Assembly (NCBI RefSeq): GCF_004346685.1
Contig: NZ_SMCO01000001.1
Span: 496,001-560,000 of the forward strand
Reading direction: 5' to 3'
DNA from: Sulfurirhabdus autotrophica
GTDB taxonomy: Bacteria; Pseudomonadota; Gammaproteobacteria; Burkholderiales; SMCO01
DNA: 64,000 bases
Of this stretch, positions 1-64,000 are shown piece by piece. The translations under genes and the position numbers were made by a program. The notes beneath the pieces are model-generated. The model was not told the origin of the DNA. It did no database searches and was given only the letters and a program-made list of their open reading frames with translations. The first letter of the stretch is position 1. Each line of letters starts with the position of its first letter.

Positions 1-1107
1 TACCAACTGTTTTAAATCCTGCACCCTGTCACGCGGGCAAACCATGGTTGCATCCCGTGTTTGCACCACCGCTAAATTTTGCAAACCCAATGTAGCAATC
101 AGGCCATGTTCACTCCATAACAAGTTGTCCTGGCTATCTACCGCCAGTACTTCACCCTTGACCATATTCCCCTGCTCGTCTTTATCGCGCTGTTGATAAA
201 TTGCTTCCCAGCTGCCAAGATCATTCCATCCCATATCAACGGGAACAACAGCCACTTTGTCTGCTAACTCAAGCACACCGTAATCGATTGAGAGATCGGG
301 TAAAGCAGCATAGGTATCAAAATCAGCTACTTTGCCGCCCCCATTTGAAAGTGACAACGCCGCAATATGAATTGCAGGCTGGTATTTCTTCAACATGGCG
401 AGGAAGATATCCGCACGAAATACGAACATGCCGCCATTCCAGTAATAACCGCCTTGCTTCAGATAGGCTCGCGCGGTTTTTGCATCTGGTTTTTCAACAA
501 ATCGCGATACGCTCATTGCGCCAGAAGCTTTACTCGAAGTTTTCTTTTTCAGCGCAGAGCCAGCCTGAATATAGCCGTAACCTACCGCAGGCTCGGTGGG
601 CTGCATGCCAAATAATGTCAGATATCCATCCAGCGCAGCTTCTTCGGCAGATTCCCAGGCCTGATTAAATGCAACCTGATCTGAAACAGCATGATCCGAA
701 GAAAAAACCCCAATTAAGGCTTTGGGGTCTTTTTCAGCAATACTGGCAACTGCCCAGGCAATCGCAGGCAACGTGTTGCGGCCAATAGGTTCCGACAAAA
801 CATTATCTGCGAGAGAAGCATGGATAGAATGTAGTTGCCCCATCACCTCAAACCGATGATCAGCGTGGGTGACAGTGATTAATTTGTCATGGGCAACTCT
901 AGGCAGCAAACGACGCGCAGTTTGCTGAAGCAGTGAATCCTCACCGTTAAGCGCCAGCAACTGCTTGGGCATAGCCGATCTGGATAAAGGCCAGAGACGA
1001 GTTCCTGAGCCCCCTGCGAGTATGATCGCGTAGCGCTCGCCAGCAGGTTTAATGGATGGTACGTTTTTATTCTTTACTGACGCCTGTTTAGCTGAAGAAG
1101 TACCCAT
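1..1107 (-). CDS. manC: Mannose-1-phosphate guanylyltransferase, 3'-truncated by window edge
   Basis: The reading frame is open from ATG at 1107 to the left edge (369 codons) and continues outside. After a short lysine-rich leader it shows the nucleotidyltransferase signature YAIILAGGSGTRLWPLSR at about residues 23-40, followed by MPKQLLAL, which is typical of GDP-mannose pyrophosphorylases. The last visible residues (TMVCPRDRVQDLKQLV) match the linker before the C-terminal cupin (isomerase) domain of bifunctional ManC/AlgA proteins of about 470-480 residues. Whether that domain is present cannot be seen. The enzyme makes GDP-mannose from mannose-1-phosphate and GTP in the cytoplasm for polysaccharide or O-antigen synthesis. 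The nearby ugd and hld genes fit an envelope-sugar setting but are not in one operon with it. Confidence 0.9.
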   Translation of the reverse strand, partial: MGTSSAKQASVKNKNVPSIKPAGERYAIILAGGSGTRLWPLSRSAMPKQLLALNGEDSLLQQTARRLLPRVAHDKLITVTHADHRFEVMGQLHSIHASLADNVLSEPIGRNTLPAIAWAVASIAEKDPKALIGVFSSDHAVSDQVAFNQAWESAEEAALDGYLTLFGMQPTEPAVGYGYIQAGSALKKKTSSKASGAMSVSRFVEKPDAKTARAYLKQGGYYWNGGMFVFRADIFLAMLKKYQPAIHIAALSLSNGGGKVADFDTYAALPDLSIDYGVLELADKVAVVPVDMGWNDLGSWEAIYQQRDKDEQGNMVKGEVLAVDSQDNLLWSEHGLIATLGLQNLAVVQTRDATMVCPRDRVQDLKQLV

Positions 1108-1382
1108 TTCTCTCCCTTATGTTGCATCCTCAAAGTTTGCGTTTTCTGAACACAACTCTCAATAGCTTATTATGATTTCACTACTATAGCGTATTGCAGC
1201 CCGTCGGCAAACAGCCCCTAGTATAAAAATAAACCCTTATAAGTAAATATTACCAAAAGTTACAATGCAATTAAAAACCAATTGAATTTACTATCAGATG
1301 AATATCCAGCATTGCAGCAAACCGATTGAATCAACTGGATAGGATGGCAAGGTAAAAATATGAAGGTTTTGAGACGGTGAAT
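1108..1382. other. Intergenic, AT-rich, promoter region of manC
   Basis: There is no credible reading frame here. The segment is AT-rich and must hold the minus-strand promoter of the guanylyltransferase gene and the 3' end of the ComEA-like transcript. I see no convincing intrinsic terminator. Confidence 0.5.
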
Positions 1383-1715
1383 TTAACGAATAACCCCTTT
1401 CCAGTTTCCTGCAGAATCAATTTTGTTCGTTGAACTTGCACTATCTGAAGCGACCTTCGGCTTAGATGCAGTAATCTTTGAACGAATTTTATCAATTGTT
1501 TTGGGACCGATGCCTGCTACATTATCCAGTTCATCCACATTCTTGAACGGGCCATGCTCTTTTCTATACGCTATTATTGCCTTAGCCTTTCCCGGTCCAA
1601 TCCCAGGCACAGATTCCAGATGTGTACGACTGGATGTATTGATATCAACCGGCGCAGCAAAAACAGGACTGACAAATAAGCAGCAGAGAGCAATAACAAT
1701 AAATATCGTGTTCAT
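1383..1715 (-). CDS. ComEA-family helix-hairpin-helix DNA-binding protein
   Basis: This is a 110-residue secreted protein. Residues 1-20 (MNTIFIVIALCCLFVSPVFA) form a clear signal peptide. Two helix-hairpin-helix motifs follow, LESVPGIGPGKAKAIIAYR and LDNVAGIGPKTIDKI, the arrangement of ComEA/YbaV-type periplasmic DNA-binding proteins. ATG at 1715 is preferred over the upstream ATG at 1748 because it places the signal peptide at the N terminus and has GGAAA about 9 nt upstream. In competence systems ComEA binds incoming DNA in the periplasm, but no other com gene is adjacent, so a role in DNA uptake is inferred only from the family. A short Ser/Lys-rich tail follows the second motif. Confidence 0.85.
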   Translation of the reverse strand: MNTIFIVIALCCLFVSPVFAAPVDINTSSRTHLESVPGIGPGKAKAIIAYRKEHGPFKNVDELDNVAGIGPKTIDKIRSKITASKPKVASDSASSTNKIDSAGNWKGVIR

Positions 1716-1874
1716 TTTCAAATTTCCAAAAGTAGTGCAGTCAAACAAATAATATTTAGCATTATCATGTTATTGTCATTATAATTCAAATTCAAAACCT
1801 AAAATAGTGAATATGGCATCGTGACACTAGCTCATTTTGAAGCCTGTTAAAAGCAGACCATTTTCGCCCTCCAC

Positions 1875-1904
1875 AAAAAAAAACGACAACCAATTGGCTG
1901 CCGT
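1875..1904 (-). terminator. Rho-independent terminator of the PEP-CTERM gene
   Basis: On the minus strand ACGGCAGCC and GGTTGTCGT pair around an AATT loop (9 bp with G-T pairs) and run into eight or more T. It lies about 25 nt downstream of the PEP-CTERM stop. A closely similar hairpin follows the PEP-CTERM gene ending at 38279. Confidence 0.85.
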
Positions 1905-1926
1905 TATAGTGCACAAGAAAAATCTG

Positions 1927-2634
1927 TTATGTTATTTTGCACCGAGTAACACCTATCAACCCCAGCAGGCCGGAGGCAAGGAGCCATACAGCTGCAGGCA
2001 CCGGGACGGCGGCAAACTCCGCGCGAAAGCCAGTAACTGTTGAGTTGCTATCAATACCACCCACTCCTCTATTACGCACAACAAAATCCAGCGTATTTGA
2101 GCCGGTGTTTAATCCACTACCAATAATGAATGACGTCCAATTGCCACTGTCGGCTGGTCCATTAAGGGGGAAACCAGGCAATAATGTATTATTTAGAAAA
2201 ACCCCTAAAAGTTCGTTATCGGACGAATACCTGCCTCCAAATGGATTGGCTCCTGTGAAAGTTGTTTGGTACACGTATTGTCCACCAAACTCAGTATGAA
2301 ATGATGCGGATGGTACAACCCACCCTGAGTCAGGTCCATTAAGCATCCATGAGCCGGCATTAACATTAGCGAAAACAGGGGAAAAGCTTAAAGTCGGTAA
2401 AACCACCGAACCGTTTATGAGCGCACCAGATGGTGCAGTAGGATAAGGATTTGCCAATTGCCAGTGAAAATCTGAACTACCTGCACTCAACAAAGAAATA
2501 CCGCACGTAGATGCAGTACCGATAAGACCAGTGTTACAAGGAATTGCAACCGCCGCTGTAGGTAACAGTAGCACCGTAACTACAAAATAGCGTTTTAAAT
2601 TCACCCTCAATAGATGTGATGCATTCATGATCAT
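1927..2634 (-). CDS. PEP-CTERM sorting domain-containing protein
   Basis: This 235-residue exported protein has a signal peptide (hydrophobic core about residues 16-30, ending AAVAIP). The C-terminal tripartite sorting signal is VPVPAAVWLLASGLLGLIG followed by a basic tail (TRCKIT). Such signals are recognised by the EpsH/XrtA-type exosortase, which is not encoded in this window. The middle region is Gly/Asn/Ser-rich, with no catalytic motif I recognise. The gene stands alone between the terminator at 1875-1904 and a 370-bp spacer. Two further PEP-CTERM genes are found at 38279-39798. Confidence 0.88.
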   Translation of the reverse strand: MIMNASHLLRVNLKRYFVVTVLLLPTAAVAIPCNTGLIGTASTCGISLLSAGSSDFHWQLANPYPTAPSGALINGSVVLPTLSFSPVFANVNAGSWMLNGPDSGWVVPSASFHTEFGGQYVYQTTFTGANPFGGRYSSDNELLGVFLNNTLLPGFPLNGPADSGNWTSFIIGSGLNTGSNTLDFVVRNRGVGGIDSNSTVTGFRAEFAAVPVPAAVWLLASGLLGLIGVTRCKIT

Positions 2635-2943
2635 TTACTCCTATTAGTTATACGGAGCGAATGGTTTGCCTTTAGTTTCTATCGCTCCACTCCAAAATGA
2701 CAGAGCCTAAGAGTTATCAACAGATCGATGATTTGTGCTGCTGAAAATTGCGATGACAGATTAGCCATTGATTTAATGACGAATCTAAAAATTCGCCAGT
2801 TAGGAATTTTATGATAGTAAAGAATCTCGGGAGTTTATTGAAAATTTATTTATGGGGCAGTTTTGAGTATTTATCGACAGTGTTCGACACGTTTGAAACA
2901 ACCCAACTTAGCCAAATAAGGCTTAAACACCGGACTGTTATCG
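2635..2943. other. Intergenic spacer without recognisable gene
   Basis: This AT-rich spacer lies between the PEP-CTERM gene and the terminator of the hld operon. A frame beginning at 2811 on the plus strand has no ribosome-binding site and no recognisable composition. The spacer presumably holds the promoter of the PEP-CTERM gene. Confidence 0.5.
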
Positions 2944-2979
2944 CAAAAAGAAAGGCTCGATTAAGTATCGAGCCTTTCT
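2944..2979 (-). terminator. Strong intrinsic terminator closing the lapAB-pyrF-ugd-hld operon
   Basis: There is a perfect 13-bp stem (AGAAAGGCTCGAT and its complement) with a 5-nt loop at 2949-2979. On the minus strand it is followed by TTTTTGCG. It sits about 30 nt past the hldD stop codon. Confidence 0.92.
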
Positions 2980-3006
2980 CACTTCACAAACAGCGTGCAA
3001 AAAATT

Positions 3007-4011
3007 TTATAGTGTTTTATCCGCCTTCAACAAGTAATCAACATAACGTGATACACCTTCCTGCACGTTAAACAATGGATCGGTATAGCCAGCCTGACGC
3101 AAAGCCGTTACATCGGCTTGGGTAAAACTCTGATATTTACCTTTTAATGCTTCAGGGAAGGCAATATAGTTCACAATTCCCTGATTTTGCAATTCTTCCA
3201 GACTCAGCGCTGTTTCCCCTTTTGCGGCACGACAGGCGTTCACCGTGGCAACGGCTACATCATTAAAGGCTTGCGAAAAACCTGTTCCCAGATTAAAAAT
3301 TCCGGATTGCTCAGGATGATCCAGAAAATGCATGTTGACTTTAACTACGTCTTCAACAGACACAAAATCACGTAACTGTTCACCGTTTGCATATCCATCA
3401 CATCCTTCAAACAACTTCACTTTGCCTTCTGCCTGGTATTGATTGAAGAAGTGATACGCAACAGAAGCCATACGGCCTTTATGCTGTTCACGAGGGCCAT
3501 AGACATTGAAGTAACGGAATCCCACTACTTGTGAGGTAAGGTGATCCCAGTGGCGTCGCAGGTATTGATCAAATAGAAATTTGGAATAGCCATATACATT
3601 CAAAGGAGATTCATACTCTCTTGATTCCTTGAAAATGCTGCCACCACCGTATACTGAAGCCGATGAGGCATACAGAAATGCAGCTTCCTGTTCCTGACAA
3701 AAATCGAACAGTGAAATGGTATAGCGATAGTTATTTTGCATCATGTAGCGACCATCGGTTTCCATGGTGTCCGAGCAGGCACCTTCATGAAAAATGGCAT
3801 CAATTGCCCCGTCAAATGCGCCATCCATGATCAGATCCAGAAATTCCTGCTTATCCAGATAATCTGCAATTTCACAATCAGTCAGATTTTTAAATTTATC
3901 TGCTTTGGAAAGATTATCTACGCAAATAATATTGCGCTCACCGCGATCATTTAATGCCTTAACCAGATTCGCCCCGATAAAGCCTGCTGCGCCGGTAACT
4001 ACATAGTACAT
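3007..4011 (-). CDS. hldD: ADP-L-glycero-D-manno-heptose 6-epimerase
   Basis: This 334-residue enzyme converts ADP-D-glycero-D-manno-heptose to the L-glycero form, the last step of ADP-heptose supply for the LPS inner core. The start [13 protein letters not shown] places the Rossmann GxxGxxG motif at the extreme N terminus, as in characterised HldD, so ATG 4011 is preferred over 4026. Family landmarks are HEGACS (about 80), SSASVYGGG (about 117), the catalytic YGYSKFLFD (YxxxK) and FNVYGPRE. It is the last gene of the envelope operon, 82 nt after the heptose kinase and before a strong terminator. Confidence 0.95.
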
Positions 4012-4093
4012 ATTTGTATCATCCACATAAATTAAGCTTCATCAGCAACAGATAAATTTAAAAATTCAGTCTATTGCGTTAACCAAAACTGTA

Positions 4094-5017
4094 TTATTGA
4101 AATAGTTCTTCCTGATGAACCACAGCAGTTCCCAGTTTGCCAACCACAATACTTGCTGCACGGTTTGCCATATGCATGGCTTCCGGCAATTCCTCACCTG
4201 CCGCCAGCATCACACCAAGGGTTGCAATAACCGTATCCCCTGCACCGCTCACATCGAACACTTCCAGCGCATGAGCTGGCTGATGCAAGGTATCCCCTTC
4301 GCGATACAATGTCATCCCCTCTTCACTTCTGGTAACCAAAAGCGCCTGAAGGTTCAACTCAGTACGGAGTTGCTGTGCCTTACGTGTCAGTTCTTCTTCA
4401 TTTTTCCAGCTGCCTGCTACTTCCTTGAATTCACCTCGATTAGGTGTCAGCAGCGTCGCATTGCGATAGCGCACATAATCATCCCCTTTGGGGTCAACCA
4501 GCACAGGTTTTCCAGCCTGATTAGCCATCTCGATCATCTGTGCGATATGGGTCAAGCCACCCTTGCCATAATCAGACAGAATTACCACATCGTACTCAGG
4601 CAACATACGACGAAAATCTTCCTGCGCTGATAACAAAACTTCATGGCTCGGTTGCGTTTCAAAATCAATGCGGAGCAATTGCTGCTGACGCCCGATCACT
4701 CGTAATTTAATCGTGGTGGAAATACTTTCATCCTGATGCAAAACTGACGTAATACCCTCTTCCCGCAACATGCGGTCCAGACAATCTCCTGCCTCATCTT
4801 TACCCGTTACGGAAATCAAGGCTGCCTGAGCACCTAAGGCCACAATATTTCGCGCTACGTTAGCGGCGCCACCTAAGCGCTCTTCACGCCGATCAATTTT
4901 TACGACTGGTACGGGTGCTTCGGGTGAAATCCGGCTGACATCACCAAACCAGTACCGGTCCAGCATGACATCACCGACCACCAGCACCCGTGCATTTTTC
5001 AATTGCGCAATATTCAA
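4094..5017 (-). CDS. hldA: D-glycero-beta-D-manno-heptose-7-phosphate kinase (single-domain)
   Basis: This PfkB-family sugar kinase has 307 residues, so it holds only the kinase half of the E. coli bifunctional HldE (477 residues). The separate adenylyltransferase (HldC/RfaE2) is not in the window. Visible motifs are GDVMLDRYWFGDVSRISPEAPVP near the N terminus, GGAANVARN (about 49-57) and the C-terminal PfkB signature DVSGAGDTV at about 255-263, with the catalytic Asp in GAGD. It phosphorylates heptose-7-P at O-1 for LPS core synthesis. It starts 13 nt after ugd ends, so the two are co-transcribed. Often annotated rfaE1. Confidence 0.94.
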   Translation of the reverse strand: MNIAQLKNARVLVVGDVMLDRYWFGDVSRISPEAPVPVVKIDRREERLGGAANVARNIVALGAQAALISVTGKDEAGDCLDRMLREEGITSVLHQDESISTTIKLRVIGRQQQLLRIDFETQPSHEVLLSAQEDFRRMLPEYDVVILSDYGKGGLTHIAQMIEMANQAGKPVLVDPKGDDYVRYRNATLLTPNRGEFKEVAGSWKNEEELTRKAQQLRTELNLQALLVTRSEEGMTLYREGDTLHQPAHALEVFDVSGAGDTVIATLGVMLAAGEELPEAMHMANRAASIVVGKLGTAVVHQEELFQ

Positions 5018-5030
5018 TTTACGATCCTGC

Positions 5031-6353
5031 TTATTTTCTACCTATTGGGAAATATTCCATTCCCGCGCTGCGTACTGTCGCTGGCTCATACAGGTTGCGT
5101 CCGTCAAAAATGGCCGGTGATTTAAGCGCAGCCTTAATTGCCGAGAAATCAGGACTTCTGAATACTTGCCACTCGGTCACAATGACAAGCGCATCCGCAC
5201 CTGCAAGCGCTTCCATTTGGTTATTAGCCAATTTCAAGCGAGGGTCATCGCCGTATATGCGTGTTGTTTCTTCCATCGCCACAGGATCATAAGCAGTAAC
5301 AGTAGCGCCGCGTTGCCATAACCCTTCAATCAACACGCGGCTGGGTGCTTCGCGCATATCATCTGTATTTGGTTTGAATGCCAATCCCCATACTGCAAAG
5401 TGCTTACCTGAAAGATCCTTGCCTAAACGTGCAGTAATTTTATCCAGCAGCACCGTTTTCTGATGGTCATTGGCCGACTCTACCGCTTCAAGGATTTTAA
5501 GGTCAGAACCATATTCCCGGGCTGTACGCTGTAATGCCTGTACATCCTTTGGAAAACAGGAACCGCCATATCCGCAACCAGGATAAAGAAAGTGATACCC
5601 AATACGGGGGTCAGAACCAATACCCTGACGTACATGTTCAATGTCCGCACCCATTTTTTCTGCAAGGTTAGCCAGTTCATTCATGAAAGAAATGCGGGTA
5701 GCCAACATGGCATTAGCTGCATATTTGGTTAGTTCTGCAGATTTGATATCCATCACAATAACGCGTTCATGGTTACGTTGGAAAGGCGCATAAAGCGTAC
5801 GCATAGCCTGCGTTGCCCTGTCATCATCTGTCCCTACAACAATCCGGTCTGGGCGCATGAAATCTTCCACAGCAGCCCCTTCCTTCAAGAACTCAGGATT
5901 GGAAGCCACACTAAAATCCAGTTTGACACTTCTGCTATCCAGTTCTTCCTGAATGGCTGCACGCACCTTGTCGGCCGTCCCCACTGGAACGGTCGATTTA
6001 TCAACAATGACTTTATACTCTGTCATATACTTGCCGATATTTCTGGCGGCAGAGACCACATACTGCAAATCAGCTGAACCATCTTCATCAGGCGGTGTTC
6101 CGACTGCTATGAATTGAATCGCACCATGTGCGACACTCTCTTCAATACTGGTAGTGAAGCGCAATCGGCCGGCTTCAACGTTACGCTTAACCATAGCCTC
6201 TAAACCAGGTTCATGAATCGGAATACCCCCCTGATTCAGGGTATTGATTTTTTTAGCATCCAAATCAAGGCATAACACATCATTCCCTACTTCTGCGAGG
6301 CATGTCCCACTCACCAAGCCCACGTAACCAGTCCCTATTACAGTAATCTTCAC
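5031..6353 (-). CDS. ugd: UDP-glucose 6-dehydrogenase
   Basis: This 440-residue protein oxidises UDP-glucose twice with NAD+ to UDP-glucuronate, a precursor for capsule, exopolysaccharide or lipid A sugars. It carries the N-terminal Rossmann motif [10 protein letters not shown] (7-16), [12 protein letters not shown] (85-96), the conserved NPEFLKEG segment and the catalytic cysteine in GGSCFPKD (C266), followed by a C-terminal UDP-binding domain. The start codon overlaps the pyrF stop by 4 nt (ATGA), showing translational coupling. Length is normal for the family. Confidence 0.95.
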
Positions 6354-7060
6354 TCAATCTCCCCCAATAATTCAATTTCGCTATTAATCTTTTTCAACAT
6401 ATGCAACGGATCATCAGCCCGCGTAATGGGCCTGCCAATCACTAAATAACTGGAGCCCATGTAGATCGCATCACTTGGCGTCATGATCCTGACCTGATCA
6501 TCCCTGCTACTGTCAGCAGGACGAATACCAGGGGTTACCAACGCAAACTCATAACCCAGTTCTCTGCGCAGCATTGCTGTTTCCTGCGCTGAGCAAACCA
6601 CCCCATCCAGACCACTGGTCTGGGCTAGTTTTGCCAAACGTAATACCGCTTCTTGCGGCTCACCAAGCAAGCCGGTCTCATGCATATCTTCACTGCCCAT
6701 ACTGGTCAGCAAAGTGACCGCAATTAACTTGGGACGATGGAGTTCATTATCTATGGCTTCACGTGCCGCTGTAAGCATGGCACGGCCACCCAGAGCATGC
6801 ACATTGACCATCCATACGCCTAATTGCGCGGCTACTTTACACGCACTGGCTACAGTATTCGGGATGTCGTGAAACTTTAAATCAAGGAAAACATCAAACC
6901 CGGAACTAACCAGTTTTTCAACACAAGATGGGCCTGTTGCGGTAAACAACTCTTTACCAATCTTCAGCTTACAAAGCTTCGGGTCTAGCCTGTTTGCCAG
7001 TTCTAACGCTTCATTCACACTGGGAAAATCCAGTGCAACAATCACTTTGGGATCATGCAT
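6350..7060 (-). CDS. pyrF: Orotidine 5'-phosphate decarboxylase
   Basis: This 236-residue TIM-barrel enzyme converts OMP to UMP in pyrimidine synthesis. The active-site array [10 protein letters not shown] (D60, K62, D65) is intact, as are the N-terminal VALDFPS and the C-terminal TPGIRP phosphate loop and GRPITRA. It overlaps lapB upstream by 8 nt and ugd downstream by 4 nt. The lapA-lapB-pyrF order is the same as in enterobacteria, and here it continues into UDP-sugar and heptose genes, joining UMP supply to envelope sugar synthesis in one transcript. Confidence 0.95.
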
Positions 7061-8243
7061 GGCTTAATAAATGTCCAAATTCTGTTTCTTCTCTTCTTCT
7101 CGGCGGGAAAGTTTCCCAGCCACCACATGCCGGGCAGTACCAATGAAACTGCCTGGCTTCAAACCCACAGCTATCACAACGGAACATAGCAAGTTGTCGT
7201 GTATGCTGATGCAACAAATTTTTGATGAGCAATAAATCCTGCTGACGATCTACAGGCATATCCTGTAATTGCGCTTCAAGCAGGCGTGTTAACCCCTGAA
7301 GGGTTGGGTTTCGCCTTAATTCATCTCGCAGCGTACGGTATGCATTTTCAGCGCCCTGATGCTCCAACATTCCCTGATAAACAATATTTAACAGGTCCGC
7401 AGAAGGATATTGTGCCAGATAACCACGCAACAGGGCCAATCCCAGGTCGACTTTATCCAAGGCACGATAACTGGCTAAAAGCTTACCCGCGACTAAACTT
7501 ATATAACGTGGATCTTGCGTTTCAACACGCTTCCAGATTTGAATAGCACCTTCATGATTTGTCAGCGCAACTTCCTGGTCACCCATCAAAATGGTAGCGC
7601 GAACACATCGTCTATTTTCTTTTAAAGCTTCTTCCAGGTAAGCCTTTGAGGCCTCCGGATTAGAGTGTGCGCTTTCGATGACCGCCAATTCACAATAAAA
7701 ATGTGAAATCACCTTGCGATGGGGATGTTCTGCAGTACTAAGCTGACGTGCTGTCTGAATAGCTTTGGACCAGTCTTTTTCTTGTTGATAAATTTCCAGA
7801 AGAAATTTTAAGGCCACTTTTGAATAAGTAGTTTTTTGCAAGTCACTGAAAAGCTGTTCCGCACTGTCCAGCAAACCCGCCTTTTTATAATCCTGTGCCA
7901 ACTCAAAAACAGCTGCAAGCTTTTGCTCGTTACTCAGATAGGACCGATCGACGATACTTTTATGCATGCGTATGGCTCGATCAACTTCACCACGTCGCCG
8001 AAAAAGACTGCCCAAAGCAAAGTTCAACTCAACCGCCTCTGGTTTCTCAGATTGCACAACTTCACTTAACACTTCAATCGCCTGGTCCGGTTGCTCATTC
8101 AACAGGAAATTAAGCCCTTTGAAATAAGATTCAGGGAGTTCACTCGATTCTGAAATAACGTGTTTAATATCTATGCGTGCTGCTAACCAGCCCAATGCAA
8201 AAAACAAGGGAAAAGCCAACAACCACCAAAATTCAAATTCCAT
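7053..8243 (-). CDS. lapB: LPS assembly regulator LapB (YciM), TPR and rubredoxin-type metal-binding protein
   Basis: This 396-residue protein has an N-terminal membrane anchor ([21 protein letters not shown]), a series of TPR helices from about residue 40 to 340, and a C-terminal zinc/iron ribbon with two CxxC pairs (CDSCGF and CPACGG). That is the LapB architecture. In E. coli LapB controls LpxC turnover by FtsH and so balances LPS synthesis. ATG 8243 was chosen because the hydrophobic anchor begins there; an upstream ATG at 8261 is also in frame. The start overlaps the end of lapA by 11 nt. Confidence 0.93.
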
Positions 8244-8535
8244 GGTTTGTTGCGCTTCCATCCTTTAACTGTAGTGCGTCATTCGCATGCGACTTTATAC
8301 GCAATTCTTTTTTCAAGCCCAGAATTTCTCTCTTTAATCTTAGAATCGAAAGCATGTTTGCCACGACACCAATCACAATACCTGCAAGGAAAAAAACCAT
8401 CAAAACCAGGACCAGAGGTGCTTGCCATTCATAGCCTAAATAGTAGTGTAAAGAAACTACTTCACTATTTTTAGCAGCGAATCCCAACAACAGAATAAAT
8501 AATAATAAACGCAATGCCCAAGCTAAATAGCGCAT
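8233..8535 (-). CDS. lapA: LapA family inner-membrane protein (DUF1049)
   Basis: This 100-residue protein has two transmembrane segments (about 5-22 and 40-62), the conserved NSEVVSLHYYLG between them, and a basic coiled-coil tail after LRLKREILGLKKEL. Its size and position immediately before lapB match LapA (YciS). It is the first gene of the lapA-lapB-pyrF-ugd-hldA-hldD operon, so the operon promoter should lie in the 160 nt above 8535. Confidence 0.9.
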   Translation of the reverse strand: MRYLAWALRLLLFILLLGFAAKNSEVVSLHYYLGYEWQAPLVLVLMVFFLAGIVIGVVANMLSILRLKREILGLKKELRIKSHANDALQLKDGSATNHGI

Positions 8536-8702
8536 AAGATCCTAATTTAATTTAACTAGCCTCATAAAAGTTAATTTTGCATGAAATACCGTCGAGCTGA
8601 GGCTTCAGAAATCTTCCTAGCAAACCAATCCAAGATACTGAGGTCCGCATATATTGTACCTCGCCAAAACTGAATATTGGCGCAAATGCAGTATTTTTTT
8701 AA

Positions 8703-8740
8703 AAAAAAACGGCATGATGTAATAATCATGCCGTTTTTTT
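8703..8740. terminator. Bidirectional-looking terminator downstream of ihfB
   Basis: The stem ACGGCATGAT/ATCATGCCGT has a 6-nt loop and is flanked by an A tract on one side and a T tract on the other, so it can end transcription in either direction. It lies 24 nt after the ihfB stop and serves rpsA-ihfB on the minus strand. Confidence 0.9.
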
Positions 8741-8763
8741 CAGTTAACAATCAAAATTTCTGA

Positions 8764-9048
8764 TTATTCGCTGTAATCAACTCGCTCACGCAATTCCTTA
8801 CCAGCTTTAAAGTGAGGTACGTGCTTTTCAGCAACACTCACCTTATCACCAGTTTTAGGATTACGGCCAGTTCTTGGTGGACGATAATTCAGACTAAAGC
8901 TGCCAAACCCTCTGATCTCAATTCGTTCCCCTTGAGATAAGCTTTTAGCCATCTCATCAAGCAACGTTTTAACAGCGAGTTCCGCATCCTTGGCGACAAG
9001 CTGGGAATAACGGGTTGCCAGCTTGGCGATCAGATCCGATTTTGTCAT
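8764..9048 (-). CDS. ihfB: Integration host factor subunit beta
   Basis: This 94-residue DNA-bending protein of the HU/IHF family is the partner of IhfA in a heterodimer. The beta-ribbon arm [12 protein letters not shown] (about 56-67) carries the intercalating proline, and IEIRGFGSF is the family core. It lies 12 nt downstream of rpsA, an arrangement conserved widely in proteobacteria, and is followed by the terminator at 8703-8740. The length is the usual one. Confidence 0.95.
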
Positions 9049-9060
9049 GAAATTTCCCTT

Positions 9061-10788
9061 TTATTGATCGGTAGATTGATCGGATTTCTTCACGTCCATT
9101 TTAGCTTTCAACAGGGCGCCCAAACTTGTAGTACCAGCACTACCGCCTTGATCTGTAGCCATTTTCTGCATAGCTTCAGATGTTTCAGCCATATCTTTTG
9201 CTTTAATCGATAGATTAATGGAGCGATTTTTGCGATCGACATTGATAATCATCACTTCAAGTTCATCACCTTCATTCATGTGGGTACGAATATCTTCCAC
9301 ACGGTCACGTGAAACTTCAGAAGCGCGTAAATAACCATCAACATCTGTGTCCAGAGATATTACAGCACCTTTGGCATCCATTGACTTGACAGTACCTTTA
9401 ATCAGGCTGCCTTTGTCATGTACAGAAACGAAGTTGGTGAAAGGATCGCCATCCATTTGCTTGATACCAAGAGAGATGCGCTCACGCTCAACATCAATCG
9501 CCAATACCATGGCTTCAACTTCATCGCCTTTCTTGTAGTTGCGAACTGCTTCTTCACCAGCCACATTCCATGACAGGTCTGACAGGTGTACTAAACCGTC
9601 GATACCACCTGGCAATCCAATAAACACGCCAAAATCGGTGATAGATTTGATCTGACCGCTGACCTTATCACCTTTCTTATGGTTAATTGCAAAATCATCC
9701 CATGGATTGGATTGACACTGCTTCATACCCAGCGAAATGCGGCGACGATCTTCGTCTATTTCCAGAATCATGACTTCTACTTCATCGCCCAGGCTAACAA
9801 CCTTGGATGGATGAACGTTTTTATTGGTCCAATCCATTTCAGAAACGTGAACCAGACCTTCAATACCCTGTTCGATTTCAGCGAATGCGCCATAATCTGT
9901 CAGGTTTGTGATCTTACCAAACATGCGTGTACCTTGTGGGTAACGACGTGACAGACCAACCCATGGATCATCACCAAGCTGCTTCATACCCAGTGATACG
10001 CGATTTTTTTCCTGATCGAACTTCAGAATCTTAGCTTCAACTTCATCACCAACAGTCAGCACCTCGGATGGATGCTTAACACGGCGCCATGCCAGATCAG
10101 TGATGTGCAACAGACCATCGATACCACCCAGATCCACAAACGCGCCATAATCGGTAATGTTCTTAACAATACCTTTAACTACTGCGCCTTCTTTCAGGCT
10201 ACCCAGCAGCGCTTCACGTTCAGCACCCTGGCTAGCTTCAAGCATGGCACGACGAGAAACAACAACGTTATTACGCTTGCGATCAAGCTTAATAACCTTA
10301 AATTCCATTTCCTTACCTTCGTAAGGGGTGGTGTCCTTGATTGGGCGTACATCTACCAAAGAACCTGGCAAGAATGCGCGAATACCGTTAACCATAACGG
10401 TCAGACCACCCTTAACCTTACCTTGAACCAGACCCATGACTGGCGTGCCTTCTTCCATCGCCACATCTAGTTCGGTCCATGCTTGCAAGCGCTTGGCTTT
10501 TTCACGAGACAGTTTGGTTGCACCATAACCATCTTCCAGCGCATCAATCGCAACCATCACGAAATCGCCGACCTTAACTTCTAGTTCGCCTTTATCATCG
10601 CGAAACTCTTCAGCTGGAATCACGCTTTCGGATTTCAAACCGGCATTAACAATTACAACACCACCTTCGATTGCGACAACTTCAGCGGTAATCACTTCGC
10701 CGGTGCGCATTTCTTGGCGCGTTAGACTTTCTTCAAATAGTGCAGCAAAACTTTCCATGGATTCGACAACAGGAGACGCAGTAGTCAT
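9061..10788 (-). CDS. rpsA: 30S ribosomal protein S1
   Basis: This 575-residue protein has six S1 (OB-fold) repeats. Repeats 3-6 are obvious from the recurring GxVxxIxxxGAFV/LxxGxxGLxHxS and RISLGxKQ patterns. S1 binds mRNA leaders on the 30S subunit. ATG 10788 ([21 protein letters not shown]) is preferred: it matches the N terminus of betaproteobacterial S1 and has AGGTG about 11 nt upstream, whereas the longer frame from 10815 lacks homologous residues. It is co-transcribed with ihfB. Confidence 0.95.
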
Positions 10789-10871
10789 TAGATAAACACC
10801 TGATAAACCCATCAAACAGGATGGGACTGGTTAGTTAATAAACGCCCAAAGCAATTGAAAAAACGTCCTTA

Positions 10872-10889
10872 CTCTGCACTATTGCAGAG
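10872..10889 (-). promoter_or_regulatory. Small hairpin in the cmk-rpsA spacer
   Basis: CTCTGCA and TGCAGAG pair around a 4-nt loop 84 nt upstream of rpsA. On the minus strand a loose T run follows about 8 nt later. It could be a weak terminator of cmk or part of the structured rpsA leader, which in E. coli is a translational autoregulation site. The role here is inference. Confidence 0.35.
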
Positions 10890-10964
10890 CATAAACGATC
10901 GTCGCCATTATCAGGGGAGATATACGACTTCCAACACTTAAGGCACTTTGGTCAAACGAATGGG

Positions 10965-11621
10965 TCACTCGAACCGTTTTAGAATCACGTCAACAGCTTC
11001 GTCTATCGTGAGTTTTGTGGTATCTAAAAGACTTGCATCCGCATACTTTTGCAGTGGAGCAACACTTCGCGCACTATCACGCTTGTCCCTCTCCTGAATA
11101 TCCTGCAAAATATTTTCAAATATAGCACAAACACCTTTTTCTTTCAACTGTTTAAATCGACGTTCAGCGCGTACTTCTGCACTTGCCGTCAAAAATATTT
11201 TTGTGCCTGCATCAGGAAATACAACCGAGCCCATATCTCGACCATCCGCAACCAATCCTGGTAGCTGACAAAAATCACGCTGACGCGCCAGCAAAGCGGC
11301 TCTCACCTCTGGCAACGCAGCTACCACAGACGCGCCATTTCCGCATTTTTCCGACCGCACTTCATCGGTTACCTTATCCTTACCTAGCCATATTTCACCA
11401 CCGTCAAAAACCACATCCAGCTTGGCCGCCAGGTTTGCCAGCGATTGCTCATCGTCCAAAGCCACGTTTTGACGGAAAGCTGCAAGTGCGACCAGACGGT
11501 ATAACGCACCGCTATCAAGGTAATGAAACCCCAATTTCTTCGCAACGATACTTGCAACGGTGCCCTTGCCAGAAGCGGAAGGACCATCAATAGTAATAAC
11601 AGGAATCGGTTTTTCAGACAT
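10965..11621 (-). CDS. cmk: Cytidylate kinase
   Basis: This 218-residue nucleoside monophosphate kinase phosphorylates CMP and dCMP. The P-loop GPSASGKGTVA is at about 13-23, followed by FHYLDSGALYRLVAL (substrate binding), VADGRDMGSVVFPDA and the RRFKQL and RDKRDS segments of the lid. ATG 11621 is chosen; the more upstream frame from 11693 lies inside aroA. It starts 16 nt after the aroA stop, keeping the aroA-cmk-rpsA order typical of betaproteobacteria. Confidence 0.95.
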   Translation of the reverse strand: MSEKPIPVITIDGPSASGKGTVASIVAKKLGFHYLDSGALYRLVALAAFRQNVALDDEQSLANLAAKLDVVFDGGEIWLGKDKVTDEVRSEKCGNGASVVAALPEVRAALLARQRDFCQLPGLVADGRDMGSVVFPDAGTKIFLTASAEVRAERRFKQLKEKGVCAIFENILQDIQERDKRDSARSVAPLQKYADASLLDTTKLTIDEAVDVILKRFE

Positions 11622-11637
11622 ATCAGGCTTTATTGGT

Positions 11638-12924
11638 TCAAACAGATATTGAGGACAAGACCTCAAAATACTTAGGAAAGGTTTTTGCGACACATTCAGG
11701 TTCGTTGATTCTTACTGGCACGCCTCCTAGCGCAACCAATGAAAAACACATTGCCATACGATGATCATCGTAAGTATCTATGATTGCATTGGGAATGAGT
11801 ACGGAAGGGGGAGTCACTCGAATGTAATCCGCGCCTTCTTCCACTTCAGCACCAACTTTGCGTAGTTCAATGGCCATAGCTGCTATGCGATCGGTTTCCT
11901 TTACACGCCAACTGGCTATATTACGAATAGTTGTTGTACCATCCGCAAATAAAGCGGTTACCGCAATCGTCATGGCAGCATCAGGTATAAAATTAAGATC
12001 CGCATCAATCGCACGCAACTTACCATTACCGCGTGCTTCAATCCAGTTATCACCCATCGTGATCACTGCACCCATTTGCTCGAGTACTTCAGCAAACCGC
12101 ACATCGCCTTGTATACTAGATTTTCCCACCCCTTCCACACGAACCGGACCTCCGCCAATTGCGCCAGCCGCCAGAAAATAAGAGGCACTTGAAGCATCAC
12201 CTTCAACATGAATAACGCCAGGTGATTGATACGCCTGCCCGCCTGTAATTGTAAATTTCTGCCAATCCTGACGCTCCACTTTTACCCCGAATCTTTGCAT
12301 GAGGTTTAACGTGATTTCTATATAAGGTTTGGAGATCAGTTCACCCACCACTTCTATGACTACCGTTTCACCGGCAAGCGGCGATACCATCAACAGCGAC
12401 GTCAGAAACTGGCTCGATACATTCCCGCGAACTTGAACCGTTTTTGTCTTGCGTGCACCTGACGGAGCAATTTCCAGCGGAGGAAACCCTTCATTTCCTA
12501 GGTAGCGTATATCCGCACCTAGCTGACGTAATGCATCAACCAGATCACCAATGGGGCGTTCATGCATCCGATTCACGCCGGACAACTTGTAGTTCCCATG
12601 GGACAATGCCAATGCTGCAGTTAAGGGTCTGAACGCGGTACCTGCATTACCCAAAAATAAATCAGCCTTTTTTACAGGAAATACCCCTCCTGCACCATGC
12701 ACAACATAATCAAGGCTCTCACCTTCACGCGACCACTGCACACCCAGCGTTTTCAGCGCATCCAGCATGTAATTGACGTCATCAGATGACAAGAGACTTT
12801 TAACTATTGTCTCCCCGTTTGCAAGGGCTGCCAGCAGCAGAATGCGATTTGAAATACTTTTTGAGCCAGGTAATAACACCGTACCCTTAACCGAATTGAT
12901 TGGAGCCAGATCGAGATAATTCAT
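11638..12924 (-). CDS. aroA: 3-phosphoshikimate 1-carboxyvinyltransferase (EPSP synthase)
   Basis: This 428-residue enzyme joins shikimate-3-phosphate and PEP in the chorismate pathway. Conserved motifs are [11 protein letters not shown] (18-28), [15 protein letters not shown] (about 91-105), the WRVKETDR segment and the C-terminal [14 protein letters not shown]. Composition and motifs agree with class I enzymes. It follows tyrA with a 3-nt gap and precedes cmk. Confidence 0.96.
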
Positions 12925-12927
12925 CTT

Positions 12928-13797
12928 TTATTTACTTCCACCACTTATCCATGCATTTCTGGCATTACGAGCTGCATCAAAAATTTGTTGCAAAGCAATA
13001 CCATCCCCCTTGATTATCGCATCCCGCATTCGATTTACCTGAGCCAGATAACTGTCCAGCTCAACCACCATCGCATCACGATTTGCCAGGCAAATATCCC
13101 GCCACATTTCGGGTGAACTGCTTGCAATACGGGTGAAATCACGGAAACCACCGGCAGCAAACTGAAAAAGGTCGCTGGCATTGGGACGTGCCGCGATATC
13201 CGCTACCAGCGCATAAGCCAGAACATGGGGCAAATGGCTGACTGCAGCAAAGATCTGGTCATGCACTTTGGGTGGCATTTCATGGACGATAGCGCCACAC
13301 TTCTGCCACAGTTCTTTGACCAGATTGCGCGCATCATCACTGGTTTCTGGAAGCGGCGTGAGAATTACATTTTTATCTTGAAACAAACTGTCTGTAGCTG
13401 CCTTGACACCACTACGTTCTGCGCCTGCTATTGGATGACCGGGAACAAATCGTTCCAAATGTTCCGGCATGTAACGCATAGCCAGTTCAATTACATCCTG
13501 TTTTGTACTGCCTACGTCGGTAATCACTGTATGGGATGACAAGACCGGTGCAATTTCCTGCATAATGCCACCCATCTGACCAACAGGCACTGCCAGCACG
13601 ACTAAATCTGCATCTGCAACGGCATTGACAGCGTTTGTTTCAGCTGCATCGATAACATATGTACCCAGTGCGGAAGAAAGATTTTCCCAGCTGCGCCCCA
13701 CGCCCACAATTCTCTCAACCATGTTGGTATTGCGCAGCGCCATGGCAAACGAGCCGCCAATAAGGCCAACACCGACTATTACAAGTTTTTTAAGCAT
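12928..13797 (-). CDS. tyrA: Prephenate dehydrogenase
   Basis: This 289-residue protein oxidises prephenate to 4-hydroxyphenylpyruvate in tyrosine synthesis. The NAD-binding motif VGVGLIGGSFAMALR is at 8-22. VITDVGSTKQ (about 105) and GHPIAGAERSG (about 135) carry the catalytic and substrate-binding His region, and VSHLPHVLAYAL follows. No ACT or chorismate-mutase domain is fused. The aroA start lies 3 nt after the stop, so the two are translated together. Confidence 0.95.
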   Translation of the reverse strand: MLKKLVIVGVGLIGGSFAMALRNTNMVERIVGVGRSWENLSSALGTYVIDAAETNAVNAVADADLVVLAVPVGQMGGIMQEIAPVLSSHTVITDVGSTKQDVIELAMRYMPEHLERFVPGHPIAGAERSGVKAATDSLFQDKNVILTPLPETSDDARNLVKELWQKCGAIVHEMPPKVHDQIFAAVSHLPHVLAYALVADIAARPNASDLFQFAAGGFRDFTRIASSSPEMWRDICLANRDAMVVELDSYLAQVNRMRDAIIKGDGIALQQIFDAARNARNAWISGGSK

Positions 13798-13908
13798 AAA
13801 ATTGATAAGCCATAAAATTTACAAAGGGGATTGAGAACGAAATCTTCATTCTCACCCCCCTCCGCAAAAACAAAATATCAATGCATCACTGATATCGCTA
13901 ACTATTCG

Positions 13909-14925
13909 TTAGATACTTCGACCGATTACTTCCGCGATCCCCTTCAGCTCACCCATCAAAGATTTCAGCTCACCTGGATTCAACGCCTGATCTGCGTCAC
14001 ACCATGCTTCGCATGGATTCGGATGCATTTCCACCAGCAAACCATCCGCGCCTGCTGCAATCGCCGCGCGGGAAAGTGATGCAACCATCCAGGCTTTTCC
14101 ACCTGCATGTGAAGGATCAACAATCACAGGAAGATGGGTTTCCTTTTTCAAAACAGGAATCGCCGTGACATCCAGCACATTGCGATAGTAAGTTTCAAAA
14201 GTACGAATACCACGTTCACAGAAAATAATATTGTGATTGCCACCAGCCGCAATATACTCAGCCGACATCAACCATTCCGAAATAGTAGCAGACATGCCGC
14301 GCTTTAAAATTACTGGTTTGTTGATTTTTCCGACTTCTTTCAGCAAATCAAAATTCTGCATATTACGTGTACCAATCTGAATCACGTCAACGTCGTATTC
14401 CAGAAAGGTATCCAGCATACGCACATCCATCAGTTCAGTGACGATTGGCAGCCCCTCTTTATCAGCTGCTTTCCGGAACAGGTCCAATCCTTCCACACCT
14501 TTACCCTGAAAAGTATAGGGACTGGTACGCGGCTTGAATGCACCACCACGCATCAGACGGCAATTAGCTTCTTTTACAAACTTAGCGGCTTCTTCCATCT
14601 GCTGCTCAGTCTCAACCGAGCATGGGCCCGCAATAATCTGAATCTGATTACCACCAAGGGGAACACCCTTGATGTCAATAATGGAATTTTCTTTGTGCCA
14701 TTCCCGCGCAACAATCTTGTAAGGTTTGACGATGTGCATGGACTGTTCTACACCAGGCAAAGCCTCGAATAGCTCCTGATCAAGCTTGCGTTCATCTCCA
14801 ATCGCACCAATTACAGTACGTTCAGTCCCCTTGGAAATATTGGCATCAAGACCAAACTCCTTAATTTTGCGAACTACTGCATCAAGCTGTTGTTCCGTGG
14901 CGTCTTTGTTCATTACAATAATCAT
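13909..14925 (-). CDS. aroF: 3-deoxy-7-phosphoheptulonate synthase, type I-beta (AroF-like with N-terminal regulatory domain)
   Basis: This 338-residue enzyme catalyses the first step of the shikimate pathway, PEP plus erythrose-4-P to DAHP. Residues 1-70 form a ferredoxin-like regulatory domain (MIIVMNKDATEQQLDAV). The TIM barrel follows with IIAGPCSVE, RGGAFKPRTSPYTFQG, QIGTRNMQNF and the metal-binding DPSHAGGK. This layout is the Thermotoga/Bacillus type, not the E. coli AroG/F/H type. The gene begins inside hisC with a 4-nt overlap and sits between hisC and tyrA. The gene symbol is used loosely, because aroF also names an E. coli paralogue of another subtype. Confidence 0.92.
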   Translation of the reverse strand: MIIVMNKDATEQQLDAVVRKIKEFGLDANISKGTERTVIGAIGDERKLDQELFEALPGVEQSMHIVKPYKIVAREWHKENSIIDIKGVPLGGNQIQIIAGPCSVETEQQMEEAAKFVKEANCRLMRGGAFKPRTSPYTFQGKGVEGLDLFRKAADKEGLPIVTELMDVRMLDTFLEYDVDVIQIGTRNMQNFDLLKEVGKINKPVILKRGMSATISEWLMSAEYIAAGGNHNIIFCERGIRTFETYYRNVLDVTAIPVLKKETHLPVIVDPSHAGGKAWMVASLSRAAIAAGADGLLVEMHPNPCEAWCDADQALNPGELKSLMGELKGIAEVIGRSI

Positions 14926-16028
14926 ATTTGCTCCTGCATCCCTGCTTCCAGGGCCTGTAAAAATCTTGTATTTTCAGCCTCTAAACCGATGCTGACTCTT
15001 AAATATTCCGGCATGCCGTAGTTAGCAACGGGTCGCACGATGACCCCTTGTTTGAGCAAACTTTGATACATGCCCATAGCGTTACCAATACGGAAGCTCA
15101 CAAAATTACCAAACGAGGGAATAAAGCTGATCTCCAACCTGTTAAAGGCTTGCGTTACCTGCTCCATCCCTTTGCGATTCACTTCTATACATTGCTCTAA
15201 AAAGGGTACATCTTGCAAAGCGGCAAGTGCTGCAACCTGTGCCAGGCTATTGACGTTGAAAGGCTGGCGCACACGATTCAACATTGCGGCCACATCAGGA
15301 TGCGCCATTGCAAATCCGATACGCAGCCCTGCCAAACCGTAAGCTTTCGAGAACGTCCGCATCACCACCAGATTGGGAAATTTACTTAACCAGTTCACGC
15401 TATCAGGCTTCAAATTTTCAGGCAAAAACTCGTAATAGGCTTCATCCAGTACAACCAGCACGCTGCTTGGCACTTGTTCGAGAAAAGACGCTAATGCGTT
15501 GCTGCTTAATATTGTACCAGTTGGATTATTTGGATTTGCAATGAATATAACTCGCGTATCCTGTGCAATTGCCGCTAGCATAGCTTGTGGGTCATGCCCG
15601 AAATCTTTAGCCGGCACCTCAATACCTTTAGCCCCTACAGCTTGCGTTACTAAAGGGTACACTGCAAAAGCATGTTGCGAATATACAGCTGATGTGCCGG
15701 GTGACATAAAAGCGCGGGCGGCAAATTCCAGCACGTCGTTTGAGCCATTACCGAGCACAATCTGGTCTTGCGCGACACCATATTTTGCTGCCAAAGCAGA
15801 TTTTAGATCATATCCATTTCCATCCGGATAGCGGGCGATATCCATCAGTGCATTTTCAATTGCTGCAAGCACACGCGGACTAGCCCCCATGGGGTTTTCA
15901 TTTGAAGCAAGTTTCACTATATGTTCTTCAGCCATCCCCATTTCGCGGGCCAACTCGGAAATAGGCTTTCCGGGTTGGTATGGCGCAATGGCACTGACAT
16001 AAGAAGGCGCTAAATCACACAGGTTCAT
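14922..16028 (-). CDS. hisC: Histidinol-phosphate / aromatic aminotransferase
   Basis: This 368-residue PLP-dependent class I/II aminotransferase has ASNENPMGASP (about 40), NPNNPTGTIL, VLDEAYYEF, the PLP lysine in RTFSKAYGLAGLRIG and a C-terminal RVSIG. HisC paralogues in the aromatic operon of betaproteobacteria are thought to transaminate both histidinol-phosphate and aromatic keto acids. With tyrA and pheA beside it, the latter role is likely (inference). The stop overlaps the DAHP synthase start. Confidence 0.93.
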   Translation of the reverse strand: MNLCDLAPSYVSAIAPYQPGKPISELAREMGMAEEHIVKLASNENPMGASPRVLAAIENALMDIARYPDGNGYDLKSALAAKYGVAQDQIVLGNGSNDVLEFAARAFMSPGTSAVYSQHAFAVYPLVTQAVGAKGIEVPAKDFGHDPQAMLAAIAQDTRVIFIANPNNPTGTILSSNALASFLEQVPSSVLVVLDEAYYEFLPENLKPDSVNWLSKFPNLVVMRTFSKAYGLAGLRIGFAMAHPDVAAMLNRVRQPFNVNSLAQVAALAALQDVPFLEQCIEVNRKGMEQVTQAFNRLEISFIPSFGNFVSFRIGNAMGMYQSLLKQGVIVRPVANYGMPEYLRVSIGLEAENTRFLQALEAGMQEQI

Positions 16029-16077
16029 AATAAAATATAAAGTTACGCGGATTCAAAAAACAGGAAATGTTAAAAGA

Positions 16078-17142
16078 CTACAAAACTGCGATTGGATAAG
16101 ATCCCATTACTTTCAGAAAAGCGGCCTTGCTCTCCAGTTCCTGAAGCGCTTTAGCCACATTTTCATCCAATTGATGTCCTTCAACATCCACAAAAAACAC
16201 ATATTCCCACATTCCCATGCGTGAAGGCCTGGACTCCAGCTTGGTCATGCTTACCTGATATTTGGCTAGGGGTGACAACAATTCCACTATTGTACCCGGC
16301 TTGTTCTTGGCTGACATCGCCAGAGATGTTTTATCTTTGCCTGAAGGCGCAGCATCGTGCTGAGCAATCACTAAAAAACGGGTGGTATTATTAGGTTCAT
16401 CTTCAATATTCTGAGCGAGCTTTTGCAATTGGTACAATTCAGCTGCCATTTCACCCGCAACAGCTGCACTGGACTCATCTTCCGAAGCCAATCTAGCCGC
16501 TTCAGCGTTACTGGATACGGGAATACGTGGAATATCCGGTAAGTTTTTGTTCAACCATTCGTGACACTGACCAAGAGATTGCGCGTGAGAGTACACCCTG
16601 CGAATATCCTGCAACCCTTCTTTTTTTCGCATCAAAAACTGGTGTACGCGCAGATCCACTTCTCCGCAAATTTTAAGCGGACTCGCCAGTAACAGATCTA
16701 ACGTGCGACTTACTGTACCTTCTGTTGAGTTCTCTACTGGTACAACACCATAATCCACGATATTTGCTTCTACTTTACGAAACACTTCATCGATGGAACT
16801 ACATGCTTCTGTATGTGCTGCGTGGCCAAAATGTTTGATAGCCGCTGCTTGTGTAAAAGTGCCTGCGGGGCCAAGAAAAGCTACAGATAAAGGTTTTTCC
16901 AAAGCCAGGCAAGCGGACATGACTTCCCGAAACAATCGCGCAACGGTTTCACCAGACATCGGCCCGGGATTGTTATCTTTTACACGGCGCAAAACCTGCG
17001 CTTCACGTTCTGGCCTGTACACCACGCCATTTTTTAATACACCTATTGCTTTGGCATGCTCGGCACGTTCATTGATGAGTTTGAGTAACTCGTCATCGAG
17101 TGCATCTATTCTGGTACGGTGTTGTTGAAGCTTGTCTGACAT
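16078..17142 (-). CDS. pheA: Bifunctional chorismate mutase / prephenate dehydratase (P-protein)
   Basis: This 354-residue protein has three domains: an AroQ-type chorismate mutase helix bundle (about 1-85, RTRIDALDDELLKLINERA), prephenate dehydratase (about 90-270, FLGPAGTFTQAA and the catalytic NTTRFLVI), and a C-terminal ACT domain (about 275-354) with ESRPSRMGMWEYVFFVD, the phenylalanine-sensing ESRP motif. It makes phenylpyruvate from chorismate and should be feedback-inhibited by Phe. It lies 14 nt after serA and 50 nt before hisC. Confidence 0.95.
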   Translation of the reverse strand: MSDKLQQHRTRIDALDDELLKLINERAEHAKAIGVLKNGVVYRPEREAQVLRRVKDNNPGPMSGETVARLFREVMSACLALEKPLSVAFLGPAGTFTQAAAIKHFGHAAHTEACSSIDEVFRKVEANIVDYGVVPVENSTEGTVSRTLDLLLASPLKICGEVDLRVHQFLMRKKEGLQDIRRVYSHAQSLGQCHEWLNKNLPDIPRIPVSSNAEAARLASEDESSAAVAGEMAAELYQLQKLAQNIEDEPNNTTRFLVIAQHDAAPSGKDKTSLAMSAKNKPGTIVELLSPLAKYQVSMTKLESRPSRMGMWEYVFFVDVEGHQLDENVAKALQELESKAAFLKVMGSYPIAVL

Positions 17143-17156
17143 TTAGTTCTACTGAC

Positions 17157-18338
17157 TTATTTATCGGTTGGCAAAGCTCTGACATTCAAAACGCCAGGTA
17201 TTGAAGCTATCTGATCGATCACACTTTGTGGCACATCACTATCGACATCCAGCAAGGTGTATGCCATTTCGCCCTTGGATTTATTGACCATATTATGAAT
17301 ATTCAAGCCGGCATTTGCCATTGCAGTAGAAATCTGACCTACCATATTGGGTACATTAGAATTTGCAATTGCAATACGAAAAGGCGACTCACGGGGCATT
17401 TCCACATTAGGGAAATTTACCGAGTTCAGAATATTGCCATTTTCCAGATAATCACTAACTTGTTCTGCTACCATAATGGCACAATTTTCTTCCGCTTCTT
17501 GAGTGGACGCACCCAGATGCGGTAACGCTACTACGCCCGCCTGGCCCTTAAGCGCATTACTCGGGAAATCACAAACATAGGCATGCATCTGCTTGGCGGC
17601 AATCCCGGCCACCACTGCAGCATCATCCACGATCCCTTCACGGGAAAAATTGAGCAATACAGCACTTGGACGCATCAGCTTGATACGTTCAGCGTTAATC
17701 ATGTTTCTGGTTACTTCAAGTAAAGGCACATGCAGCGTAATAAAATCGCTGTTCTTAACAACCTCTTCAACGCTGGCCGCTTTCTTCACCTGCGATGACA
17801 AGCGCCATGCAGCTTCTACAGTGATGTCCGGATCGTAACCCAGCACATTCATGCCAAGTTTAATGGCCGCATCGGCCACCAACCCGCCAATGGCGCCCAA
17901 ACCGATAATACCCAAAGTTCTATTAGGCAATTCAGTGCCGGCAAAATTCTTTTTACCGCTTTCAACCTGTTTATGCAGTGATTCATCATCACCTTCCAGT
18001 CCTTCCACAAACTTGAAAGCTGGCACAAGATTGCGCGCGGACATTAACATTCCCGCGATCACTAATTCCTTAACGGCGTTTGCGTTAGCTCCTGGCGCAT
18101 TGAATACAGGTATCCCTCGCTCAGACATTTTTTTAACTGGTATATTATTGGTGCCCGCGCCTGCCCGACCAATTGCACGAACACTAGCAGGAATAGCCAT
18201 TTCATGCATATTCTGCGAACGTACCAAAATCCCTTCAGGCTCTGCAATATCACTACCTACGGTATAGCTGATGGGCAGCCTTGACAGGCCTAATTTGGAA
18301 ATGGCATTAAGCGTTTGAATCTTATAATTTTTAGCCAT
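17157..18338 (-). CDS. serA: D-3-phosphoglycerate dehydrogenase
   Basis: This 393-residue NAD-dependent enzyme starts serine synthesis from 3-phosphoglycerate. It shows VRAIGRAGAGTNNIPV (about 58), the Rossmann motif GLGAIGGLVADAAIKLG, the catalytic Arg/Glu/His segments (NFSREGIVDD and LPHLGAST) and a C-terminal ACT domain. ATG 18338 overlaps the serC stop by 8 nt, and the longer frame from 18356 lies wholly in serC. Having serA between serC and pheA pairs the first two steps of serine synthesis in this operon. Confidence 0.94.
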   Translation of the reverse strand: MAKNYKIQTLNAISKLGLSRLPISYTVGSDIAEPEGILVRSQNMHEMAIPASVRAIGRAGAGTNNIPVKKMSERGIPVFNAPGANANAVKELVIAGMLMSARNLVPAFKFVEGLEGDDESLHKQVESGKKNFAGTELPNRTLGIIGLGAIGGLVADAAIKLGMNVLGYDPDITVEAAWRLSSQVKKAASVEEVVKNSDFITLHVPLLEVTRNMINAERIKLMRPSAVLLNFSREGIVDDAAVVAGIAAKQMHAYVCDFPSNALKGQAGVVALPHLGASTQEAEENCAIMVAEQVSDYLENGNILNSVNFPNVEMPRESPFRIAIANSNVPNMVGQISTAMANAGLNIHNMVNKSKGEMAYTLLDVDSDVPQSVIDQIASIPGVLNVRALPTDK

Positions 18339-19413
18339 GAGACTTCTCAAAATCATTCATCAAAGCGACCAATGCTTTTACACCATCAATTGGCATTGCA
18401 TTGTAGATAGAAGCACGCATACCCCCCACTGAGCGATGTCCCTTTAACTGCACTAAACCACGTGCTTTGGCTTCCTTCAAAAACGCTTCATCTAATGCAG
18501 CATCTTTCAGCGTAAAGGGAACGTTCATGCGCGAACGATTTTCCTTGGCTGTCGGGCAATGATAAAAATTACTTGCATCAAGACAATCGTAAAGAAGTTT
18601 GGCTTTTGCAACGTTGTTTGCTTCCATTTTGACCAAGCCACCATTGTGCTTCAACCATCTGAAAACAAGCCCTGCCATATAAATACCATAGGTTGGAGGG
18701 GTGTTATACATAGATTCATTCTCTGCATGGATTTTGTAATCCATCATGCTTGGAGTACCTGCAATGGTTTCCCCGATGAGGTCATCACGAACAATCACAA
18801 TGGTCAAGCCTGCAGGGCCGATGTTTTTCTGAGCACCTGCGTAAATCAAACCAAATTTACTAACATCGATCACACGTGACAAAATATTGGAGGACATATC
18901 TGCCACCAAAGGCACACCACTTGTTTCAGGAATCCAGTTAAACTCCACACCACCAATGGTTTCATTCGGGGTGTAATGAACGTAGGCGGCATCTGAATCC
19001 AGCTTCCATTTGTCCTGAGTTGGCGCGTAGCTGAAGTTTGCATCTTCCGAACTGGCCACAACATTGACAGCGCCAAATTTTTTCGCTTCTTTGATCGCTT
19101 TCTTTGACCATTCACCCGTGTTTACGTAATCTGCACTCTTTTTCCCGCGCAACAGATTCATTGGCACCATGGCAAACTGTGTAGATGCACCGCCCTGCAA
19201 GAACAATACCTTGTAATTTGCAGGTATAGCCATGAGCTCACGTAAATCCGCTTCAGCCTGTGCCGCAATCCCCATAAACTCTTTACCACGATGACTCATT
19301 TCCATGACCGACATACCACAACCTTGCCAGTTCAACATCTCGTCGCGAGCTTGTTCCAGAACTTCCTGAGGCAGCACGGCAGGGCCGGCGCTAAAATTGT
19401 AAATGCGTTCCAT
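18331..19413 (-). CDS. serC: Phosphoserine aminotransferase
   Basis: This 360-residue PLP enzyme (class V) converts 3-phosphohydroxypyruvate to phosphoserine and also serves pyridoxine synthesis. Motifs are YNFSAGPAVLP (5-15), SVMEMSHRGKEF, LFLQGGAST and the PLP lysine in YAGAQKNIGPAG. Its length is typical. It is the first gene of the serC-serA-pheA-hisC block and lies 88 nt after gyrA, with a strong hairpin between. Confidence 0.96.
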   Translation of the reverse strand: MERIYNFSAGPAVLPQEVLEQARDEMLNWQGCGMSVMEMSHRGKEFMGIAAQAEADLRELMAIPANYKVLFLQGGASTQFAMVPMNLLRGKKSADYVNTGEWSKKAIKEAKKFGAVNVVASSEDANFSYAPTQDKWKLDSDAAYVHYTPNETIGGVEFNWIPETSGVPLVADMSSNILSRVIDVSKFGLIYAGAQKNIGPAGLTIVIVRDDLIGETIAGTPSMMDYKIHAENESMYNTPPTYGIYMAGLVFRWLKHNGGLVKMEANNVAKAKLLYDCLDASNFYHCPTAKENRSRMNVPFTLKDAALDEAFLKEAKARGLVQLKGHRSVGGMRASIYNAMPIDGVKALVALMNDFEKSHG

Positions 19414-19457
19414 CTTGCGTCATTGCTCCAATTTAAGAGATAAACAAAGGGAATTAC

Positions 19458-19492
19458 GAGGTGTGCAGGCGTTTTAACCGCCTGCACACCTC
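19458..19492. terminator. 14-bp hairpin between gyrA and serC
   Basis: GAGGTGTGCAGGCG pairs perfectly with CGCCTGCACACCTC across a 7-nt loop. On the plus strand it is followed by AGTTTTTATT. On the minus strand, the direction of gyrA, there is no T tract after the stem. It may still cause termination or processing after gyrA, or guard serC against opposing transcription. Confidence 0.5.
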
Positions 19493-19500
19493 AGTTTTTA

Positions 19501-22125
19501 TTATTCCTCGCCTGCTACGTCATCAGAATCAGTCACCACATCATCAGCATCAATTTCACCGACATCAGCGTCTGTTGCTGCATCTTCAGAATCAGTTTCT
19601 ACTACCCGTTGCAACCCAACCAGTTTCTCGCCTTTATCCAGATTGATCAAGGTAACGCCTTGAGTAGCGCGACCCATTTCACGAATTTCAGCTACACGGG
19701 TACGAATCAGAACGCCGCCTGTGGTGATCAACATGATTTCGTCTTCAGTATTTGCCAAGGTTGCGGCAACCACTTTACCATTACGCTCGGAAGTCTGAAT
19801 CGCCATCATGCCTTGCGTACCGCGACCGTGACGGGTGTATTCAGTAATTGGTGTTCGCTTGCCAAAACCATTTTCCGTAGCAGTCAGAACAGACTGTTGT
19901 TCGTTTTCAGCGACCAGCAATGCGATAACCTTATGACCTGCCCCCAGACGCATACCTCGCACACCACGAGCACCACGACCAACGGCACGAACATCCTGTT
20001 CTTCAAAACGCACAGCTTTGCCGCCGTTAGAGAACATCATCACATCGTGACTACCATCGGTAATTGCCACACCCACCAGATAGTCTCCTTCATCCAGATT
20101 CACGGCAATAATACCGTTAGAACGCGGACGGGAATACTCTGAAAGCGGGGTCTTCTTGACAACACCATTGGCTGTCGCCATAAAGATAAAATGGTCATCA
20201 TCAAACGCTTTAACCGGCAAGATAGCGTTAATTTTTTCGCCTTCCTCCAATTGCAGCATATTCACAATGGGTTTGCCACGACTGATACGACTACCCTGCG
20301 GTACTTCATAAACCTTAACCCAGTACACTTTGCCGCGATTCGAGAAGCTCAGTATGTAATCATGGGTATTAGCGATGAACAGGTTATCGATAAAATCATC
20401 TTCTTTGGTTGCAGTTGCCTGCTTACCACGTCCACCGCGTTTCTGCGCCTGGTAATCTGCAAGTGGTTGAGACTTGATATAACCGGTATGCGAAAGTGTC
20501 ACCACCACATCTTCCGGTGTGATTAAATCTTCCAGTGAAAGGTCATGTGCAACGGCAATAATTTCACTACGGCGCTTATCACCAAACTGAAGTTTGATGG
20601 CGGTAAGTTCACCTACGATGATTTCAGTGATCCGTTCCGGTCTGGCCAGAATATCCAGCAAGTCGGTGATTTTTTCCATCACGTCTTTGTATTCCGCAAC
20701 AATCTTGTCTTGTTCTAAACCCGTCAGACGTTGCAAACGCAATTCAAGAATCGCTTGCGCCTGGGTTTCAGACAATCTGTAACCATCTTTGTGATAACCA
20801 AATTCTGCTGGCAGTCCCAATGGGCGTGACGCATCGCTTTGAACACGCGATAACATATCTTCCACCAGCGTGGAACGCCAGACACGGGCAATCAATTGCT
20901 GCTTGGCTACCGCGGGAGACTCAGCCGCTTTAATCAACGCGATAACATCATCAACGTTAGACAATGCCACAGCCAGACCTTCCAGAATATGCCCTCGATC
21001 ACGCGCTTTGCGTAATTCAAATACGGTACGACGAGTGACCACTTCACGGCGATGGCGCAAGAACGCTTCCAGCATCTGCTTCAAATTCAGCAGGCGCGGC
21101 AGATTATCTACCAGCGCAACCATATTCATGCCGAAGGTTTCCTGCATCTGGGTCTGCTTGTACAGATTATTGAGCACAACTTCAGGCATTTCGCCCCGCT
21201 TCAGCTCAATCACCATGCGCATACCGGACTTATCGGACTCATCGCGAAGGTCAGAAATCCCTTCGATCTTCTTCTCGCGAACCAATTCACTAATTTTGAT
21301 TAATAAATTAGCCTTGTTAACCTGATAAGGCAGCTCATCAACAATAATGGCCTGCTTGCCACCCACCTTATCTACATCTTCAAAGTGCACTTTGGCGCGC
21401 ATCAGAACACGCCCGCGACCGGTTCTGTAACCTTCTTTCACCCCGACGGTACCGTATATGATCCCTGCCGTAGGAAAATCGGGTGCAGGTACGATATCGA
21501 TCAAGTCTTCTATACTGATATCCGGCGTTTCCAGCAAAGCCAGACAGGCATCCACAATTTCATTCAGATTGTGGGGCGGGATATTGGTCGCCATACCCAC
21601 AGCAATACCGGAAGAACCATTTATCAGCAAGTTAGGTATTTTTGCTGGCAAAACCAGTGGCTCATGTTCTGAACCATCATAGTTTGCGCCAAAATCTACT
21701 GTTTCTTTTTCGAGATCAGCCAGCAGTTCATGGGCAATCCGCGCCATACGGATTTCGGTATAACGCATCGCAGCCGCGTTATCGCCGTCAACCGAACCGA
21801 AGTTACCCTGACCATCAACAAGAGGGTATCGCAAGCTGAAATCCTGAGCCATACGAACGATCGTGTCATAGACAGCTGTATCACCGTGAGGATGGTACTT
21901 ACCGATTACGTCACCAACAATACGTGCTGATTTTTTGTAAGCCTTGTTCCAGTCGTTAGATAACTCGTGCATGGCAAAGAGCACTCGACGGTGAACAGGT
22001 TTAAGACCGTCACGCACATCTGGGAGTGCGCGACCGACAATTACGCTCATTGCGTAATCCAGATACGAACGGCGCATTTCCTCTTCAAGGCTGATGGGGA
22101 GCGTTTCTCTAGCGAATTGTTCCAT
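19501..22125 (-). CDS. gyrA: DNA gyrase subunit A
   Basis: This is the 874-residue breakage-reunion subunit. The quinolone-resistance region [20 protein letters not shown] has Thr at the position of E. coli Ser83 and the usual Asp at 87. The catalytic tyrosine lies in [10 protein letters not shown]. The C-terminal beta-pinwheel begins with the GyrA box QKRGGRGK, which separates it from ParC. The C terminus is an acidic tail of Asp/Glu repeats (about 30 residues), a feature known to tune supercoiling in some GyrA proteins. Transcribed towards serC. Confidence 0.97.
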
Positions 22126-22275
22126 ATATAATGTTTTTTATTGAATATTAAACGTGCAGTAAAGCGCATGATTCTAGCATGCCCAAAGAATCTCAGCCAC
22201 ACCTGACATTATCCTGATGACTGTATTATTTCTACAACAAAATATTGCGATGGTATTAGCAGTAACTGATTTTAG

Positions 22276-22304
22276 TTGAAATATTAGGCTTTATTGTCTA
22301 CTAT
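22276..22304 (+). promoter_or_regulatory. Sigma-70-like promoter of ompA
   Basis: TTGAAA at 22276-22281 and TACTAT at 22299-22304 are separated by 17 bp, about 70 nt before the ompA start, on an otherwise AT-rich spacer. Confidence 0.6.
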
Positions 22305-22375
22305 GAGGCATTGAGAAAGAAATTGCTCACTCACTTTATACGATTTCGAAGTCTTAACAAAAAAGGGAAAACAAC

Positions 22376-23053
22376 ATGAAAGCTTCTCGACTAATTCTCA
22401 GCATGTTTGCTTTGGCAGCTTTGTCCGTAGCTAACGTTGCTTCCGCTCACGAAGTAGCTAACACTGGCTACCTGATTGACTCACAAGGTAAAGTTGTAAA
22501 GAACAACTTTGGCGAGTGCTGGAAAACCGGTTACTGGACACCAGCCATGGCTACTGCTGAATGCGATTCCAGCCTTGTAAAGAAAGAAGAAACCAAGAAA
22601 GATGAGCCAATGGCAGCTGCAGCTCCTGCTGAAGCCGGTCCAAGCAAGCCAGCTTTCGCTGCAATTACATTGCAAGCTGAAACTCTGTTCGACTTCGACA
22701 AAGCTGTATTGCGCGCTGATGGCAAGAAGACTCTGGACACTGAAGTTGTAGAAAAAATGAAAGCTAATCCACAAGTTGAAGTTGTGTTGGTTACTGGTCA
22801 TGCTGATCGTATTGGTTCAGATTCTTACAACCAGAAGCTTTCACAGCGTCGTGCCGATGCAGCTAAAGCCTACCTGGTAAGCCAGGGAATTGACTCCAAG
22901 CGCATTGAAACAGCGTCTAAAGGTGAATCCGAGCCAGTTGTTGCTTGTAACGACATCAAGGGCAAGGTAAGCGGCAAGAACAAGAAATTGGTTGAGTGCC
23001 TGCAACCTAACCGCCGTGTAGTGGTTGAAGTTAAGGTTCAAGCTCAGAAATAA
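22376..23053 (+). CDS. ompA: OmpA family outer-membrane protein
   Basis: This 225-residue protein has a cleavable signal peptide (MKASRLILSMFALAALSVANVASA). A short region with GECWKTGYWTPAMATAECD is typical of betaproteobacterial OmpA/RmpM proteins. A Lys/Ala/Pro linker follows, then a peptidoglycan-binding OmpA domain (about 95-225) with TLFDFDKAVLRADG, VTGHADRIGSDSYNQKLSQRRADAAKAYL split by short loops, and a final NRRVVVEV. It lacks a beta-barrel. It probably tethers the outer membrane to peptidoglycan. It has its own promoter and a strong terminator, so it is monocistronic. Confidence 0.93.
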   Translation: MKASRLILSMFALAALSVANVASAHEVANTGYLIDSQGKVVKNNFGECWKTGYWTPAMATAECDSSLVKKEETKKDEPMAAAAPAEAGPSKPAFAAITLQAETLFDFDKAVLRADGKKTLDTEVVEKMKANPQVEVVLVTGHADRIGSDSYNQKLSQRRADAAKAYLVSQGIDSKRIETASKGESEPVVACNDIKGKVSGKNKKLVECLQPNRRVVVEVKVQAQK

Positions 23054-23069
23054 TAGTAAGCTTATAAAA

Positions 23070-23097
23070 AGCCCCGCAATTTGCGGGGCTTTTTTTC
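23070..23097 (+). terminator. Rho-independent terminator of ompA
   Basis: The stem GCCCCGC/GCGGGGC has a 5-nt loop and is followed by seven T, 17 nt after the ompA stop. Confidence 0.95.
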
Positions 23098-23114
23098 GTC
23101 CAGAGATTTGTCAA

Positions 23115-24443
23115 ATGACTATAGCAAGTGAGTTCACAGTAGATACGCTGATTGATGCGCGCTGGATCATACCGGTCGAACCAACGCATCAAACATTGCT
23201 ACACCATAGCATTGCCATTTCAAACGGTAAAATCACTGCTATTCTCCCCACATCTGAAGCACATACAAAATTTACTGCAAAGCAACATTTTCAACTGAAG
23301 GACCATGCGCTCATACCCGGTCTGATTAACCTTCATACACATGCAGCCATGTCTCTGCTTCGCGGTTTGGCCGATGATCTTCCTTTGATGAATTGGTTAA
23401 AAGACCACATCTGGCCTGCTGAATCCCGTCATGCATCTCCTGAGTTTGTTAAAGACGGCACGTTACTGGCTTGCGCAGAAATGATCCAGGGGGGTATAAC
23501 CACCTTCAATGATATGTACTTTTTTCCCGAAGCTGCCGCAGAAGCTGCACTCGCATCAAAAATGCGTGCAGCACTGGGGCTTATCACTATTGATTTTCCC
23601 ACTGCCTATGCCAGTGATGCCGATGATTATTTAAGCAAAGGCCTCGCCATGCGCGACCGGTATAATGGCGAAAACCTGCTTAGCTTTTGTATGGCGCCGC
23701 ATGCGCCTTATACGGTGGGTGATGAAACACTAGCAAAAGTTCTGACTTATGCAGAACAGCTTGAGCTGCCTATTCATATCCACCTGCATGAAACACTCAA
23801 CGAGATCGAGCAAAGTCTGACTCAATATCACCAAAGACCCATTCAACGACTTCATAATCTAGGCTTGCTGACACCCAGTCTGCTGGCAGTACATGCCGTT
23901 CACCTTACACCGCAGGAAATAACTTTACTCGCAAAACAAGGTTGTCATGTTGCCCACTGCCCTACCTCTAATCTCAAACTGGCTAGTGGCATTGCACCTG
24001 TTGATACCATGTTAGCAAAAGGTATTAACATTGGGCTGGGTACAGATGGCGCCGCAAGCAACAACCGTCTGGATATGTTTGCCGAAATGCGACTTGCAGC
24101 TTTGCTTGCTAAAGGGTCAAGCGGCAAAGCTGAAATTTTGCCCGCCTATCAGGCATTGGAAATGGCGACATTAAATGCCGCAAAAGCATTGGGCATAGAT
24201 GCACTTACCGGTTCATTAAAACCCGGCAAAGCGGCCGATATCACCGCAGTGAATCTTTCCGCATTGAGTACTTCACCTTGTTATGACGCGGCCTCACATC
24301 TGATTTATGCTTCTGGTAGAGAGCATGTTAGTCATGTTTGGGTAAATGGAGATAATTTGCTGAATGAAGGCAAACTGGTCACACTGGATAGTCAGGAATT
24401 AAAAGCGAAGGCCAACTATTGGCAAGGGCGCATCAAGCAATAG
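23115..24443 (+). CDS. mtaD: TRZ/ATZ-family amidohydrolase, probable 5'-methylthioadenosine/S-adenosylhomocysteine deaminase
   Basis: This 442-residue metal-dependent hydrolase of the amidohydrolase superfamily carries the metal ligands HTH in LINLHTHAAMSLLRG (about 68-82), His in HIHLHET, His in HCPTSNLKLASG and Asp in GLGTDGAASNN. These patterns are typical of MTA/SAH or N-isopropylammelide-type deaminases. ATG 23115 is used because the longer frame runs back into ompA and its terminator. It is followed by ubiG, an S-adenosylmethionine-dependent enzyme; a link through SAH disposal is plausible but inferred. Exact substrate is not proved. Confidence 0.85.
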   Translation: MTIASEFTVDTLIDARWIIPVEPTHQTLLHHSIAISNGKITAILPTSEAHTKFTAKQHFQLKDHALIPGLINLHTHAAMSLLRGLADDLPLMNWLKDHIWPAESRHASPEFVKDGTLLACAEMIQGGITTFNDMYFFPEAAAEAALASKMRAALGLITIDFPTAYASDADDYLSKGLAMRDRYNGENLLSFCMAPHAPYTVGDETLAKVLTYAEQLELPIHIHLHETLNEIEQSLTQYHQRPIQRLHNLGLLTPSLLAVHAVHLTPQEITLLAKQGCHVAHCPTSNLKLASGIAPVDTMLAKGINIGLGTDGAASNNRLDMFAEMRLAALLAKGSSGKAEILPAYQALEMATLNAAKALGIDALTGSLKPGKAADITAVNLSALSTSPCYDAASHLIYASGREHVSHVWVNGDNLLNEGKLVTLDSQELKAKANYWQGRIKQ

Positions 24444-24556
24444 TACCGAAATACCCTAGCATAGCGATTTCACTAGTTAACCCAGCACCATGAATGTTCA
24501 ATATTTGCAAATCGGTACAGCTTCCACGGCCCGAGCAATTATGGTTAAATAGTCAA

Positions 24557-25252
24557 ATGAACGTAGACGAACTAGAAATTGAAAAATTCAGCGCCTTGGC
24601 TCACCACTGGTGGGACCCCAACAGCGAATTCAAACCTCTGCATGAAATCAATCCATTACGTCTTGATTACATAGACAATATCGCTAGCATCACCGGTAAA
24701 AAAGTACTCGATGTTGGCTGTGGCGGCGGTATTTTATCTGAAAGCATGGCTATACGCGGGGCAGATGTTACCGGCATTGATATGGCTGAAAAAGCACTTA
24801 AAGTGGCCAAGCTTCATTTACTGGAAACCGGCAACAAGGTTGATTACCGCAAAATTCCGGTTGAAGAACTGGCCAAAGAAATGCCACAACAATTTGATGT
24901 GGTTACCTGCATGGAAATGCTGGAACACGTACCCGAACCAGCCAGTATTATTCAGGCGTGTTACGAGTTGGTTAAACCAGGTGGCTATGTGTTTTTTTCT
25001 ACTATCAACCGCAACCCGAAATCTTATCTTTTCGCCATCATCGGCGCTGAATACGTGTTAAATATGTTGCCTCGCGGCACCCATGATTACGCCAAATTTA
25101 TCAAACCGTCTGAGCTATCCCGCTTCGCACGCGGTGCTGGCCTGACCGTTCAGGAAGTCATAGGCATGAGCTATAACCCGCTCACCAAGATTTACTCATT
25201 GGGACAAGATATCGACGTAAATTATATCGTCTGCAGCAAGCGTGATGCCTGA
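24557..25252 (+). CDS. ubiG: Ubiquinone biosynthesis O-methyltransferase
   Basis: This 231-residue class I SAM methyltransferase carries out both O-methylations in ubiquinone synthesis. The N-terminal [28 protein letters not shown] is diagnostic for UbiG. The SAM motif [13 protein letters not shown] (about 50-62) and [11 protein letters not shown] follow. ATG 24557 ([11 protein letters not shown]) fits the family start better than the frame from 24494. The stop overlaps gph by 8 nt. Confidence 0.95.
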
Positions 25253-25904
25253 AAAAACACGCGCGGTTTTATTTGATCTGGATGGCACACTGGCTGATAC
25301 TGCACCAGACCTTGGCTATGCATTGAACGAGCAACGTCGTTTGCACGGGTTACCACCCCTGACCCTTGAAGAAATCCGGCCACAGGCTTCCCATGGTGCT
25401 CGCGGCTTGTTGCACCTGGGATTCAACATTACACCCCAAGACGAAACTTTCGCAGCCATGCGGGACGAGTATCTGAAACTTTACGAAACCCATATCTGCC
25501 TGCATACGCGGCTTTTTCCTGGCATGCTTGAACTACTTGAAAATCTTGAAAATCGTGGAATTCACTGGGGGGTTGTTACCAACAAGCCTGCACGGTTTAC
25601 CTTACCTCTAATGGAACAACTTGGTCTTGCACAACGCGCAGGTTGCATAATCAGCGGCGATACCACAGCACATTCCAAACCTCATCCTGAGCCTATGTTT
25701 GCTGCTGCTAGCGAAATAGGCGCCGCGCCTGAATCATGCCTCTATCTTGGCGATGCAGAACGTGATGTTGAAGCTGCCATAGCTGCAGGCATGAGGGCGC
25801 TTATTGCCAACTATGGTTACCTGAGTGCTGATGACCAACCTGACAATTGGGGGGCTCATGGTCGAATTGATAGCCCGCAGGACATTATCAGTTTTCTTGC
25901 CTGA
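25245..25904 (+). CDS. gph: HAD-family phosphoglycolate phosphatase
   Basis: This 219-residue haloacid-dehalogenase hydrolase has the nucleophile motif [12 protein letters not shown] (9-20), the motif II region VVTNKPA and motif [20 protein letters not shown]. The closest family role is 2-phosphoglycolate phosphatase, or the related MupP/N-acetylmuramate-6-P phosphatase that is often next to ubiG in proteobacteria. The two cannot be separated by eye. Either GTG 25242 or ATG 25245 may be used. Coupled to ubiG. Confidence 0.85.
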
Positions 25905-26149
25905 TATCTGAATTCTTATAAATCGCTTATTGAGTGGACGCAAGCTCACTTTATTCATCTTGCAATAACAATTGCTCCCACCCTCTCTCCAGCCCTGCCC
26001 TTTGTAGTCTTACGCGCAGGAATTCATTTTTTCTATATAAAACCTGAATACATTATCTATAATCATTTGAGTTCTGCTTGCAGATATTGCAAGATACATA
26101 ACGAAAAACAAACTAACGCTTATCTCTTCCCTGCCAGGAGGCTTCATCT

Positions 26150-26605
26150 ATGATTTCGCTCACCGTCAACGGCAAGAAACATTCCGTAGATGCCGCACCA
26201 GACACGCCATTGTTATGGGTGCTGCGCGATACCCTTCAACTCACCGGTACTAAATACGGCTGCGGCATTGCTGCTTGTGGTGCTTGCACGGTTCATATGA
26301 ATGGCGCACCCATTCGCGCCTGCATGACCCCGCTTTCCGCAGCGGCTGGACAAAAAATTTCGACGATTGAAGGGTTGAATTCAAAAGTTGGCCTGGCTGT
26401 GCAAACAGCATGGGAAAAGCTGGAGGTGGTTCAGTGCGGGTTTTGCCAGTCAGGTCAGATCATGTCGGCCGTTGCATTGCTCACCACCAATAAAAAGCCG
26501 AATGACAGTGATATCGACACCGCAATGGCAGGCAATCTGTGCCGCTGCGCCACTTATCAACGCATCCGCGAAGCCATCAAGGAAGCGGCCAAGAAACTAG
26601 CCTGA
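26150..26605 (+). CDS. iorA: [2Fe-2S] subunit of a molybdenum hydroxylase (isoquinoline 1-oxidoreductase alpha-like)
   Basis: This 151-residue ferredoxin-like subunit carries the plant-type cluster ligands in [17 protein letters not shown] (about 43-59) and a second cluster in CGFCQSGQ and CRCATYQRI, the standard small-subunit plan of the xanthine dehydrogenase/IorA family. It hands electrons from the molybdenum subunit to an acceptor. A strong AGGAGG lies 8 nt before ATG 26150. It is first in a tight set with IorB, XdhC and a MocA-like protein. Confidence 0.9.
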
Positions 26606-26615
26606 GGAGACGGAA

Positions 26616-28847
26616 ATGAGCGAAATAAAGATCGTTAACGAAAGCCGTCGCCGCTTTCTGCAAACTGGATTAGGGCTGACACTCGCTATTTATCTGCCTG
26701 TGGGACGTGCCGCAACCGCAGCAGCTACTGTAGAAGCTGGGCCAGGTAAAGCAGGCAGTGTCATGGCAGAAGCAACATTGCCGTTTGAGCCGAATGCCTT
26801 TGTACGTATTGGTGATGACAACCTTGTTACTGTGGTTGTGAAACATCTGGAAATGGGGCAAGGCACTTATACCGGCCTGCCCACACTGGTGGCAGATGAA
26901 CTGGATGCAGACTGGTCGCAAATCCGTGTTGAAGGTGCACCAGCAGATGCCAAACGCTATAACAATTTGCTGTGGGGCCCCACGCAAGGCACCGGCGGCA
27001 GCACAGCTATCGCCAACTCTTTTGAACAAATGCGCAAAGCTGGTGCAACAGCAAGAACTATGCTGGTTGCCGCTGCAGCAGAAGAATGGCAAGTACCGGC
27101 TGCAGAAATCAAGGTAAAGAAAGGTGTTATCAGCCACGAAGCATCCAACCATAAAGCCACTTTTGGGGAACTTGCCGCCAAAGCTGCTGCCCAACCAGTG
27201 CCCGAGTGGGCCGATGTCAAACTCAAAAACCCGAAGGATTTTGTTTATATCGGCAAGTCTGTGGCACGAAAAGACAGCAAAGCCAAAATTAATGGCAGCG
27301 CCATTTTTACGCAGGATATCAATCTTCCCGGCATGCTCACGGCCGTAGTTGCCCACGCTCCACGTTTTGGTGCCAAGGTAAAGTCATTTGATGCTACTCG
27401 CGCAAAATCTGTAGCCGGGGTGGTGGATGTGGTGCAGATTCCGACTGGTGTTGCGGTGCTGGCCAAAGATTTCTGGAGTGCAAAAAAAGGCCGGGATTTG
27501 CTATCAGTAACATGGGATGAATCCCAGGCGTTTAAACAAAGCAGCGATGAAATATTGGAACGTTACCGGAATATTGCCCGTTCACCTGGCGCAGTGGCAC
27601 GCAAGGCAGGCGATGTAGAAAAACAGATGGGGCGTGCGGCAAAGCGCCTTGATGCAGCATTTGAAATGCCTTATCTCGCCCATGCAGCCATGGAACCCCT
27701 GAACTGCGTGATAAAACTTGGCAAAGATAGCTGCGAAGTTTGGAACGGAGAGCAATCGCAAACCGGCGACCAGAATGCCATTGCCAAAGCACTGGGACTA
27801 AAGCCGGAACAAGTAACCATAAACATGCTTTACGCCGGGGGCAGCTTTGGCCGCCGTGCTAATCCGGCTTCTGATTATGTTTTAGAGGCTACCCACATCG
27901 CTAAGGCGATTGGCGGCAAGGCCCCTGTAAAAATGATCTGGACGCGTGAAGATGACATGCGTGCTGGCTGGTATCGCCCAATGTTTTATCATTCATTGCG
28001 CGCGGGGCTGGATGAAAATGGCAAGCTCATTGCATGGCAGCACCGGATAGTCGGCCAATCCATCATCGCTGGCACAGCATTCGAAAGCGGCATGATCAAA
28101 GATGGTGTGGATGTCACTTCGGTAGAGGGTGCAGCCAACCTCCCCTACGCTATCCCCAATTTTCAGGTTGAACTGCATTCACCCAAACTGCCTGTGCCTG
28201 TGCAATGGTGGCGCTCTGTGGGTTCCACACACACCGCATTTGCCACAGAAATATTTATCGATGAAGTAGCCCACGCTGCAGGTAAAGACAGTTACCATTT
28301 CCGCCGTGATCTGTTAAAAGATCACCCACGACATCTGGGCGTGCTGGATTTGGCAGTAAAAAAAGCCGGATGGGACAAACCTCTGGTAAGCAAGCCAGGA
28401 GTACGTCGTGGTCGGGGGATTGCCGTACATGAATCCTTTAACACCTTTGTTGCAGAAGTAGCAGAAGTTACCGTTAAACCGGATGGCAGCTTCATGGTAG
28501 ATAAAGTGGTATGTGCGATTGATTGCGGCGTAGCTATCAACCCCAGCATTATTCGTGCCCAGATGGAAGGCGGCATCGGCTTCGGTCTGACAGCAGCGCT
28601 ATATGGATCCATCACGCTCAAAGACGGACAAGTAGAGCAATCCAACTATCATGACTACCCGCTCCTGCGCATGCACGAAATGCCGAAAGTAGAAGTTCAC
28701 ATCGTGACATCTGAAGCGGCACCTTCCGGCGTAGGTGAACCCGGTGTGCCGCCTATTGCGCCTGCGGTAGCCAATGCCTTGTTCGCTGCAACCGGCAAAC
28801 GCCTGCGCAAGCTCCCGTTCAACACTGGGGAACTGCGGAGCACATAA
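26616..28847 (+). CDS. iorB: Molybdopterin-binding subunit of an aldehyde/isoquinoline oxidoreductase, Tat-exported
   Basis: This 743-residue large subunit of the xanthine dehydrogenase family (IorB-like, single polypeptide) has a twin-arginine signal [15 protein letters not shown] (about 10-24), so the enzyme is predicted to act in the periplasm. Family motifs include [36 protein letters not shown] and, near the C terminus, [17 protein letters not shown] with the catalytic Glu region. There is no FAD subunit, as in IorAB, where electrons leave via a cytochrome. None is encoded here. The substrate is unknown; aldehydes or N-heterocycles are possible. Confidence 0.88.
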
Positions 28848-29845
28848 TGGACAGCCTGGATCTGGAAGTACTCCAAAAGCTCCAGCAATGGCAACAGGCA
28901 GGCCATAGCGCAACACTGGCAACCGTTGTCAAAACATGGGGGTCTTCGCCACGTCCAATAGGCTCTTTATTAGCCATACGTGGCGACGGACAATTGGCCG
29001 GTTCGGTTTCTGGAGGTTGTATAGAAGCAGATTTGCTTGAACGCATCCACACCGAAATGCCTGCACGTCCAGAAATGCTGGTTTACGGCGGCACTGCAGA
29101 AGATTGCCACCGTTTCAGCCTGCCTTGTGGCGGTACCCTGCACATCCTGCTAGAACCAGCACCGCCTGCACCGCTTCTGCAAACCATTCTGGAAGCGATT
29201 ACTCAGCGTAAACCCATCGGGCGAAGGCTGCACATCCAGACTAGTGAAAGCGCCCTTTACACCCCCCAGGCAGATGAAACCACCATCTTTGACGGACAAA
29301 CACTCAGCACCGTCCACAGCCCACGCTGGCGGCTATTGCTGATAGGTGCGGGGCAAATATCCCGCTATCTGGCACAGATTGCCCAAACGCTGGATTATCA
29401 AATACAGATATGCGATCCGCGAGAGGAATACCGGGCAAGTTGGGATGTAGCTAACGCAGAACTATTATCCGGCATGCCGGATGACATCGTAAAAGCATTT
29501 AATCCCGATACCCAAAGCGCCGTATTAGCTCTCACCCATGACCTTAAACTGGATGATCTGGCGCTGCTGGAGGCGCTTAAATCTCCCGCTTTCTACATTG
29601 GTGCACTGGGTTCCCGCGCTAACAACATGAAACGGCGCGAAAGATTACGCCTGTTCGATCTATCAGAAACAGAAATCAGCCGCCTGCATGGTCCGGTAGG
29701 TTTACCCATAGGCAGCCGCACCCCACCAGAAATCGCCATATCCATACTGGCTGAACTCACCGCCATCCGTCACGGCATAGAACTGCACATCACCTCAACC
29801 CCGCCCATCAAAACGCAAATACAACCACTCTGCACGGCTACATGA
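28847..29845 (+). CDS. XdhC/CoxI family molybdenum-cofactor maturation protein
   Basis: This 332-residue protein has the N-terminal XdhC/CoxI domain with [30 protein letters not shown] and the C-terminal Rossmann domain with [27 protein letters not shown] and [20 protein letters not shown]. XdhC proteins bind MPT cofactor, help its sulfuration and insert it into xanthine-dehydrogenase-type enzymes. The ATG overlaps the iorB stop by one base, so coupling is tight and IorB is the obvious client. Confidence 0.9.
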
Positions 29846-30435
29846 TTACCGGCATTCTTTTAGCAGCGGGCACAGGCAGCCGTTTTGGCAGCAACAAATT
29901 GTTACACCCCCTCCCCGATGGCACACCGATTGCCATTGCAGCCGCGCGCACGCTTCTAAAAAGCGTAGAACATGGGGTAGCGGTATTACCAGACACCAAC
30001 CCACAACTTGCAGACTTGCTCCACGCAGAAGGCATGGAAATTATTTACTGCCCTGAAGCAGCACAAGGAATGGGCAAAAGCCTCGCCTGCGGGGTAGCAG
30101 CATCACAAAACTCATCAGGCTGGATCATTGCTTTGGCAGACATGCCTTATATACAGACTGGAACTGTCACCAGCGTAGCCAAATCTCTCAGAACCGGTGT
30201 ATCCATTGTAGCGCCAAGTTACCAAGGAAAACGCGGCCACCCTGTAGGCTTTGGTCGTGAATTCTATAGCGACCTTGTGCAACTGAATGGCGACCAAGGC
30301 GCGCGCCAATTACTCAGCAAACACGCCTCTAGCCTGCAGCTGATCCCTTGTGAAGATGCCGGCATATTGGCCGACATAGACCAACCTTCCGATTTAGCCA
30401 TACACTCAGCCACTTTTCCGGTATCACTCACATAA
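29842..30435 (+). CDS. MobA/MocA-like molybdopterin nucleotidyltransferase
   Basis: This 197-residue NTP-transferase has the loop GILLAAGTGSRFGSNKLLHP (4-23), ALADMPYIQTGT and GHPVGFGREF. It belongs to the MocA (molybdenum cofactor cytidylyltransferase) group. The partner enzyme of the xanthine oxidase family would need the cytosine-dinucleotide form of the cofactor, so MocA is more likely than MobA. It overlaps XdhC by 4 nt (ATGA) and closes the four-gene set. Confidence 0.87.
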   Translation: MITGILLAAGTGSRFGSNKLLHPLPDGTPIAIAAARTLLKSVEHGVAVLPDTNPQLADLLHAEGMEIIYCPEAAQGMGKSLACGVAASQNSSGWIIALADMPYIQTGTVTSVAKSLRTGVSIVAPSYQGKRGHPVGFGREFYSDLVQLNGDQGARQLLSKHASSLQLIPCEDAGILADIDQPSDLAIHSATFPVSLT

Positions 30436-30532
30436 CATCGATTAATCAAATTCCCCTCTAATCATGTATACTTAATCAAACTTAGCTTTAATGCGGGAAC
30501 TTTTTACCCCAAGGTTAAGTCTGAGTTTGCAT

Positions 30533-30897
30533 GGGGGCGACCAGGTTTCGACGTGGGTTGCAAAGCAACGTAGGGCATACCGAGGACCAGCTACCTCGTA
30601 AATACAACTGGAAAAAAAATAGTCGCAAACGACGAAAACTACTCCTTAGCCGCTTAATACCGGCTGAGCTCTGCACCGGAACTCTCATGGGCCGGGTCAG
30701 GCAACTGACTGCAGAGTCATCTACATGAGATCGCGCTGATTCGGGTTACTTGGATCAGGGCTAAATTTAGGTAACTCGCTTGAATCCAGCCTGTTCGATT
30801 GGCGTGATTCGGGTTAAAACCAAATAATCGGACTAAGTATGTAGAACTGCCTGTAGAGGGCTTGCGGACGGGGGTTCGATTCCCCCCGCCTCCACCA
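30533..30897 (+). other. ssrA: Transfer-messenger RNA (tmRNA)
   Basis: This is a complete one-piece tmRNA of 365 nt. The 5' GGGGGCGACCAGGTTTCGAC pairs with the 3' CGCCTCC before ACCA, giving the 7-bp acceptor stem with a G-U third pair. GGGGGTTCGATTCCCCCC forms the T arm. The tag reading frame is at 30625-30657 (resume codon GCA), encoding ANDENYSLAA and TAA. It rescues stalled ribosomes and tags proteins for proteolysis. The 3' end serves as attachment site for the element to the right. Confidence 0.97.
30875..30890 (+). repeat. attL core (ssrA 3' end)
   Basis: The 16-bp core TTCGATTCCCCCCGCC inside the tmRNA T arm and acceptor strand is repeated exactly at 40100-40115. The gene is restored by the element's own copy of the 3' end. 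Confidence 0.9.
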
Positions 30898-30921
30898 TTT
30901 AAAGATTCAAAGAAGTCCAAG

Positions 30922-30966
30922 AAAGGCCATAATTCTTATTAAAAACAAGGGTTATGGCCTTTTTTG
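30922..30966 (+). terminator. Terminator after ssrA, supplied by the inserted element
   Basis: AAAGGCCATAA pairs with TTATGGCCTTT over a 19-nt loop, followed by T residues. It lies inside the element, 25 nt after tmRNA, and likely replaces the original terminator now at 40116-40187. Confidence 0.8.
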
Positions 30967-31021
30967 CATCCTATAGCGTCCAACCAGCACTATTGCAATC
31001 CAACGGTAAATGGCGGTATAT

Positions 31022-31060
31022 TTGACGGTAATCACCTTACCGTCAACACGAGTTACCGTC
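31022..31060 (+). promoter_or_regulatory. Inverted repeat and half-site directly before the integrase start
   Basis: TTGACGGTAA and TTACCGTCAA form a 10-bp inverted repeat with 5-nt spacer at 31022-31046, and a further TTACCGTC at 31053-31060 touches the ATG. Related GCGGTAA units occur at 31005-31017 and near attR (40026-40047). It is likely an operator of int or an integrase/excisionase arm site. Confidence 0.65.
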
Positions 31061-32275
31061 ATGCCACTTACCGACACAGCAATTCGCAATACCAAACCTA
31101 CAGAAAAGCCCATCAAGCTAACGGATGGTGGCGGGTTATACCTGCTACTCAATCCAAATGGCTCCCGCTGGTGGCGGCTTGATTATCGTTATGGAGGAAA
31201 ACGCAAAACCATTTCGATGGGGATTTATCCAGACGTAAGCCTAAAAGATGCACGTGAAAGGCGAGATGAGGCCCGCAAGTTATTAGCCTCGGATGTTGAC
31301 CCTGGCGAAAATCGAAAAGCGGTTAAAGCAGCTAAGGTTGCTGGAAATACCAATAGTTTCGAGATTGTTACACGTGAGTGGTTTAGCAAGTACTCATCAA
31401 CATGGAATGAGAGTCACGGCGACCGGATCATTAGACGATTCGAGCGTGATATTTTCCCCTGGATTGGTGGCAAACCCATTGCAGATATCACTGCTCCTGA
31501 GTTACTAGCAACAATTCGAAAAATTGAAAGTAGAGGGGCACTTGAAACTGCGCACCGTGCGTTAGGTAACTGTGGTCAAGTATTCCGCTATGCAATTGCA
31601 ACTGGACGTGCTACTAGGGACTATTCCACCGATTTAAAAGGTGCCCTTCCACCTGTTAAAAGTGAGCATTTCGCGGCAATTACCGAACCCAAGCAAGTTG
31701 GCGAACTACTACGGGCAATGGATGGCTATACAGGCTCTCAGATTGTGCGACATGCCCTACTACTGGCTCCGTTAGTATTCGTTCGCCCTGGTGAGCTTCG
31801 CAAGGCAGAATGGGCAGATATAGACCTGGATGCAGCTGAGTGGCGTTTCATCGTAACTAAAACGAATACTCCTCATATTGTTCCCCTTTCGCGGCAAGCG
31901 ATTGAAATACTCTCTGAAATGCAAGCCCTTACCGGTGACGGGCGCTATGTTTTCCCCGGTGCACGATCGCGTAACCGACCAATGAGCGACAACGCAATCC
32001 TTGCAGCTATGAGGCGCATGGGTATCGAGAAGGACGAAATGAGCGGGCACGGCTTCCGAGCAATGGCGAGAACGATTCTTGATGAAGTGCTAGGTTTCCG
32101 TCCAGACCACATAGAGCATCAATTAGCACATGCTGTACGAGATCCCAATGGACGCGCATATAACCGAACTGCCCACTTACCCGAACGCAGAAAAATGATG
32201 CAGGAATGGGCGGATTATTTGGATAAGCTAAAAACCGGTGCTGAAATTATCCCTATTAACAATAACGCTGCATAA
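31061..32275 (+). CDS. int: P4-type site-specific tyrosine integrase
   Basis: This 404-residue recombinase has an N-terminal DUF4102-like arm domain (MPLTDTAIRNTKPTEKP and LTDGGGLYLLLNPNGSRWWRLDYRYGGKRKT in two parts), a central SAM-like domain and the C-terminal catalytic domain with Arg in RPGELRKAEW, HxxR in GHGFRAMART, His in HQLAHAV and the nucleophile Tyr in AYNRTAHLPERRKMMQ. ATG 31061 is used, because the frame from 31010 would run through the inverted repeat. Its position next to ssrA and the matching repeat at 40100 indicate that it integrates the element at the tmRNA 3' end. Confidence 0.95.
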   Translation: MPLTDTAIRNTKPTEKPIKLTDGGGLYLLLNPNGSRWWRLDYRYGGKRKTISMGIYPDVSLKDARERRDEARKLLASDVDPGENRKAVKAAKVAGNTNSFEIVTREWFSKYSSTWNESHGDRIIRRFERDIFPWIGGKPIADITAPELLATIRKIESRGALETAHRALGNCGQVFRYAIATGRATRDYSTDLKGALPPVKSEHFAAITEPKQVGELLRAMDGYTGSQIVRHALLLAPLVFVRPGELRKAEWADIDLDAAEWRFIVTKTNTPHIVPLSRQAIEILSEMQALTGDGRYVFPGARSRNRPMSDNAILAAMRRMGIEKDEMSGHGFRAMARTILDEVLGFRPDHIEHQLAHAVRDPNGRAYNRTAHLPERRKMMQEWADYLDKLKTGAEIIPINNNAA

Positions 32276-32285
32276 AGGCAATATC

Positions 32286-32894
32286 ATGAACGATAATGAC
32301 TCTAACCTCGAACAAATTTTAAGAGGAACACTTCCTCTCCCGGTTTGGGATGAATGGAAGACTATAGAGCAAGCAAGACTATGGCAGGCCGTTTCTCTGG
32401 CGTGCAATATTGACCCAAGCCATTTCACTATTCAAAAGTTCCCGCAGCTGAACAGATTTTTTACTCGCCCCCCGCAGCATTTTGAAGATCTCCTTTTGAT
32501 GGCCAAGAGTAATATTGGGAATAGCGGCATTCTTAAACTGATTTCCAAGAGCACCGAAGGAATTGAAGAGAGCGATGTTCGACTATCAAATTTTGTTACA
32601 TGGCTAAAATCCATCAAACATCAAATTCCTATGGAATTTCCTTGGCAACAAGAGGCAATAACATTCAGCAATATGGATTGGCCTTGGGGTAGACACGAAA
32701 CCGATTTACTGCGGAAATTAGCGGCTGCAGCTGATAAGTTTTGGACTCTCTACGACCCCAACGACCAGTCAACCGCCCCAAAAAAAAATCAGGTCGTCGC
32801 TTGGCTTGTATCGCAGGGAGTTTCCTCAAACATGGCCGAAGCTATGGCTACAATCCTTCGAGTTGACGGCTTACCAACTCGCACAAAAAAATAA
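32286..32894 (+). CDS. Hypothetical protein of the integrative element
   Basis: This 202-residue soluble protein starts 10 nt after the integrase. ATG 32286 has AAAGG upstream. I do not recognise a characterised domain. The N-terminal WDEWKTIEQARLWQAVSLACNIDP and the C-terminal segment FWTLYDPNDQSTAPKKNQVVAWL then GVSSNMAEAMATILRVDGLP look like a conserved element-associated family, with a helix-turn-helix-like end (inference). The position between int and alpA suggests a role in element maintenance or regulation. Confidence 0.75.
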   Translation: MNDNDSNLEQILRGTLPLPVWDEWKTIEQARLWQAVSLACNIDPSHFTIQKFPQLNRFFTRPPQHFEDLLLMAKSNIGNSGILKLISKSTEGIEESDVRLSNFVTWLKSIKHQIPMEFPWQQEAITFSNMDWPWGRHETDLLRKLAAAADKFWTLYDPNDQSTAPKKNQVVAWLVSQGVSSNMAEAMATILRVDGLPTRTKK

Positions 32895-33038
32895 TACCTG
32901 CACCCATTCCATGCCAGCACTGACGTGGATTTTGCGGTCATAGCCAGCAGATTACCTCAACTAGTTGAATCTATTCCATAGCCCGTTTGAGGTATTAAAT
33001 CCGTAACCATGTTCAACAACACCCAAAGGGGTACAAAC

Positions 33039-33299
33039 ATGGTTCAAACAATCCTAAGACTCCCTGCTGTTAAGGCAGAAACTGGCGCTTCGCGTTCAAC
33101 AATCTATCTCCGCATCCAACAAGGGCTTTGGCCTAAACCTGTCAGACTTGGGCCTCGGTCCGTAGGCTGGCCCACCAGTGAGGTTGCCGCCATTAATGCA
33201 GCACGAATTTCTGGGTTACCTGATGATGAAATCCGCGCCTTGGTAATTAAGTTGGAAGCCACACGCAAAAACGCTTCCAAAGCGTTTCAAGGGGAATAA
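33039..33299 (+). CDS. AlpA-family transcriptional regulator
   Basis: This 86-residue helix-turn-helix protein of the AlpA/excisionase-like family has LRLPAVKAETGASRSTIYLRIQQGLWP, then KPVRLGPRSVGWPTSEVAAI, the conserved winged-helix pattern. ATG 33039 with AAAGGGG upstream is preferred over 33009. In P4-like elements AlpA turns on int or acts in excision. It ends 1 nt before the DUF927 gene, so both are one transcript. Confidence 0.88.
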   Translation: MVQTILRLPAVKAETGASRSTIYLRIQQGLWPKPVRLGPRSVGWPTSEVAAINAARISGLPDDEIRALVIKLEATRKNASKAFQGE

Positions 33300-33300
33300 C

Positions 33301-35073
33301 ATGAAAAACACCAATACCGCACAAATCACTTCTCTCACATCACGACAAAATTTATCGCCCCTTTCTGCCACCTCGTGCAAGTATGGCAGCGGCAGATTTG
33401 AAATTTCTGAAACTGGCGTACATTATCTTTGTAAAGACAAAGAAGGCAATGAGCAACCTCCAAAATGGATTTGCTCACTACTTCATATAACCGCTATGAC
33501 GCGGGATGAAAAAAACGGCGAATGGGGGCGGCTTTTGGAATGGCATGATGATGACGGCAAAAAACATCAATGGGCCATGCCTCTTGAAATGTTGGAAGGA
33601 GATGGCTCAGAAGTAAGACGTGAGCTTGCCAGATTAGGCATGCGCATAGCCCCTAATCAAATTGAACGCGGTTTGCTATTAGCTTACATAAAGGTATGGC
33701 CAGTAGAAGCTAGAGCACGTTGTGTAGAGAGACTTGGTTGGTATGGCAACATCTACGTTACACCATTTGGGCAAATTGGGGGCGATGGAGAAATTACCGT
33801 ATTCCAGAATACTCAAGCTATTGAACCAGCTTTTTCTGAATCAGGAACTGCGGACGAATGGCGTAATTCAGTGGCAATTCTAGCTACTGGCAATTCTCGA
33901 CTTGTTTTCGCCATCTCTACAGCCTTCGCAGGCCCGTTGGCTGACATTACGAGAGATGATTCAGGAGGTTTTCATTTTCGTGGCGCTTCGTCAACTGGAA
34001 AATCTACAGCCTTGAAGCTAGCGGCCTCTGTTTGGGGCAATCCTTCTACCTATGTGCGCCTATGGCGTAGCACGGTCAACGGGCTAGAAGGACTGGCAAC
34101 ACTCCACAATGACGGATTACTGATTCTGGATGAAATCAGTCAGATTGACCCAAGCGCAGCGGGTGATGCTGCTTATTTACTAGCGAATGGTCAAGGCAAG
34201 GCTCGGGCAACACGCAAAGGGATTGCGCGACCTCCTCAAAGATGGCGACTACTATTCCTTAGCGCGGGCGAAGAATCCCTATCTGCCATCATGGTACGCG
34301 CAGGAAAACAAACCAGCGCTGGGCAGGAAATCAGGCTTGCCGACATTGAAGCAGATGCAGGAGCAAGAATGGGTATATTTGAAGAGTTGCACAACCACGC
34401 AAATGCATCATCCTTAGCATCAGCAATCAAAGATGCGATAGCAAAATTTCATGGCACAATTGGATATGAATGGTTAAAAATTATGGCAGAAATTCGTGTT
34501 GAACTTGCAGACTACATAAACAACGCCATAAATAAATTTGTGGCAGAAATAATCCCGGCAGGAGCAGCTGGGCAAGTAGTACGAGTAGCCAGGCGATTTG
34601 CGCTGGTTGCCGCGGCAGGGGAACTTGCGACAAGTTATGGATTAACCGGCTGGCCAGAAGGTGAAGCTACCCAAGCAGCACGCAAATGCTTTGCCGCTTG
34701 GCTAGAGGCCTTTGGAGGTAGTGGCAACCGCGAAGAACGCATCATACTCGACCAGACACGTGCCTTTTTCGAGACGCATGGTGCAAGCAAATTTGAATAC
34801 CTGAAAGCTACTGATGATCAGCGCATCCATAACCGCGCGGGTTTCTTCCGTTCCAATGAAAATGGCGATCACGAATATCTGGTTTTACCTGAAGCTTTTC
34901 GCCGGGAAATTTGCCAAGGCTATGATGTAAAGACGGTCAAGAACACTTTGAAAAAGGCAGGTATGTTGCTACCTGCAAAAGATGGCAAACCGACACAAAA
35001 TATCAGATTGCCAGGATTGGGCTCACCAAGAGTTTATGTCATGCGGTACATAGGACAGGATAATGAGGCGTAG
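33301..35073 (+). CDS. DUF927 domain-containing replication/helicase-like protein
   Basis: This 590-residue protein contains a DUF927 core (about 40-330) with Walker A GASSTGKSTALKLAASVWG (about 226), a Walker B-like LLILDEISQ (about 275) and a sensor-like RWRLLFLSAGE. DUF927 proteins occur in integrative elements and phages and are thought to be primase-helicase-type replication proteins. No zinc finger or TOPRIM domain is visible N-terminally. It is followed directly by an origin-like repeat region, which supports a replication role (inference). Confidence 0.85.
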   Translation: MKNTNTAQITSLTSRQNLSPLSATSCKYGSGRFEISETGVHYLCKDKEGNEQPPKWICSLLHITAMTRDEKNGEWGRLLEWHDDDGKKHQWAMPLEMLEGDGSEVRRELARLGMRIAPNQIERGLLLAYIKVWPVEARARCVERLGWYGNIYVTPFGQIGGDGEITVFQNTQAIEPAFSESGTADEWRNSVAILATGNSRLVFAISTAFAGPLADITRDDSGGFHFRGASSTGKSTALKLAASVWGNPSTYVRLWRSTVNGLEGLATLHNDGLLILDEISQIDPSAAGDAAYLLANGQGKARATRKGIARPPQRWRLLFLSAGEESLSAIMVRAGKQTSAGQEIRLADIEADAGARMGIFEELHNHANASSLASAIKDAIAKFHGTIGYEWLKIMAEIRVELADYINNAINKFVAEIIPAGAAGQVVRVARRFALVAAAGELATSYGLTGWPEGEATQAARKCFAAWLEAFGGSGNREERIILDQTRAFFETHGASKFEYLKATDDQRIHNRAGFFRSNENGDHEYLVLPEAFRREICQGYDVKTVKNTLKKAGMLLPAKDGKPTQNIRLPGLGSPRVYVMRYIGQDNEA

Positions 35074-35579
35074 CTGCGCAAAACAAGGTAACAGCGGTAA
35101 CATCCAAAGTGGGCGTAACTCGCAACGTTACCTGTAATGTTACCGGCTAGGCAATCCCGGTAACACGTCACAGCGCGATTATTGACTGCTACTGTTACGG
35201 TGCCGTATATATACATATATACATATATGTTACATAACATTATAGGCGTGTAACTATAGGTGACCCTATCTTTAAGGACGGTTGTCCAATAGACACTCTC
35301 CTATTGGGCACCTCCCTATTAGAGAGCAATCCCAAACATAACGTACCGTTATAGGCAGGTTACCATTGCGGCCCTATCTTAGGGACGGCACCAATAGCCA
35401 CCACCCCATTGGACACCCCCTATGCTGCCATCCATATAGCACCAAAGCGGCATCGCAATAGCCCCCCTAATAGACCCCTCCCCATAGAACATAATCCGAA
35501 AGCGTAAGCCAATTCTATTACCGTCATTACCGGGCAAACCCTATGCCGGTAATGCTTTGCGGTAACGCGAAACACCGTA
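35074..35579. other. Non-coding, repeat-rich region, candidate replication origin of the element
   Basis: There are no credible genes over about 500 bp. The region holds many GGTAAC/GTTACC or GGTAA/TTACC units in both orientations (35086-35165, 35360-35370, 35518-35570), an AT-only stretch of alternating TA at 35205-35243, and two imperfect copies of a CCTATCTTnAGGGACGG...CCAATAG block (35264-35295 and 35373-35400). Short CCAATAG/CTATTGG palindromes recur. Iteron-like repeats plus an AT-rich tract next to a helicase gene are what one expects from an origin. Confidence 0.5.
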
Positions 35580-35840
35580 TCAATCAAACCATTCCGGGCA
35601 GTCGCGCTGACTGTTACCGCTATTACCGATTAAAGCATAACTGCCATCGAATATTCCATATCGCATCGCATCCGCTACAGCTTCTTCCGATGAATTGGAC
35701 AGCACGATATGCAAATTGTTTTCGACTCGCGCGTGTGCATGAAAGAATTTTCCCAAGGTGAGGAAATACTCCTCCCAGAGAGAATCGGGAATGCATGTTC
35801 TAAAGTCTCGGTTCGCGTCAGGATCTTCAGGCACCCTCAT
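35580..35840 (-). pseudogene. Short hypothetical frame, probably truncated gene
   Basis: It starts at ATG 35840 and has 86 residues. The first 65 (PDSLWEEYFLTLGKFFHAHARVENNLHIVL) look like an authentic helical protein. The last 20 fall into the GTTACC repeat region and look out of character, so the gene seems cut off at about 35640. It follows the HNH-like gene ending at 35932 on the same strand, with a 91-nt gap, like the spacing of the other genes in this group. No function assigned. Confidence 0.4.
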
Positions 35841-35931
35841 AAGATGATCTGATGAGTCGTGAAGGCGCCGCCAAACCTGTTAATGAGGCATAACGACGAG
35901 TAAGAACGCGGCTTTAAATTTAGTGGCATAT

Positions 35932-36771
35932 TTAAGTAGGTGGTCGTAAATGATCTGATAGTTTAGTTAATAATGGGCTATTAGATAGTAGGTTGGCCGA
36001 GTTGTCATCGATTGTGTTTTCTGAGTCAGCGAAATTATTAAACTGCCCTTTGGATATTAAAGACAATTTGAAATAATCACAAAATTCTTGATATTGCTCT
36101 AGGATCGAGGCGAATAAATTGTCTTCGACGCAACTAAAGGTGTTAAATATAACCTTGCCAATAGCAAATGTGGTGCACTGAGAGTTAGCCTGCAATTCGC
36201 AGCCTTGAGAGTCGAATTTAATAGTTCTGTCACGTGAATCTGGAATGTGCAACGCTAAATGATTGAATACGCCTACCCACTTTTGACCACTATATCTGCC
36301 TAATGAAACAAGCCAATTGTTGGGCAGAGCGCCAGAGTTCATAAATTGATCTCGTTGATTCTGTGGAGTAACAATAGTTAATCTATCTTTGAATTCTGCA
36401 ATCATCGTAAACATCGTTGCCCAACGTGAAAGCAAGTTCATTTCACCAGGTGTTAAAGATAAAAACTCCCCTGTGATTAATGGAATAAGAATTGGTTTAG
36501 TTTCTTCTTGTAGAAAAGCCATCCATTCATTGTTACAAGTGCTACAAACAATTCTCAGCTTTTGTGAATGAGGGTCTCCTGGGCGTAAAGTTTCTCGGAT
36601 AGGATAATGTGGATATTCTTCGGCTGCTGCATCAAAGCGGGAGATGCTAGCCTGATGTATCCTTTCTGAAAAATTACGTGGAACATATCTTTTCAACCAG
36701 TCTGCCCATAGATGTTCTTTACTATTAGCTGGATCTCCACAAAAAATGCATCTTTTCTTTATTTGTCGCAT
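35932..36771 (-). CDS. HNH-type zinc-finger protein (predicted nuclease-like), cargo 1
   Basis: This protein is 279 residues long from ATG 36771. The N-terminal KRCIFCGDPANSKEHLWADWL and later CSTCNNEWM give the CxxC...EHxxxxW...CxxCN pattern of HNH_5-like domains: zinc ribbon with a His in the EH motif. The remaining 200 residues are unfamiliar. It may be an endonuclease, possibly in phage defence, but I see no characterised homologue. It lies 76 nt after the neighbouring HNH-like gene on the same strand, with an attC-like site between. Codon use is more AT-rich than the core genes. Confidence 0.7.
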   Translation of the reverse strand: MRQIKKRCIFCGDPANSKEHLWADWLKRYVPRNFSERIHQASISRFDAAAEEYPHYPIRETLRPGDPHSQKLRIVCSTCNNEWMAFLQEETKPILIPLITGEFLSLTPGEMNLLSRWATMFTMIAEFKDRLTIVTPQNQRDQFMNSGALPNNWLVSLGRYSGQKWVGVFNHLALHIPDSRDRTIKFDSQGCELQANSQCTTFAIGKVIFNTFSCVEDNLFASILEQYQEFCDYFKLSLISKGQFNNFADSENTIDDNSANLLSNSPLLTKLSDHLRPPT

Positions 36772-36786
36772 AGTTATGTTTGAGAG

Positions 36787-36851
36787 TTCTAACTCAGAGT
36801 TCAGGGGTGCGCAGCACATAGGCGGAGCGTCCGTTGGAACGATTCGTTAGC
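36787..36851 (-). repeat. Candidate integron attC recombination site
   Basis: On the minus strand GCTAAC (overlapping the stop codon of the upstream HNH-like gene), five bases, then GTTC at the left end mirror GAAC, five bases, GTTAG at the right end, with a central self-complementary part (CGGAnnnTCCG and GTGCnnnGCAC). This R-L...L-R layout with 65-bp length is that of integron attC sites. The last bases after GTTAG deviate from the GTTRRRY consensus. Confidence 0.55.
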
Positions 36852-37647
36852 ACGCATTTATTGAACGCCCAACGGCTATCCGGTAAATTGGAGCTCCTAG
36901 ATTAGAAAAGAGTTGGACGTCGCATAAAATATGCTGAATTCCAAGAATATCTTCTTTGAAGACACGGCAGCGATGAATCACGTTCCATGGAGTCATTTCC
37001 CCGATAACGCCAGTTCCACCTATGTACGTTGAGACAGGAACCGGTTTCCCGTAGATGACGTCAAGAAGTAGGGGTTGGTATGAACCATGACCAAGCTCTG
37101 CAGCAGCATAAGCATGCGCTATCTTAGCCAAGAGTGCATATAGTGCCAAGTAGTCTATCTTTGAATCATGTGCAAACGATCCGCTGCCGAGCAAAGATAT
37201 ACGCCTTTCATAATCTTGTTGAAATTTGATCGCTACAGCTCGCACGTGGGTCGTCTCGGATGCATCTTTACCACCCAAATAGGTGCATGGCTCAAGATCG
37301 ACAGTAGTAAATCGATAGGGATGGTCTTTAACGGGAAGTGAAAATTGAATTTCTCCACTCTTGGATACTTCAGTAATTACGAGTGCCTCTGGTCGCCTCT
37401 TCTTTCTGCGAGTTGACAATTCAAGGTGAGTACGAATTTCAGAAAAGAAACCTCTTGAGCATCGGGCTTCAATCTTCGACGTTATGTCAGCACATGAAGC
37501 ACAACTGGCATCCTGGATAACCCAGTTTCCACTCAAGGAATATGGGATGATGTGCTCGCGTGAGCGCGGCATTGCTGCATCACCGCAATAGATACACGCC
37601 CCTGGACTAGGAAAGGAGAGACCATTGCTGCTTCCTGTATATATCAT
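36847..37647 (-). CDS. HNH-type zinc-finger protein (predicted nuclease-like), cargo 2
   Basis: This protein has 266 residues. The N-terminal ACIYCGDAAMPRSREHIIPYSL then CASCADITSKIE is a clear HNH_5-type pattern (CxxC, EHIIP, CxxC). The rest includes STRRKKRRPEALVI and a C-terminal region rich in beta strands, with no other motif known to me. The stop codon lies in the attC-like site at 36787-36851 and GTTAGC at 37660-37665 precedes the start, as in integron gene cassettes. Its function is unknown; nuclease activity is inferred from the fold only. Confidence 0.7.
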   Translation of the reverse strand: MIYTGSSNGLSFPSPGACIYCGDAAMPRSREHIIPYSLSGNWVIQDASCASCADITSKIEARCSRGFFSEIRTHLELSTRRKKRRPEALVITEVSKSGEIQFSLPVKDHPYRFTTVDLEPCTYLGGKDASETTHVRAVAIKFQQDYERRISLLGSGSFAHDSKIDYLALYALLAKIAHAYAAAELGHGSYQPLLLDVIYGKPVPVSTYIGGTGVIGEMTPWNVIHRCRVFKEDILGIQHILCDVQLFSNLGAPIYRIAVGRSINAC

Positions 37648-37843
37648 TGCTTCATGTGAGCTAACAGTTATTAACCAGACCGGCCGATCAGTACTACTAA
37701 AATTGTCAGAACATGCCCGTTCTTGGTAGCTATTTGATTCATTGTGGTTGCCCTAAGACTGTCTATCCATATATGTCATAATAATACAAACAGGTGATCG
37801 AGTGACTGCTTTGGGGAAAATATTCGATGGTCCGTTCCTGTCA

Positions 37844-38101
37844 TATTCTGTTGAAAAACTCTTTTTCTGAGGGGCGCTAAAAACATGCCAAATGCTGTTA
37901 CTCTCAAAAAATGCAATCAACTTCCCGTGATGGGGAAGAATTAAGCACTCTGCAACGAACGATCATGTTCCACATGATCCCGGGTGTTGACGCCAGTTTA
38001 ATACTGATTAGATAAACCCGGGTACGTCCTTCGTGAGAAAATCGATCTAAGTGGCTAGAATTTTTTCAAGTCGCCTGAAAAAAGAGTTTTTCAACAGAAT
38101 A
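37844..38101. mobile_element. MITE-like element or IS remnant with 24-25-bp terminal inverted repeats
   Basis: TATTCTGTTGAAAAACTCTT at 37844 is mirrored at 38077-38101, differing over about 24 bp by a single T in a homopolymer. The ends are flanked by GTCA at 37840-37843 and 38102-38105, a likely 4-bp target duplication. The 258-bp interior encodes no transposase. Similar ends occur in several DDE-type insertion sequences; I do not assign a family. Confidence 0.75.
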
Positions 38102-38105
38102 GTCA

Positions 38106-38234
38106 CGTTGCTGACCGATACCACTGCATCCCAACCACCGTCGGCTAACTGGAAAGGCGTGCTGACGCTATCGACACTTATGCGACCTTCGAGCCAAAAG
38201 TAAGCAGATCGTCAGAATCAACCCGACAAACAAA
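38106..38234. other. Spacer between MITE-like element and PEP-CTERM gene
   Basis: There is no gene. A short stretch (38110-38200) looks compositionally like degraded coding sequence but shows no recognisable protein. Confidence 0.35.
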
Positions 38235-38258
38235 AACAGCGACCAAAAGGCCGCCGTT
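38235..38258 (-). terminator. Terminator of the PEP-CTERM pair
   Basis: On the minus strand AACGGCGGCC and GGTCGCTGTT pair around TTTT (10 bp with G-T pairs), followed by TTTGTTTG. It resembles the terminator at 1875-1904. Confidence 0.8.
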
Positions 38259-38278
38259 ATCGTAAACAATGAAGTCTA

Positions 38279-38986
38279 TTAAGTTGCTTTGCGTCGAGCT
38301 ACTCTGATTAATCCAATGAGGCCAGAACCAAACAGCCATGCAGTGGCAGGAACTGGGACTTCAGTAGTGCGAACCAAATACTGTGGGTATGGATCATTCA
38401 AGCCTAGCGTCCACGCTCCTCCAATTGTTCCATCCTGTCCAGGCACCCATGCACCTCCTATGCCTAAAGGAATATCGTATCCCACCTCTGCAATAGCTTT
38501 TGCTTCAAGCGATCCTTCTTGGAAAGTCCAGCTATCTTCACCTTGACCAGTTGTAGCTAGCCAACGACTCTTATCAACAATCCCAACTGCCATTACCCTT
38601 CTGTTTGCCACAGCCGTATAAAAAGAAGCCACATCACCCAACATGCTTATAAATTGATTAAGATTCATAATGTCACTACTGGTAAGATTAGTCTGTCCAC
38701 TGTGATAAAGGCTGCCCAGTCCCGCGTTAAAAATTAATGTATAAACCTCATCAGCAGTCGCATGGCGAAAGCCCTGATTAAGCCATCCACCAACACCAGA
38801 ATTTACTTGGTTATAAGATAAATTTACGGTTTGTGTAAGGTCTAGCCATTCCAGCCCTGTAACAGAGTCAGCGGTAATTAGATGATCTCCAGGCTGATAT
38901 AGGTCTTCTTCCAGAATGGCTGCTTGTGCCGCGCCGCCAGAAATAAGCACAGCACATATGGCAAGGGATGTGGTTAGGATCTTCAT
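38279..38986 (-). CDS. PEP-CTERM sorting domain-containing protein
   Basis: This 235-residue secreted protein has the signal peptide MKILTTSLAICAVLISGGAAQA. It contains TGLEWLDLTQTVNLSYNQV, a segment frequent in PEP-CTERM proteins of unknown function. The C-terminal signal is VPVPATAWLFGSGLIGLI followed by RVARRKAT. It overlaps the preceding PEP-CTERM gene by 4 nt (ATGA), so both are one transcript. An exosortase would cleave it during export; none is in the window. Confidence 0.88.
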   Translation of the reverse strand: MKILTTSLAICAVLISGGAAQAAILEEDLYQPGDHLITADSVTGLEWLDLTQTVNLSYNQVNSGVGGWLNQGFRHATADEVYTLIFNAGLGSLYHSGQTNLTSSDIMNLNQFISMLGDVASFYTAVANRRVMAVGIVDKSRWLATTGQGEDSWTFQEGSLEAKAIAEVGYDIPLGIGGAWVPGQDGTIGGAWTLGLNDPYPQYLVRTTEVPVPATAWLFGSGLIGLIRVARRKAT

Positions 38987-39798
38987 GCTGAATTACTTTT
39001 ACGTTTAGCTATTCCAATCAACCCCAGCAGGCCAGAACCAAACAGCCATGCCGCCGCAGGTACCGGGGCGGCGGCAACATCGCCGGGGCGAACTGCCATG
39101 GCGTACAAATAAGAGCCTTTATATTCGAAGCCTTGACTGCCACCGGAGAAGAGGAATTCAAACGCGTTTGGACTGGGATAAAGTAGCGAATCAGACGGCA
39201 AATGAACGTCTTGACTAGACCAGTAGAACCACGATTGGATATTTTTGAACGGGCCGGTATTGGTAAGACCATATCCTGCTTGTGGCACACAAGATGTGGT
39301 GGTTGATGTTACAGGATTGCAGGAACTTATATTGCCCAGCTCACCGTAGTATAGGTGCGCCATCTCGCTAGCCGTGCTCCCTGCGTACAGAGTACCAGGT
39401 GCGCTGATGTTTGAACCAAAGTCCGTGTTGCCTATCTGACTATTGTTGTAATCGAATGCTGTGCCGTTCACGGGGCTGTTGGTGGGCAAGCGCCAGTCAT
39501 TGTAGCCTAGGTAGTTGGCGGTATTCATGGCAGCAATCCATTTGTTGGCGGTAGACAAATTCATGGTGCCAGTTTGGTTAATGCTATTCGGCTCATAGTA
39601 TGCCCCGCTCTCAGCGCTATTCATTGTCATAGGCAAACCAAAGGTATTTGTCGCCGCCAAGTTAGCATCAGCCAACCAAGTAATATTCAGGTCGTTGTCA
39701 TACACCGCCATCCCACCTAAACGTGACTCAAGGGCAGCATTTGCAGATGTAGACAGCAGGCAGGCAACAACCAGCAGCAGAATGTTGCGTTTATTCAT
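38983..39798 (-). CDS. DUF1566-like PEP-CTERM sorting domain-containing protein
   Basis: This 271-residue secreted protein has a signal peptide ending STSANA. The middle holds WIAAMNTANYLGYNDWRLPT, FYWSSQD and YAMAVRPGD, the Lcl/DUF1566 pattern found in many bacterial surface proteins. The C-terminal VPAAAWLFGSGLLGLIGIAKRK is the PEP-CTERM signal. It is the first gene of a two-gene operon at the right end of the ssrA element, reading away from attR. A role in exopolymer or surface structure is only family-level inference. Confidence 0.88.
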   Translation of the reverse strand: MNKRNILLLVVACLLSTSANAALESRLGGMAVYDNDLNITWLADANLAATNTFGLPMTMNSAESGAYYEPNSINQTGTMNLSTANKWIAAMNTANYLGYNDWRLPTNSPVNGTAFDYNNSQIGNTDFGSNISAPGTLYAGSTASEMAHLYYGELGNISSCNPVTSTTTSCVPQAGYGLTNTGPFKNIQSWFYWSSQDVHLPSDSLLYPSPNAFEFLFSGGSQGFEYKGSYLYAMAVRPGDVAAAPVPAAAWLFGSGLLGLIGIAKRKSNSA

Positions 39799-40099
39799 AA
39801 TCCCCTCCAGTTAATTTCATTTTTTATTGTTGACTCCCAACAATAAAGCAATAACCATGCCGCAAGTAATTAACTACTGCAACATCATGATTGCATGCCT
39901 TATCATTTGACAGAAATCTTTGGGTGAAAACTGGAGTGTAAAGAATGCCGACAGAATTGGTGGGCTAGAGAGGGATGTCTGTTAATGGCATAAATCTGAA
40001 ATGACATAGGCAAGGCCGAAAGTGTGGCGGTAACTTTGGCGGTAACTACGATTATTCAAACAGCGCACATCGCCTATGTATAACCATCTCATTCATTTA
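39799..40099. other. Right-end spacer of the element with integrase-type repeats
   Basis: No gene. At 40023-40047 two direct copies of GGCGGTAACT are 15 bp apart, close to attR, and match the motif at the int promoter and in the origin-like region. The promoter of the PEP-CTERM pair should also be here. Confidence 0.5.
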
Positions 40100-40115
40100 T
40101 TCGATTCCCCCCGCC
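40100..40115 (+). repeat. attR core
   Basis: An exact 16-bp copy of the ssrA 3' segment (30875-30890), followed by CCACCA with one T missing relative to tmRNA. It marks the right end of the integrated element. Confidence 0.88.
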
Positions 40116-40187
40116 CCACCAAAAACCAAAACAAAAGGCCACCCCTGCGGTGGCCTTTTGTTTTGGTTTTTGGTGGAGGTTGAACTG
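40116..40187 (+). terminator. Displaced ssrA terminator: perfect 28-bp inverted repeat
   Basis: CCACCAAAAACCAAAACAAA at 40116 begins a 28-base arm ending GGCCACC. A 5-nt loop (CCTGC) follows, then the exact reverse complement to about 40176, then AGG. The GGCCACC/GGTGGCC core with TTTTGTTTT behind it is a classical intrinsic terminator. It starts at the CCA end of the former tmRNA gene and was moved 9.2 kb by the insertion. Confidence 0.85.
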
Positions 40188-40460
40188 ATGAGAATCCCCA
40201 CCGGGTTCGACTAGACGAGCACTGCTCGGCTGGACGCCCACAGGGCGGTCCCGGAACGCAGTGCAGGGATGGATGGATCGCCATAAGGCGAGACAGACAC
40301 ATTCCCCCCCGTTGTTTGAACTTGCGTCGATATCCTTACCTAACCTACTAAGTTAGCCCAACTCATAAATTGAGCTATCTCTAATAATTTTTTCTGAGAA
40401 TGAGTTGGCAGGCACCCAATAAAGCGCTGTTCCATGCATGAGCCTAGCCCGAGAGCAACG
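40188..40460. other. Non-coding structured block downstream of attR
   Basis: There is no gene. At 40210-40290 three short hairpins follow each other: CGAGCA/TGCTCG, GCCC/GGGC and CGCC/GGCG. The block ends with CATTCCCCCCC at 40300-40310, which faintly recalls the ssrA att core. The rest is AT-rich. Confidence 0.4.
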
Positions 40461-41585
40461 CTACTCCGGCAGATCGTTCAGTTCATAGCTTGTGCTGCGC
40501 CCACCCGCATCCGTTTTCCACAGCACACCCCTCGCAAGCAAATCGTTGATGTCGCGCAGGGCTGTGTCTGGAGAACACTTAGCGATCGCCGCCCACTTGC
40601 TGCTGGTGAGCTTGCCTTCGAAGCCATCAAGCAGATTGTTGAGCAACTTCACCTGCCGCTCGTTCAATGGCGTGGTGGCCCAGCGCTGCCAGAACCGTAC
40701 CTTGGTCAGCACGGCGTCGAGCGTGTACTGGGCCTGATCGACTGCGCGATGGAGCGTGTCGAGGAACCAGGCGAGCCACTCGGTGACATCAAGCGAATTT
40801 TTCTGGGTTCGCTCAAGGATGTCGTAGTAGGCCTTGCGTTCCCGCTGGATCTGTGCAGACAAACTGTAGAAGCGTTGCGGGCTGCCGTCGGCGCGCGCCA
40901 ACAGAAGGTCGCCGATGGCACGGGCGATACGGCCGTTGCCGTCGTCGAACGGGTGCAAGGTGACAAGCCAAAGGTGACCAAGGCCGGCCTTGAGTAGCGG
41001 CAGTTCGTTTGATGCGCCATTCACCCAGTCCAGGAATCTGCTGGTTTCGAACTCCAGACAATCGGCGGGCGGCGCCTCGAAATGCACCCGCTGGCGGCCG
41101 ATAGGGCCAGACACCACTTGCATCGGCCCGCTGGCATCGTCGCGCCAGCCGCCGACCTTGTTCTTGGCAAGGCCGGTGTAGCCGCTAGGAAACAGCGCGG
41201 CATGCCAGCTAAACAACCGCTCACGCGACACCGGCGCATGGCAGTTGGCCGTAGCGTTGAGCACCATCTCGACCACTCCCTCGACGTTCCGATCCACCGG
41301 AGCCAAGGCACCAATGTCCACGCCTAGCCTGCGGGCGATGCTAGATCGCACGAATTCGACATTGAGTTGCTCGCCTTCGATCTCGCTGGTCTTGACCACA
41401 TCCTCAGTGAGCGCTGCAAGGCTCGCCTGATCACGCAGCGCCATGCCCACGTCGGCCAGACGTCCCATCAAGAGCCCTTGGGCACGACTCACCTCTACCA
41501 TGGGCCCAGCGAGTGTTACCAAGTCGAAGTGCCAGTTTGGCCAGTTACCGGCCTGCCAGATGAATTTATAATCTCCGCTATTCAT
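40461..41585 (-). CDS. Fic family protein with N-terminal DUF4172-like and C-terminal winged-helix region
   Basis: This 374-residue predicted AMP-transferase has the Fic core HPFDDGNGRIAR (about 212-223), which is intact. An N-terminal inhibitory motif (TSEIEGEQLN, about 66-75) marks a class II, self-inhibited Fic. The N-terminal YKFIWQAGNWPNWHFD matches DUF4172. The C-terminal segment SSKWAAIAKCSPDTALRDINDLLARG is a winged helix likely to bind DNA. Palindromes over the start codon suggest autoregulation. GC is higher than in the flanking core genome. The target protein is unknown. Confidence 0.9.
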   Translation of the reverse strand: MNSGDYKFIWQAGNWPNWHFDLVTLAGPMVEVSRAQGLLMGRLADVGMALRDQASLAALTEDVVKTSEIEGEQLNVEFVRSSIARRLGVDIGALAPVDRNVEGVVEMVLNATANCHAPVSRERLFSWHAALFPSGYTGLAKNKVGGWRDDASGPMQVVSGPIGRQRVHFEAPPADCLEFETSRFLDWVNGASNELPLLKAGLGHLWLVTLHPFDDGNGRIARAIGDLLLARADGSPQRFYSLSAQIQRERKAYYDILERTQKNSLDVTEWLAWFLDTLHRAVDQAQYTLDAVLTKVRFWQRWATTPLNERQVKLLNNLLDGFEGKLTSSKWAAIAKCSPDTALRDINDLLARGVLWKTDAGGRSTSYELNDLPE

Positions 41586-41643
41586 GCGGAGAATATGGGT
41601 TGAATTCTCTGCATGCGCAAGTTATTCACCGCATCATTTGCGG
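41573..41643 (-). promoter_or_regulatory. Two GCGGAG palindromes at the promoter of the first Fic gene
   Basis: CTCCGC (41573-41578) and GCGGAG (41586-41591) flank the ATG. CCGCA (41629-41633) and TGCGG (41639-41643) form a second site, followed by AGA so that the TCTCCGCA unit is shared. They are candidate operators for the Fic protein's own winged helix. Confidence 0.55.
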
Positions 41644-41691
41644 AGATTGGAGAGAGAGGGGGGGTCTCCGTACTCGGAATGCAAGGGGACG

Positions 41692-42207
41692 CTATTGCTG
41701 CACTGCCGCCGCCCTTGCCAACGATTCCTGCATCCGCTGAGATTCTTTCTGCGCCTCGGCCAAGAGCCGATCCCATTCGTCAGGCGGATGCCCGCTTTCC
41801 AGCATCTTGCGAAAGACTCGGTAGGCGTCGTCACCGCTTTCGTAGGCGCGTTTGCTGTCTTCGTCATTCACCCAAGCGTAGACGATCACCCTGCTCGGGG
41901 CGTGGTAGCGGAAGAATAGACGGTACTGCTGGAAGAACTTCGCTCGGAACCAGTGCTTGTGATCGTCACCAAGCGCCCCACCCTGGCGGTACTCCGGTCG
42001 CGCCGGATCTTGCGGGATGACGTCAAACGCCAGCTTGGTGATCGCGGCCAGTCGCTTACTGGCGTTCTTCTTCAAATAGGCGACTGGGTCCTTTTGCTTA
42101 AGTGTCTCGACTTGCCGCGCCAGAGCTCCAACCTGTGCGAGGAACAATGGATGAGCAAAAACCGTCCAGCCATGAATGACCAAGGGCTCAGGCTTCCCCT
42201 CGCTCAT
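41692..42207 (-). CDS. yhaV: YhaV-family type II toxin (RelE-like ribonuclease)
   Basis: This 171-residue protein shows VIHGWTVFAHPLFLAQ at the N terminus and the characteristic QDPARPEYRQGGALGDDHKHWFRAKFFQQYRLFFRY (in parts) and IVYAWVNDEDSKRAY. These are the hallmarks of YhaV, an mRNA/rRNA-cleaving toxin. The start overlaps the prlF antitoxin stop by 4 nt. It is slightly longer than E. coli YhaV (154). All expected core residues appear present, so it is probably functional. Confidence 0.93.
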   Translation of the reverse strand: MSEGKPEPLVIHGWTVFAHPLFLAQVGALARQVETLKQKDPVAYLKKNASKRLAAITKLAFDVIPQDPARPEYRQGGALGDDHKHWFRAKFFQQYRLFFRYHAPSRVIVYAWVNDEDSKRAYESGDDAYRVFRKMLESGHPPDEWDRLLAEAQKESQRMQESLARAAAVQQ

Positions 42208-42533
42208 TCATCGTCTGCCGACAGGGTGGCATCGAGGTCGACATCGACGACCCCGACCAGCGACAGGAGCCGTTGAACGAGGCCTGCATCGACGGATTGC
42301 AGGCGCTCAGGATGAAGAGAGATGTCCATGGCCAAAAAGCCGAGGAACTGACCGAGCACAGGGTCGTCACCCTCGGATGCTTCGACGCGCGTCAGCACCA
42401 CCTCTCCGCTGGAGCGAATGGTGTAGTGGATCTTGTCTCGCTTGCCCAGCTTGAGGGCACGACGCACGGTTTCCGGCACCGTGGTCTGGTAGCGATCTGT
42501 GAGTGTAGATTCGACTTCGAGGGTTGCAGCCAT
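42204..42533 (-). CDS. prlF: PrlF (SohA)-family antitoxin, AbrB-like
   Basis: This 109-residue protein has the swapped-hairpin AbrB fold segment STLTDRYQTTVPETVRRALKLGKRDKIHYTI in parts, and a C-terminal antitoxin part with DPVLGQFLGFLAMDI. It neutralises YhaV and represses its own operon. The promoter carries an 18-bp palindrome at 42569-42610 as operator. AGGAG lies 8 nt upstream of ATG. Confidence 0.93.
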   Translation of the reverse strand: MAATLEVESTLTDRYQTTVPETVRRALKLGKRDKIHYTIRSSGEVVLTRVEASEGDDPVLGQFLGFLAMDISLHPERLQSVDAGLVQRLLSLVGVVDVDLDATLSADDE

Positions 42534-42568
42534 GGCAGTCTCCTGCTGATTTCAGTTTACCTATGAAT

Positions 42569-42610
42569 GGTAATGCAACTGCATTGTCATGTCAATGCAG
42601 TTGCATTACC
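42569..42610 (-). promoter_or_regulatory. Operator palindrome and promoter of prlF-yhaV
   Basis: GGTAATGCAACTGCATTG and its exact reverse complement are separated by 6 nt. On the minus strand TTGACA and TACCAT with 17-bp spacing lie inside the palindrome, so repressor binding would block the promoter. Likely bound by the PrlF-YhaV complex. Confidence 0.85.
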
Positions 42611-43030
42611 TCCAGGGAGCCCCAGCTTGAATAGGTGTAAATGGGTGTGCTTTTGGTTGAGGCAACGGACGCGGGTTAGATTCCTGTTTTGTGAATTGAA
42701 CTGGCGTCGAATCGCACAAAAGTTTGATGCCCGCTTCCGGCAACCAGACTAGCCAGAAAACCTGCTCGCAGGTCTACAATCAGGCAGGCTTTTCGATTAA
42801 GATCGCAATGGTTCGCACCAGCCTGCAGCGCTTCGATTGCGTACTTTCAAAAGTCGTTTTATGCGGGGTGCTGCCCCTCGCCCAGCTAAATTTTGCGAGC
42901 ATCCGCTTCGCGGCTTGCCTGCTACAAGCATTGCGCTTCGATTCTTCAAGTCCGACAGGCTCCTAGGGCAGCAACAGTGGTTGCGCGCGAGCGGTTAGAC
43001 CAGTGATGTCAACGATCCATGTATGAGTAT
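42611..43030. other. Non-coding region between TA module and second Fic gene
   Basis: No gene recognised. At 42665-42688 ACGGACGCGGGTTAGATTCC resembles the tmRNA 3' segment GCGGACGGGGGTTCGATTCC (about 16 of 20 positions), a possible decayed attachment site. Confidence 0.35.
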
Positions 43031-43104
43031 GAAAGACTTCTTTCATTGCATTGCACTTTATTAAAGAACTCTTTAATATGATTATGACAATGAAAGAGGA
43101 CTTT
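43031..43104 (+). promoter_or_regulatory. Tandem AAAGA-TCTTT palindromes before the second Fic gene
   Basis: GAAAGACTTCTTTC (43031-43044) and ATTAAAGAACTCTTTAAT (43060-43077) are perfect short palindromes with the same AAAGAnnTCTTT core. A third, imperfect AAAGAGGACTTTT (43092-43104) covers the ribosome-binding site. TATGAT at 43077-43082 may be the -10. Likely an autoregulatory operator. Confidence 0.6.
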
Positions 43105-43106
43105 TA

Positions 43107-44255
43107 ATGAACCGTATCACCGGAACTTACGCTATATCCACGACCTTAGGTGAGTCGGTGCGGGCTTTTGTGCCTCACCCTCTACCCCCATCGAATCCGG
43201 TGCTTGCGCTGGATTCATTCATCGAGTCCAACCGCGCGGCCGAATTGGCGCTGGCGCGATTGGGAGGGGTGTCGGGATTAGTGCCATCGGTCGATTGGCT
43301 GCTCTACAGCGCGATCCGCAAAGAAGCTTTGCTGACCTCGCAAATTGAAGGAACGCAGGCCACCCTGACCGATCTCTTCGACGAGGAGGCAGGTCTCAAG
43401 GTCAGTAATACCGATGATATTGAAGAGGTGACCAACTATCTCCGTGCCTTCCGGTTAGTACAGGACCAACTGCGCGATCCTGAAGGACTCCCCATCAGCG
43501 TTCGCCTGCTGTGTGATGCGCATCGCTTGTTGCTGGACGGCGTCCGAGGAGCAGGCAAGCAACCCGGTGAGTTACGCCGCTCGCTAAACTGGATCGGTGG
43601 CACGCGTCCAGGCAATGCCGTCTTTGTACCACCCCCGCCAGAGCGCGTACCAGAACTACTCGCGAATATGGAGCGGTTCATTCATTCTACCTCAACGGAT
43701 CTGCCGCCCTTGGTTAAGGTTGCACTGGTACACGCTCAGTTTGAAACCATCCATCCGTTTCTGGATGGCAACGGGCGAATCGGTCGTCTGCTGATCGCTG
43801 CACTGTTTGAGAACTGGGGTTTGTTGTCGGAACCACTGATGTATCTCAGCGCCTATCTGAAACAGCACCAATCGGAGTACTACCGCCGCCTCTCTGGTAT
43901 CCGCACCGAGGGCGATTGGGAATCCTGGGTATCGTTCTTTCTGGAAGGTGTAGCGACCGCTGCGGCTGATGCAGAGCGCAGCATCATCGCAATTGCGAGC
44001 CTGGTGGCGGCAGACCGCAGGCGACTGCTGGAGTCGCCCAAAGTGGGGCCAGCCAGTTATCGACTCTTTGAAATGCTGCCAATGATGCCGCGCTTCACGA
44101 TTGAGAGGGTCAGGCAAAAGTTGGACACCAGCTTCCCGACCGCCAATGCAGCAGTGAAGACTCTTGAAGAACTCGGTGTCGTGACTGAATTGACCGGACA
44201 AAAGAAGAACCGCAGCTACAGCTATCAGACTTACATCGAGTTGCTGACGCGCTGA
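43107..44255 (+). CDS. Fic family protein (Fic_N plus Fic plus winged helix)
   Basis: This 382-residue predicted AMP-transferase has the core motif HPFLDGNGRIGRLL at about 211-224. The N-terminal Fic_N region carries the inhibitory helix TSQIEGTQATL (about 76-86). The C-terminal RFTIERVRQKLDTSFPTANAAVKTLEELGVV in parts is a winged helix. AGAGGAC precedes ATG. It differs in sequence from the Fic protein at 40461-41585, so it is not a recent duplicate. Two Fic proteins and a TA pair within 4 kb point to an acquired island. Confidence 0.92.
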   Translation: MNRITGTYAISTTLGESVRAFVPHPLPPSNPVLALDSFIESNRAAELALARLGGVSGLVPSVDWLLYSAIRKEALLTSQIEGTQATLTDLFDEEAGLKVSNTDDIEEVTNYLRAFRLVQDQLRDPEGLPISVRLLCDAHRLLLDGVRGAGKQPGELRRSLNWIGGTRPGNAVFVPPPPERVPELLANMERFIHSTSTDLPPLVKVALVHAQFETIHPFLDGNGRIGRLLIAALFENWGLLSEPLMYLSAYLKQHQSEYYRRLSGIRTEGDWESWVSFFLEGVATAAADAERSIIAIASLVAADRRRLLESPKVGPASYRLFEMLPMMPRFTIERVRQKLDTSFPTANAAVKTLEELGVVTELTGQKKNRSYSYQTYIELLTR

Positions 44256-44397
44256 GAGTTTCCCAGGCGGGGTGCCCAGATTTAATGCGGACGTAAGTTC
44301 AATTGCCACCCGCTAAATCGAACTTAGATCGCTATTGTGAATAGCGATAAAATGTTCAATTTAGGGGATACATGGACAAACCATCCACTCCTTAATT
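44256..44397. other. Spacer with hairpins, possible mobile-element end
   Basis: ATCGCTATT/AATAGCGAT (44328-44348) forms a 9-bp hairpin, and AAGTTCAATT (44296) is mirrored imperfectly by AAATCGAACTT (44315), with TGTTCAATTTA again at 44353. It may be the remnant end of an insertion. No gene. Confidence 0.35.
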
Positions 44398-44937
44398 CTA
44401 AACTCCCTGTGCATTTAAAATAACCCGCACGACAAAACCAGCCAACCCGAACACTGCGCAGGGAATCCACACGTAACGCACCTCTGAACCCAGCACGCTC
44501 AAACCACGCAACGATAAAAGCTGCATAACGTTTAATGGCGACACTTCAATTATTCGCCATGGTAAAAAATAACGCTTATTCGAGAACGGGCTGAAGAAAG
44601 CAATGCCAAGACCGCCATTGGTCATGGCATCTAACAATCCGTGAGAAGCGGCACTGAAGAGAAGCAGAAAAAACGCAATTGATCTCTCCTCACCCAATTC
44701 CGGCGCAAAAAATGCCCCCATCACTGCCAGCGCAACGCTGAATGGAAACGAGTGCGTAAAGCCACGGTGTCCGAACGTATGGTCATAGGGAATCCCCAGC
44801 CACATTCCTACCGCATCAATATCGGGCAACACAGCACAGGCGAGTGCCAATACCATGAGCCCAGGAGATACCATATCAGGACCCAGTGCGACACTGAGCG
44901 CCAGCGGCACGGCTAGATGGGAAATGGGCGTCGCCAA
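44398..44937 (-). CDS. YdjM-family inner-membrane metal-dependent hydrolase-like protein (DUF457)
   Basis: This 179-residue protein has about four transmembrane helices. Motifs are an N-terminal ISHLAVPLAL, AVLPDIDAVG, HRGFTHSFPFS and SHGLLDAMTNGG, the conserved His/Asp set of the LexA-regulated, membrane-bound YdjM/YfhO-type hydrolase family (PF04307). The biochemical role is not established in the family. It is not linked to neighbours. Confidence 0.88.
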   Translation of the reverse strand: MATPISHLAVPLALSVALGPDMVSPGLMVLALACAVLPDIDAVGMWLGIPYDHTFGHRGFTHSFPFSVALAVMGAFFAPELGEERSIAFFLLLFSAASHGLLDAMTNGGLGIAFFSPFSNKRYFLPWRIIEVSPLNVMQLLSLRGLSVLGSEVRYVWIPCAVFGLAGFVVRVILNAQGV

Positions 44938-44974
44938 GCCCGTTACCTATCGCCCTGGTTGGGCAAGGTGGTCA

Positions 44975-45121
44975 GGCACGACAATACCCTCCCAATCTGT
45001 AAATTGGCGAGCCGATGATATGGCGACTGTCGCAGAGGATTGATTTCCATTGATTTTGATTTTTTGACAATACTGCTAAAAATAATTCACGATCAGCATC
45101 ATCATAAATGGATATCTTCAT
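44975..45121 (-). CDS. Possible small protein, doubtful
   Basis: This 48-residue frame starts MKISIYDDADRELFLAVLSK with GAGGTG 8 nt upstream of ATG 45121. No homologue recognised. The surrounding 400 bp (44938-45334) hold no other gene. It may be a remnant. Confidence 0.25.
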
Positions 45122-45334
45122 GGCCAACACCTCGTGATGTAATGTGATAAAGCGCACCTCCATATTCTATTCTTAGGGAGGCTAGCCATAACAAGGTTAT
45201 GTTAACTCGCAAAATATGCAAAAAGCACTACCGGACCACCTTAGATTTGTTCAAGATCCTATTGAAGATTAAGCGGCCTCAAGTGACCATGATCATCCAT
45301 GTAGAGGTCTAAAGGTTGCCGCAGCGCGGCTGAT

Positions 45335-46240
45335 TCAGCTTGCCTCGGTGCGCATCGGTACTGGCGCTTTCGGAACCCCGCTGATATCGACGCGTTCGTA
45401 TTCAGCAATCACCTGCGCGCCCAGCAATAGCAGCGTGGCGGCCACTTCCAGGCTGAGCAGCACGATGATGGCCGTAGTGAGCGAGCCGTACACCACACTC
45501 ACCTGCGACAGTGTGCCGAAATACCAGCCAAGCGCATGACGGATAATTTCCCACAGCAGGCCCGCCGTGGCACCGCCGATCAGTGCGTGCTGCGCCGTCA
45601 ACCTGCCTACCGGCATGAAATAATAGATCGCGGAAATAAGCAGAATTTCCCCGAGTACCCCGGCAAAGTAGATCAGCCAGCGCGAGAAGCCGCCCAGCGA
45701 CCAGCTATGCCCCAGAACAACCAAATTTTCACCTCCTATCGCCACCAGGTCCACGATCACAAACGTACCCGCCAACAGCACTGTACCGATGAAAAAGATG
45801 TAGCCAAAGGGCAGCAACAGCGAAACGAGGAAGTGTCGCCTGCGCTTCTCCACGCGGTGCAGAAAAATTACCGAGATCGCACTCTCCAGCACCTTGAAGC
45901 CGAGCGAGCTAAAAAACAGCATCGTAATGAGCAGCACCCAGCCGATCACCTCGCGGTGATCGAGGAAAGCCTTCAACTCCGCTACCACTGCACGGGCTTG
46001 CCCTGGCACTACATACTCCAGCGCCCTGACCAGCGTTGCCAGCAACACAGCTTGATCAATCACTTGCGACAGCAAGATCACCATGAGAATGAGCAGCGGC
46101 ACAATGGAGAGCAGCGCGTAGTAGGCCACCGCGCCAGCGAGAAGCAGGCCCTGATTGGCCTGAAAGGCTTTTAGCACTACTAGCGCGAAGCTGACCGGGT
46201 TTGTTAAGACGTAGGATATTTTGGGATTGATGAGTTTCAT
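45335..46240 (-). CDS. YihY/BrkB family inner-membrane protein
   Basis: This 301-residue protein has six transmembrane helices. The conserved N-terminal GAVAYYALLSIVPLLIL, FFSSLGFKVLESAISVIF and the C-terminal YGSLTTAIIVLLSLEVAATLLLLGAQ are typical of the YihY (UPF0761/BrkB) family. The old RNase BN name is a mis-assignment and no function is firmly known. It stands alone with no partner gene. Confidence 0.9.
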   Translation of the reverse strand: MKLINPKISYVLTNPVSFALVVLKAFQANQGLLLAGAVAYYALLSIVPLLILMVILLSQVIDQAVLLATLVRALEYVVPGQARAVVAELKAFLDHREVIGWVLLITMLFFSSLGFKVLESAISVIFLHRVEKRRRHFLVSLLLPFGYIFFIGTVLLAGTFVIVDLVAIGGENLVVLGHSWSLGGFSRWLIYFAGVLGEILLISAIYYFMPVGRLTAQHALIGGATAGLLWEIIRHALGWYFGTLSQVSVVYGSLTTAIIVLLSLEVAATLLLLGAQVIAEYERVDISGVPKAPVPMRTEAS

Positions 46241-46470
46241 GGGGACAGTGGTTATATGTCGATTATTTTCATTTTCATCGACACATAATATCGATGTGTC
46301 GATGAAATCAATCGAACCAGATGTTCGATATAAATAAAAAATTGCATTTTCTTATCACGCTACGACAGATTATGTATAAAAAAAAGGGGGGGCTATACAC
46401 ATCATTGTCCACAAAGATTGTTGCCATGTCTTACAATTAACGCATGATTGCAAGACCTGACCCCATTGCG
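46241..46470. other. AT-rich spacer with ATCGACA-type repeats
   Basis: No gene. ATGTCGAT/ATCGACAC units occur four times at 46256-46305 (TATGTCGATTAT, TCATCGACACATAATATCGATGTGTCGATG), forming a palindrome upstream of the YihY-like gene that may be an operator. Confidence 0.35.
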
Positions 46471-46585
46471 TTACTCGATTTCCGAACTGGCGCGCGCTTC
46501 GAGCAGCGACAACATTGAGGTGCACAGCCTGATTAGTGATCAACTCCGTCGCCTGCTTAAGTTCGGCCAGTGCTGCACGCGCGTT
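46471..46585 (-). pseudogene. Remnant of a Fic-family gene (N-terminal fragment, frameshifted)
   Basis: On the minus strand one frame reads ARAALAELKQATELITNQAV and, after a frameshift, the next reads SLLEARASSEIE and then stops. Together these match the N-terminal region and inhibitory SSEIE segment of Fic_N-type Fic proteins. The rest of the gene is missing. It is a third Fic trace in this region. Confidence 0.6.
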
Positions 46586-46770
46586 AATGCACAGATTCAC
46601 CAAAACACGTCTCAACCTTAGCCCTGATTGGCCGCGTTTTAAGGCCAGTTTTATTTCCAATTTTTAGGGCTAATGGTCATTTTTCATGCTGTTATTGACA
46701 CAACCCTTATCTATGACGATCAGATGATAGAAGACACAACATTTACCCCACTACTTTTGATGAAACGGAT

Positions 46771-47145
46771 TTAGTCTATGTCAAAATTGGGAGATAGCGA
46801 ATAATCCCACATAGTTACAGCTTCGAATCTTTTGAGAAAACTCGACAAATCCCCAAATATTCGTAGAGATTTACTTTCATCTTCACTCACCGCTCGAAGT
46901 GCAACAAACTCATGCAACGCATGGTCATCGCAGTTAGGGCCGCCTGATAAATCCCATAATTCTTTATACAAAGTTGGAATGCCCACTTGTTCTGCAACGA
47001 AGTATTCGCCCGATTCCAAACGGGCGAGTAAGACCGCGATGTCATTTTGTGATGGAACGCCTGACAGAAAAATTTCTCCCCAAACCTTATAGGTTGATGC
47101 GTCGCGGTAAAGGTATTCAAATACACAACAATTTTTATGCGTCAC
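46771..47145 (-). CDS. Hypothetical protein paired with HNH endonuclease
   Basis: This 124-residue soluble acidic protein (MTHKNCCVFEYLYRDASTYK) contains GPNCDDHALHEFVAL. It seems to be a real, conserved-looking small protein but I do not recognise a domain. It starts 39 nt after the HNH endonuclease gene on the same strand and is probably co-transcribed, so it could be an immunity, specificity or regulatory partner (inference). Confidence 0.65.
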   Translation of the reverse strand: MTHKNCCVFEYLYRDASTYKVWGEIFLSGVPSQNDIAVLLARLESGEYFVAEQVGIPTLYKELWDLSGGPNCDDHALHEFVALRAVSEDESKSLRIFGDLSSFLKRFEAVTMWDYSLSPNFDID

Positions 47146-47184
47146 TGGATATCCCCACCTGCTTTTTAGTGTTTTGCATAATGG

Positions 47185-47964
47185 CTACTTCCTATTATCC
47201 ACAAAGAGGTGATTTCTATGCCACGCGACAAACTCAGCTTGTGGTGCAAAACGTTCTGGCTGCTCAATTGTACGACCACTTAACGGTAATAGAACCTCCA
47301 TTACAAAAAACTCGTTCTTCCGTTTTAGCTCCTCCGAGACAACGATCTTAAAATCATCGGTAAGCGTTATCAGCCCCTTATCAAAAGCCCTGTCATGAAT
47401 CGCAGAAAGGCACAGACCATTGCTTGGATTCAAGCGATTCGCCTTGTCTTTACTCCACGGCACAATATGGCTAGCAATCAATAGTCGCTGATCCGACAGA
47501 CCTGACATACAGCAGCGCCCACGATAGCTGCTGAGTACAGCCCTGCGGAAAAAATACTGCTTAATTCTTTGTGTTGTTAGAACTTGCCGGGTTTCCCCAG
47601 TAAATTCATCCAGTACAAGCTCATCGTTTTCCGGCTCCCAATCTTCAAAGGTATCGTTGTCTAATTGCTGCCGGAGTAGTTCACACTCCACGGCAAGCCT
47701 TTCCCAATCCGAGTGGAATTCGTCCCATACATCGTGATCCAATGCCGATGCATTTCCCAAGCCTACTCGCCCCGTACTTGTAATGGCTGGATCAATGCTT
47801 GCGATATTAAGCATCTTCATAGCAACCGCATCAGGTGTGCGACCAATATCTTTTGCCAATGCAACTATTTCCGGGTTGCGTCCGTGAATTCGTCCATATG
47901 GAAGCTGACAATATAGGTGAAAAGCTAGCTTAACCTGCTCTTTTGTCCATAGCCCTGTTGCCAT
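47185..47964 (-). CDS. HNH endonuclease (putative restriction endonuclease type)
   Basis: This protein has 259 residues. The N-terminal half (LWTKEQVKLAFHLYCQLPYGRIHGRNPEIVALAKDIGRTPDAVAMKMLN in parts) is a predicted DNA-binding region common in this family. The C-terminal HNH_2 domain has SGLSDQRLLIASHIVPWSKD, RLNPSNGLCLSAIHDRAFDKG, with SHIVPW, N and H residues of the beta-beta-alpha-metal fold. Such genes often sit in defence islands. No methyltransferase is nearby, so a classical restriction-modification system is unlikely. Confidence 0.88.
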   Translation of the reverse strand: MATGLWTKEQVKLAFHLYCQLPYGRIHGRNPEIVALAKDIGRTPDAVAMKMLNIASIDPAITSTGRVGLGNASALDHDVWDEFHSDWERLAVECELLRQQLDNDTFEDWEPENDELVLDEFTGETRQVLTTQRIKQYFFRRAVLSSYRGRCCMSGLSDQRLLIASHIVPWSKDKANRLNPSNGLCLSAIHDRAFDKGLITLTDDFKIVVSEELKRKNEFFVMEVLLPLSGRTIEQPERFAPQAEFVAWHRNHLFVDNRK

Positions 47965-48177
47965 GATGCCTTTCGGCAGACGTGGTAGTTACCATGTCTG
48001 CCGCCTCCTTAGAGATAAATGAAAAAAGTTATGAATTTAGCAGTTACTTCAAATATCGGTGCAACTGCGGCTAGCAGCACCCTCCATTTGATCCAATACT
48101 AATTATGTGCAAAACTAACATGAAAAATCATTCGCATTATATAAATCTGACCATTTAATTCATCTCACCGGAGGCAT

Positions 48178-49002
48178 ATGAAACGGCAAGCCGTTATGAA
48201 AGCCTGTACTTTTGCCTTTTTGTTACCCTTTACGCTTACAGCGCTTGCTGATGAGCAATCCTATAAACTGGCAGATAGACTAACAAAACTGACCAATCAA
48301 ACGATCTCTGACCACCAAAGGCCGATTTGGCTAAAAAATACTACCGTAAAATTTGGTGTGGCTAACGAGGAAACTGTATGGATGGTCAACACCCTTCAAC
48401 CTGTCTGGCAATCCCGTTTTGAAACTGTATTTTTGCAAGGCAAGCTGAAGCAAAGATACAGTAGGATGGTGTCTAATATTGGGAGTGGTTACCGCTGGCT
48501 TACTGCTGACAATAATTTAGTTTTGGGATTAAATGGGTTTTATGATCAGGATGTGAAGACAAATGCCGAACGCTTCAGCATTGGAGGTGAAGCCTTCAGC
48601 GAGGATACCAGCGTACGTGCGAACGTGTATAACGCTATTGGTGAGCTTACCGCCCTCCCCGATGGTCAGTCACTTGCCCTTAATGGTTACGATCTGAAGC
48701 TTGAAACGCCTGCTCCAATTTTTCGCAATACTCGCTTAAGTTTTAAAACCTACCAATGGAATACCTCAACGAGTATCGAGCCGGTTCAAGGTTGGAAAAC
48801 TTCGATAAAGACATTTCCCAACAACAAACTGAAAGTGGAACTTGGTGCAAGCAGTAGCACACTGGCTGAGACAGAGGTTTTTCTGAATCTGACCTATCAG
48901 TTTGGAAAGCACAATAAACAGAAATCGGCAATTTTCGACAAACTCGCGCCACAGCGTACTCGAGTTGTTCGTGAGTTTGCAATGCAGGCGGAGGACAGTT
49001 AA
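48178..49002 (+). CDS. Inverse-autotransporter beta-barrel domain protein, standalone
   Basis: This protein has 274 residues. A signal peptide (to about ALADEQ) is followed by one barrel domain with the invasin/intimin landmark pattern: LQPVWQSRFETVFLQGKL, GSGYRWLTADNNLVLGLNGFYDQD, RFSIGGEAFS and an alternating C-terminal strand TEVFLNLTYQFG. Full invasins continue into Ig-like passenger domains, but this frame ends about 25 residues after the barrel. GGAGG lies 5 nt before ATG 48178. It may be a remnant or a barrel-only outer-membrane protein. Confidence 0.8.
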   Translation: MKRQAVMKACTFAFLLPFTLTALADEQSYKLADRLTKLTNQTISDHQRPIWLKNTTVKFGVANEETVWMVNTLQPVWQSRFETVFLQGKLKQRYSRMVSNIGSGYRWLTADNNLVLGLNGFYDQDVKTNAERFSIGGEAFSEDTSVRANVYNAIGELTALPDGQSLALNGYDLKLETPAPIFRNTRLSFKTYQWNTSTSIEPVQGWKTSIKTFPNNKLKVELGASSSTLAETEVFLNLTYQFGKHNKQKSAIFDKLAPQRTRVVREFAMQAEDS

Positions 49003-49412
49003 TCTGGATTGCGCTCATACTGCAGCACTGAAGGGTAGATGTGACTGCCCCCCTCTCCCCAACCCTCTCCCACAAGGGGAGAGGGAGTTTACTTTTGCTA
49101 CCAAAGCCGTCTAAGCCGCCAAAGTCACCAATGCGCTTTGTACCACAGGAAATAATTGCCGCTTTTTTCTGTAAAAATTGCCGCAATGGTCAAAAATAAT
49201 AATGCGAACCTAGCATATGTATGGTTGATTTGGTGTTAAGTAAAATCAACGTCTTCCCTGACAAGCCCTGATTAAAAGCGATTCCACAGGTCGCCTGTAC
49301 TTTTACTACATTTCAGTAAAAAGAATCTGATACTAGGCATGCATATTGCTTTATCATCTATATAAACCAAATGAAACACGTTGCCAAAATTGTGTTTCTT
49401 ACTGGAGTAAAC
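49003..49412. other. Spacer with dispersed CCCTCTCC...GGAGAGGG repeat
   Basis: At 49051-49088 CCCTCTCCCCAACCCTCTCC then CACAAGGGGAGAGGG forms a short intergenic palindrome of a type dispersed in many proteobacterial genomes. It may act as a terminator of the barrel gene. The remainder, to 49412, contains no gene and must hold the promoter of the FliD-like gene. Confidence 0.5.
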
Positions 49413-50306
49413 ATGATTAATATTTCACCTGCTTCCTTTACCCAAAGCATTGCCAACTTCCAATCGCAGGCGCTTAGTGCGCTGTTTAATTCGAGCAGTG
49501 ATGCAAAAAACTCTGACTTCTGGGCTACGATAGCCCCGCTTGTTTCTTCTAAACCAGAAGCAACCAATCCGTTAACTGCGCTTGCAAATAGCAGCAGCAT
49601 AAATGGCTTGTCTCCGACAGGCCGCAACCTGGCTTTGTTTGATCCTGAATCCGCTTTTCAGATGATGAGTGTGATTAACAACAAGGATGTTTCATATAAA
49701 GCGCAGTTTTCTGAACTGAGTCAGATGAAAGCTTACGTTTCAAAAATGCAGGATGAAGGCCAGAGTCTGAGTGGTATTACGTTATCCACTGGCAATGACA
49801 GCATAAAGACCCAGTTGCAGGGTTTTGTGAGCGAATACAATAGTTGGGTTGAACGTTTCACTCCGGACATGCAAAAAAATGGTTTGCTGGCAGATACGCA
49901 GGCTGCACAAGTTTCTTTGTATGAATTAGACCAGAGCATCAAGAACACATTCTTTGGGGTGAAAGACGACGTGCATGGATTGAAAGATCTGGGTATGACG
50001 ATTGATCCCAATACCAAATTGGCTGTTTTTGACTCTGTTAAACTGGATAATTTACTGGCTACTAACAAACAAGGTGTTGTAAATACGCTTCAGGAGTTTG
50101 GTGGTAATTTTGCCAAGTCGGCTAGTTTGCTCAATGCTGACAATAATTTTATCCCTAACCAGCTTAACAACCTGAACAAGGTCATTCACTACATCGCTGA
50201 TAACAAGGATGATTTACAAGCAGAGTTTGGCACCGGCAATCTGGCTAAGCCTGTCGGTCAGGTTGCTCTGGCTCTGGCTGCCTACAATCAGACTTACAAC
50301 ACTTAA
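49413..50306 (+). CDS. Orphan FliD-like (flagellar cap-related) protein
   Basis: This protein has 297 residues; ATG 49413 has GGAG upstream. The C-terminal half resembles the FliD_C domain: LQGFVSEYNSWVERFTPDM, GLLADTQAAQVSLYELDQSI, the hallmark LKDLGMTIDPNTKLAVFDSVKLDNLLATN in parts, and VVNTLQEFGGNFA. The N-terminal 90 residues are Ser/Asn-rich and not FliD_N. No flagellar genes are in the window. It may be a secreted or surface protein derived from FliD. Confidence 0.65.
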   Translation: MINISPASFTQSIANFQSQALSALFNSSSDAKNSDFWATIAPLVSSKPEATNPLTALANSSSINGLSPTGRNLALFDPESAFQMMSVINNKDVSYKAQFSELSQMKAYVSKMQDEGQSLSGITLSTGNDSIKTQLQGFVSEYNSWVERFTPDMQKNGLLADTQAAQVSLYELDQSIKNTFFGVKDDVHGLKDLGMTIDPNTKLAVFDSVKLDNLLATNKQGVVNTLQEFGGNFAKSASLLNADNNFIPNQLNNLNKVIHYIADNKDDLQAEFGTGNLAKPVGQVALALAAYNQTYNT

Positions 50307-50435
50307 GCAGCTTTGTTTATTGGGTTGTGACTATTACATAGCCGGTTCAGATCATATTGTTGGCTCTTAACCTGCCACACGCTTTATAAAAATCAGCTAG
50401 ATCTAGAAATCCGTTTTCAAGCAAGCGATGAACAT

Positions 50436-50468
50436 AAAAAAACTCCGCACATTGTGCGGAGTTTTTTT
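50436..50468. terminator. Bidirectional terminator between FliD-like gene and small lysine-rich gene
   Basis: ACTCCGCAC/GTGCGGAGT with a 3-nt loop has A6 before and T7 after, so it can stop both converging transcripts. Confidence 0.92.
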
Positions 50469-50508
50469 ATTGCTGAACAACACTCAGCTTCAGATTTGAT
50501 GCTTTTTA

Positions 50509-50619
50509 TTAAGCAAAATTCTTGGTTTCTTTTTTGGTCTTCTTTACAGCCTTTTTTTCTTTTGGCGTCAAGACCGCTTGCTTCTTGGCCGCCTTATTAC
50601 TTTTCTGTTCTTTGCCCAT
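50509..50619 (-). CDS. 36-residue lysine-rich small protein
   Basis: On the minus strand, ATG 50619 is preceded by a near-perfect AAGGAG 8 nt upstream and opens a 36-codon frame starting MGKEQKSNKAAKKQAVL and ending KNFA. A third of the residues are lysine. The gene ends 41 nt before the terminator at 50436-50468. Similar short MxKxQKxNKEAKK proteins are seen in other proteobacteria, to my knowledge without function; nucleic acid binding is a guess. Confidence 0.7.
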   Translation of the reverse strand: MGKEQKSNKAAKKQAVLTPKEKKAVKKTKKETKNFA

Positions 50620-50931
50620 GGTATCCACTCCTTACAAATGTTGGGTGATATTGCGTTTAAATCTGGTGTTCGGATAATGCTTTAAAAGATACTGAGTGAT
50701 GAATGTTAGAAGCTCTTCTTTCAGGTACTGTGAAACGCCTTCAAATACTAATGAGTGAAACGGTGAAGGTATTAAAATGAATAGATAAAGTGCACTCTAC
50801 CATAAATATTGACCTTGTCTACAAATGTTAAATAGGCCGCTTTTTAGTTCCGCTTATTAAACGTTGTAGTGGTCTAATGAAATCGGACACCAACCAAGGT
50901 GGTAAAATTACCATCAAAGAAGAGGTGTTCA

Positions 50932-52094
<1,163 letters not shown>

Positions 52095-52230
52095 CCACTA
52101 CACGTATCAAATTTTTGTGATGTGGGATGCCCATTATCCCTATCTATCTGCGAGAATGTGAATTGGAAGCTGCTGGATGCGCTATGCAATAGTTTTAACC
52201 AAGCATTACTGTTGCATATCTACACTGATA

Positions 52231-52758
52231 TTAATCACCTTCAAATTCACATAGTGCAAAAACTTTGTGCCCTTGTTTTTCCAACCGTGAGCGCCCGCCT
52301 AAATCGGGTAAATCAATGACGAAACAGCATTCCACAATTTTCCCACCAATGCTCTCAATCAGTTTACATGCAGCACCTGCTGTTCCACCTGTTGCTATCA
52401 GATCATCCACAAGCAGTATCCGGTCTCCCTTGGAAATGGCATCGATATGCATCTCAAGACGATCTGCACCGTATTCAAGTTCGTAATCGTGCCCTACCGT
52501 TTCAGCCGGCAATTTGCCCTTTTTGCGTATGGGTACAAACCCCAGACCCAGTTGATAAGCCAGTGCTGAACCAACAATAAACCCCCGGGCCTCGATACCT
52601 GCTATCAGATCGATTTTCATACCTGAATAGCGATTGACCAATTCAGTGATGGTTATTCGAAAACCCACCGGATCTTTTAACAAGGTTGTGATGTCCCGAA
52701 ACATTATCCCCTGCTTGGGATAATGGGGAATGGTACGAATGCGCGATTTTATAGGCAT
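52231..52758 (-). CDS. apt: Adenine phosphoribosyltransferase
   Basis: This 175-residue purine-salvage enzyme makes AMP from adenine and PRPP. It shows [17 protein letters not shown] (11-27), [27 protein letters not shown] and the PRPP loop [14 protein letters not shown]. Length and motifs are standard. It is monocistronic on the minus strand, between the IS3 element and the MscS-like gene (gap 71 nt). Confidence 0.95.
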
Positions 52759-52829
52759 GCCGATCTAACCCTGGTTAATAAGCGACTGTCTGTTTTTGGC
52801 AGCAAGTGGTGATAGATATACATACACCA

Positions 52830-53930
52830 TCAATGCGCTTCAGACTGTGGGGCTGTTGACTCAAAGTGCAATGTGCGTGTGGGGAATGCAATCTGCGCAC
52901 CGTGTTGGTCAATGATTTCTGCTATTTTCAGCAGCACGTCCTGCTTGACTTCATGGTAATCCACCCAGACTGTGGTCTTGGTAAACGTGTAAATAAAAAA
53001 ATCAAGAGAAGACGGACCAAATGTATTGAAGTTGACGATCAACGTCTGTGTTGTGTCTATCTCCGGATGGTTCTGCAACATAGCCTTTACGTCTGCCACA
53101 ATGGCCCCCATTACGCCGATATCGTCGTAACGGATACCAATGGTTTCCTTGATGCGGCGATTGGTCATGCGCGAGGGGTTTTCAACCACAATCGTTGTAA
53201 ACAAGGCATTCGGCACATAAAGCGGATTTTTATTAAATGCACGGACCCGAGTGTGGCGCCAACTGATGTACTCTACCGTACCCTCTATGCCTTTATCAGG
53301 TGAACGAATCCAATCACCTACACTGAAAGGCCGGTCCATGTAGATAGTGAGGCCACCAAAAAAATTGGCCAATAAATCTTTAGCTGCAAAACCGATGGCA
53401 ATACCACCAATACCACCAGCCGCCAATACTCCCGATATACTAAAACCAAGGTTTTGCATAACCATTAGGGAGGCAATAATAAACACCGTGAGCCGCGCTA
53501 ACTTTGACAGTGCGTCAATTGTGGTGGGGTCTACTTCCTCCCCTTTTTCCTCGCGCATCGTCACAAGATTGCGGGTAATGTTACGTATAAAACGAATTAA
53601 AAACCATGTGAGACAGACTACTACGCCTACATTACGGACTGTTTGTACAGAATCAAATATGCTTGCATCGGTCTGTTTGCCAACAATTGAAGCAGCAAAA
53701 GCCAATCCCACTAACCAGATAATGATGGGTATGGGACGTTTTGCCGCCTGAATAAGGGCATCATCCCAGGGGCTATTTGTCTGACGGGATATAATCTCTA
53801 CCTTGCGGAGCAAATATCGAGCAACAAAATTAGCCAGAACAACGGCCAGGACAATAAGGGAAACTTGTGGAAACCAGGGCTCTGCCAAGGAAGAGAACCC
53901 CAATACATCTGATATTTCTTTCATATTCAT
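52830..53930 (-). CDS. MscS-family mechanosensitive ion channel
   Basis: This 366-residue membrane protein has about five N-terminal helices. The pore helix and cytoplasmic beta domain follow with SGVLAAGGIGGIAIGFAAKDLLANFFGGL in parts (about 170-198), DRPFSVGDWI and GTVEYISWRHTRVRAFN. The end is a C-terminal alpha/beta cage. The Gly/Ala-rich pore matches MscS-like channels that release osmolytes on hypo-osmotic shock. ATG 53930 and ATG 53924 are both possible; neither has a strong ribosome-binding site. Confidence 0.9.
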   Translation of the reverse strand: MNMKEISDVLGFSSLAEPWFPQVSLIVLAVVLANFVARYLLRKVEIISRQTNSPWDDALIQAAKRPIPIIIWLVGLAFAASIVGKQTDASIFDSVQTVRNVGVVVCLTWFLIRFIRNITRNLVTMREEKGEEVDPTTIDALSKLARLTVFIIASLMVMQNLGFSISGVLAAGGIGGIAIGFAAKDLLANFFGGLTIYMDRPFSVGDWIRSPDKGIEGTVEYISWRHTRVRAFNKNPLYVPNALFTTIVVENPSRMTNRRIKETIGIRYDDIGVMGAIVADVKAMLQNHPEIDTTQTLIVNFNTFGPSSLDFFIYTFTKTTVWVDYHEVKQDVLLKIAEIIDQHGAQIAFPTRTLHFESTAPQSEAH

Positions 53931-54405
53931 TGGGTAATTGGTATTGCAGGTAGGGTGGTTTTTAATTATAACAGACCTGGTTAGTGGCTTGCCACCCTTG
54001 CCATCCAACTTATTGGTGCCGGATCAATAATATAGAGTTATTCTTAATGCGCGAATTAAATTGTTCAATACGTGATTTTGGTTCATTCATAACCTTTTAC
54101 TCTATACATAATTGTAAAACTACATTCTGGAAAGCAACCTTGACGGGTTCAATTTCAGGAAGTAAATTCACAGTAAAAATACGCAACATTTTATACAAAC
54201 AGCATAGTTTTTAAATACTGAATAGCGAGCAGCTGATGTATCTAAAAAATAAATACAGGCTGAACATATGGTGAGCCAGTAGCAATATGTAATTAGGTTT
54301 TCGCCAAAATATTGACAGCTACACTAGAAAAGATAGCGGTCACTTGGAGAAATATTCATGCGCGTATGCTATTTTTAAACCATACCGTCTTGCAAGGAGT
54401 ACGAC
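53931..54405. other. Intergenic, divergent promoter region
   Basis: There are 475 bp between the divergent MscS-like and quinone-reductase genes. AT-rich, with no gene recognised. Frames at 53984-54214 have no ribosome-binding site. Confidence 0.45.
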
Positions 54406-54993
54406 ATGGGTAAACGAATTTTGTTAATTCAAGGCCACCCTGATTCCAGCCAACTCCACTTATGTCATGCACTGGAAGACGCTTACGCCCAAGGTGCCAT
54501 GTCAGCCAAGCATGAAATCAAACGGATTAACGTGGCAACACTGGATTTTCCCCTTTTACGCAGCCAACAAGAATGGGAAAAAGGTGATCTGCCTCACAGT
54601 TTGATCGAACCTCAAGCAGCCATAAAATGGGCTGAACACATGGTGCTGTTCTTCCCGCTGTGGCTTGGTGATATGCCAGCTTTTCTCAAAGGATTTCTGG
54701 AACAAGTTGCTCGCCCCGGTTTTGCATTTTCTGGTGAAGGAAAAAACCCCTTGGCGCATAAAGGGCTTAGCGGTCGTTCTGCACGTGTCGTTGTTACGAT
54801 GGGCATGCCTGCAACCCTATATCGCTGGTTTTATCGTGCACATAGCATCAGGTCACTAGAACGCAATATTCTCGGTTTTGTGGGGATATCGCCTGTCAAC
54901 GAAACTTTAATTGGCATGGTCGGAAATATGGAAGCCAAAAATACCAACAAGTGGTTTGTCAAACTGGAAAAACTGGGGTTAAAAGGCGACTAA
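54406..54993 (+). CDS. NAD(P)H-dependent quinone/flavin oxidoreductase, flavodoxin fold
   Basis: This 195-residue protein shows the FMN/FAD-binding ILLIQGHPDSSQLHLCHAL (5-23), FPLWLGDMPAFLKGFLEQVARPGFAF in parts (the NQO1/MdaB signature) and VVVTMGMPA. It likely reduces quinones by two electrons in the cytoplasm. A strong AAGGAG precedes ATG. No partner gene; a role in oxidative or electrophile defence is inferred from the family. Confidence 0.87.
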   Translation: MGKRILLIQGHPDSSQLHLCHALEDAYAQGAMSAKHEIKRINVATLDFPLLRSQQEWEKGDLPHSLIEPQAAIKWAEHMVLFFPLWLGDMPAFLKGFLEQVARPGFAFSGEGKNPLAHKGLSGRSARVVVTMGMPATLYRWFYRAHSIRSLERNILGFVGISPVNETLIGMVGNMEAKNTNKWFVKLEKLGLKGD

Positions 54994-55391
54994 TAAACTT
55001 GCAACGTTTTCCTCAATCTATTCAACCAGTAAGCAGAGATTCTACAATAGAATATATTTGCAATAATTCATTATTTATACAAAATAATTTCATTGGTTCC
55101 GTGCACTTTCGGTAATTTCTATTAAGTCGAGGCGGTATACGCTTTGCAACCTCTACACGCAATCAATTAGACATTTCGATTTCCATTCATTGGGTTTTAC
55201 TTGCCCGCCCAAGCTGATTAAATCATACTGTATAGGCGTATTTCTCTTACAAACCAGCTAGAAACCAAGTTAATTATTTCCCACAAGCTATATGATTAAA
55301 GAAACGGTCTTAAGCAGTAAAATTTCTTCCGCACTGACTACGTACATCTTTGGCACCAGATATCAATACACTGGGTTCATGTCAGAAACAA
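54994..55391. other. Intergenic, no gene seen
   Basis: A 398-bp AT-rich spacer (GC visibly lower than neighbours) with no terminator hairpin or credible frame. It holds the antiporter promoter. Confidence 0.45.
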
Positions 55392-57227
55392 ATGACTGAT
55401 CCGGTGATCCACTTTTCAGGATTTTTTATCCTTGTCACCGTTCTAGGTATCAGTGCGCAATGGCTGGCATGGCGTTTTAAATTACCGGCTATTCTACTGC
55501 TTGCCTTGTCTGGCCTGGCTGCAGGGCCTGGACTTGGACTAATCCAACCCAGTGAACAGCTTGGCGCAATGTTGAACCCTCTGATAGGGCTACTGGTATC
55601 GATCATTTTGTTTGAAGGAGGGATGAACCTTCGCTTCCATGAACTTAAAGAAGCGGGGCGTGGCGTTAAGCGACTAGGTACGGTGGGCGTTGCAGTTACC
55701 TGGTTTTTGGGAAGTATTTCCGCTCATTACATTGGCGCACTTTCCTGGCCTGTTGCTTTACTTTTTGGTGCAATCATCGTTGTCACTGGCCCCACAGTCA
55801 TTATGCCTTTACTACGGCAGGCAAAGCTTAAACAACGCCCCGCTTCATTGCTTAAATGGGAAGGGATTATCAATGATCCGATTGGCGCATTGCTTGCGGT
55901 GCTGGTTTTCGAGTATTTTCTTTATTCAGGTTCAGATGCTGCAGCTATACAGGTTTTAAGTGGATTGGCAGCCGCTATTGCAGCTTCGGTGGTATTAGGT
56001 GTTGGTGGTGGTTATTTGTTAGGCAAAGCATTCAGTCGGGACGATGTGCCTGAATTTCTAAAGGCCCCCGTGACTTTGGCTTTTGTGCTGCTTTGCTACG
56101 GTCTTGCCAACATGGCGCAACATGAAGCAGGACTGCTTGCAACTACGCTGCTTGGTATGACACTAGGTAATATGCGGTTGCGCAGCATTGAGGAATTAAG
56201 GCGCCTGAAAGAGTATGTGTCTATTCTGCTGGTTTCAGGTATTTTTGTTATTCTGACAGCGAACCTTGACCCACAGATACTGACCCGCCTTGATTGGCGC
56301 AGTGCATTACTGCTGGCACTTGTCGTGTTTGCGATACGGCCAGTCTCTGTGTATTTATCCACCATAGGCCTTGGGATGGACTGGCGGGAGCGCGTATTAC
56401 TGGGCTGGATTGCGCCGCGCGGTGTTGTTGCCGTTACAGTTGCAGGTGTATTCGCTGCCAGTATGGCCGAACAGGGATATAAAGGAGCTGATCTATTGCT
56501 GCCATTGATAGTTTCCCTTGTGTTGGTTACGGTTGTTCTGCATGGCTCAACTATCGGCTGGTTATCACGCAAACTTGGGCTGGCTGCTGCGAGCCAGAAT
56601 GGTATTCTGATTGTAGGAGCTTCCTACTGGAGCACCGACCTTTCGATCCAGCTCAAACAAATGAACATTCCCGTGATTATTGCGGACTCTAGCTGGTACA
56701 ACATGAGTCGCGCCAGGTTATCTGGCATTCGTACCCATTATGGGGAAATCCTTTCCGAACATGCCGAAATGGAACTGGAACTGAATGACATTGGTTTCCT
56801 GTTTGCAACAACTGCCAACGATGCCTATAACGCTTTTGTCTGCTCACGATTTGCTGCTGAATTTGGTCGTAACAAGGTTTTGCAACTGCCAATGCATCAA
56901 GCTGCCGAGGGACAAGAAAAAAAGAGCATCAATATTGCAAACCGGGGGCTGATTGCCATGAAGCCGAAGGCAACCAAAGAAGAACTAGACCTTCGGCATT
57001 ACCGTAATTGGCAATTCAAGAAAACGCGCTTAACCAAAGCGTATACCTACGAAAATTACCTGCAAACAGAGTCTGAAGATGCGCTGCCACTGCTTTTACT
57101 GCGCCAGGATGGGACGGTTATGTTTCATTCTGAACAATTTCCGATCAAACCGGTAGAGGGTGATATTTTATTGAGTTATATTCCACCGGCACCTGATAAG
57201 CAAGAGAACCAACAGACCGAAGTTTAA
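55392..57227 (+). CDS. CPA1-type Na+(K+)/H+ antiporter with C-terminal TrkA-N domain
   Basis: This 611-residue inner-membrane protein has about 12 transmembrane helices (to about residue 390), including GPTVIMPLL, WEGIINDPIGALLAVLVFE with the ion-binding ND motif, and WIAPRGVVAVTVAGVFA. A soluble C-terminal part follows with a Rossmann TrkA_N-like segment (GILIVGASYWSTDLSIQLKQ) and a final RCK_C-like part. It exchanges monovalent cations for protons. ATG 55392 (MTDPVIHFSG) starts at the first helix and is preferred to 55350. Confidence 0.9.
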   Translation: MTDPVIHFSGFFILVTVLGISAQWLAWRFKLPAILLLALSGLAAGPGLGLIQPSEQLGAMLNPLIGLLVSIILFEGGMNLRFHELKEAGRGVKRLGTVGVAVTWFLGSISAHYIGALSWPVALLFGAIIVVTGPTVIMPLLRQAKLKQRPASLLKWEGIINDPIGALLAVLVFEYFLYSGSDAAAIQVLSGLAAAIAASVVLGVGGGYLLGKAFSRDDVPEFLKAPVTLAFVLLCYGLANMAQHEAGLLATTLLGMTLGNMRLRSIEELRRLKEYVSILLVSGIFVILTANLDPQILTRLDWRSALLLALVVFAIRPVSVYLSTIGLGMDWRERVLLGWIAPRGVVAVTVAGVFAASMAEQGYKGADLLLPLIVSLVLVTVVLHGSTIGWLSRKLGLAAASQNGILIVGASYWSTDLSIQLKQMNIPVIIADSSWYNMSRARLSGIRTHYGEILSEHAEMELELNDIGFLFATTANDAYNAFVCSRFAAEFGRNKVLQLPMHQAAEGQEKKSINIANRGLIAMKPKATKEELDLRHYRNWQFKKTRLTKAYTYENYLQTESEDALPLLLLRQDGTVMFHSEQFPIKPVEGDILLSYIPPAPDKQENQQTEV

Positions 57228-57285
57228 GCCTGCAATACTTTATTTAACAACGCGTATATAACCACCCTGGCCTGTAACGGCAGGG

Positions 57286-57765
57286 TTATCGCATGTAAGC
57301 AAAGCCTTCTTGTTGCAGTTTGATGATTTCGGCATCGCCCATCGGCACCAGTGACACAAAGCCATGAATGTCTTCGGCTCCGAATCCCTTTCCACGGGCA
57401 GCGATTTTACACATTCTGAATTCAATCGTACCCCCTACTGTGAGGCTTTGAGCGCGATCCATAATGGTTTTATATTTTTCGTAATTTTTAATGGCAAAAA
57501 AGGGAATTTCGTTTCCATGTAACACAATCACAATTTTGCTATCAAAGGGGTCTGCACCGTTTAATGCACTCAGATAGCTGGTCCGGTCCAAAATGCTGGT
57601 CATGGCTTCTACTGTACTGACTGCAGCGTCATAAACAACCTTCTGTTTACTATATTCCTGTTCGATTTCTTTTGCATGCCCCCATGGGCCCTTGCTTGTG
57701 TTATCAGCATAGACAGGAACTGCCAAAAGAAAAAAAATAAGGGTGAGTAATATTTGACGGTTCAT
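57286..57765 (-). CDS. Periplasmic DsrE-family protein
   Basis: This protein has 159 residues. The signal peptide MNRQILLTLIFFLLAVPVYA precedes a DsrE/DsrF-like fold: KIVIVLHGNEIPFFA, LTVGGTIEFRMCKIAARGKG (single Cys at the usual DsrE position) and GFVSLVPMGDAEIIKLQQEGFAYM, the last typical of secreted sulfur-metabolism-related DsrE proteins. ATG 57765 is chosen for the signal peptide. Function unknown; no dsr or sox genes are near. Confidence 0.85.
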   Translation of the reverse strand: MNRQILLTLIFFLLAVPVYADNTSKGPWGHAKEIEQEYSKQKVVYDAAVSTVEAMTSILDRTSYLSALNGADPFDSKIVIVLHGNEIPFFAIKNYEKYKTIMDRAQSLTVGGTIEFRMCKIAARGKGFGAEDIHGFVSLVPMGDAEIIKLQQEGFAYMR

Positions 57766-57930
57766 TTGACTCTCCGGAAAGTGGGATTGCAATCAGATGT
57801 ATTATTTTAATGACATAGCAAACAATTGCCAGACATTCAAAATGGTTCATCTGACAGAACTTATTAAACAACAAATATACTTAGAATGCTATCCGGTTTA
57901 ATGTATCTGTTCCCTTTTCCCGCTTCCTGA

Positions 57931-59361
57931 CTATTCAGCAGTTGTTACGTCTGATTCTTTTCCCCATCCGCCACCAAGCGCCTTAAACAGGTTAGCCAAA
58001 GCAACCTTGCTCGCAAGTTCAGCATCAGCTTTGGCCAATTCTGCCTGTAACAGGTTGCGCTCAACATCCAGAACCTCAAGTCGGCTAGAGATTCCTGCGT
58101 TGTAACGTAACTGAGCCTGACTCAATGCGCTTTCCAGTGCCTTTGAACGACTGCTTTGTGCGTTCAGTGATTCCTTTGATGCGGTCTGGGATGCCAGTGC
58201 GTCGCGTACATCCTTGAAAGCATTTGCAACTGCTTGACGGTATTGCGCGAGCGCCTGATCACGGCGCGCTTCTGAAATATCTACTCCCAATCCGATTCTG
58301 TTTGCATTCCAGATCGGTTGAGTAAGAATAGCAGCAAACTGAAAAATACCTGCAGGCCCAGTAAACAGGTTTGAGAATGAAGTACTCTCGCTACCCAAAT
58401 AAGCTGTGAGACCCACCGAGGGGAAATACTGGGCACGTGCTGCGCCGATGCGCGCATTTGCAGCAATCAATTTTTGTTCTGCTTCAGCCAGATCAGGACG
58501 ACGCAGCAGCAACTCAGAGGGCAAACCCGCTGGCACGATCACTTCCTGAACTGCGGCAGGCTTGCCGAGCACCACATTTCCTGACAGGATATCCCGAGGT
58601 GATCGCCCTGACAGCATAGCAAGCAAGCTTTCTGCTTTTACGCGGCTTTCTGTTAATGCTGCCAGTTGAGCACGAATATTGGCTTCTTCAGCAACGGTTT
58701 GATACAGCTCATATTCTGATATTGAACCAGACTCCAGGCGCTTGCGGTTCAATGCCAGTGTTTCTGAACGCGTTGCCAAAGTGCGACGTGCTATTGCTTC
58801 CTGTGCGTCTGCGGCAATAAGCGCAAAATACTGTTGCGCTATCTGCGCTGTCAGTGAAAGACGCACAGCTTCTCTTGCAGATTCGGCTGACAGAAGATCA
58901 GCACGCGCTGCCTCGCTGGCCCGGCTATATTTACCCCATAAATCCACTTCGTAACTGGCGTCAAGTGTTGCGCGATAGCTATTTTGTGTACGGGAAAGAT
59001 CAGCCGGGCGAGGAAATGATCCTCTGAGCGTACTTTGAGTGCGGTTGACACCAATACTTGCTGAAACAGAAGGATAACGATCCGCATCTGTGAGACCTGC
59101 CTGCGCCCGGGCTTCCAGCACTCGCGCTGCAGCAACCTGCACATCAGCGTTGTTAAGCAGTGCTTCGTCGATCAGTTTATCCAGCACCGGATCAGCATAA
59201 AGCGACCACCAGCGTTTACCGGCAACATCTGCTGATTTGGCAGGTCCTGTCTGCGCTGACCACTGCTGAGGCAAGTCGATGTCCGGACGTTGATAATCCG
59301 GGCCTGTGGCGCAACCCGAAACAATCAGGACTGCCAGTAAAGAGGGCAGTACTTTATTCAT
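57931..59361 (-). CDS. RND efflux outer-membrane lipoprotein (OprM/NodT family)
   Basis: This 476-residue TolC-like factor has a lipoprotein signal MNKVLPSLLAVLIVSGC with lipobox VSGC (Cys 17). It has two OEP domains with GPDYQRPDI, RWWSLYADPVLDKLIDEAL and QYFPSVGLTAYLG, and coiled-coil helices. It forms the outer exit channel for the pump. ATG 59361 overlaps the pump stop by 8 nt and is preferred over the upstream ATG at 59454. Third gene of the efflux operon. Confidence 0.94.
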   Translation of the reverse strand: MNKVLPSLLAVLIVSGCATGPDYQRPDIDLPQQWSAQTGPAKSADVAGKRWWSLYADPVLDKLIDEALLNNADVQVAAARVLEARAQAGLTDADRYPSVSASIGVNRTQSTLRGSFPRPADLSRTQNSYRATLDASYEVDLWGKYSRASEAARADLLSAESAREAVRLSLTAQIAQQYFALIAADAQEAIARRTLATRSETLALNRKRLESGSISEYELYQTVAEEANIRAQLAALTESRVKAESLLAMLSGRSPRDILSGNVVLGKPAAVQEVIVPAGLPSELLLRRPDLAEAEQKLIAANARIGAARAQYFPSVGLTAYLGSESTSFSNLFTGPAGIFQFAAILTQPIWNANRIGLGVDISEARRDQALAQYRQAVANAFKDVRDALASQTASKESLNAQSSRSKALESALSQAQLRYNAGISSRLEVLDVERNLLQAELAKADAELASKVALANLFKALGGGWGKESDVTTAE

Positions 59362-62300
59362 GATTTTCTCCCAGAGATTCATCTTTTTTAGCGCGCTCAA
59401 CCAGCTGTTCGTGAGTTTTAGCATGGGTTGCTTCAACTTCTGTAAACAATTCACTGGTGCTGCGTTTTTCTGTCAATTTCCGGTCAAGTATCAGTCTAAA
59501 AAACAGCGGAACGAAGAAAATAGCCAGGAACGTGGCCGCAAGCATACCCCCCATAACGCCCGTCCCCACAGCTTGACGGGCGCCTGCTCCTGCGCCAACC
59601 GATATTGCAAGTGGCAAGACACCCAGAATAAATGCCAGAGAAGTCATCAAAATCGGGCGAAACCGGAGTCTTGCTGCTTCGATTGCAGCGGCTGCAGCAC
59701 TCATCCCTTCCTGATGTTTGTAGATGGCATATTCCACAATCAGAATGGCATTTTTTGCCGCTAGCCCGAGTAAAGTGATCAGCCCGATCTGAAAATAAAC
59801 ATCGTTATTCATGCCGCGCAACCACACTGCTGCGAGCGCACCAAACGTGCCGAACGGTAACGCCAGCAACACGGCTAGCGGAAGCGACCAGCGTTCGTAC
59901 TGGGCTGCAAGAATCAGGAATACCATCATTGCACCCAAGCCTAAAGCAAGACCCGACGTACCGCCTGAACGTTGTTCCTGATACGAAGCACCGCCCCAGT
60001 CATAGCTGAAATCCGGCGGAAGTTCAGCCTTGGCGATTCGCTCTACTTCTGCAATTGCCTGACCAGAAGAAACGCCTGCCCCACCACTGCCAATAATTTT
60101 TACGGAAGGTAGGTTATTAAATCGTTCCAGTGTTTCTGGACCAGTGGTCTGACGTATATGCGCCAGTGCAGAGAGCGGCACCATTTGCCCACGATCCGAG
60201 CGGACATAGATACTGCCAATATCACCGGGGCGCTGACGGAATTGCGGTTCTGCCGACATCAGTACCTGCCAGGCACGACCATATTTATTGAAGTCATTCA
60301 CGTAATATGTGCCCAGACTGGCTGCCAAGGTATCAAACAGACTATCAATTGGAACACCCAGTGCTTTGGCCTTTTCGCGGTCCACATCCACATCAAGTTG
60401 AGGTGCATTGGCGCGCCACAACGAAGCAATGCCTGTGAGTTCCGGGTCCTGGCGCAATTTTCCGATAAACTGTTCACTTACCTCAGCCAATCGCTTGGCC
60501 CCTCCATCTCCGCGGTTCTGTAAATAAAACTCAAAACCACCTGACGTCCCTAGCCCGAAAATTGCAGGCGGGTTAAACGCCAGCACTAACGCTTCTTTAA
60601 TGTGAGCCGTTTTCATGAACAGTTCGCCTACCAGCGCCTTAGCAGGAACATTGCGTTCATCCCAGTGCTTCAGCGTGACGAAAAAAGTTGCTGCATTGTT
60701 TTTAAAACTACCGCCGATAAAATCAAAACCGGTAAAAACAATGGAATTCGCCACATTGGGATTTTGCCGGATAATAGCGTCTACCTCTTTCACTACTTTG
60801 TCCGTACGTTCCAGCGAAGCACCATCCGGCAGATACACAGCCGTAATGTAATAGCCCTGATCTTCATCCGGAACGAGACTACCCGGCGTAACCTTCCATA
60901 GCCCGATAGCAAGAACAACCATACCGGCAAAAAGCAGCAATCCGATGGTTCCCCGACGGATAAGCCAGGCCACACCAGCCGTATAACGCTTGGTGACACG
61001 TCCAAACCAGCGATTAAAAGCTGCAAAGAATCGGTTTTCGGCCTTGTGCTCATGTTTAAGAATCAGTACACACAAAGCCGGTGTCAGCGTTAAAGCCACA
61101 ATGCCGGAGATCACCACTGCAATTGACAGCGTCACCGCGAACTGGCGATACAATTCACCGCTTAACCCGCCCAAAAATGCCACCGGAACAAACACGGCAC
61201 ACAGTACCAGCACGATGGCAATGACCGGCCCGGTCACCTCGCGCATTGCCTGAATCGCCGCAGCCTTGGCAGAAAAACCTTCTTCACGCATGATGCGTTC
61301 AACGTTTTCAAGCACGACGATAGCGTCGTCTACCACAATACCAATCGCTAAAACCATGCCAAATAACGTCAGGGTATTAATGGAATACCCAAACATCAAA
61401 AGTCCGGCAAAAGTGCCGATCAACGATACAGGTACAGCCAGAGTAGGAATCAGGGTTGCACGCCAGTTTTGCAAGAACAGAAAAACCACGAGAAACACCA
61501 GCACCATTGCTTCGCCGAGGGTTTTCAGCACTTCACGGATGGACACTTTAACGAAATCAGTCGTATCGTAAGGAATCGCGTAAGTCAGACCATCCGGGAA
61601 GCGAGCAGCAAGTGTCGTCATGGTTTTTTTGACGTCATTTGCTACATCCAGCGCATTGGCGCCCGGCTGAAGAAAAATTCCCACCAGTGTCGCAGGCTGA
61701 CCGTTACGGCGGCCTATAAAACCATAGTCCTGCGCACCAAGCTCGATTCTAGCGACTTCTTTCAAACGCAGCAGTGAGCCATTTGCATTAGCCCGCACCA
61801 CAATATTCTCAAACTCGGATACGTCGGCGAGCCTGCCTTTGGTATTCACAGTAAGAGAGAGTTCTTGCCCGCTAGCAGTTGGCGGCTGTCCAATGCGCCC
61901 TACTGCGTACTGAGCATTTTGCTCATTGATTGCGCGCACCAGATCTGCAGTAGTCAGTTTCAATTGCGCCAGCCGATCCGGCTTGATCCACACGCGCATG
62001 GCGTAATCTTTCGCACCAAAAATCTGTACGTTCGCCGTGCCTGGTACGCGCTTAAGCACGTCCAGCACATTCAGCGTAACGTAATTACTGGTGTAAAGAT
62101 CATCGTAACGACCATCGGGTGAAGTAAATGCAAGCACCTGAAGGAAAGAAGACGAGGCTTTTACAACCTGGATACCCTGCCGCCTCACTTCAAGCGGAAG
62201 GCGTGCCTCGGCTTGTTTTACCCGATTGTTGACGTTGATCACGGCCTGATCAATATCAGTCCCGATTTCGAAAGTAATTTTGATCTCAACCCGGCCACTG

Positions 62301-62554
62301 GAAGCAGAAGTTGAGTTCATATACAGCATCCCTTCCACACCATTGATCTGAGTTTCCAGCGATGCCGCGACTGTTTTTTCCAGCACTTCGGCAGAGGCGC
62401 CTGGATAAGTTGCAGCAACCTGAACCACTGGCGGCGCAATTTCAGGATATTGCGCTATTGGCAAACTGCGCATTGCCGCCAAGCCGGCAATCACAATGAA
62501 AAGTGAAATTACCGCCGCAAAGATCGGACGATTTATAAAAAATCTGGAGAACAT
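59354..62554 (-). CDS. RND efflux pump, HAE1 family inner-membrane transporter (AcrB-like)
   Basis: This 1066-residue protein has 12 transmembrane helices and two large periplasmic loops. It begins MFSRFFINRPIFAAVISLFI. Proton-relay aspartates are present in GIVVDDAIVVLENVERIM (TM4), with GLAAKNAILIVEYA (TM10) supplying the lysine. The size and AQYPEIAPPVVQV motif match AcrB/MexB multidrug pumps. It lies 3 nt after the adaptor gene and is coupled to the outer-membrane factor. Confidence 0.96.
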   Translation of the reverse strand: MFSRFFINRPIFAAVISLFIVIAGLAAMRSLPIAQYPEIAPPVVQVAATYPGASAEVLEKTVAASLETQINGVEGMLYMNSTSASSGRVEIKITFEIGTDIDQAVINVNNRVKQAEARLPLEVRRQGIQVVKASSSFLQVLAFTSPDGRYDDLYTSNYVTLNVLDVLKRVPGTANVQIFGAKDYAMRVWIKPDRLAQLKLTTADLVRAINEQNAQYAVGRIGQPPTASGQELSLTVNTKGRLADVSEFENIVVRANANGSLLRLKEVARIELGAQDYGFIGRRNGQPATLVGIFLQPGANALDVANDVKKTMTTLAARFPDGLTYAIPYDTTDFVKVSIREVLKTLGEAMVLVFLVVFLFLQNWRATLIPTLAVPVSLIGTFAGLLMFGYSINTLTLFGMVLAIGIVVDDAIVVLENVERIMREEGFSAKAAAIQAMREVTGPVIAIVLVLCAVFVPVAFLGGLSGELYRQFAVTLSIAVVISGIVALTLTPALCVLILKHEHKAENRFFAAFNRWFGRVTKRYTAGVAWLIRRGTIGLLLFAGMVVLAIGLWKVTPGSLVPDEDQGYYITAVYLPDGASLERTDKVVKEVDAIIRQNPNVANSIVFTGFDFIGGSFKNNAATFFVTLKHWDERNVPAKALVGELFMKTAHIKEALVLAFNPPAIFGLGTSGGFEFYLQNRGDGGAKRLAEVSEQFIGKLRQDPELTGIASLWRANAPQLDVDVDREKAKALGVPIDSLFDTLAASLGTYYVNDFNKYGRAWQVLMSAEPQFRQRPGDIGSIYVRSDRGQMVPLSALAHIRQTTGPETLERFNNLPSVKIIGSGGAGVSSGQAIAEVERIAKAELPPDFSYDWGGASYQEQRSGGTSGLALGLGAMMVFLILAAQYERWSLPLAVLLALPFGTFGALAAVWLRGMNNDVYFQIGLITLLGLAAKNAILIVEYAIYKHQEGMSAAAAAIEAARLRFRPILMTSLAFILGVLPLAISVGAGAGARQAVGTGVMGGMLAATFLAIFFVPLFFRLILDRKLTEKRSTSELFTEVEATHAKTHEQLVERAKKDESLGENHE

Positions 62555-62557
62555 TAA

Positions 62558-63775
62558 TTATCCTCCTTTCTTGACTGCAGGTTGCGCTTCACTTGCCGGC
62601 GCTGACGTTTTAGGTGCAGTATCAATCTTCACTGGCGCACCCGGACCAAGCTTCAGCAAGCCATCCACAATCACTTGATCACCCGCTTTAAGACCTTTGG
62701 TGACGATAACATCCTGACCGTTCCACTCCCCTGCATCCACATTACGCATTTCGGCTTTGCTGTCTTTGTCTACGACAAATACGAACTTTCCCTGAGGTCC
62801 TTCCAGCACTGCCCTCTGAGGAACTTTAAAAGCCCTTTCACGCATAGCTCCTTCAAGACGAACACGCACGAACTCCCCTGAATGTAACAAACCATCGGGA
62901 TTGGGGATTTCAGCACGGGCTTCGCTGGTGCCGGTATCTTGTGAGATGCGTATATCATTAAAATCTGTCATACCGGTTTTCGCGTACTCGCTACCATCTG
63001 CAAGTGTTACCGTAACTTTGAATCGCCCACCTTGTGGCCAGCGTAACCTTCCAGCTTCTACTTCGTTATGCAGCTTTAGCCGCTCATTATCTGAAATGCC
63101 AAAAAGCACATGTGCAGGATTAACCTGCGTCACTGTAGTCAACAAAACATCAGGACCGGATACCAGCGAACCCTCCGATTTCAGCGCGCGACTGGTCACC
63201 CCACTAATCGGAGACTCAACCCGCGTCCATCCGAGATTCAGTTGCGCTTCTTTTGAACGTGCTTTTGCCGCCTGCAGATCTGCAGCGGCAATGGCTTCAG
63301 CCGATACTGCATCATCAAACTCTTTCTGGCTCACGGCCCGTGATTCGATCAGAGGTTTAATGCGCATTGCTTCGCGCTTGGCTTGAGCATAGCGTGCATC
63401 AGCAGCGGCTACATCTGCATCTGCCCGTGCCTGAGCGGCTGCAAAAGGCGCAGGGTCAATCGTAAATAAGGATTGCCCGGCTTTTACGGCAGCCCCTTCT
63501 GAATAATTTCGCTTCAACAAAATACCCGTCACCCTTGCACGGACTTCTACTTCGCGTGAGCCCTGAATTTGCGCTGTATACTCTTGCATAAGTGGCAGGG
63601 TTTCGGGTTGTACCGTGGTAATGGCAACTGATGCGGGCCCGCCAAACATACCCCCCGGACCTCCGGCTCCTTTGCCATCACCCTTACCGCATCCGGCGAC
63701 CAATAACGCTGCCAGACCAGTGAGGATTAACGGTCTGATTGAAAAACGGGAATGGACTGAAAGCGGGTGAATCAT
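62558..63775 (-). CDS. RND efflux periplasmic adaptor (membrane fusion protein)
   Basis: This 405-residue lipoprotein has lipobox LVAGC and the following Gly-rich linker. HlyD/AcrA elements are EVRARVTGILLKRNYSEGAAVKAGQSLFTIDPAPF (lipoyl half, in parts), a coiled-coil hairpin (about 105-165), WTRVESPISGVTSRAL and a beta-barrel/MP domain with GLKAGDQVIVDGL. It joins pump and outer-membrane factor. ATG 63775 is used. First gene of the efflux operon, controlled through the palindrome at 63847-63872. Confidence 0.95.
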   Translation of the reverse strand: MIHPLSVHSRFSIRPLILTGLAALLVAGCGKGDGKGAGGPGGMFGGPASVAITTVQPETLPLMQEYTAQIQGSREVEVRARVTGILLKRNYSEGAAVKAGQSLFTIDPAPFAAAQARADADVAAADARYAQAKREAMRIKPLIESRAVSQKEFDDAVSAEAIAAADLQAAKARSKEAQLNLGWTRVESPISGVTSRALKSEGSLVSGPDVLLTTVTQVNPAHVLFGISDNERLKLHNEVEAGRLRWPQGGRFKVTVTLADGSEYAKTGMTDFNDIRISQDTGTSEARAEIPNPDGLLHSGEFVRVRLEGAMRERAFKVPQRAVLEGPQGKFVFVVDKDSKAEMRNVDAGEWNGQDVIVTKGLKAGDQVIVDGLLKLGPGAPVKIDTAPKTSAPASEAQPAVKKGG

Positions 63776-63846
63776 GGTGTTTCTCCACATTAAAATTTGA
63801 AGTTACGAGCTGCGCCAACAAACACGTATAATGATTTTTACGTATG

Positions 63847-63872
63847 TTACATACATTCATGCATGTATGTAA
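63847..63872. promoter_or_regulatory. AcrR-type operator between adaptor and TetR genes
   Basis: TTACATACAT and ATGTATGTAA form a perfect 10-bp inverted repeat around TCATGC. It resembles the E. coli AcrR operator (TACATACATT...AATGTATGTA). TATAAT at 63882-63887 suggests that the regulator's own promoter abuts it. Confidence 0.85.
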
Positions 63873-63922
63873 AGTTTTTGCTATAATTTAAGTTGTTATA
63901 TAAAAATAACCACAGGAAATCC

Positions 63923-64000
63923 ATGGCAAGAAAAACCAAGGAACAGGCACAGGAAACCCGCAACACGATACTTGATGCAGCAGAGGCGGTATTCCAGGAA
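63923..64000 (+). CDS. acrR: TetR/AcrR-family transcriptional repressor, truncated by window edge
   Basis: The first 26 codons only: MARKTKEQAQETRNTILDAA then EAVFQE, the start of the TetR_N helix-turn-helix as in AcrR/TtgR. CAGGAAA precedes the ATG. It diverges from the efflux operon, and the AcrR-like palindrome between them suggests that it represses both. The symbol is by analogy. Confidence 0.88.
   Translation, partial: MARKTKEQAQETRNTILDAAEAVFQE

Follow-up and report, generated by a model that had tools for sequence, protein, structure and literature searches.

Can a gene cassette still be recognised as part of an integron where no integrase lies beside it? The question is raised by a stretch of 64,000 nucleotides of the Sulfurirhabdus autotrophica genome (contig NZ_SMCO01000001.1, positions 496,001 to 560,000; hereafter the window, in whose coordinates positions are given unless a contig or locus is named), in which an attC-like site separates two genes, HNH1 and HNH2. 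We propose that this locus is very probably an integron unit without an integrase, made up of attI, HNH1, attC and HNH2, which is carried in a tmRNA-inserted island and has an attI of an integrase lineage that we name IntI-B. The attC is identified directly and the attI by homology and position, the order and orientation are those of attI, gene and attC, and no intI was detected alongside.

The original prediction rested on mirrored boxes between the two genes, and these are present on the minus strand at 36852–36787 (TGCTAAC-GAATC-GTTC...GAAC-TCTGA-GTTAGAA). As it also described, the site overlaps the end of HNH1 (36847–37647, minus strand), the stop codon of which (TAA, 36849–36847) lies within the first box, TGCTAAC; at the other side, 12 bases separate the end of the site from the ATG of HNH2 at 36774. 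The ‘self-complementary centre’ attributed to the site proved weak, because box scoring and plain folding went against it. A first box finder, which was too strict, missed both this site and the genome’s own attC sites. A second finder recovered real arrays and did not separate the window site from chance palindromes: the site scored 11, and other palindromes in the window scored 12, 11.5 and 11. Minimum-energy folding gave other structures instead of an attC cruciform on either strand (z scores of −1.3 and −0.7), and the site did not fold by itself into an attC hairpin with extrahelical bases. An Rfam search of 30–44 kb of the window returned no attC-type match (matches under the gathering score were disregarded). 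As folding and crude box scoring failed to single out the site, we built a covariance model of attC, here R1.

A search of 274 genomes of the class placed integron integrases in 103 of them, and stretches of 12 kb beside 20 of these integrases were requested, some of which were shorter where contigs ended. A finder proposed 65 candidate attC sites, and R1 was built on an alignment of 35 of them (58–75 bases in length; 15 loci, 13 genomes). The 30 that were excluded comprise the sites of the window’s own genome, none of which entered the training set, most sites of more than 75 bases and a few doubtful ones. The expected attC stem is strongly supported in this alignment, with 90.1% of cells paired and a covariation score of 0.448 compared with 0.124 in shuffles. 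When applied to the integron that is resident in the genome, R1 gave three matches at sites outside the training set, of 54.1, 48.8 and 33.0 bits. Of 15 control genomes without an intI match at 1e-80, 5 yielded matches that reached 31.5 bits, 16 in all; these may be real CALINs.

R1 reported the site at 36852–36787 as its sole match in the 64-kb window at E values of up to 10 (31.5 bits, E = 1e-5), and with filters off across 35000–38500 the next best score was 8.4 bits. As the match is the only one in the window, the resemblance to attC goes beyond chance. Across the whole genome, with 150 of 430 candidates scored, R1 gave at least 13 matches at E values of up to 10, at least 10 of these below 0.004, and the window site ranked ninth among the 13. 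Both the R and L boxes with their spacers and the cruciform, as captured by the covariance model, are present, with several stem positions unpaired in the alignment to R1. The site is an attC despite its degenerate stem, and a covariance-model check of the kind that had been proposed, run here with R1, came out in its favour.

HNH1 encodes a protein of 266 amino acids, an HNH_5-type nuclease by its Pfam match (E = 2.1e-6, 28 bits with a cut-off of 27.5), and HNH_5 is also matched by 23 of 25 aligned members of its family. Its predicted structure is confident (pLDDT of 88.9); a Foldseek search with this model found no PDB match at E values of up to 0.001, and a profile search gave HNH-domain matches only (best E = 0.011). 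HNH2 (35932–36774, minus strand; 280 amino acids) is weakly HNH-like, matching HNH_5 at E = 0.07 only, and PADLOC matched neither protein. HNH1 may act as a nuclease, perhaps in defence. With an attI core before it and an attC directly after it, HNH1 is, judging from this arrangement, a gene cassette. Behind HNH2, no attC of its own was found by R1 in 35000–38500, and HNH2 is probably a second cassette, the attC of which has since been lost.

Single-sequence searches with HNH1 and HNH2 across 369 genomes of the class returned matches in their own genome only, and the same kind of search found no relative of HNH1 in genome_contigs or viral_contigs. A plasmid search produced four HNH1 relatives at 27–29% identity and 12 records with HNH2 matches, none of which covered 80% of HNH2. 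An alignment-based search uncovered 47 loci with HNH1 relatives, and in 3 of these R1 places an attC no more than 150 bases upstream of the relative: in Curvibacter (L100, 35.7 bits), in Methylococcaceae (L097, 32.7 bits) and, weakly, in a third locus (L109, 20.8 bits, E = 0.035). At the density of R1 matches seen, around 0.05 attC would be expected by chance within 200 bases upstream of 47 genes. Behind the HNH1 relative of L097 there is also an attC-type hairpin of around 120 bases (4784–4911; z score of −4.5, 0 of 200 shuffles), which was overlooked by R1, a model trained on short sites. Because relatives follow an attC in L100, in L097 and weakly in L109, HNH1-type genes are genuine cassettes, and cassette-borne homologues of HNH1, of the kind that the original prediction called for, do exist.

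The half-box GTTAGC that had been noticed in front of HNH1 (37665–37660, minus strand) is real and is more than a half-box: it is the core, with a presumed crossover at G^TT, of an attI region of around 130 bases (37661–37788, minus strand) that heads the HNH1 cassette and is supported by blastn and a leader profile. By blastn (E = 4.9e-27), this leader is 79.7% identical over 128 bases, ending at the core, to the intI–attI junction of L180, a complete integron from a different genome of the order, and the L180 copy is the nearest to it among 27 other copies (74% of 148 aligned columns). A divergent intI starts around 100 bases away from the leader both in L180 and in a second homologous locus, L186; the L180 leader is followed by five attC that share its strand. 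The window leader is, by homology and position, an attI.

Within its own genome, the leader resembles the sequence before the first cassette of contig C4 (score of 63; 2 of 1,000 dinucleotide shuffles scored as high), and a 21-base pattern drawn from these two leaders has 8 matches in the genome compared with 1 for the reversed pattern. A profile of four other own-genome copies, with the window excluded, recovered the window at 33.1 bits (E = 1.6e-9; next best, E = 0.79). With the core columns removed, the window was still the best match and in register, but at E = 0.006, and outside the core its leader bears only a weak resemblance to the other own-genome copies. Part of this profile result is circular, because the 21-base pattern had picked the copies. 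A promoter scan found 6 sites, compared with 5.3 expected, and was given no weight. HNH1 is possibly transcribed from the attI region as well. Just upstream of the attI region, at 37844–38101, perfect 23-base inverted repeats (TATTCTGTTGAAAAACTCTTTTT) stand 212 bases apart; they are MITE-like and have no notable open reading frame between them.

The absence of an integron integrase, as originally reported, holds for the window and not for the genome. All TIGR02249 integrase matches of the genome fall outside the window, a tblastn search of the window (E values of up to 1) gave no remnant of IntI-B, and the window does not contain a complete integron with intI in cis. A complete integrase (477.7 bits) of another lineage is encoded at C1:245368–246306, 286 kb from the window attC. 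It belongs to the resident integron (L010, G000:C1:246000–248700), which comprises intI, attI and three attC, followed by a transposase, and has among its cassette genes one for a small membrane protein and another whose SIR2-like product matches candidate defence models (PDC-S25, E = 3.9e-19). The intergenic attI of this integron shows no similarity to the window leader beyond shuffles (score of 27); the window attI is therefore of another type. With the resident integrase, the two found at leaders share 47.0% and 48.6% identity and the others that were compared 58.9–74.4%, which points to two integrase lineages, here named IntI-A (resident) and IntI-B (at leaders). Further attC-bounded genes lie on C4, C5 and C38, and Pfam matches among the open reading frames there include a WapI-like immunity protein, a GNAT acetyltransferase, an LCM methyltransferase and a GFA-family enzyme. 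At another site (L084, G000:C1:55000–56300), the resident attI is repeated together with no more than the opening codons of intI, and a cassette and an attC come next; from its layout, this is the relic of an integron that lost its integrase within the gene.

How widely such leaders are dispersed was estimated by running a leader model (R2) over 200 genomes of the order; its counts are lower bounds, because few candidates per genome were scored (16) and filters were stricter. At E values of up to 0.1, a leader match is present in at least 37 of the 200 genomes. At 40 bits or more there are at least 31 attI copies in 15 genomes: 6 in the window’s genome, which match by construction as training copies of R2, and 25 in 14 others, with up to five copies in one genome. 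Only two of the 31 were found beside intI (L180 and L186), among the 22 of 25 outside copies (20 regions) that were retrieved; for the remaining three, the genomes have their intI 40 kb from the leader, on another contig or not at all. Of the 37 genomes with a leader match, 16 were searched for intI; 12 of these have intact intI genes, all but the two at leaders being located elsewhere. In the 20 leader regions, each of the 22 R1 matches (E values of up to 1; 15 of them reaching 25 bits) is on the leader strand, downstream of the leader. They fall in 11 regions, in 8 of which they reach 25 bits, and R1 had no match in the other 9.

Three of the own-genome copies (on C5, C12 and C19) are near contig ends in an assembly of 59 contigs, and the one at C19:60476–60602 ends 84 bases from the contig end, which places its upstream side beyond judgement. 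Solo leaders are also present in G546, a genome that consists of a single contig, and missing contigs are therefore not the general reason for them. Two loci, L184 (6001–7105) and L189 (5539–7124), have two attI-type leaders in a row, in the order leader–gene–leader; in L189, an attC-like sequence, absent from the R1 matches, can be seen between both leaders.

GTT at the core is retained in 25 of 28 aligned leader copies; 3 copies are without the core, and the copy on C25 has lost internal sequence. The window leader contains AATCAAATAGCTA (37727–37739, minus strand), which agrees, with one mismatch, at 12 of 13 positions with WATCAANNNNTTR, a motif that we take to be the consensus for integration host factor (IHF). 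The exact motif occurs in 16 of the 28 copies—which are related, so that these counts are not independent—at 88–94 bases from the end of the compared stretch (0.6% in shuffles), and the match in the window is at the same place. Because the four free bases of the motif vary among copies while the specified bases stay, selection on this putative IHF-like site is suggested. The literature that we searched contained no paper treating attI, integron and IHF together.

The carrier, described at first only as a non-integron element, can be specified as an island that is inserted at the tmRNA gene and has its own phage-type integrase. The tmRNA gene (30533–30897, plus strand; Rfam E = 2.9e-97) holds one island end in its 3′ end (30875–30897, plus strand), and an exact 16-base repeat of this end, followed by CCACCA minus one base, marks the second island end at 40100–40121 (plus strand). 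Beside the tmRNA lies the gene for a phage/P4-type tyrosine recombinase (31010–32275, plus strand; Phage_int_M, Arm-DNA-bind_3 and Phage_integrase), followed by those for an AlpA-type regulator (33009–33299, plus strand; Pfam Phage_AlpA, E = 3.3e-14) and a DUF927 protein (33301–35073, plus strand; E = 3.3e-96). The HNH unit stands between both repeats and is therefore part of the 9.2-kb island. Two adjacent open reading frames of 235 and 271 amino acids (38279–39798, minus strand), located between the attI region and the second island end, have tails that are presumably PEP-CTERM-like. A strong hairpin beside the far end (40104–40184) gave sub-threshold microRNA matches in Rfam only.

The locus was originally read as a possible cluster of cassettes lacking an integrase. 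HNH1 is such a cassette, with no intI alongside, but the unit is headed by an attI and has no attC behind HNH2; since GTTAGC is the core of a full attI, it is an integron that lacks its integrase and not just a cluster of cassettes. It might still be argued that the attC resembles one by chance and that the HNH genes form a plain operon, given that other palindromes in the window score as high or higher by crude box scoring; the covariance match, the stop codon within the site, the attI upstream and the cassette-borne relatives make this vanishingly improbable. The resident integrase could instead have inserted the HNH1 cassette at an ordinary genomic site (attG) and not at an attI. A complete integrase of a different lineage and scattered attC sites are indeed present in the genome, and cassette insertion at attG sites has reportedly been published, by Loot et al. 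in 2024. We nevertheless hold this to be very unlikely, as the 128 bases upstream of HNH1 are homologous to an attI beside intI in another genome and further copies of the leader head other cassettes. Fragmentation of the assembly, with leader copies near the ends of C5, C12 and C19, also leaves room for a complete integron, the intI of which the draft alone has failed to capture. The window copy is deep in an 884-kb contig, between both island ends, and solo leaders occur in the one-contig G546, all of which renders a gap in the draft an extremely unlikely cause.

Harder to settle is what the unit does now. We give about an even chance to an inert relic, in which the integrase would be lost, the attC decayed, the HNH genes transcribed like ordinary island genes and the other attI copies relics too. 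The degenerate attC stem and the lack of an attC behind HNH2 fit such decay, as do the 3 leader copies without a core and the internal loss in C25, and CALINs are attributed to loss or translocation of the integrase in the accessible text of PMC11389934. Weighing on the other side are the GTT core in 25 of 28 copies, the exact IHF-like motif in 16 of 28 with varying free bases, and the presence of several copies each in several genomes. A bolder idea is a distributed integron, in which genomes of the order would have several attI sites away from any integrase, each with its own cassette and with a conserved IHF-like motif, that are served in trans, some of them being taken to new hosts by islands together with their cassettes. 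We regard this as tentative and rather doubtful, and it is with the same reserve that we suggest that the serving integrase might sit elsewhere in the genome or arrive with another element. The sequence fits either a live docking site or a relic, and integrase action on the attI and attC is putative.

The integrase-less integron unit that we favour would derive either from an integron that lost its IntI-B gene or from movement of an attI unit; other genomes of the order retain the IntI-B lineage in complete form. The HNH1 cassette might still be excised or exchanged by an integrase supplied in trans, and the island, not the integron, would move the unit between cells.

Integrase-less cassettes are usually described by their attC alone. 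Here the attI is recognised too, because its homologues adjoin intI in two related genomes, and scattered orphan cassettes become units equipped with a docking site and perhaps a promoter, of which a genome can hold several and one is island-borne. Should the sites be active, a single integrase might supply cassettes to many positions across a genome. The leader model also provides a means to find such units where attC models fail. Single attC sites without an integrase (CALIN/SALIN) were known already; what is new is a dispersed, integrase-less attI with a conserved IHF-like motif, and the unusual part is that integrase-less copies of the same docking site recur in related genomes. The literature searched, with subscription papers mostly outside it, does not use the terms ‘orphan attI’ or ‘multiple attI sites’, which is no proof of absence.

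Among known systems, CALINs and SALINs are similar to the window unit in having an attC-bounded cassette with no intI nearby. In their accessible portions, PMC9024848 reports that single attC sites can be genuine and gives two attC as the default of IntegronFinder 2 for a CALIN, PMC9229058 describes SALINs scattered in Shewanella genomes, and PMC11389934 has CALINs arising through loss or translocation of the integrase. The window has only one attC and is therefore a SALIN-type element rather than a strict CALIN (at least two attC and no integrase). Unlike either, its cassette is headed by a full attI that is dispersed in many copies, and attI has no part in the definition of a CALIN. The sedentary chromosomal integron L180, with intI, attI and five attC, shares the same attI, the order attI–cassette–attC and the orientation, whereas the window unit is without an integrase gene, has one attC and is island-borne. 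The Delta-attI-type cassettes of class 1 and 2 integrons, as far as the accessible text of PMC12901181 describes them, likewise have attI-derived sequence away from the integrase, and the attI2 core AATAAAATGTTRRRY given there resembles TAATAACTGTTAGC of the window; in those cassettes a piece of attI replaces the attC behind the gene, whereas in the window a complete attI precedes the gene. Cassettes inserted at attG are also outside an integron, but the upstream junction in the window is a homologous attI and not an arbitrary site. The attC sites and integrons of phage genomes, in the part of PMC9892861 that is accessible, resemble the window in that cassettes ride on another mobile element, which in the window is instead a tmRNA-inserted island with a P4-type integrase.
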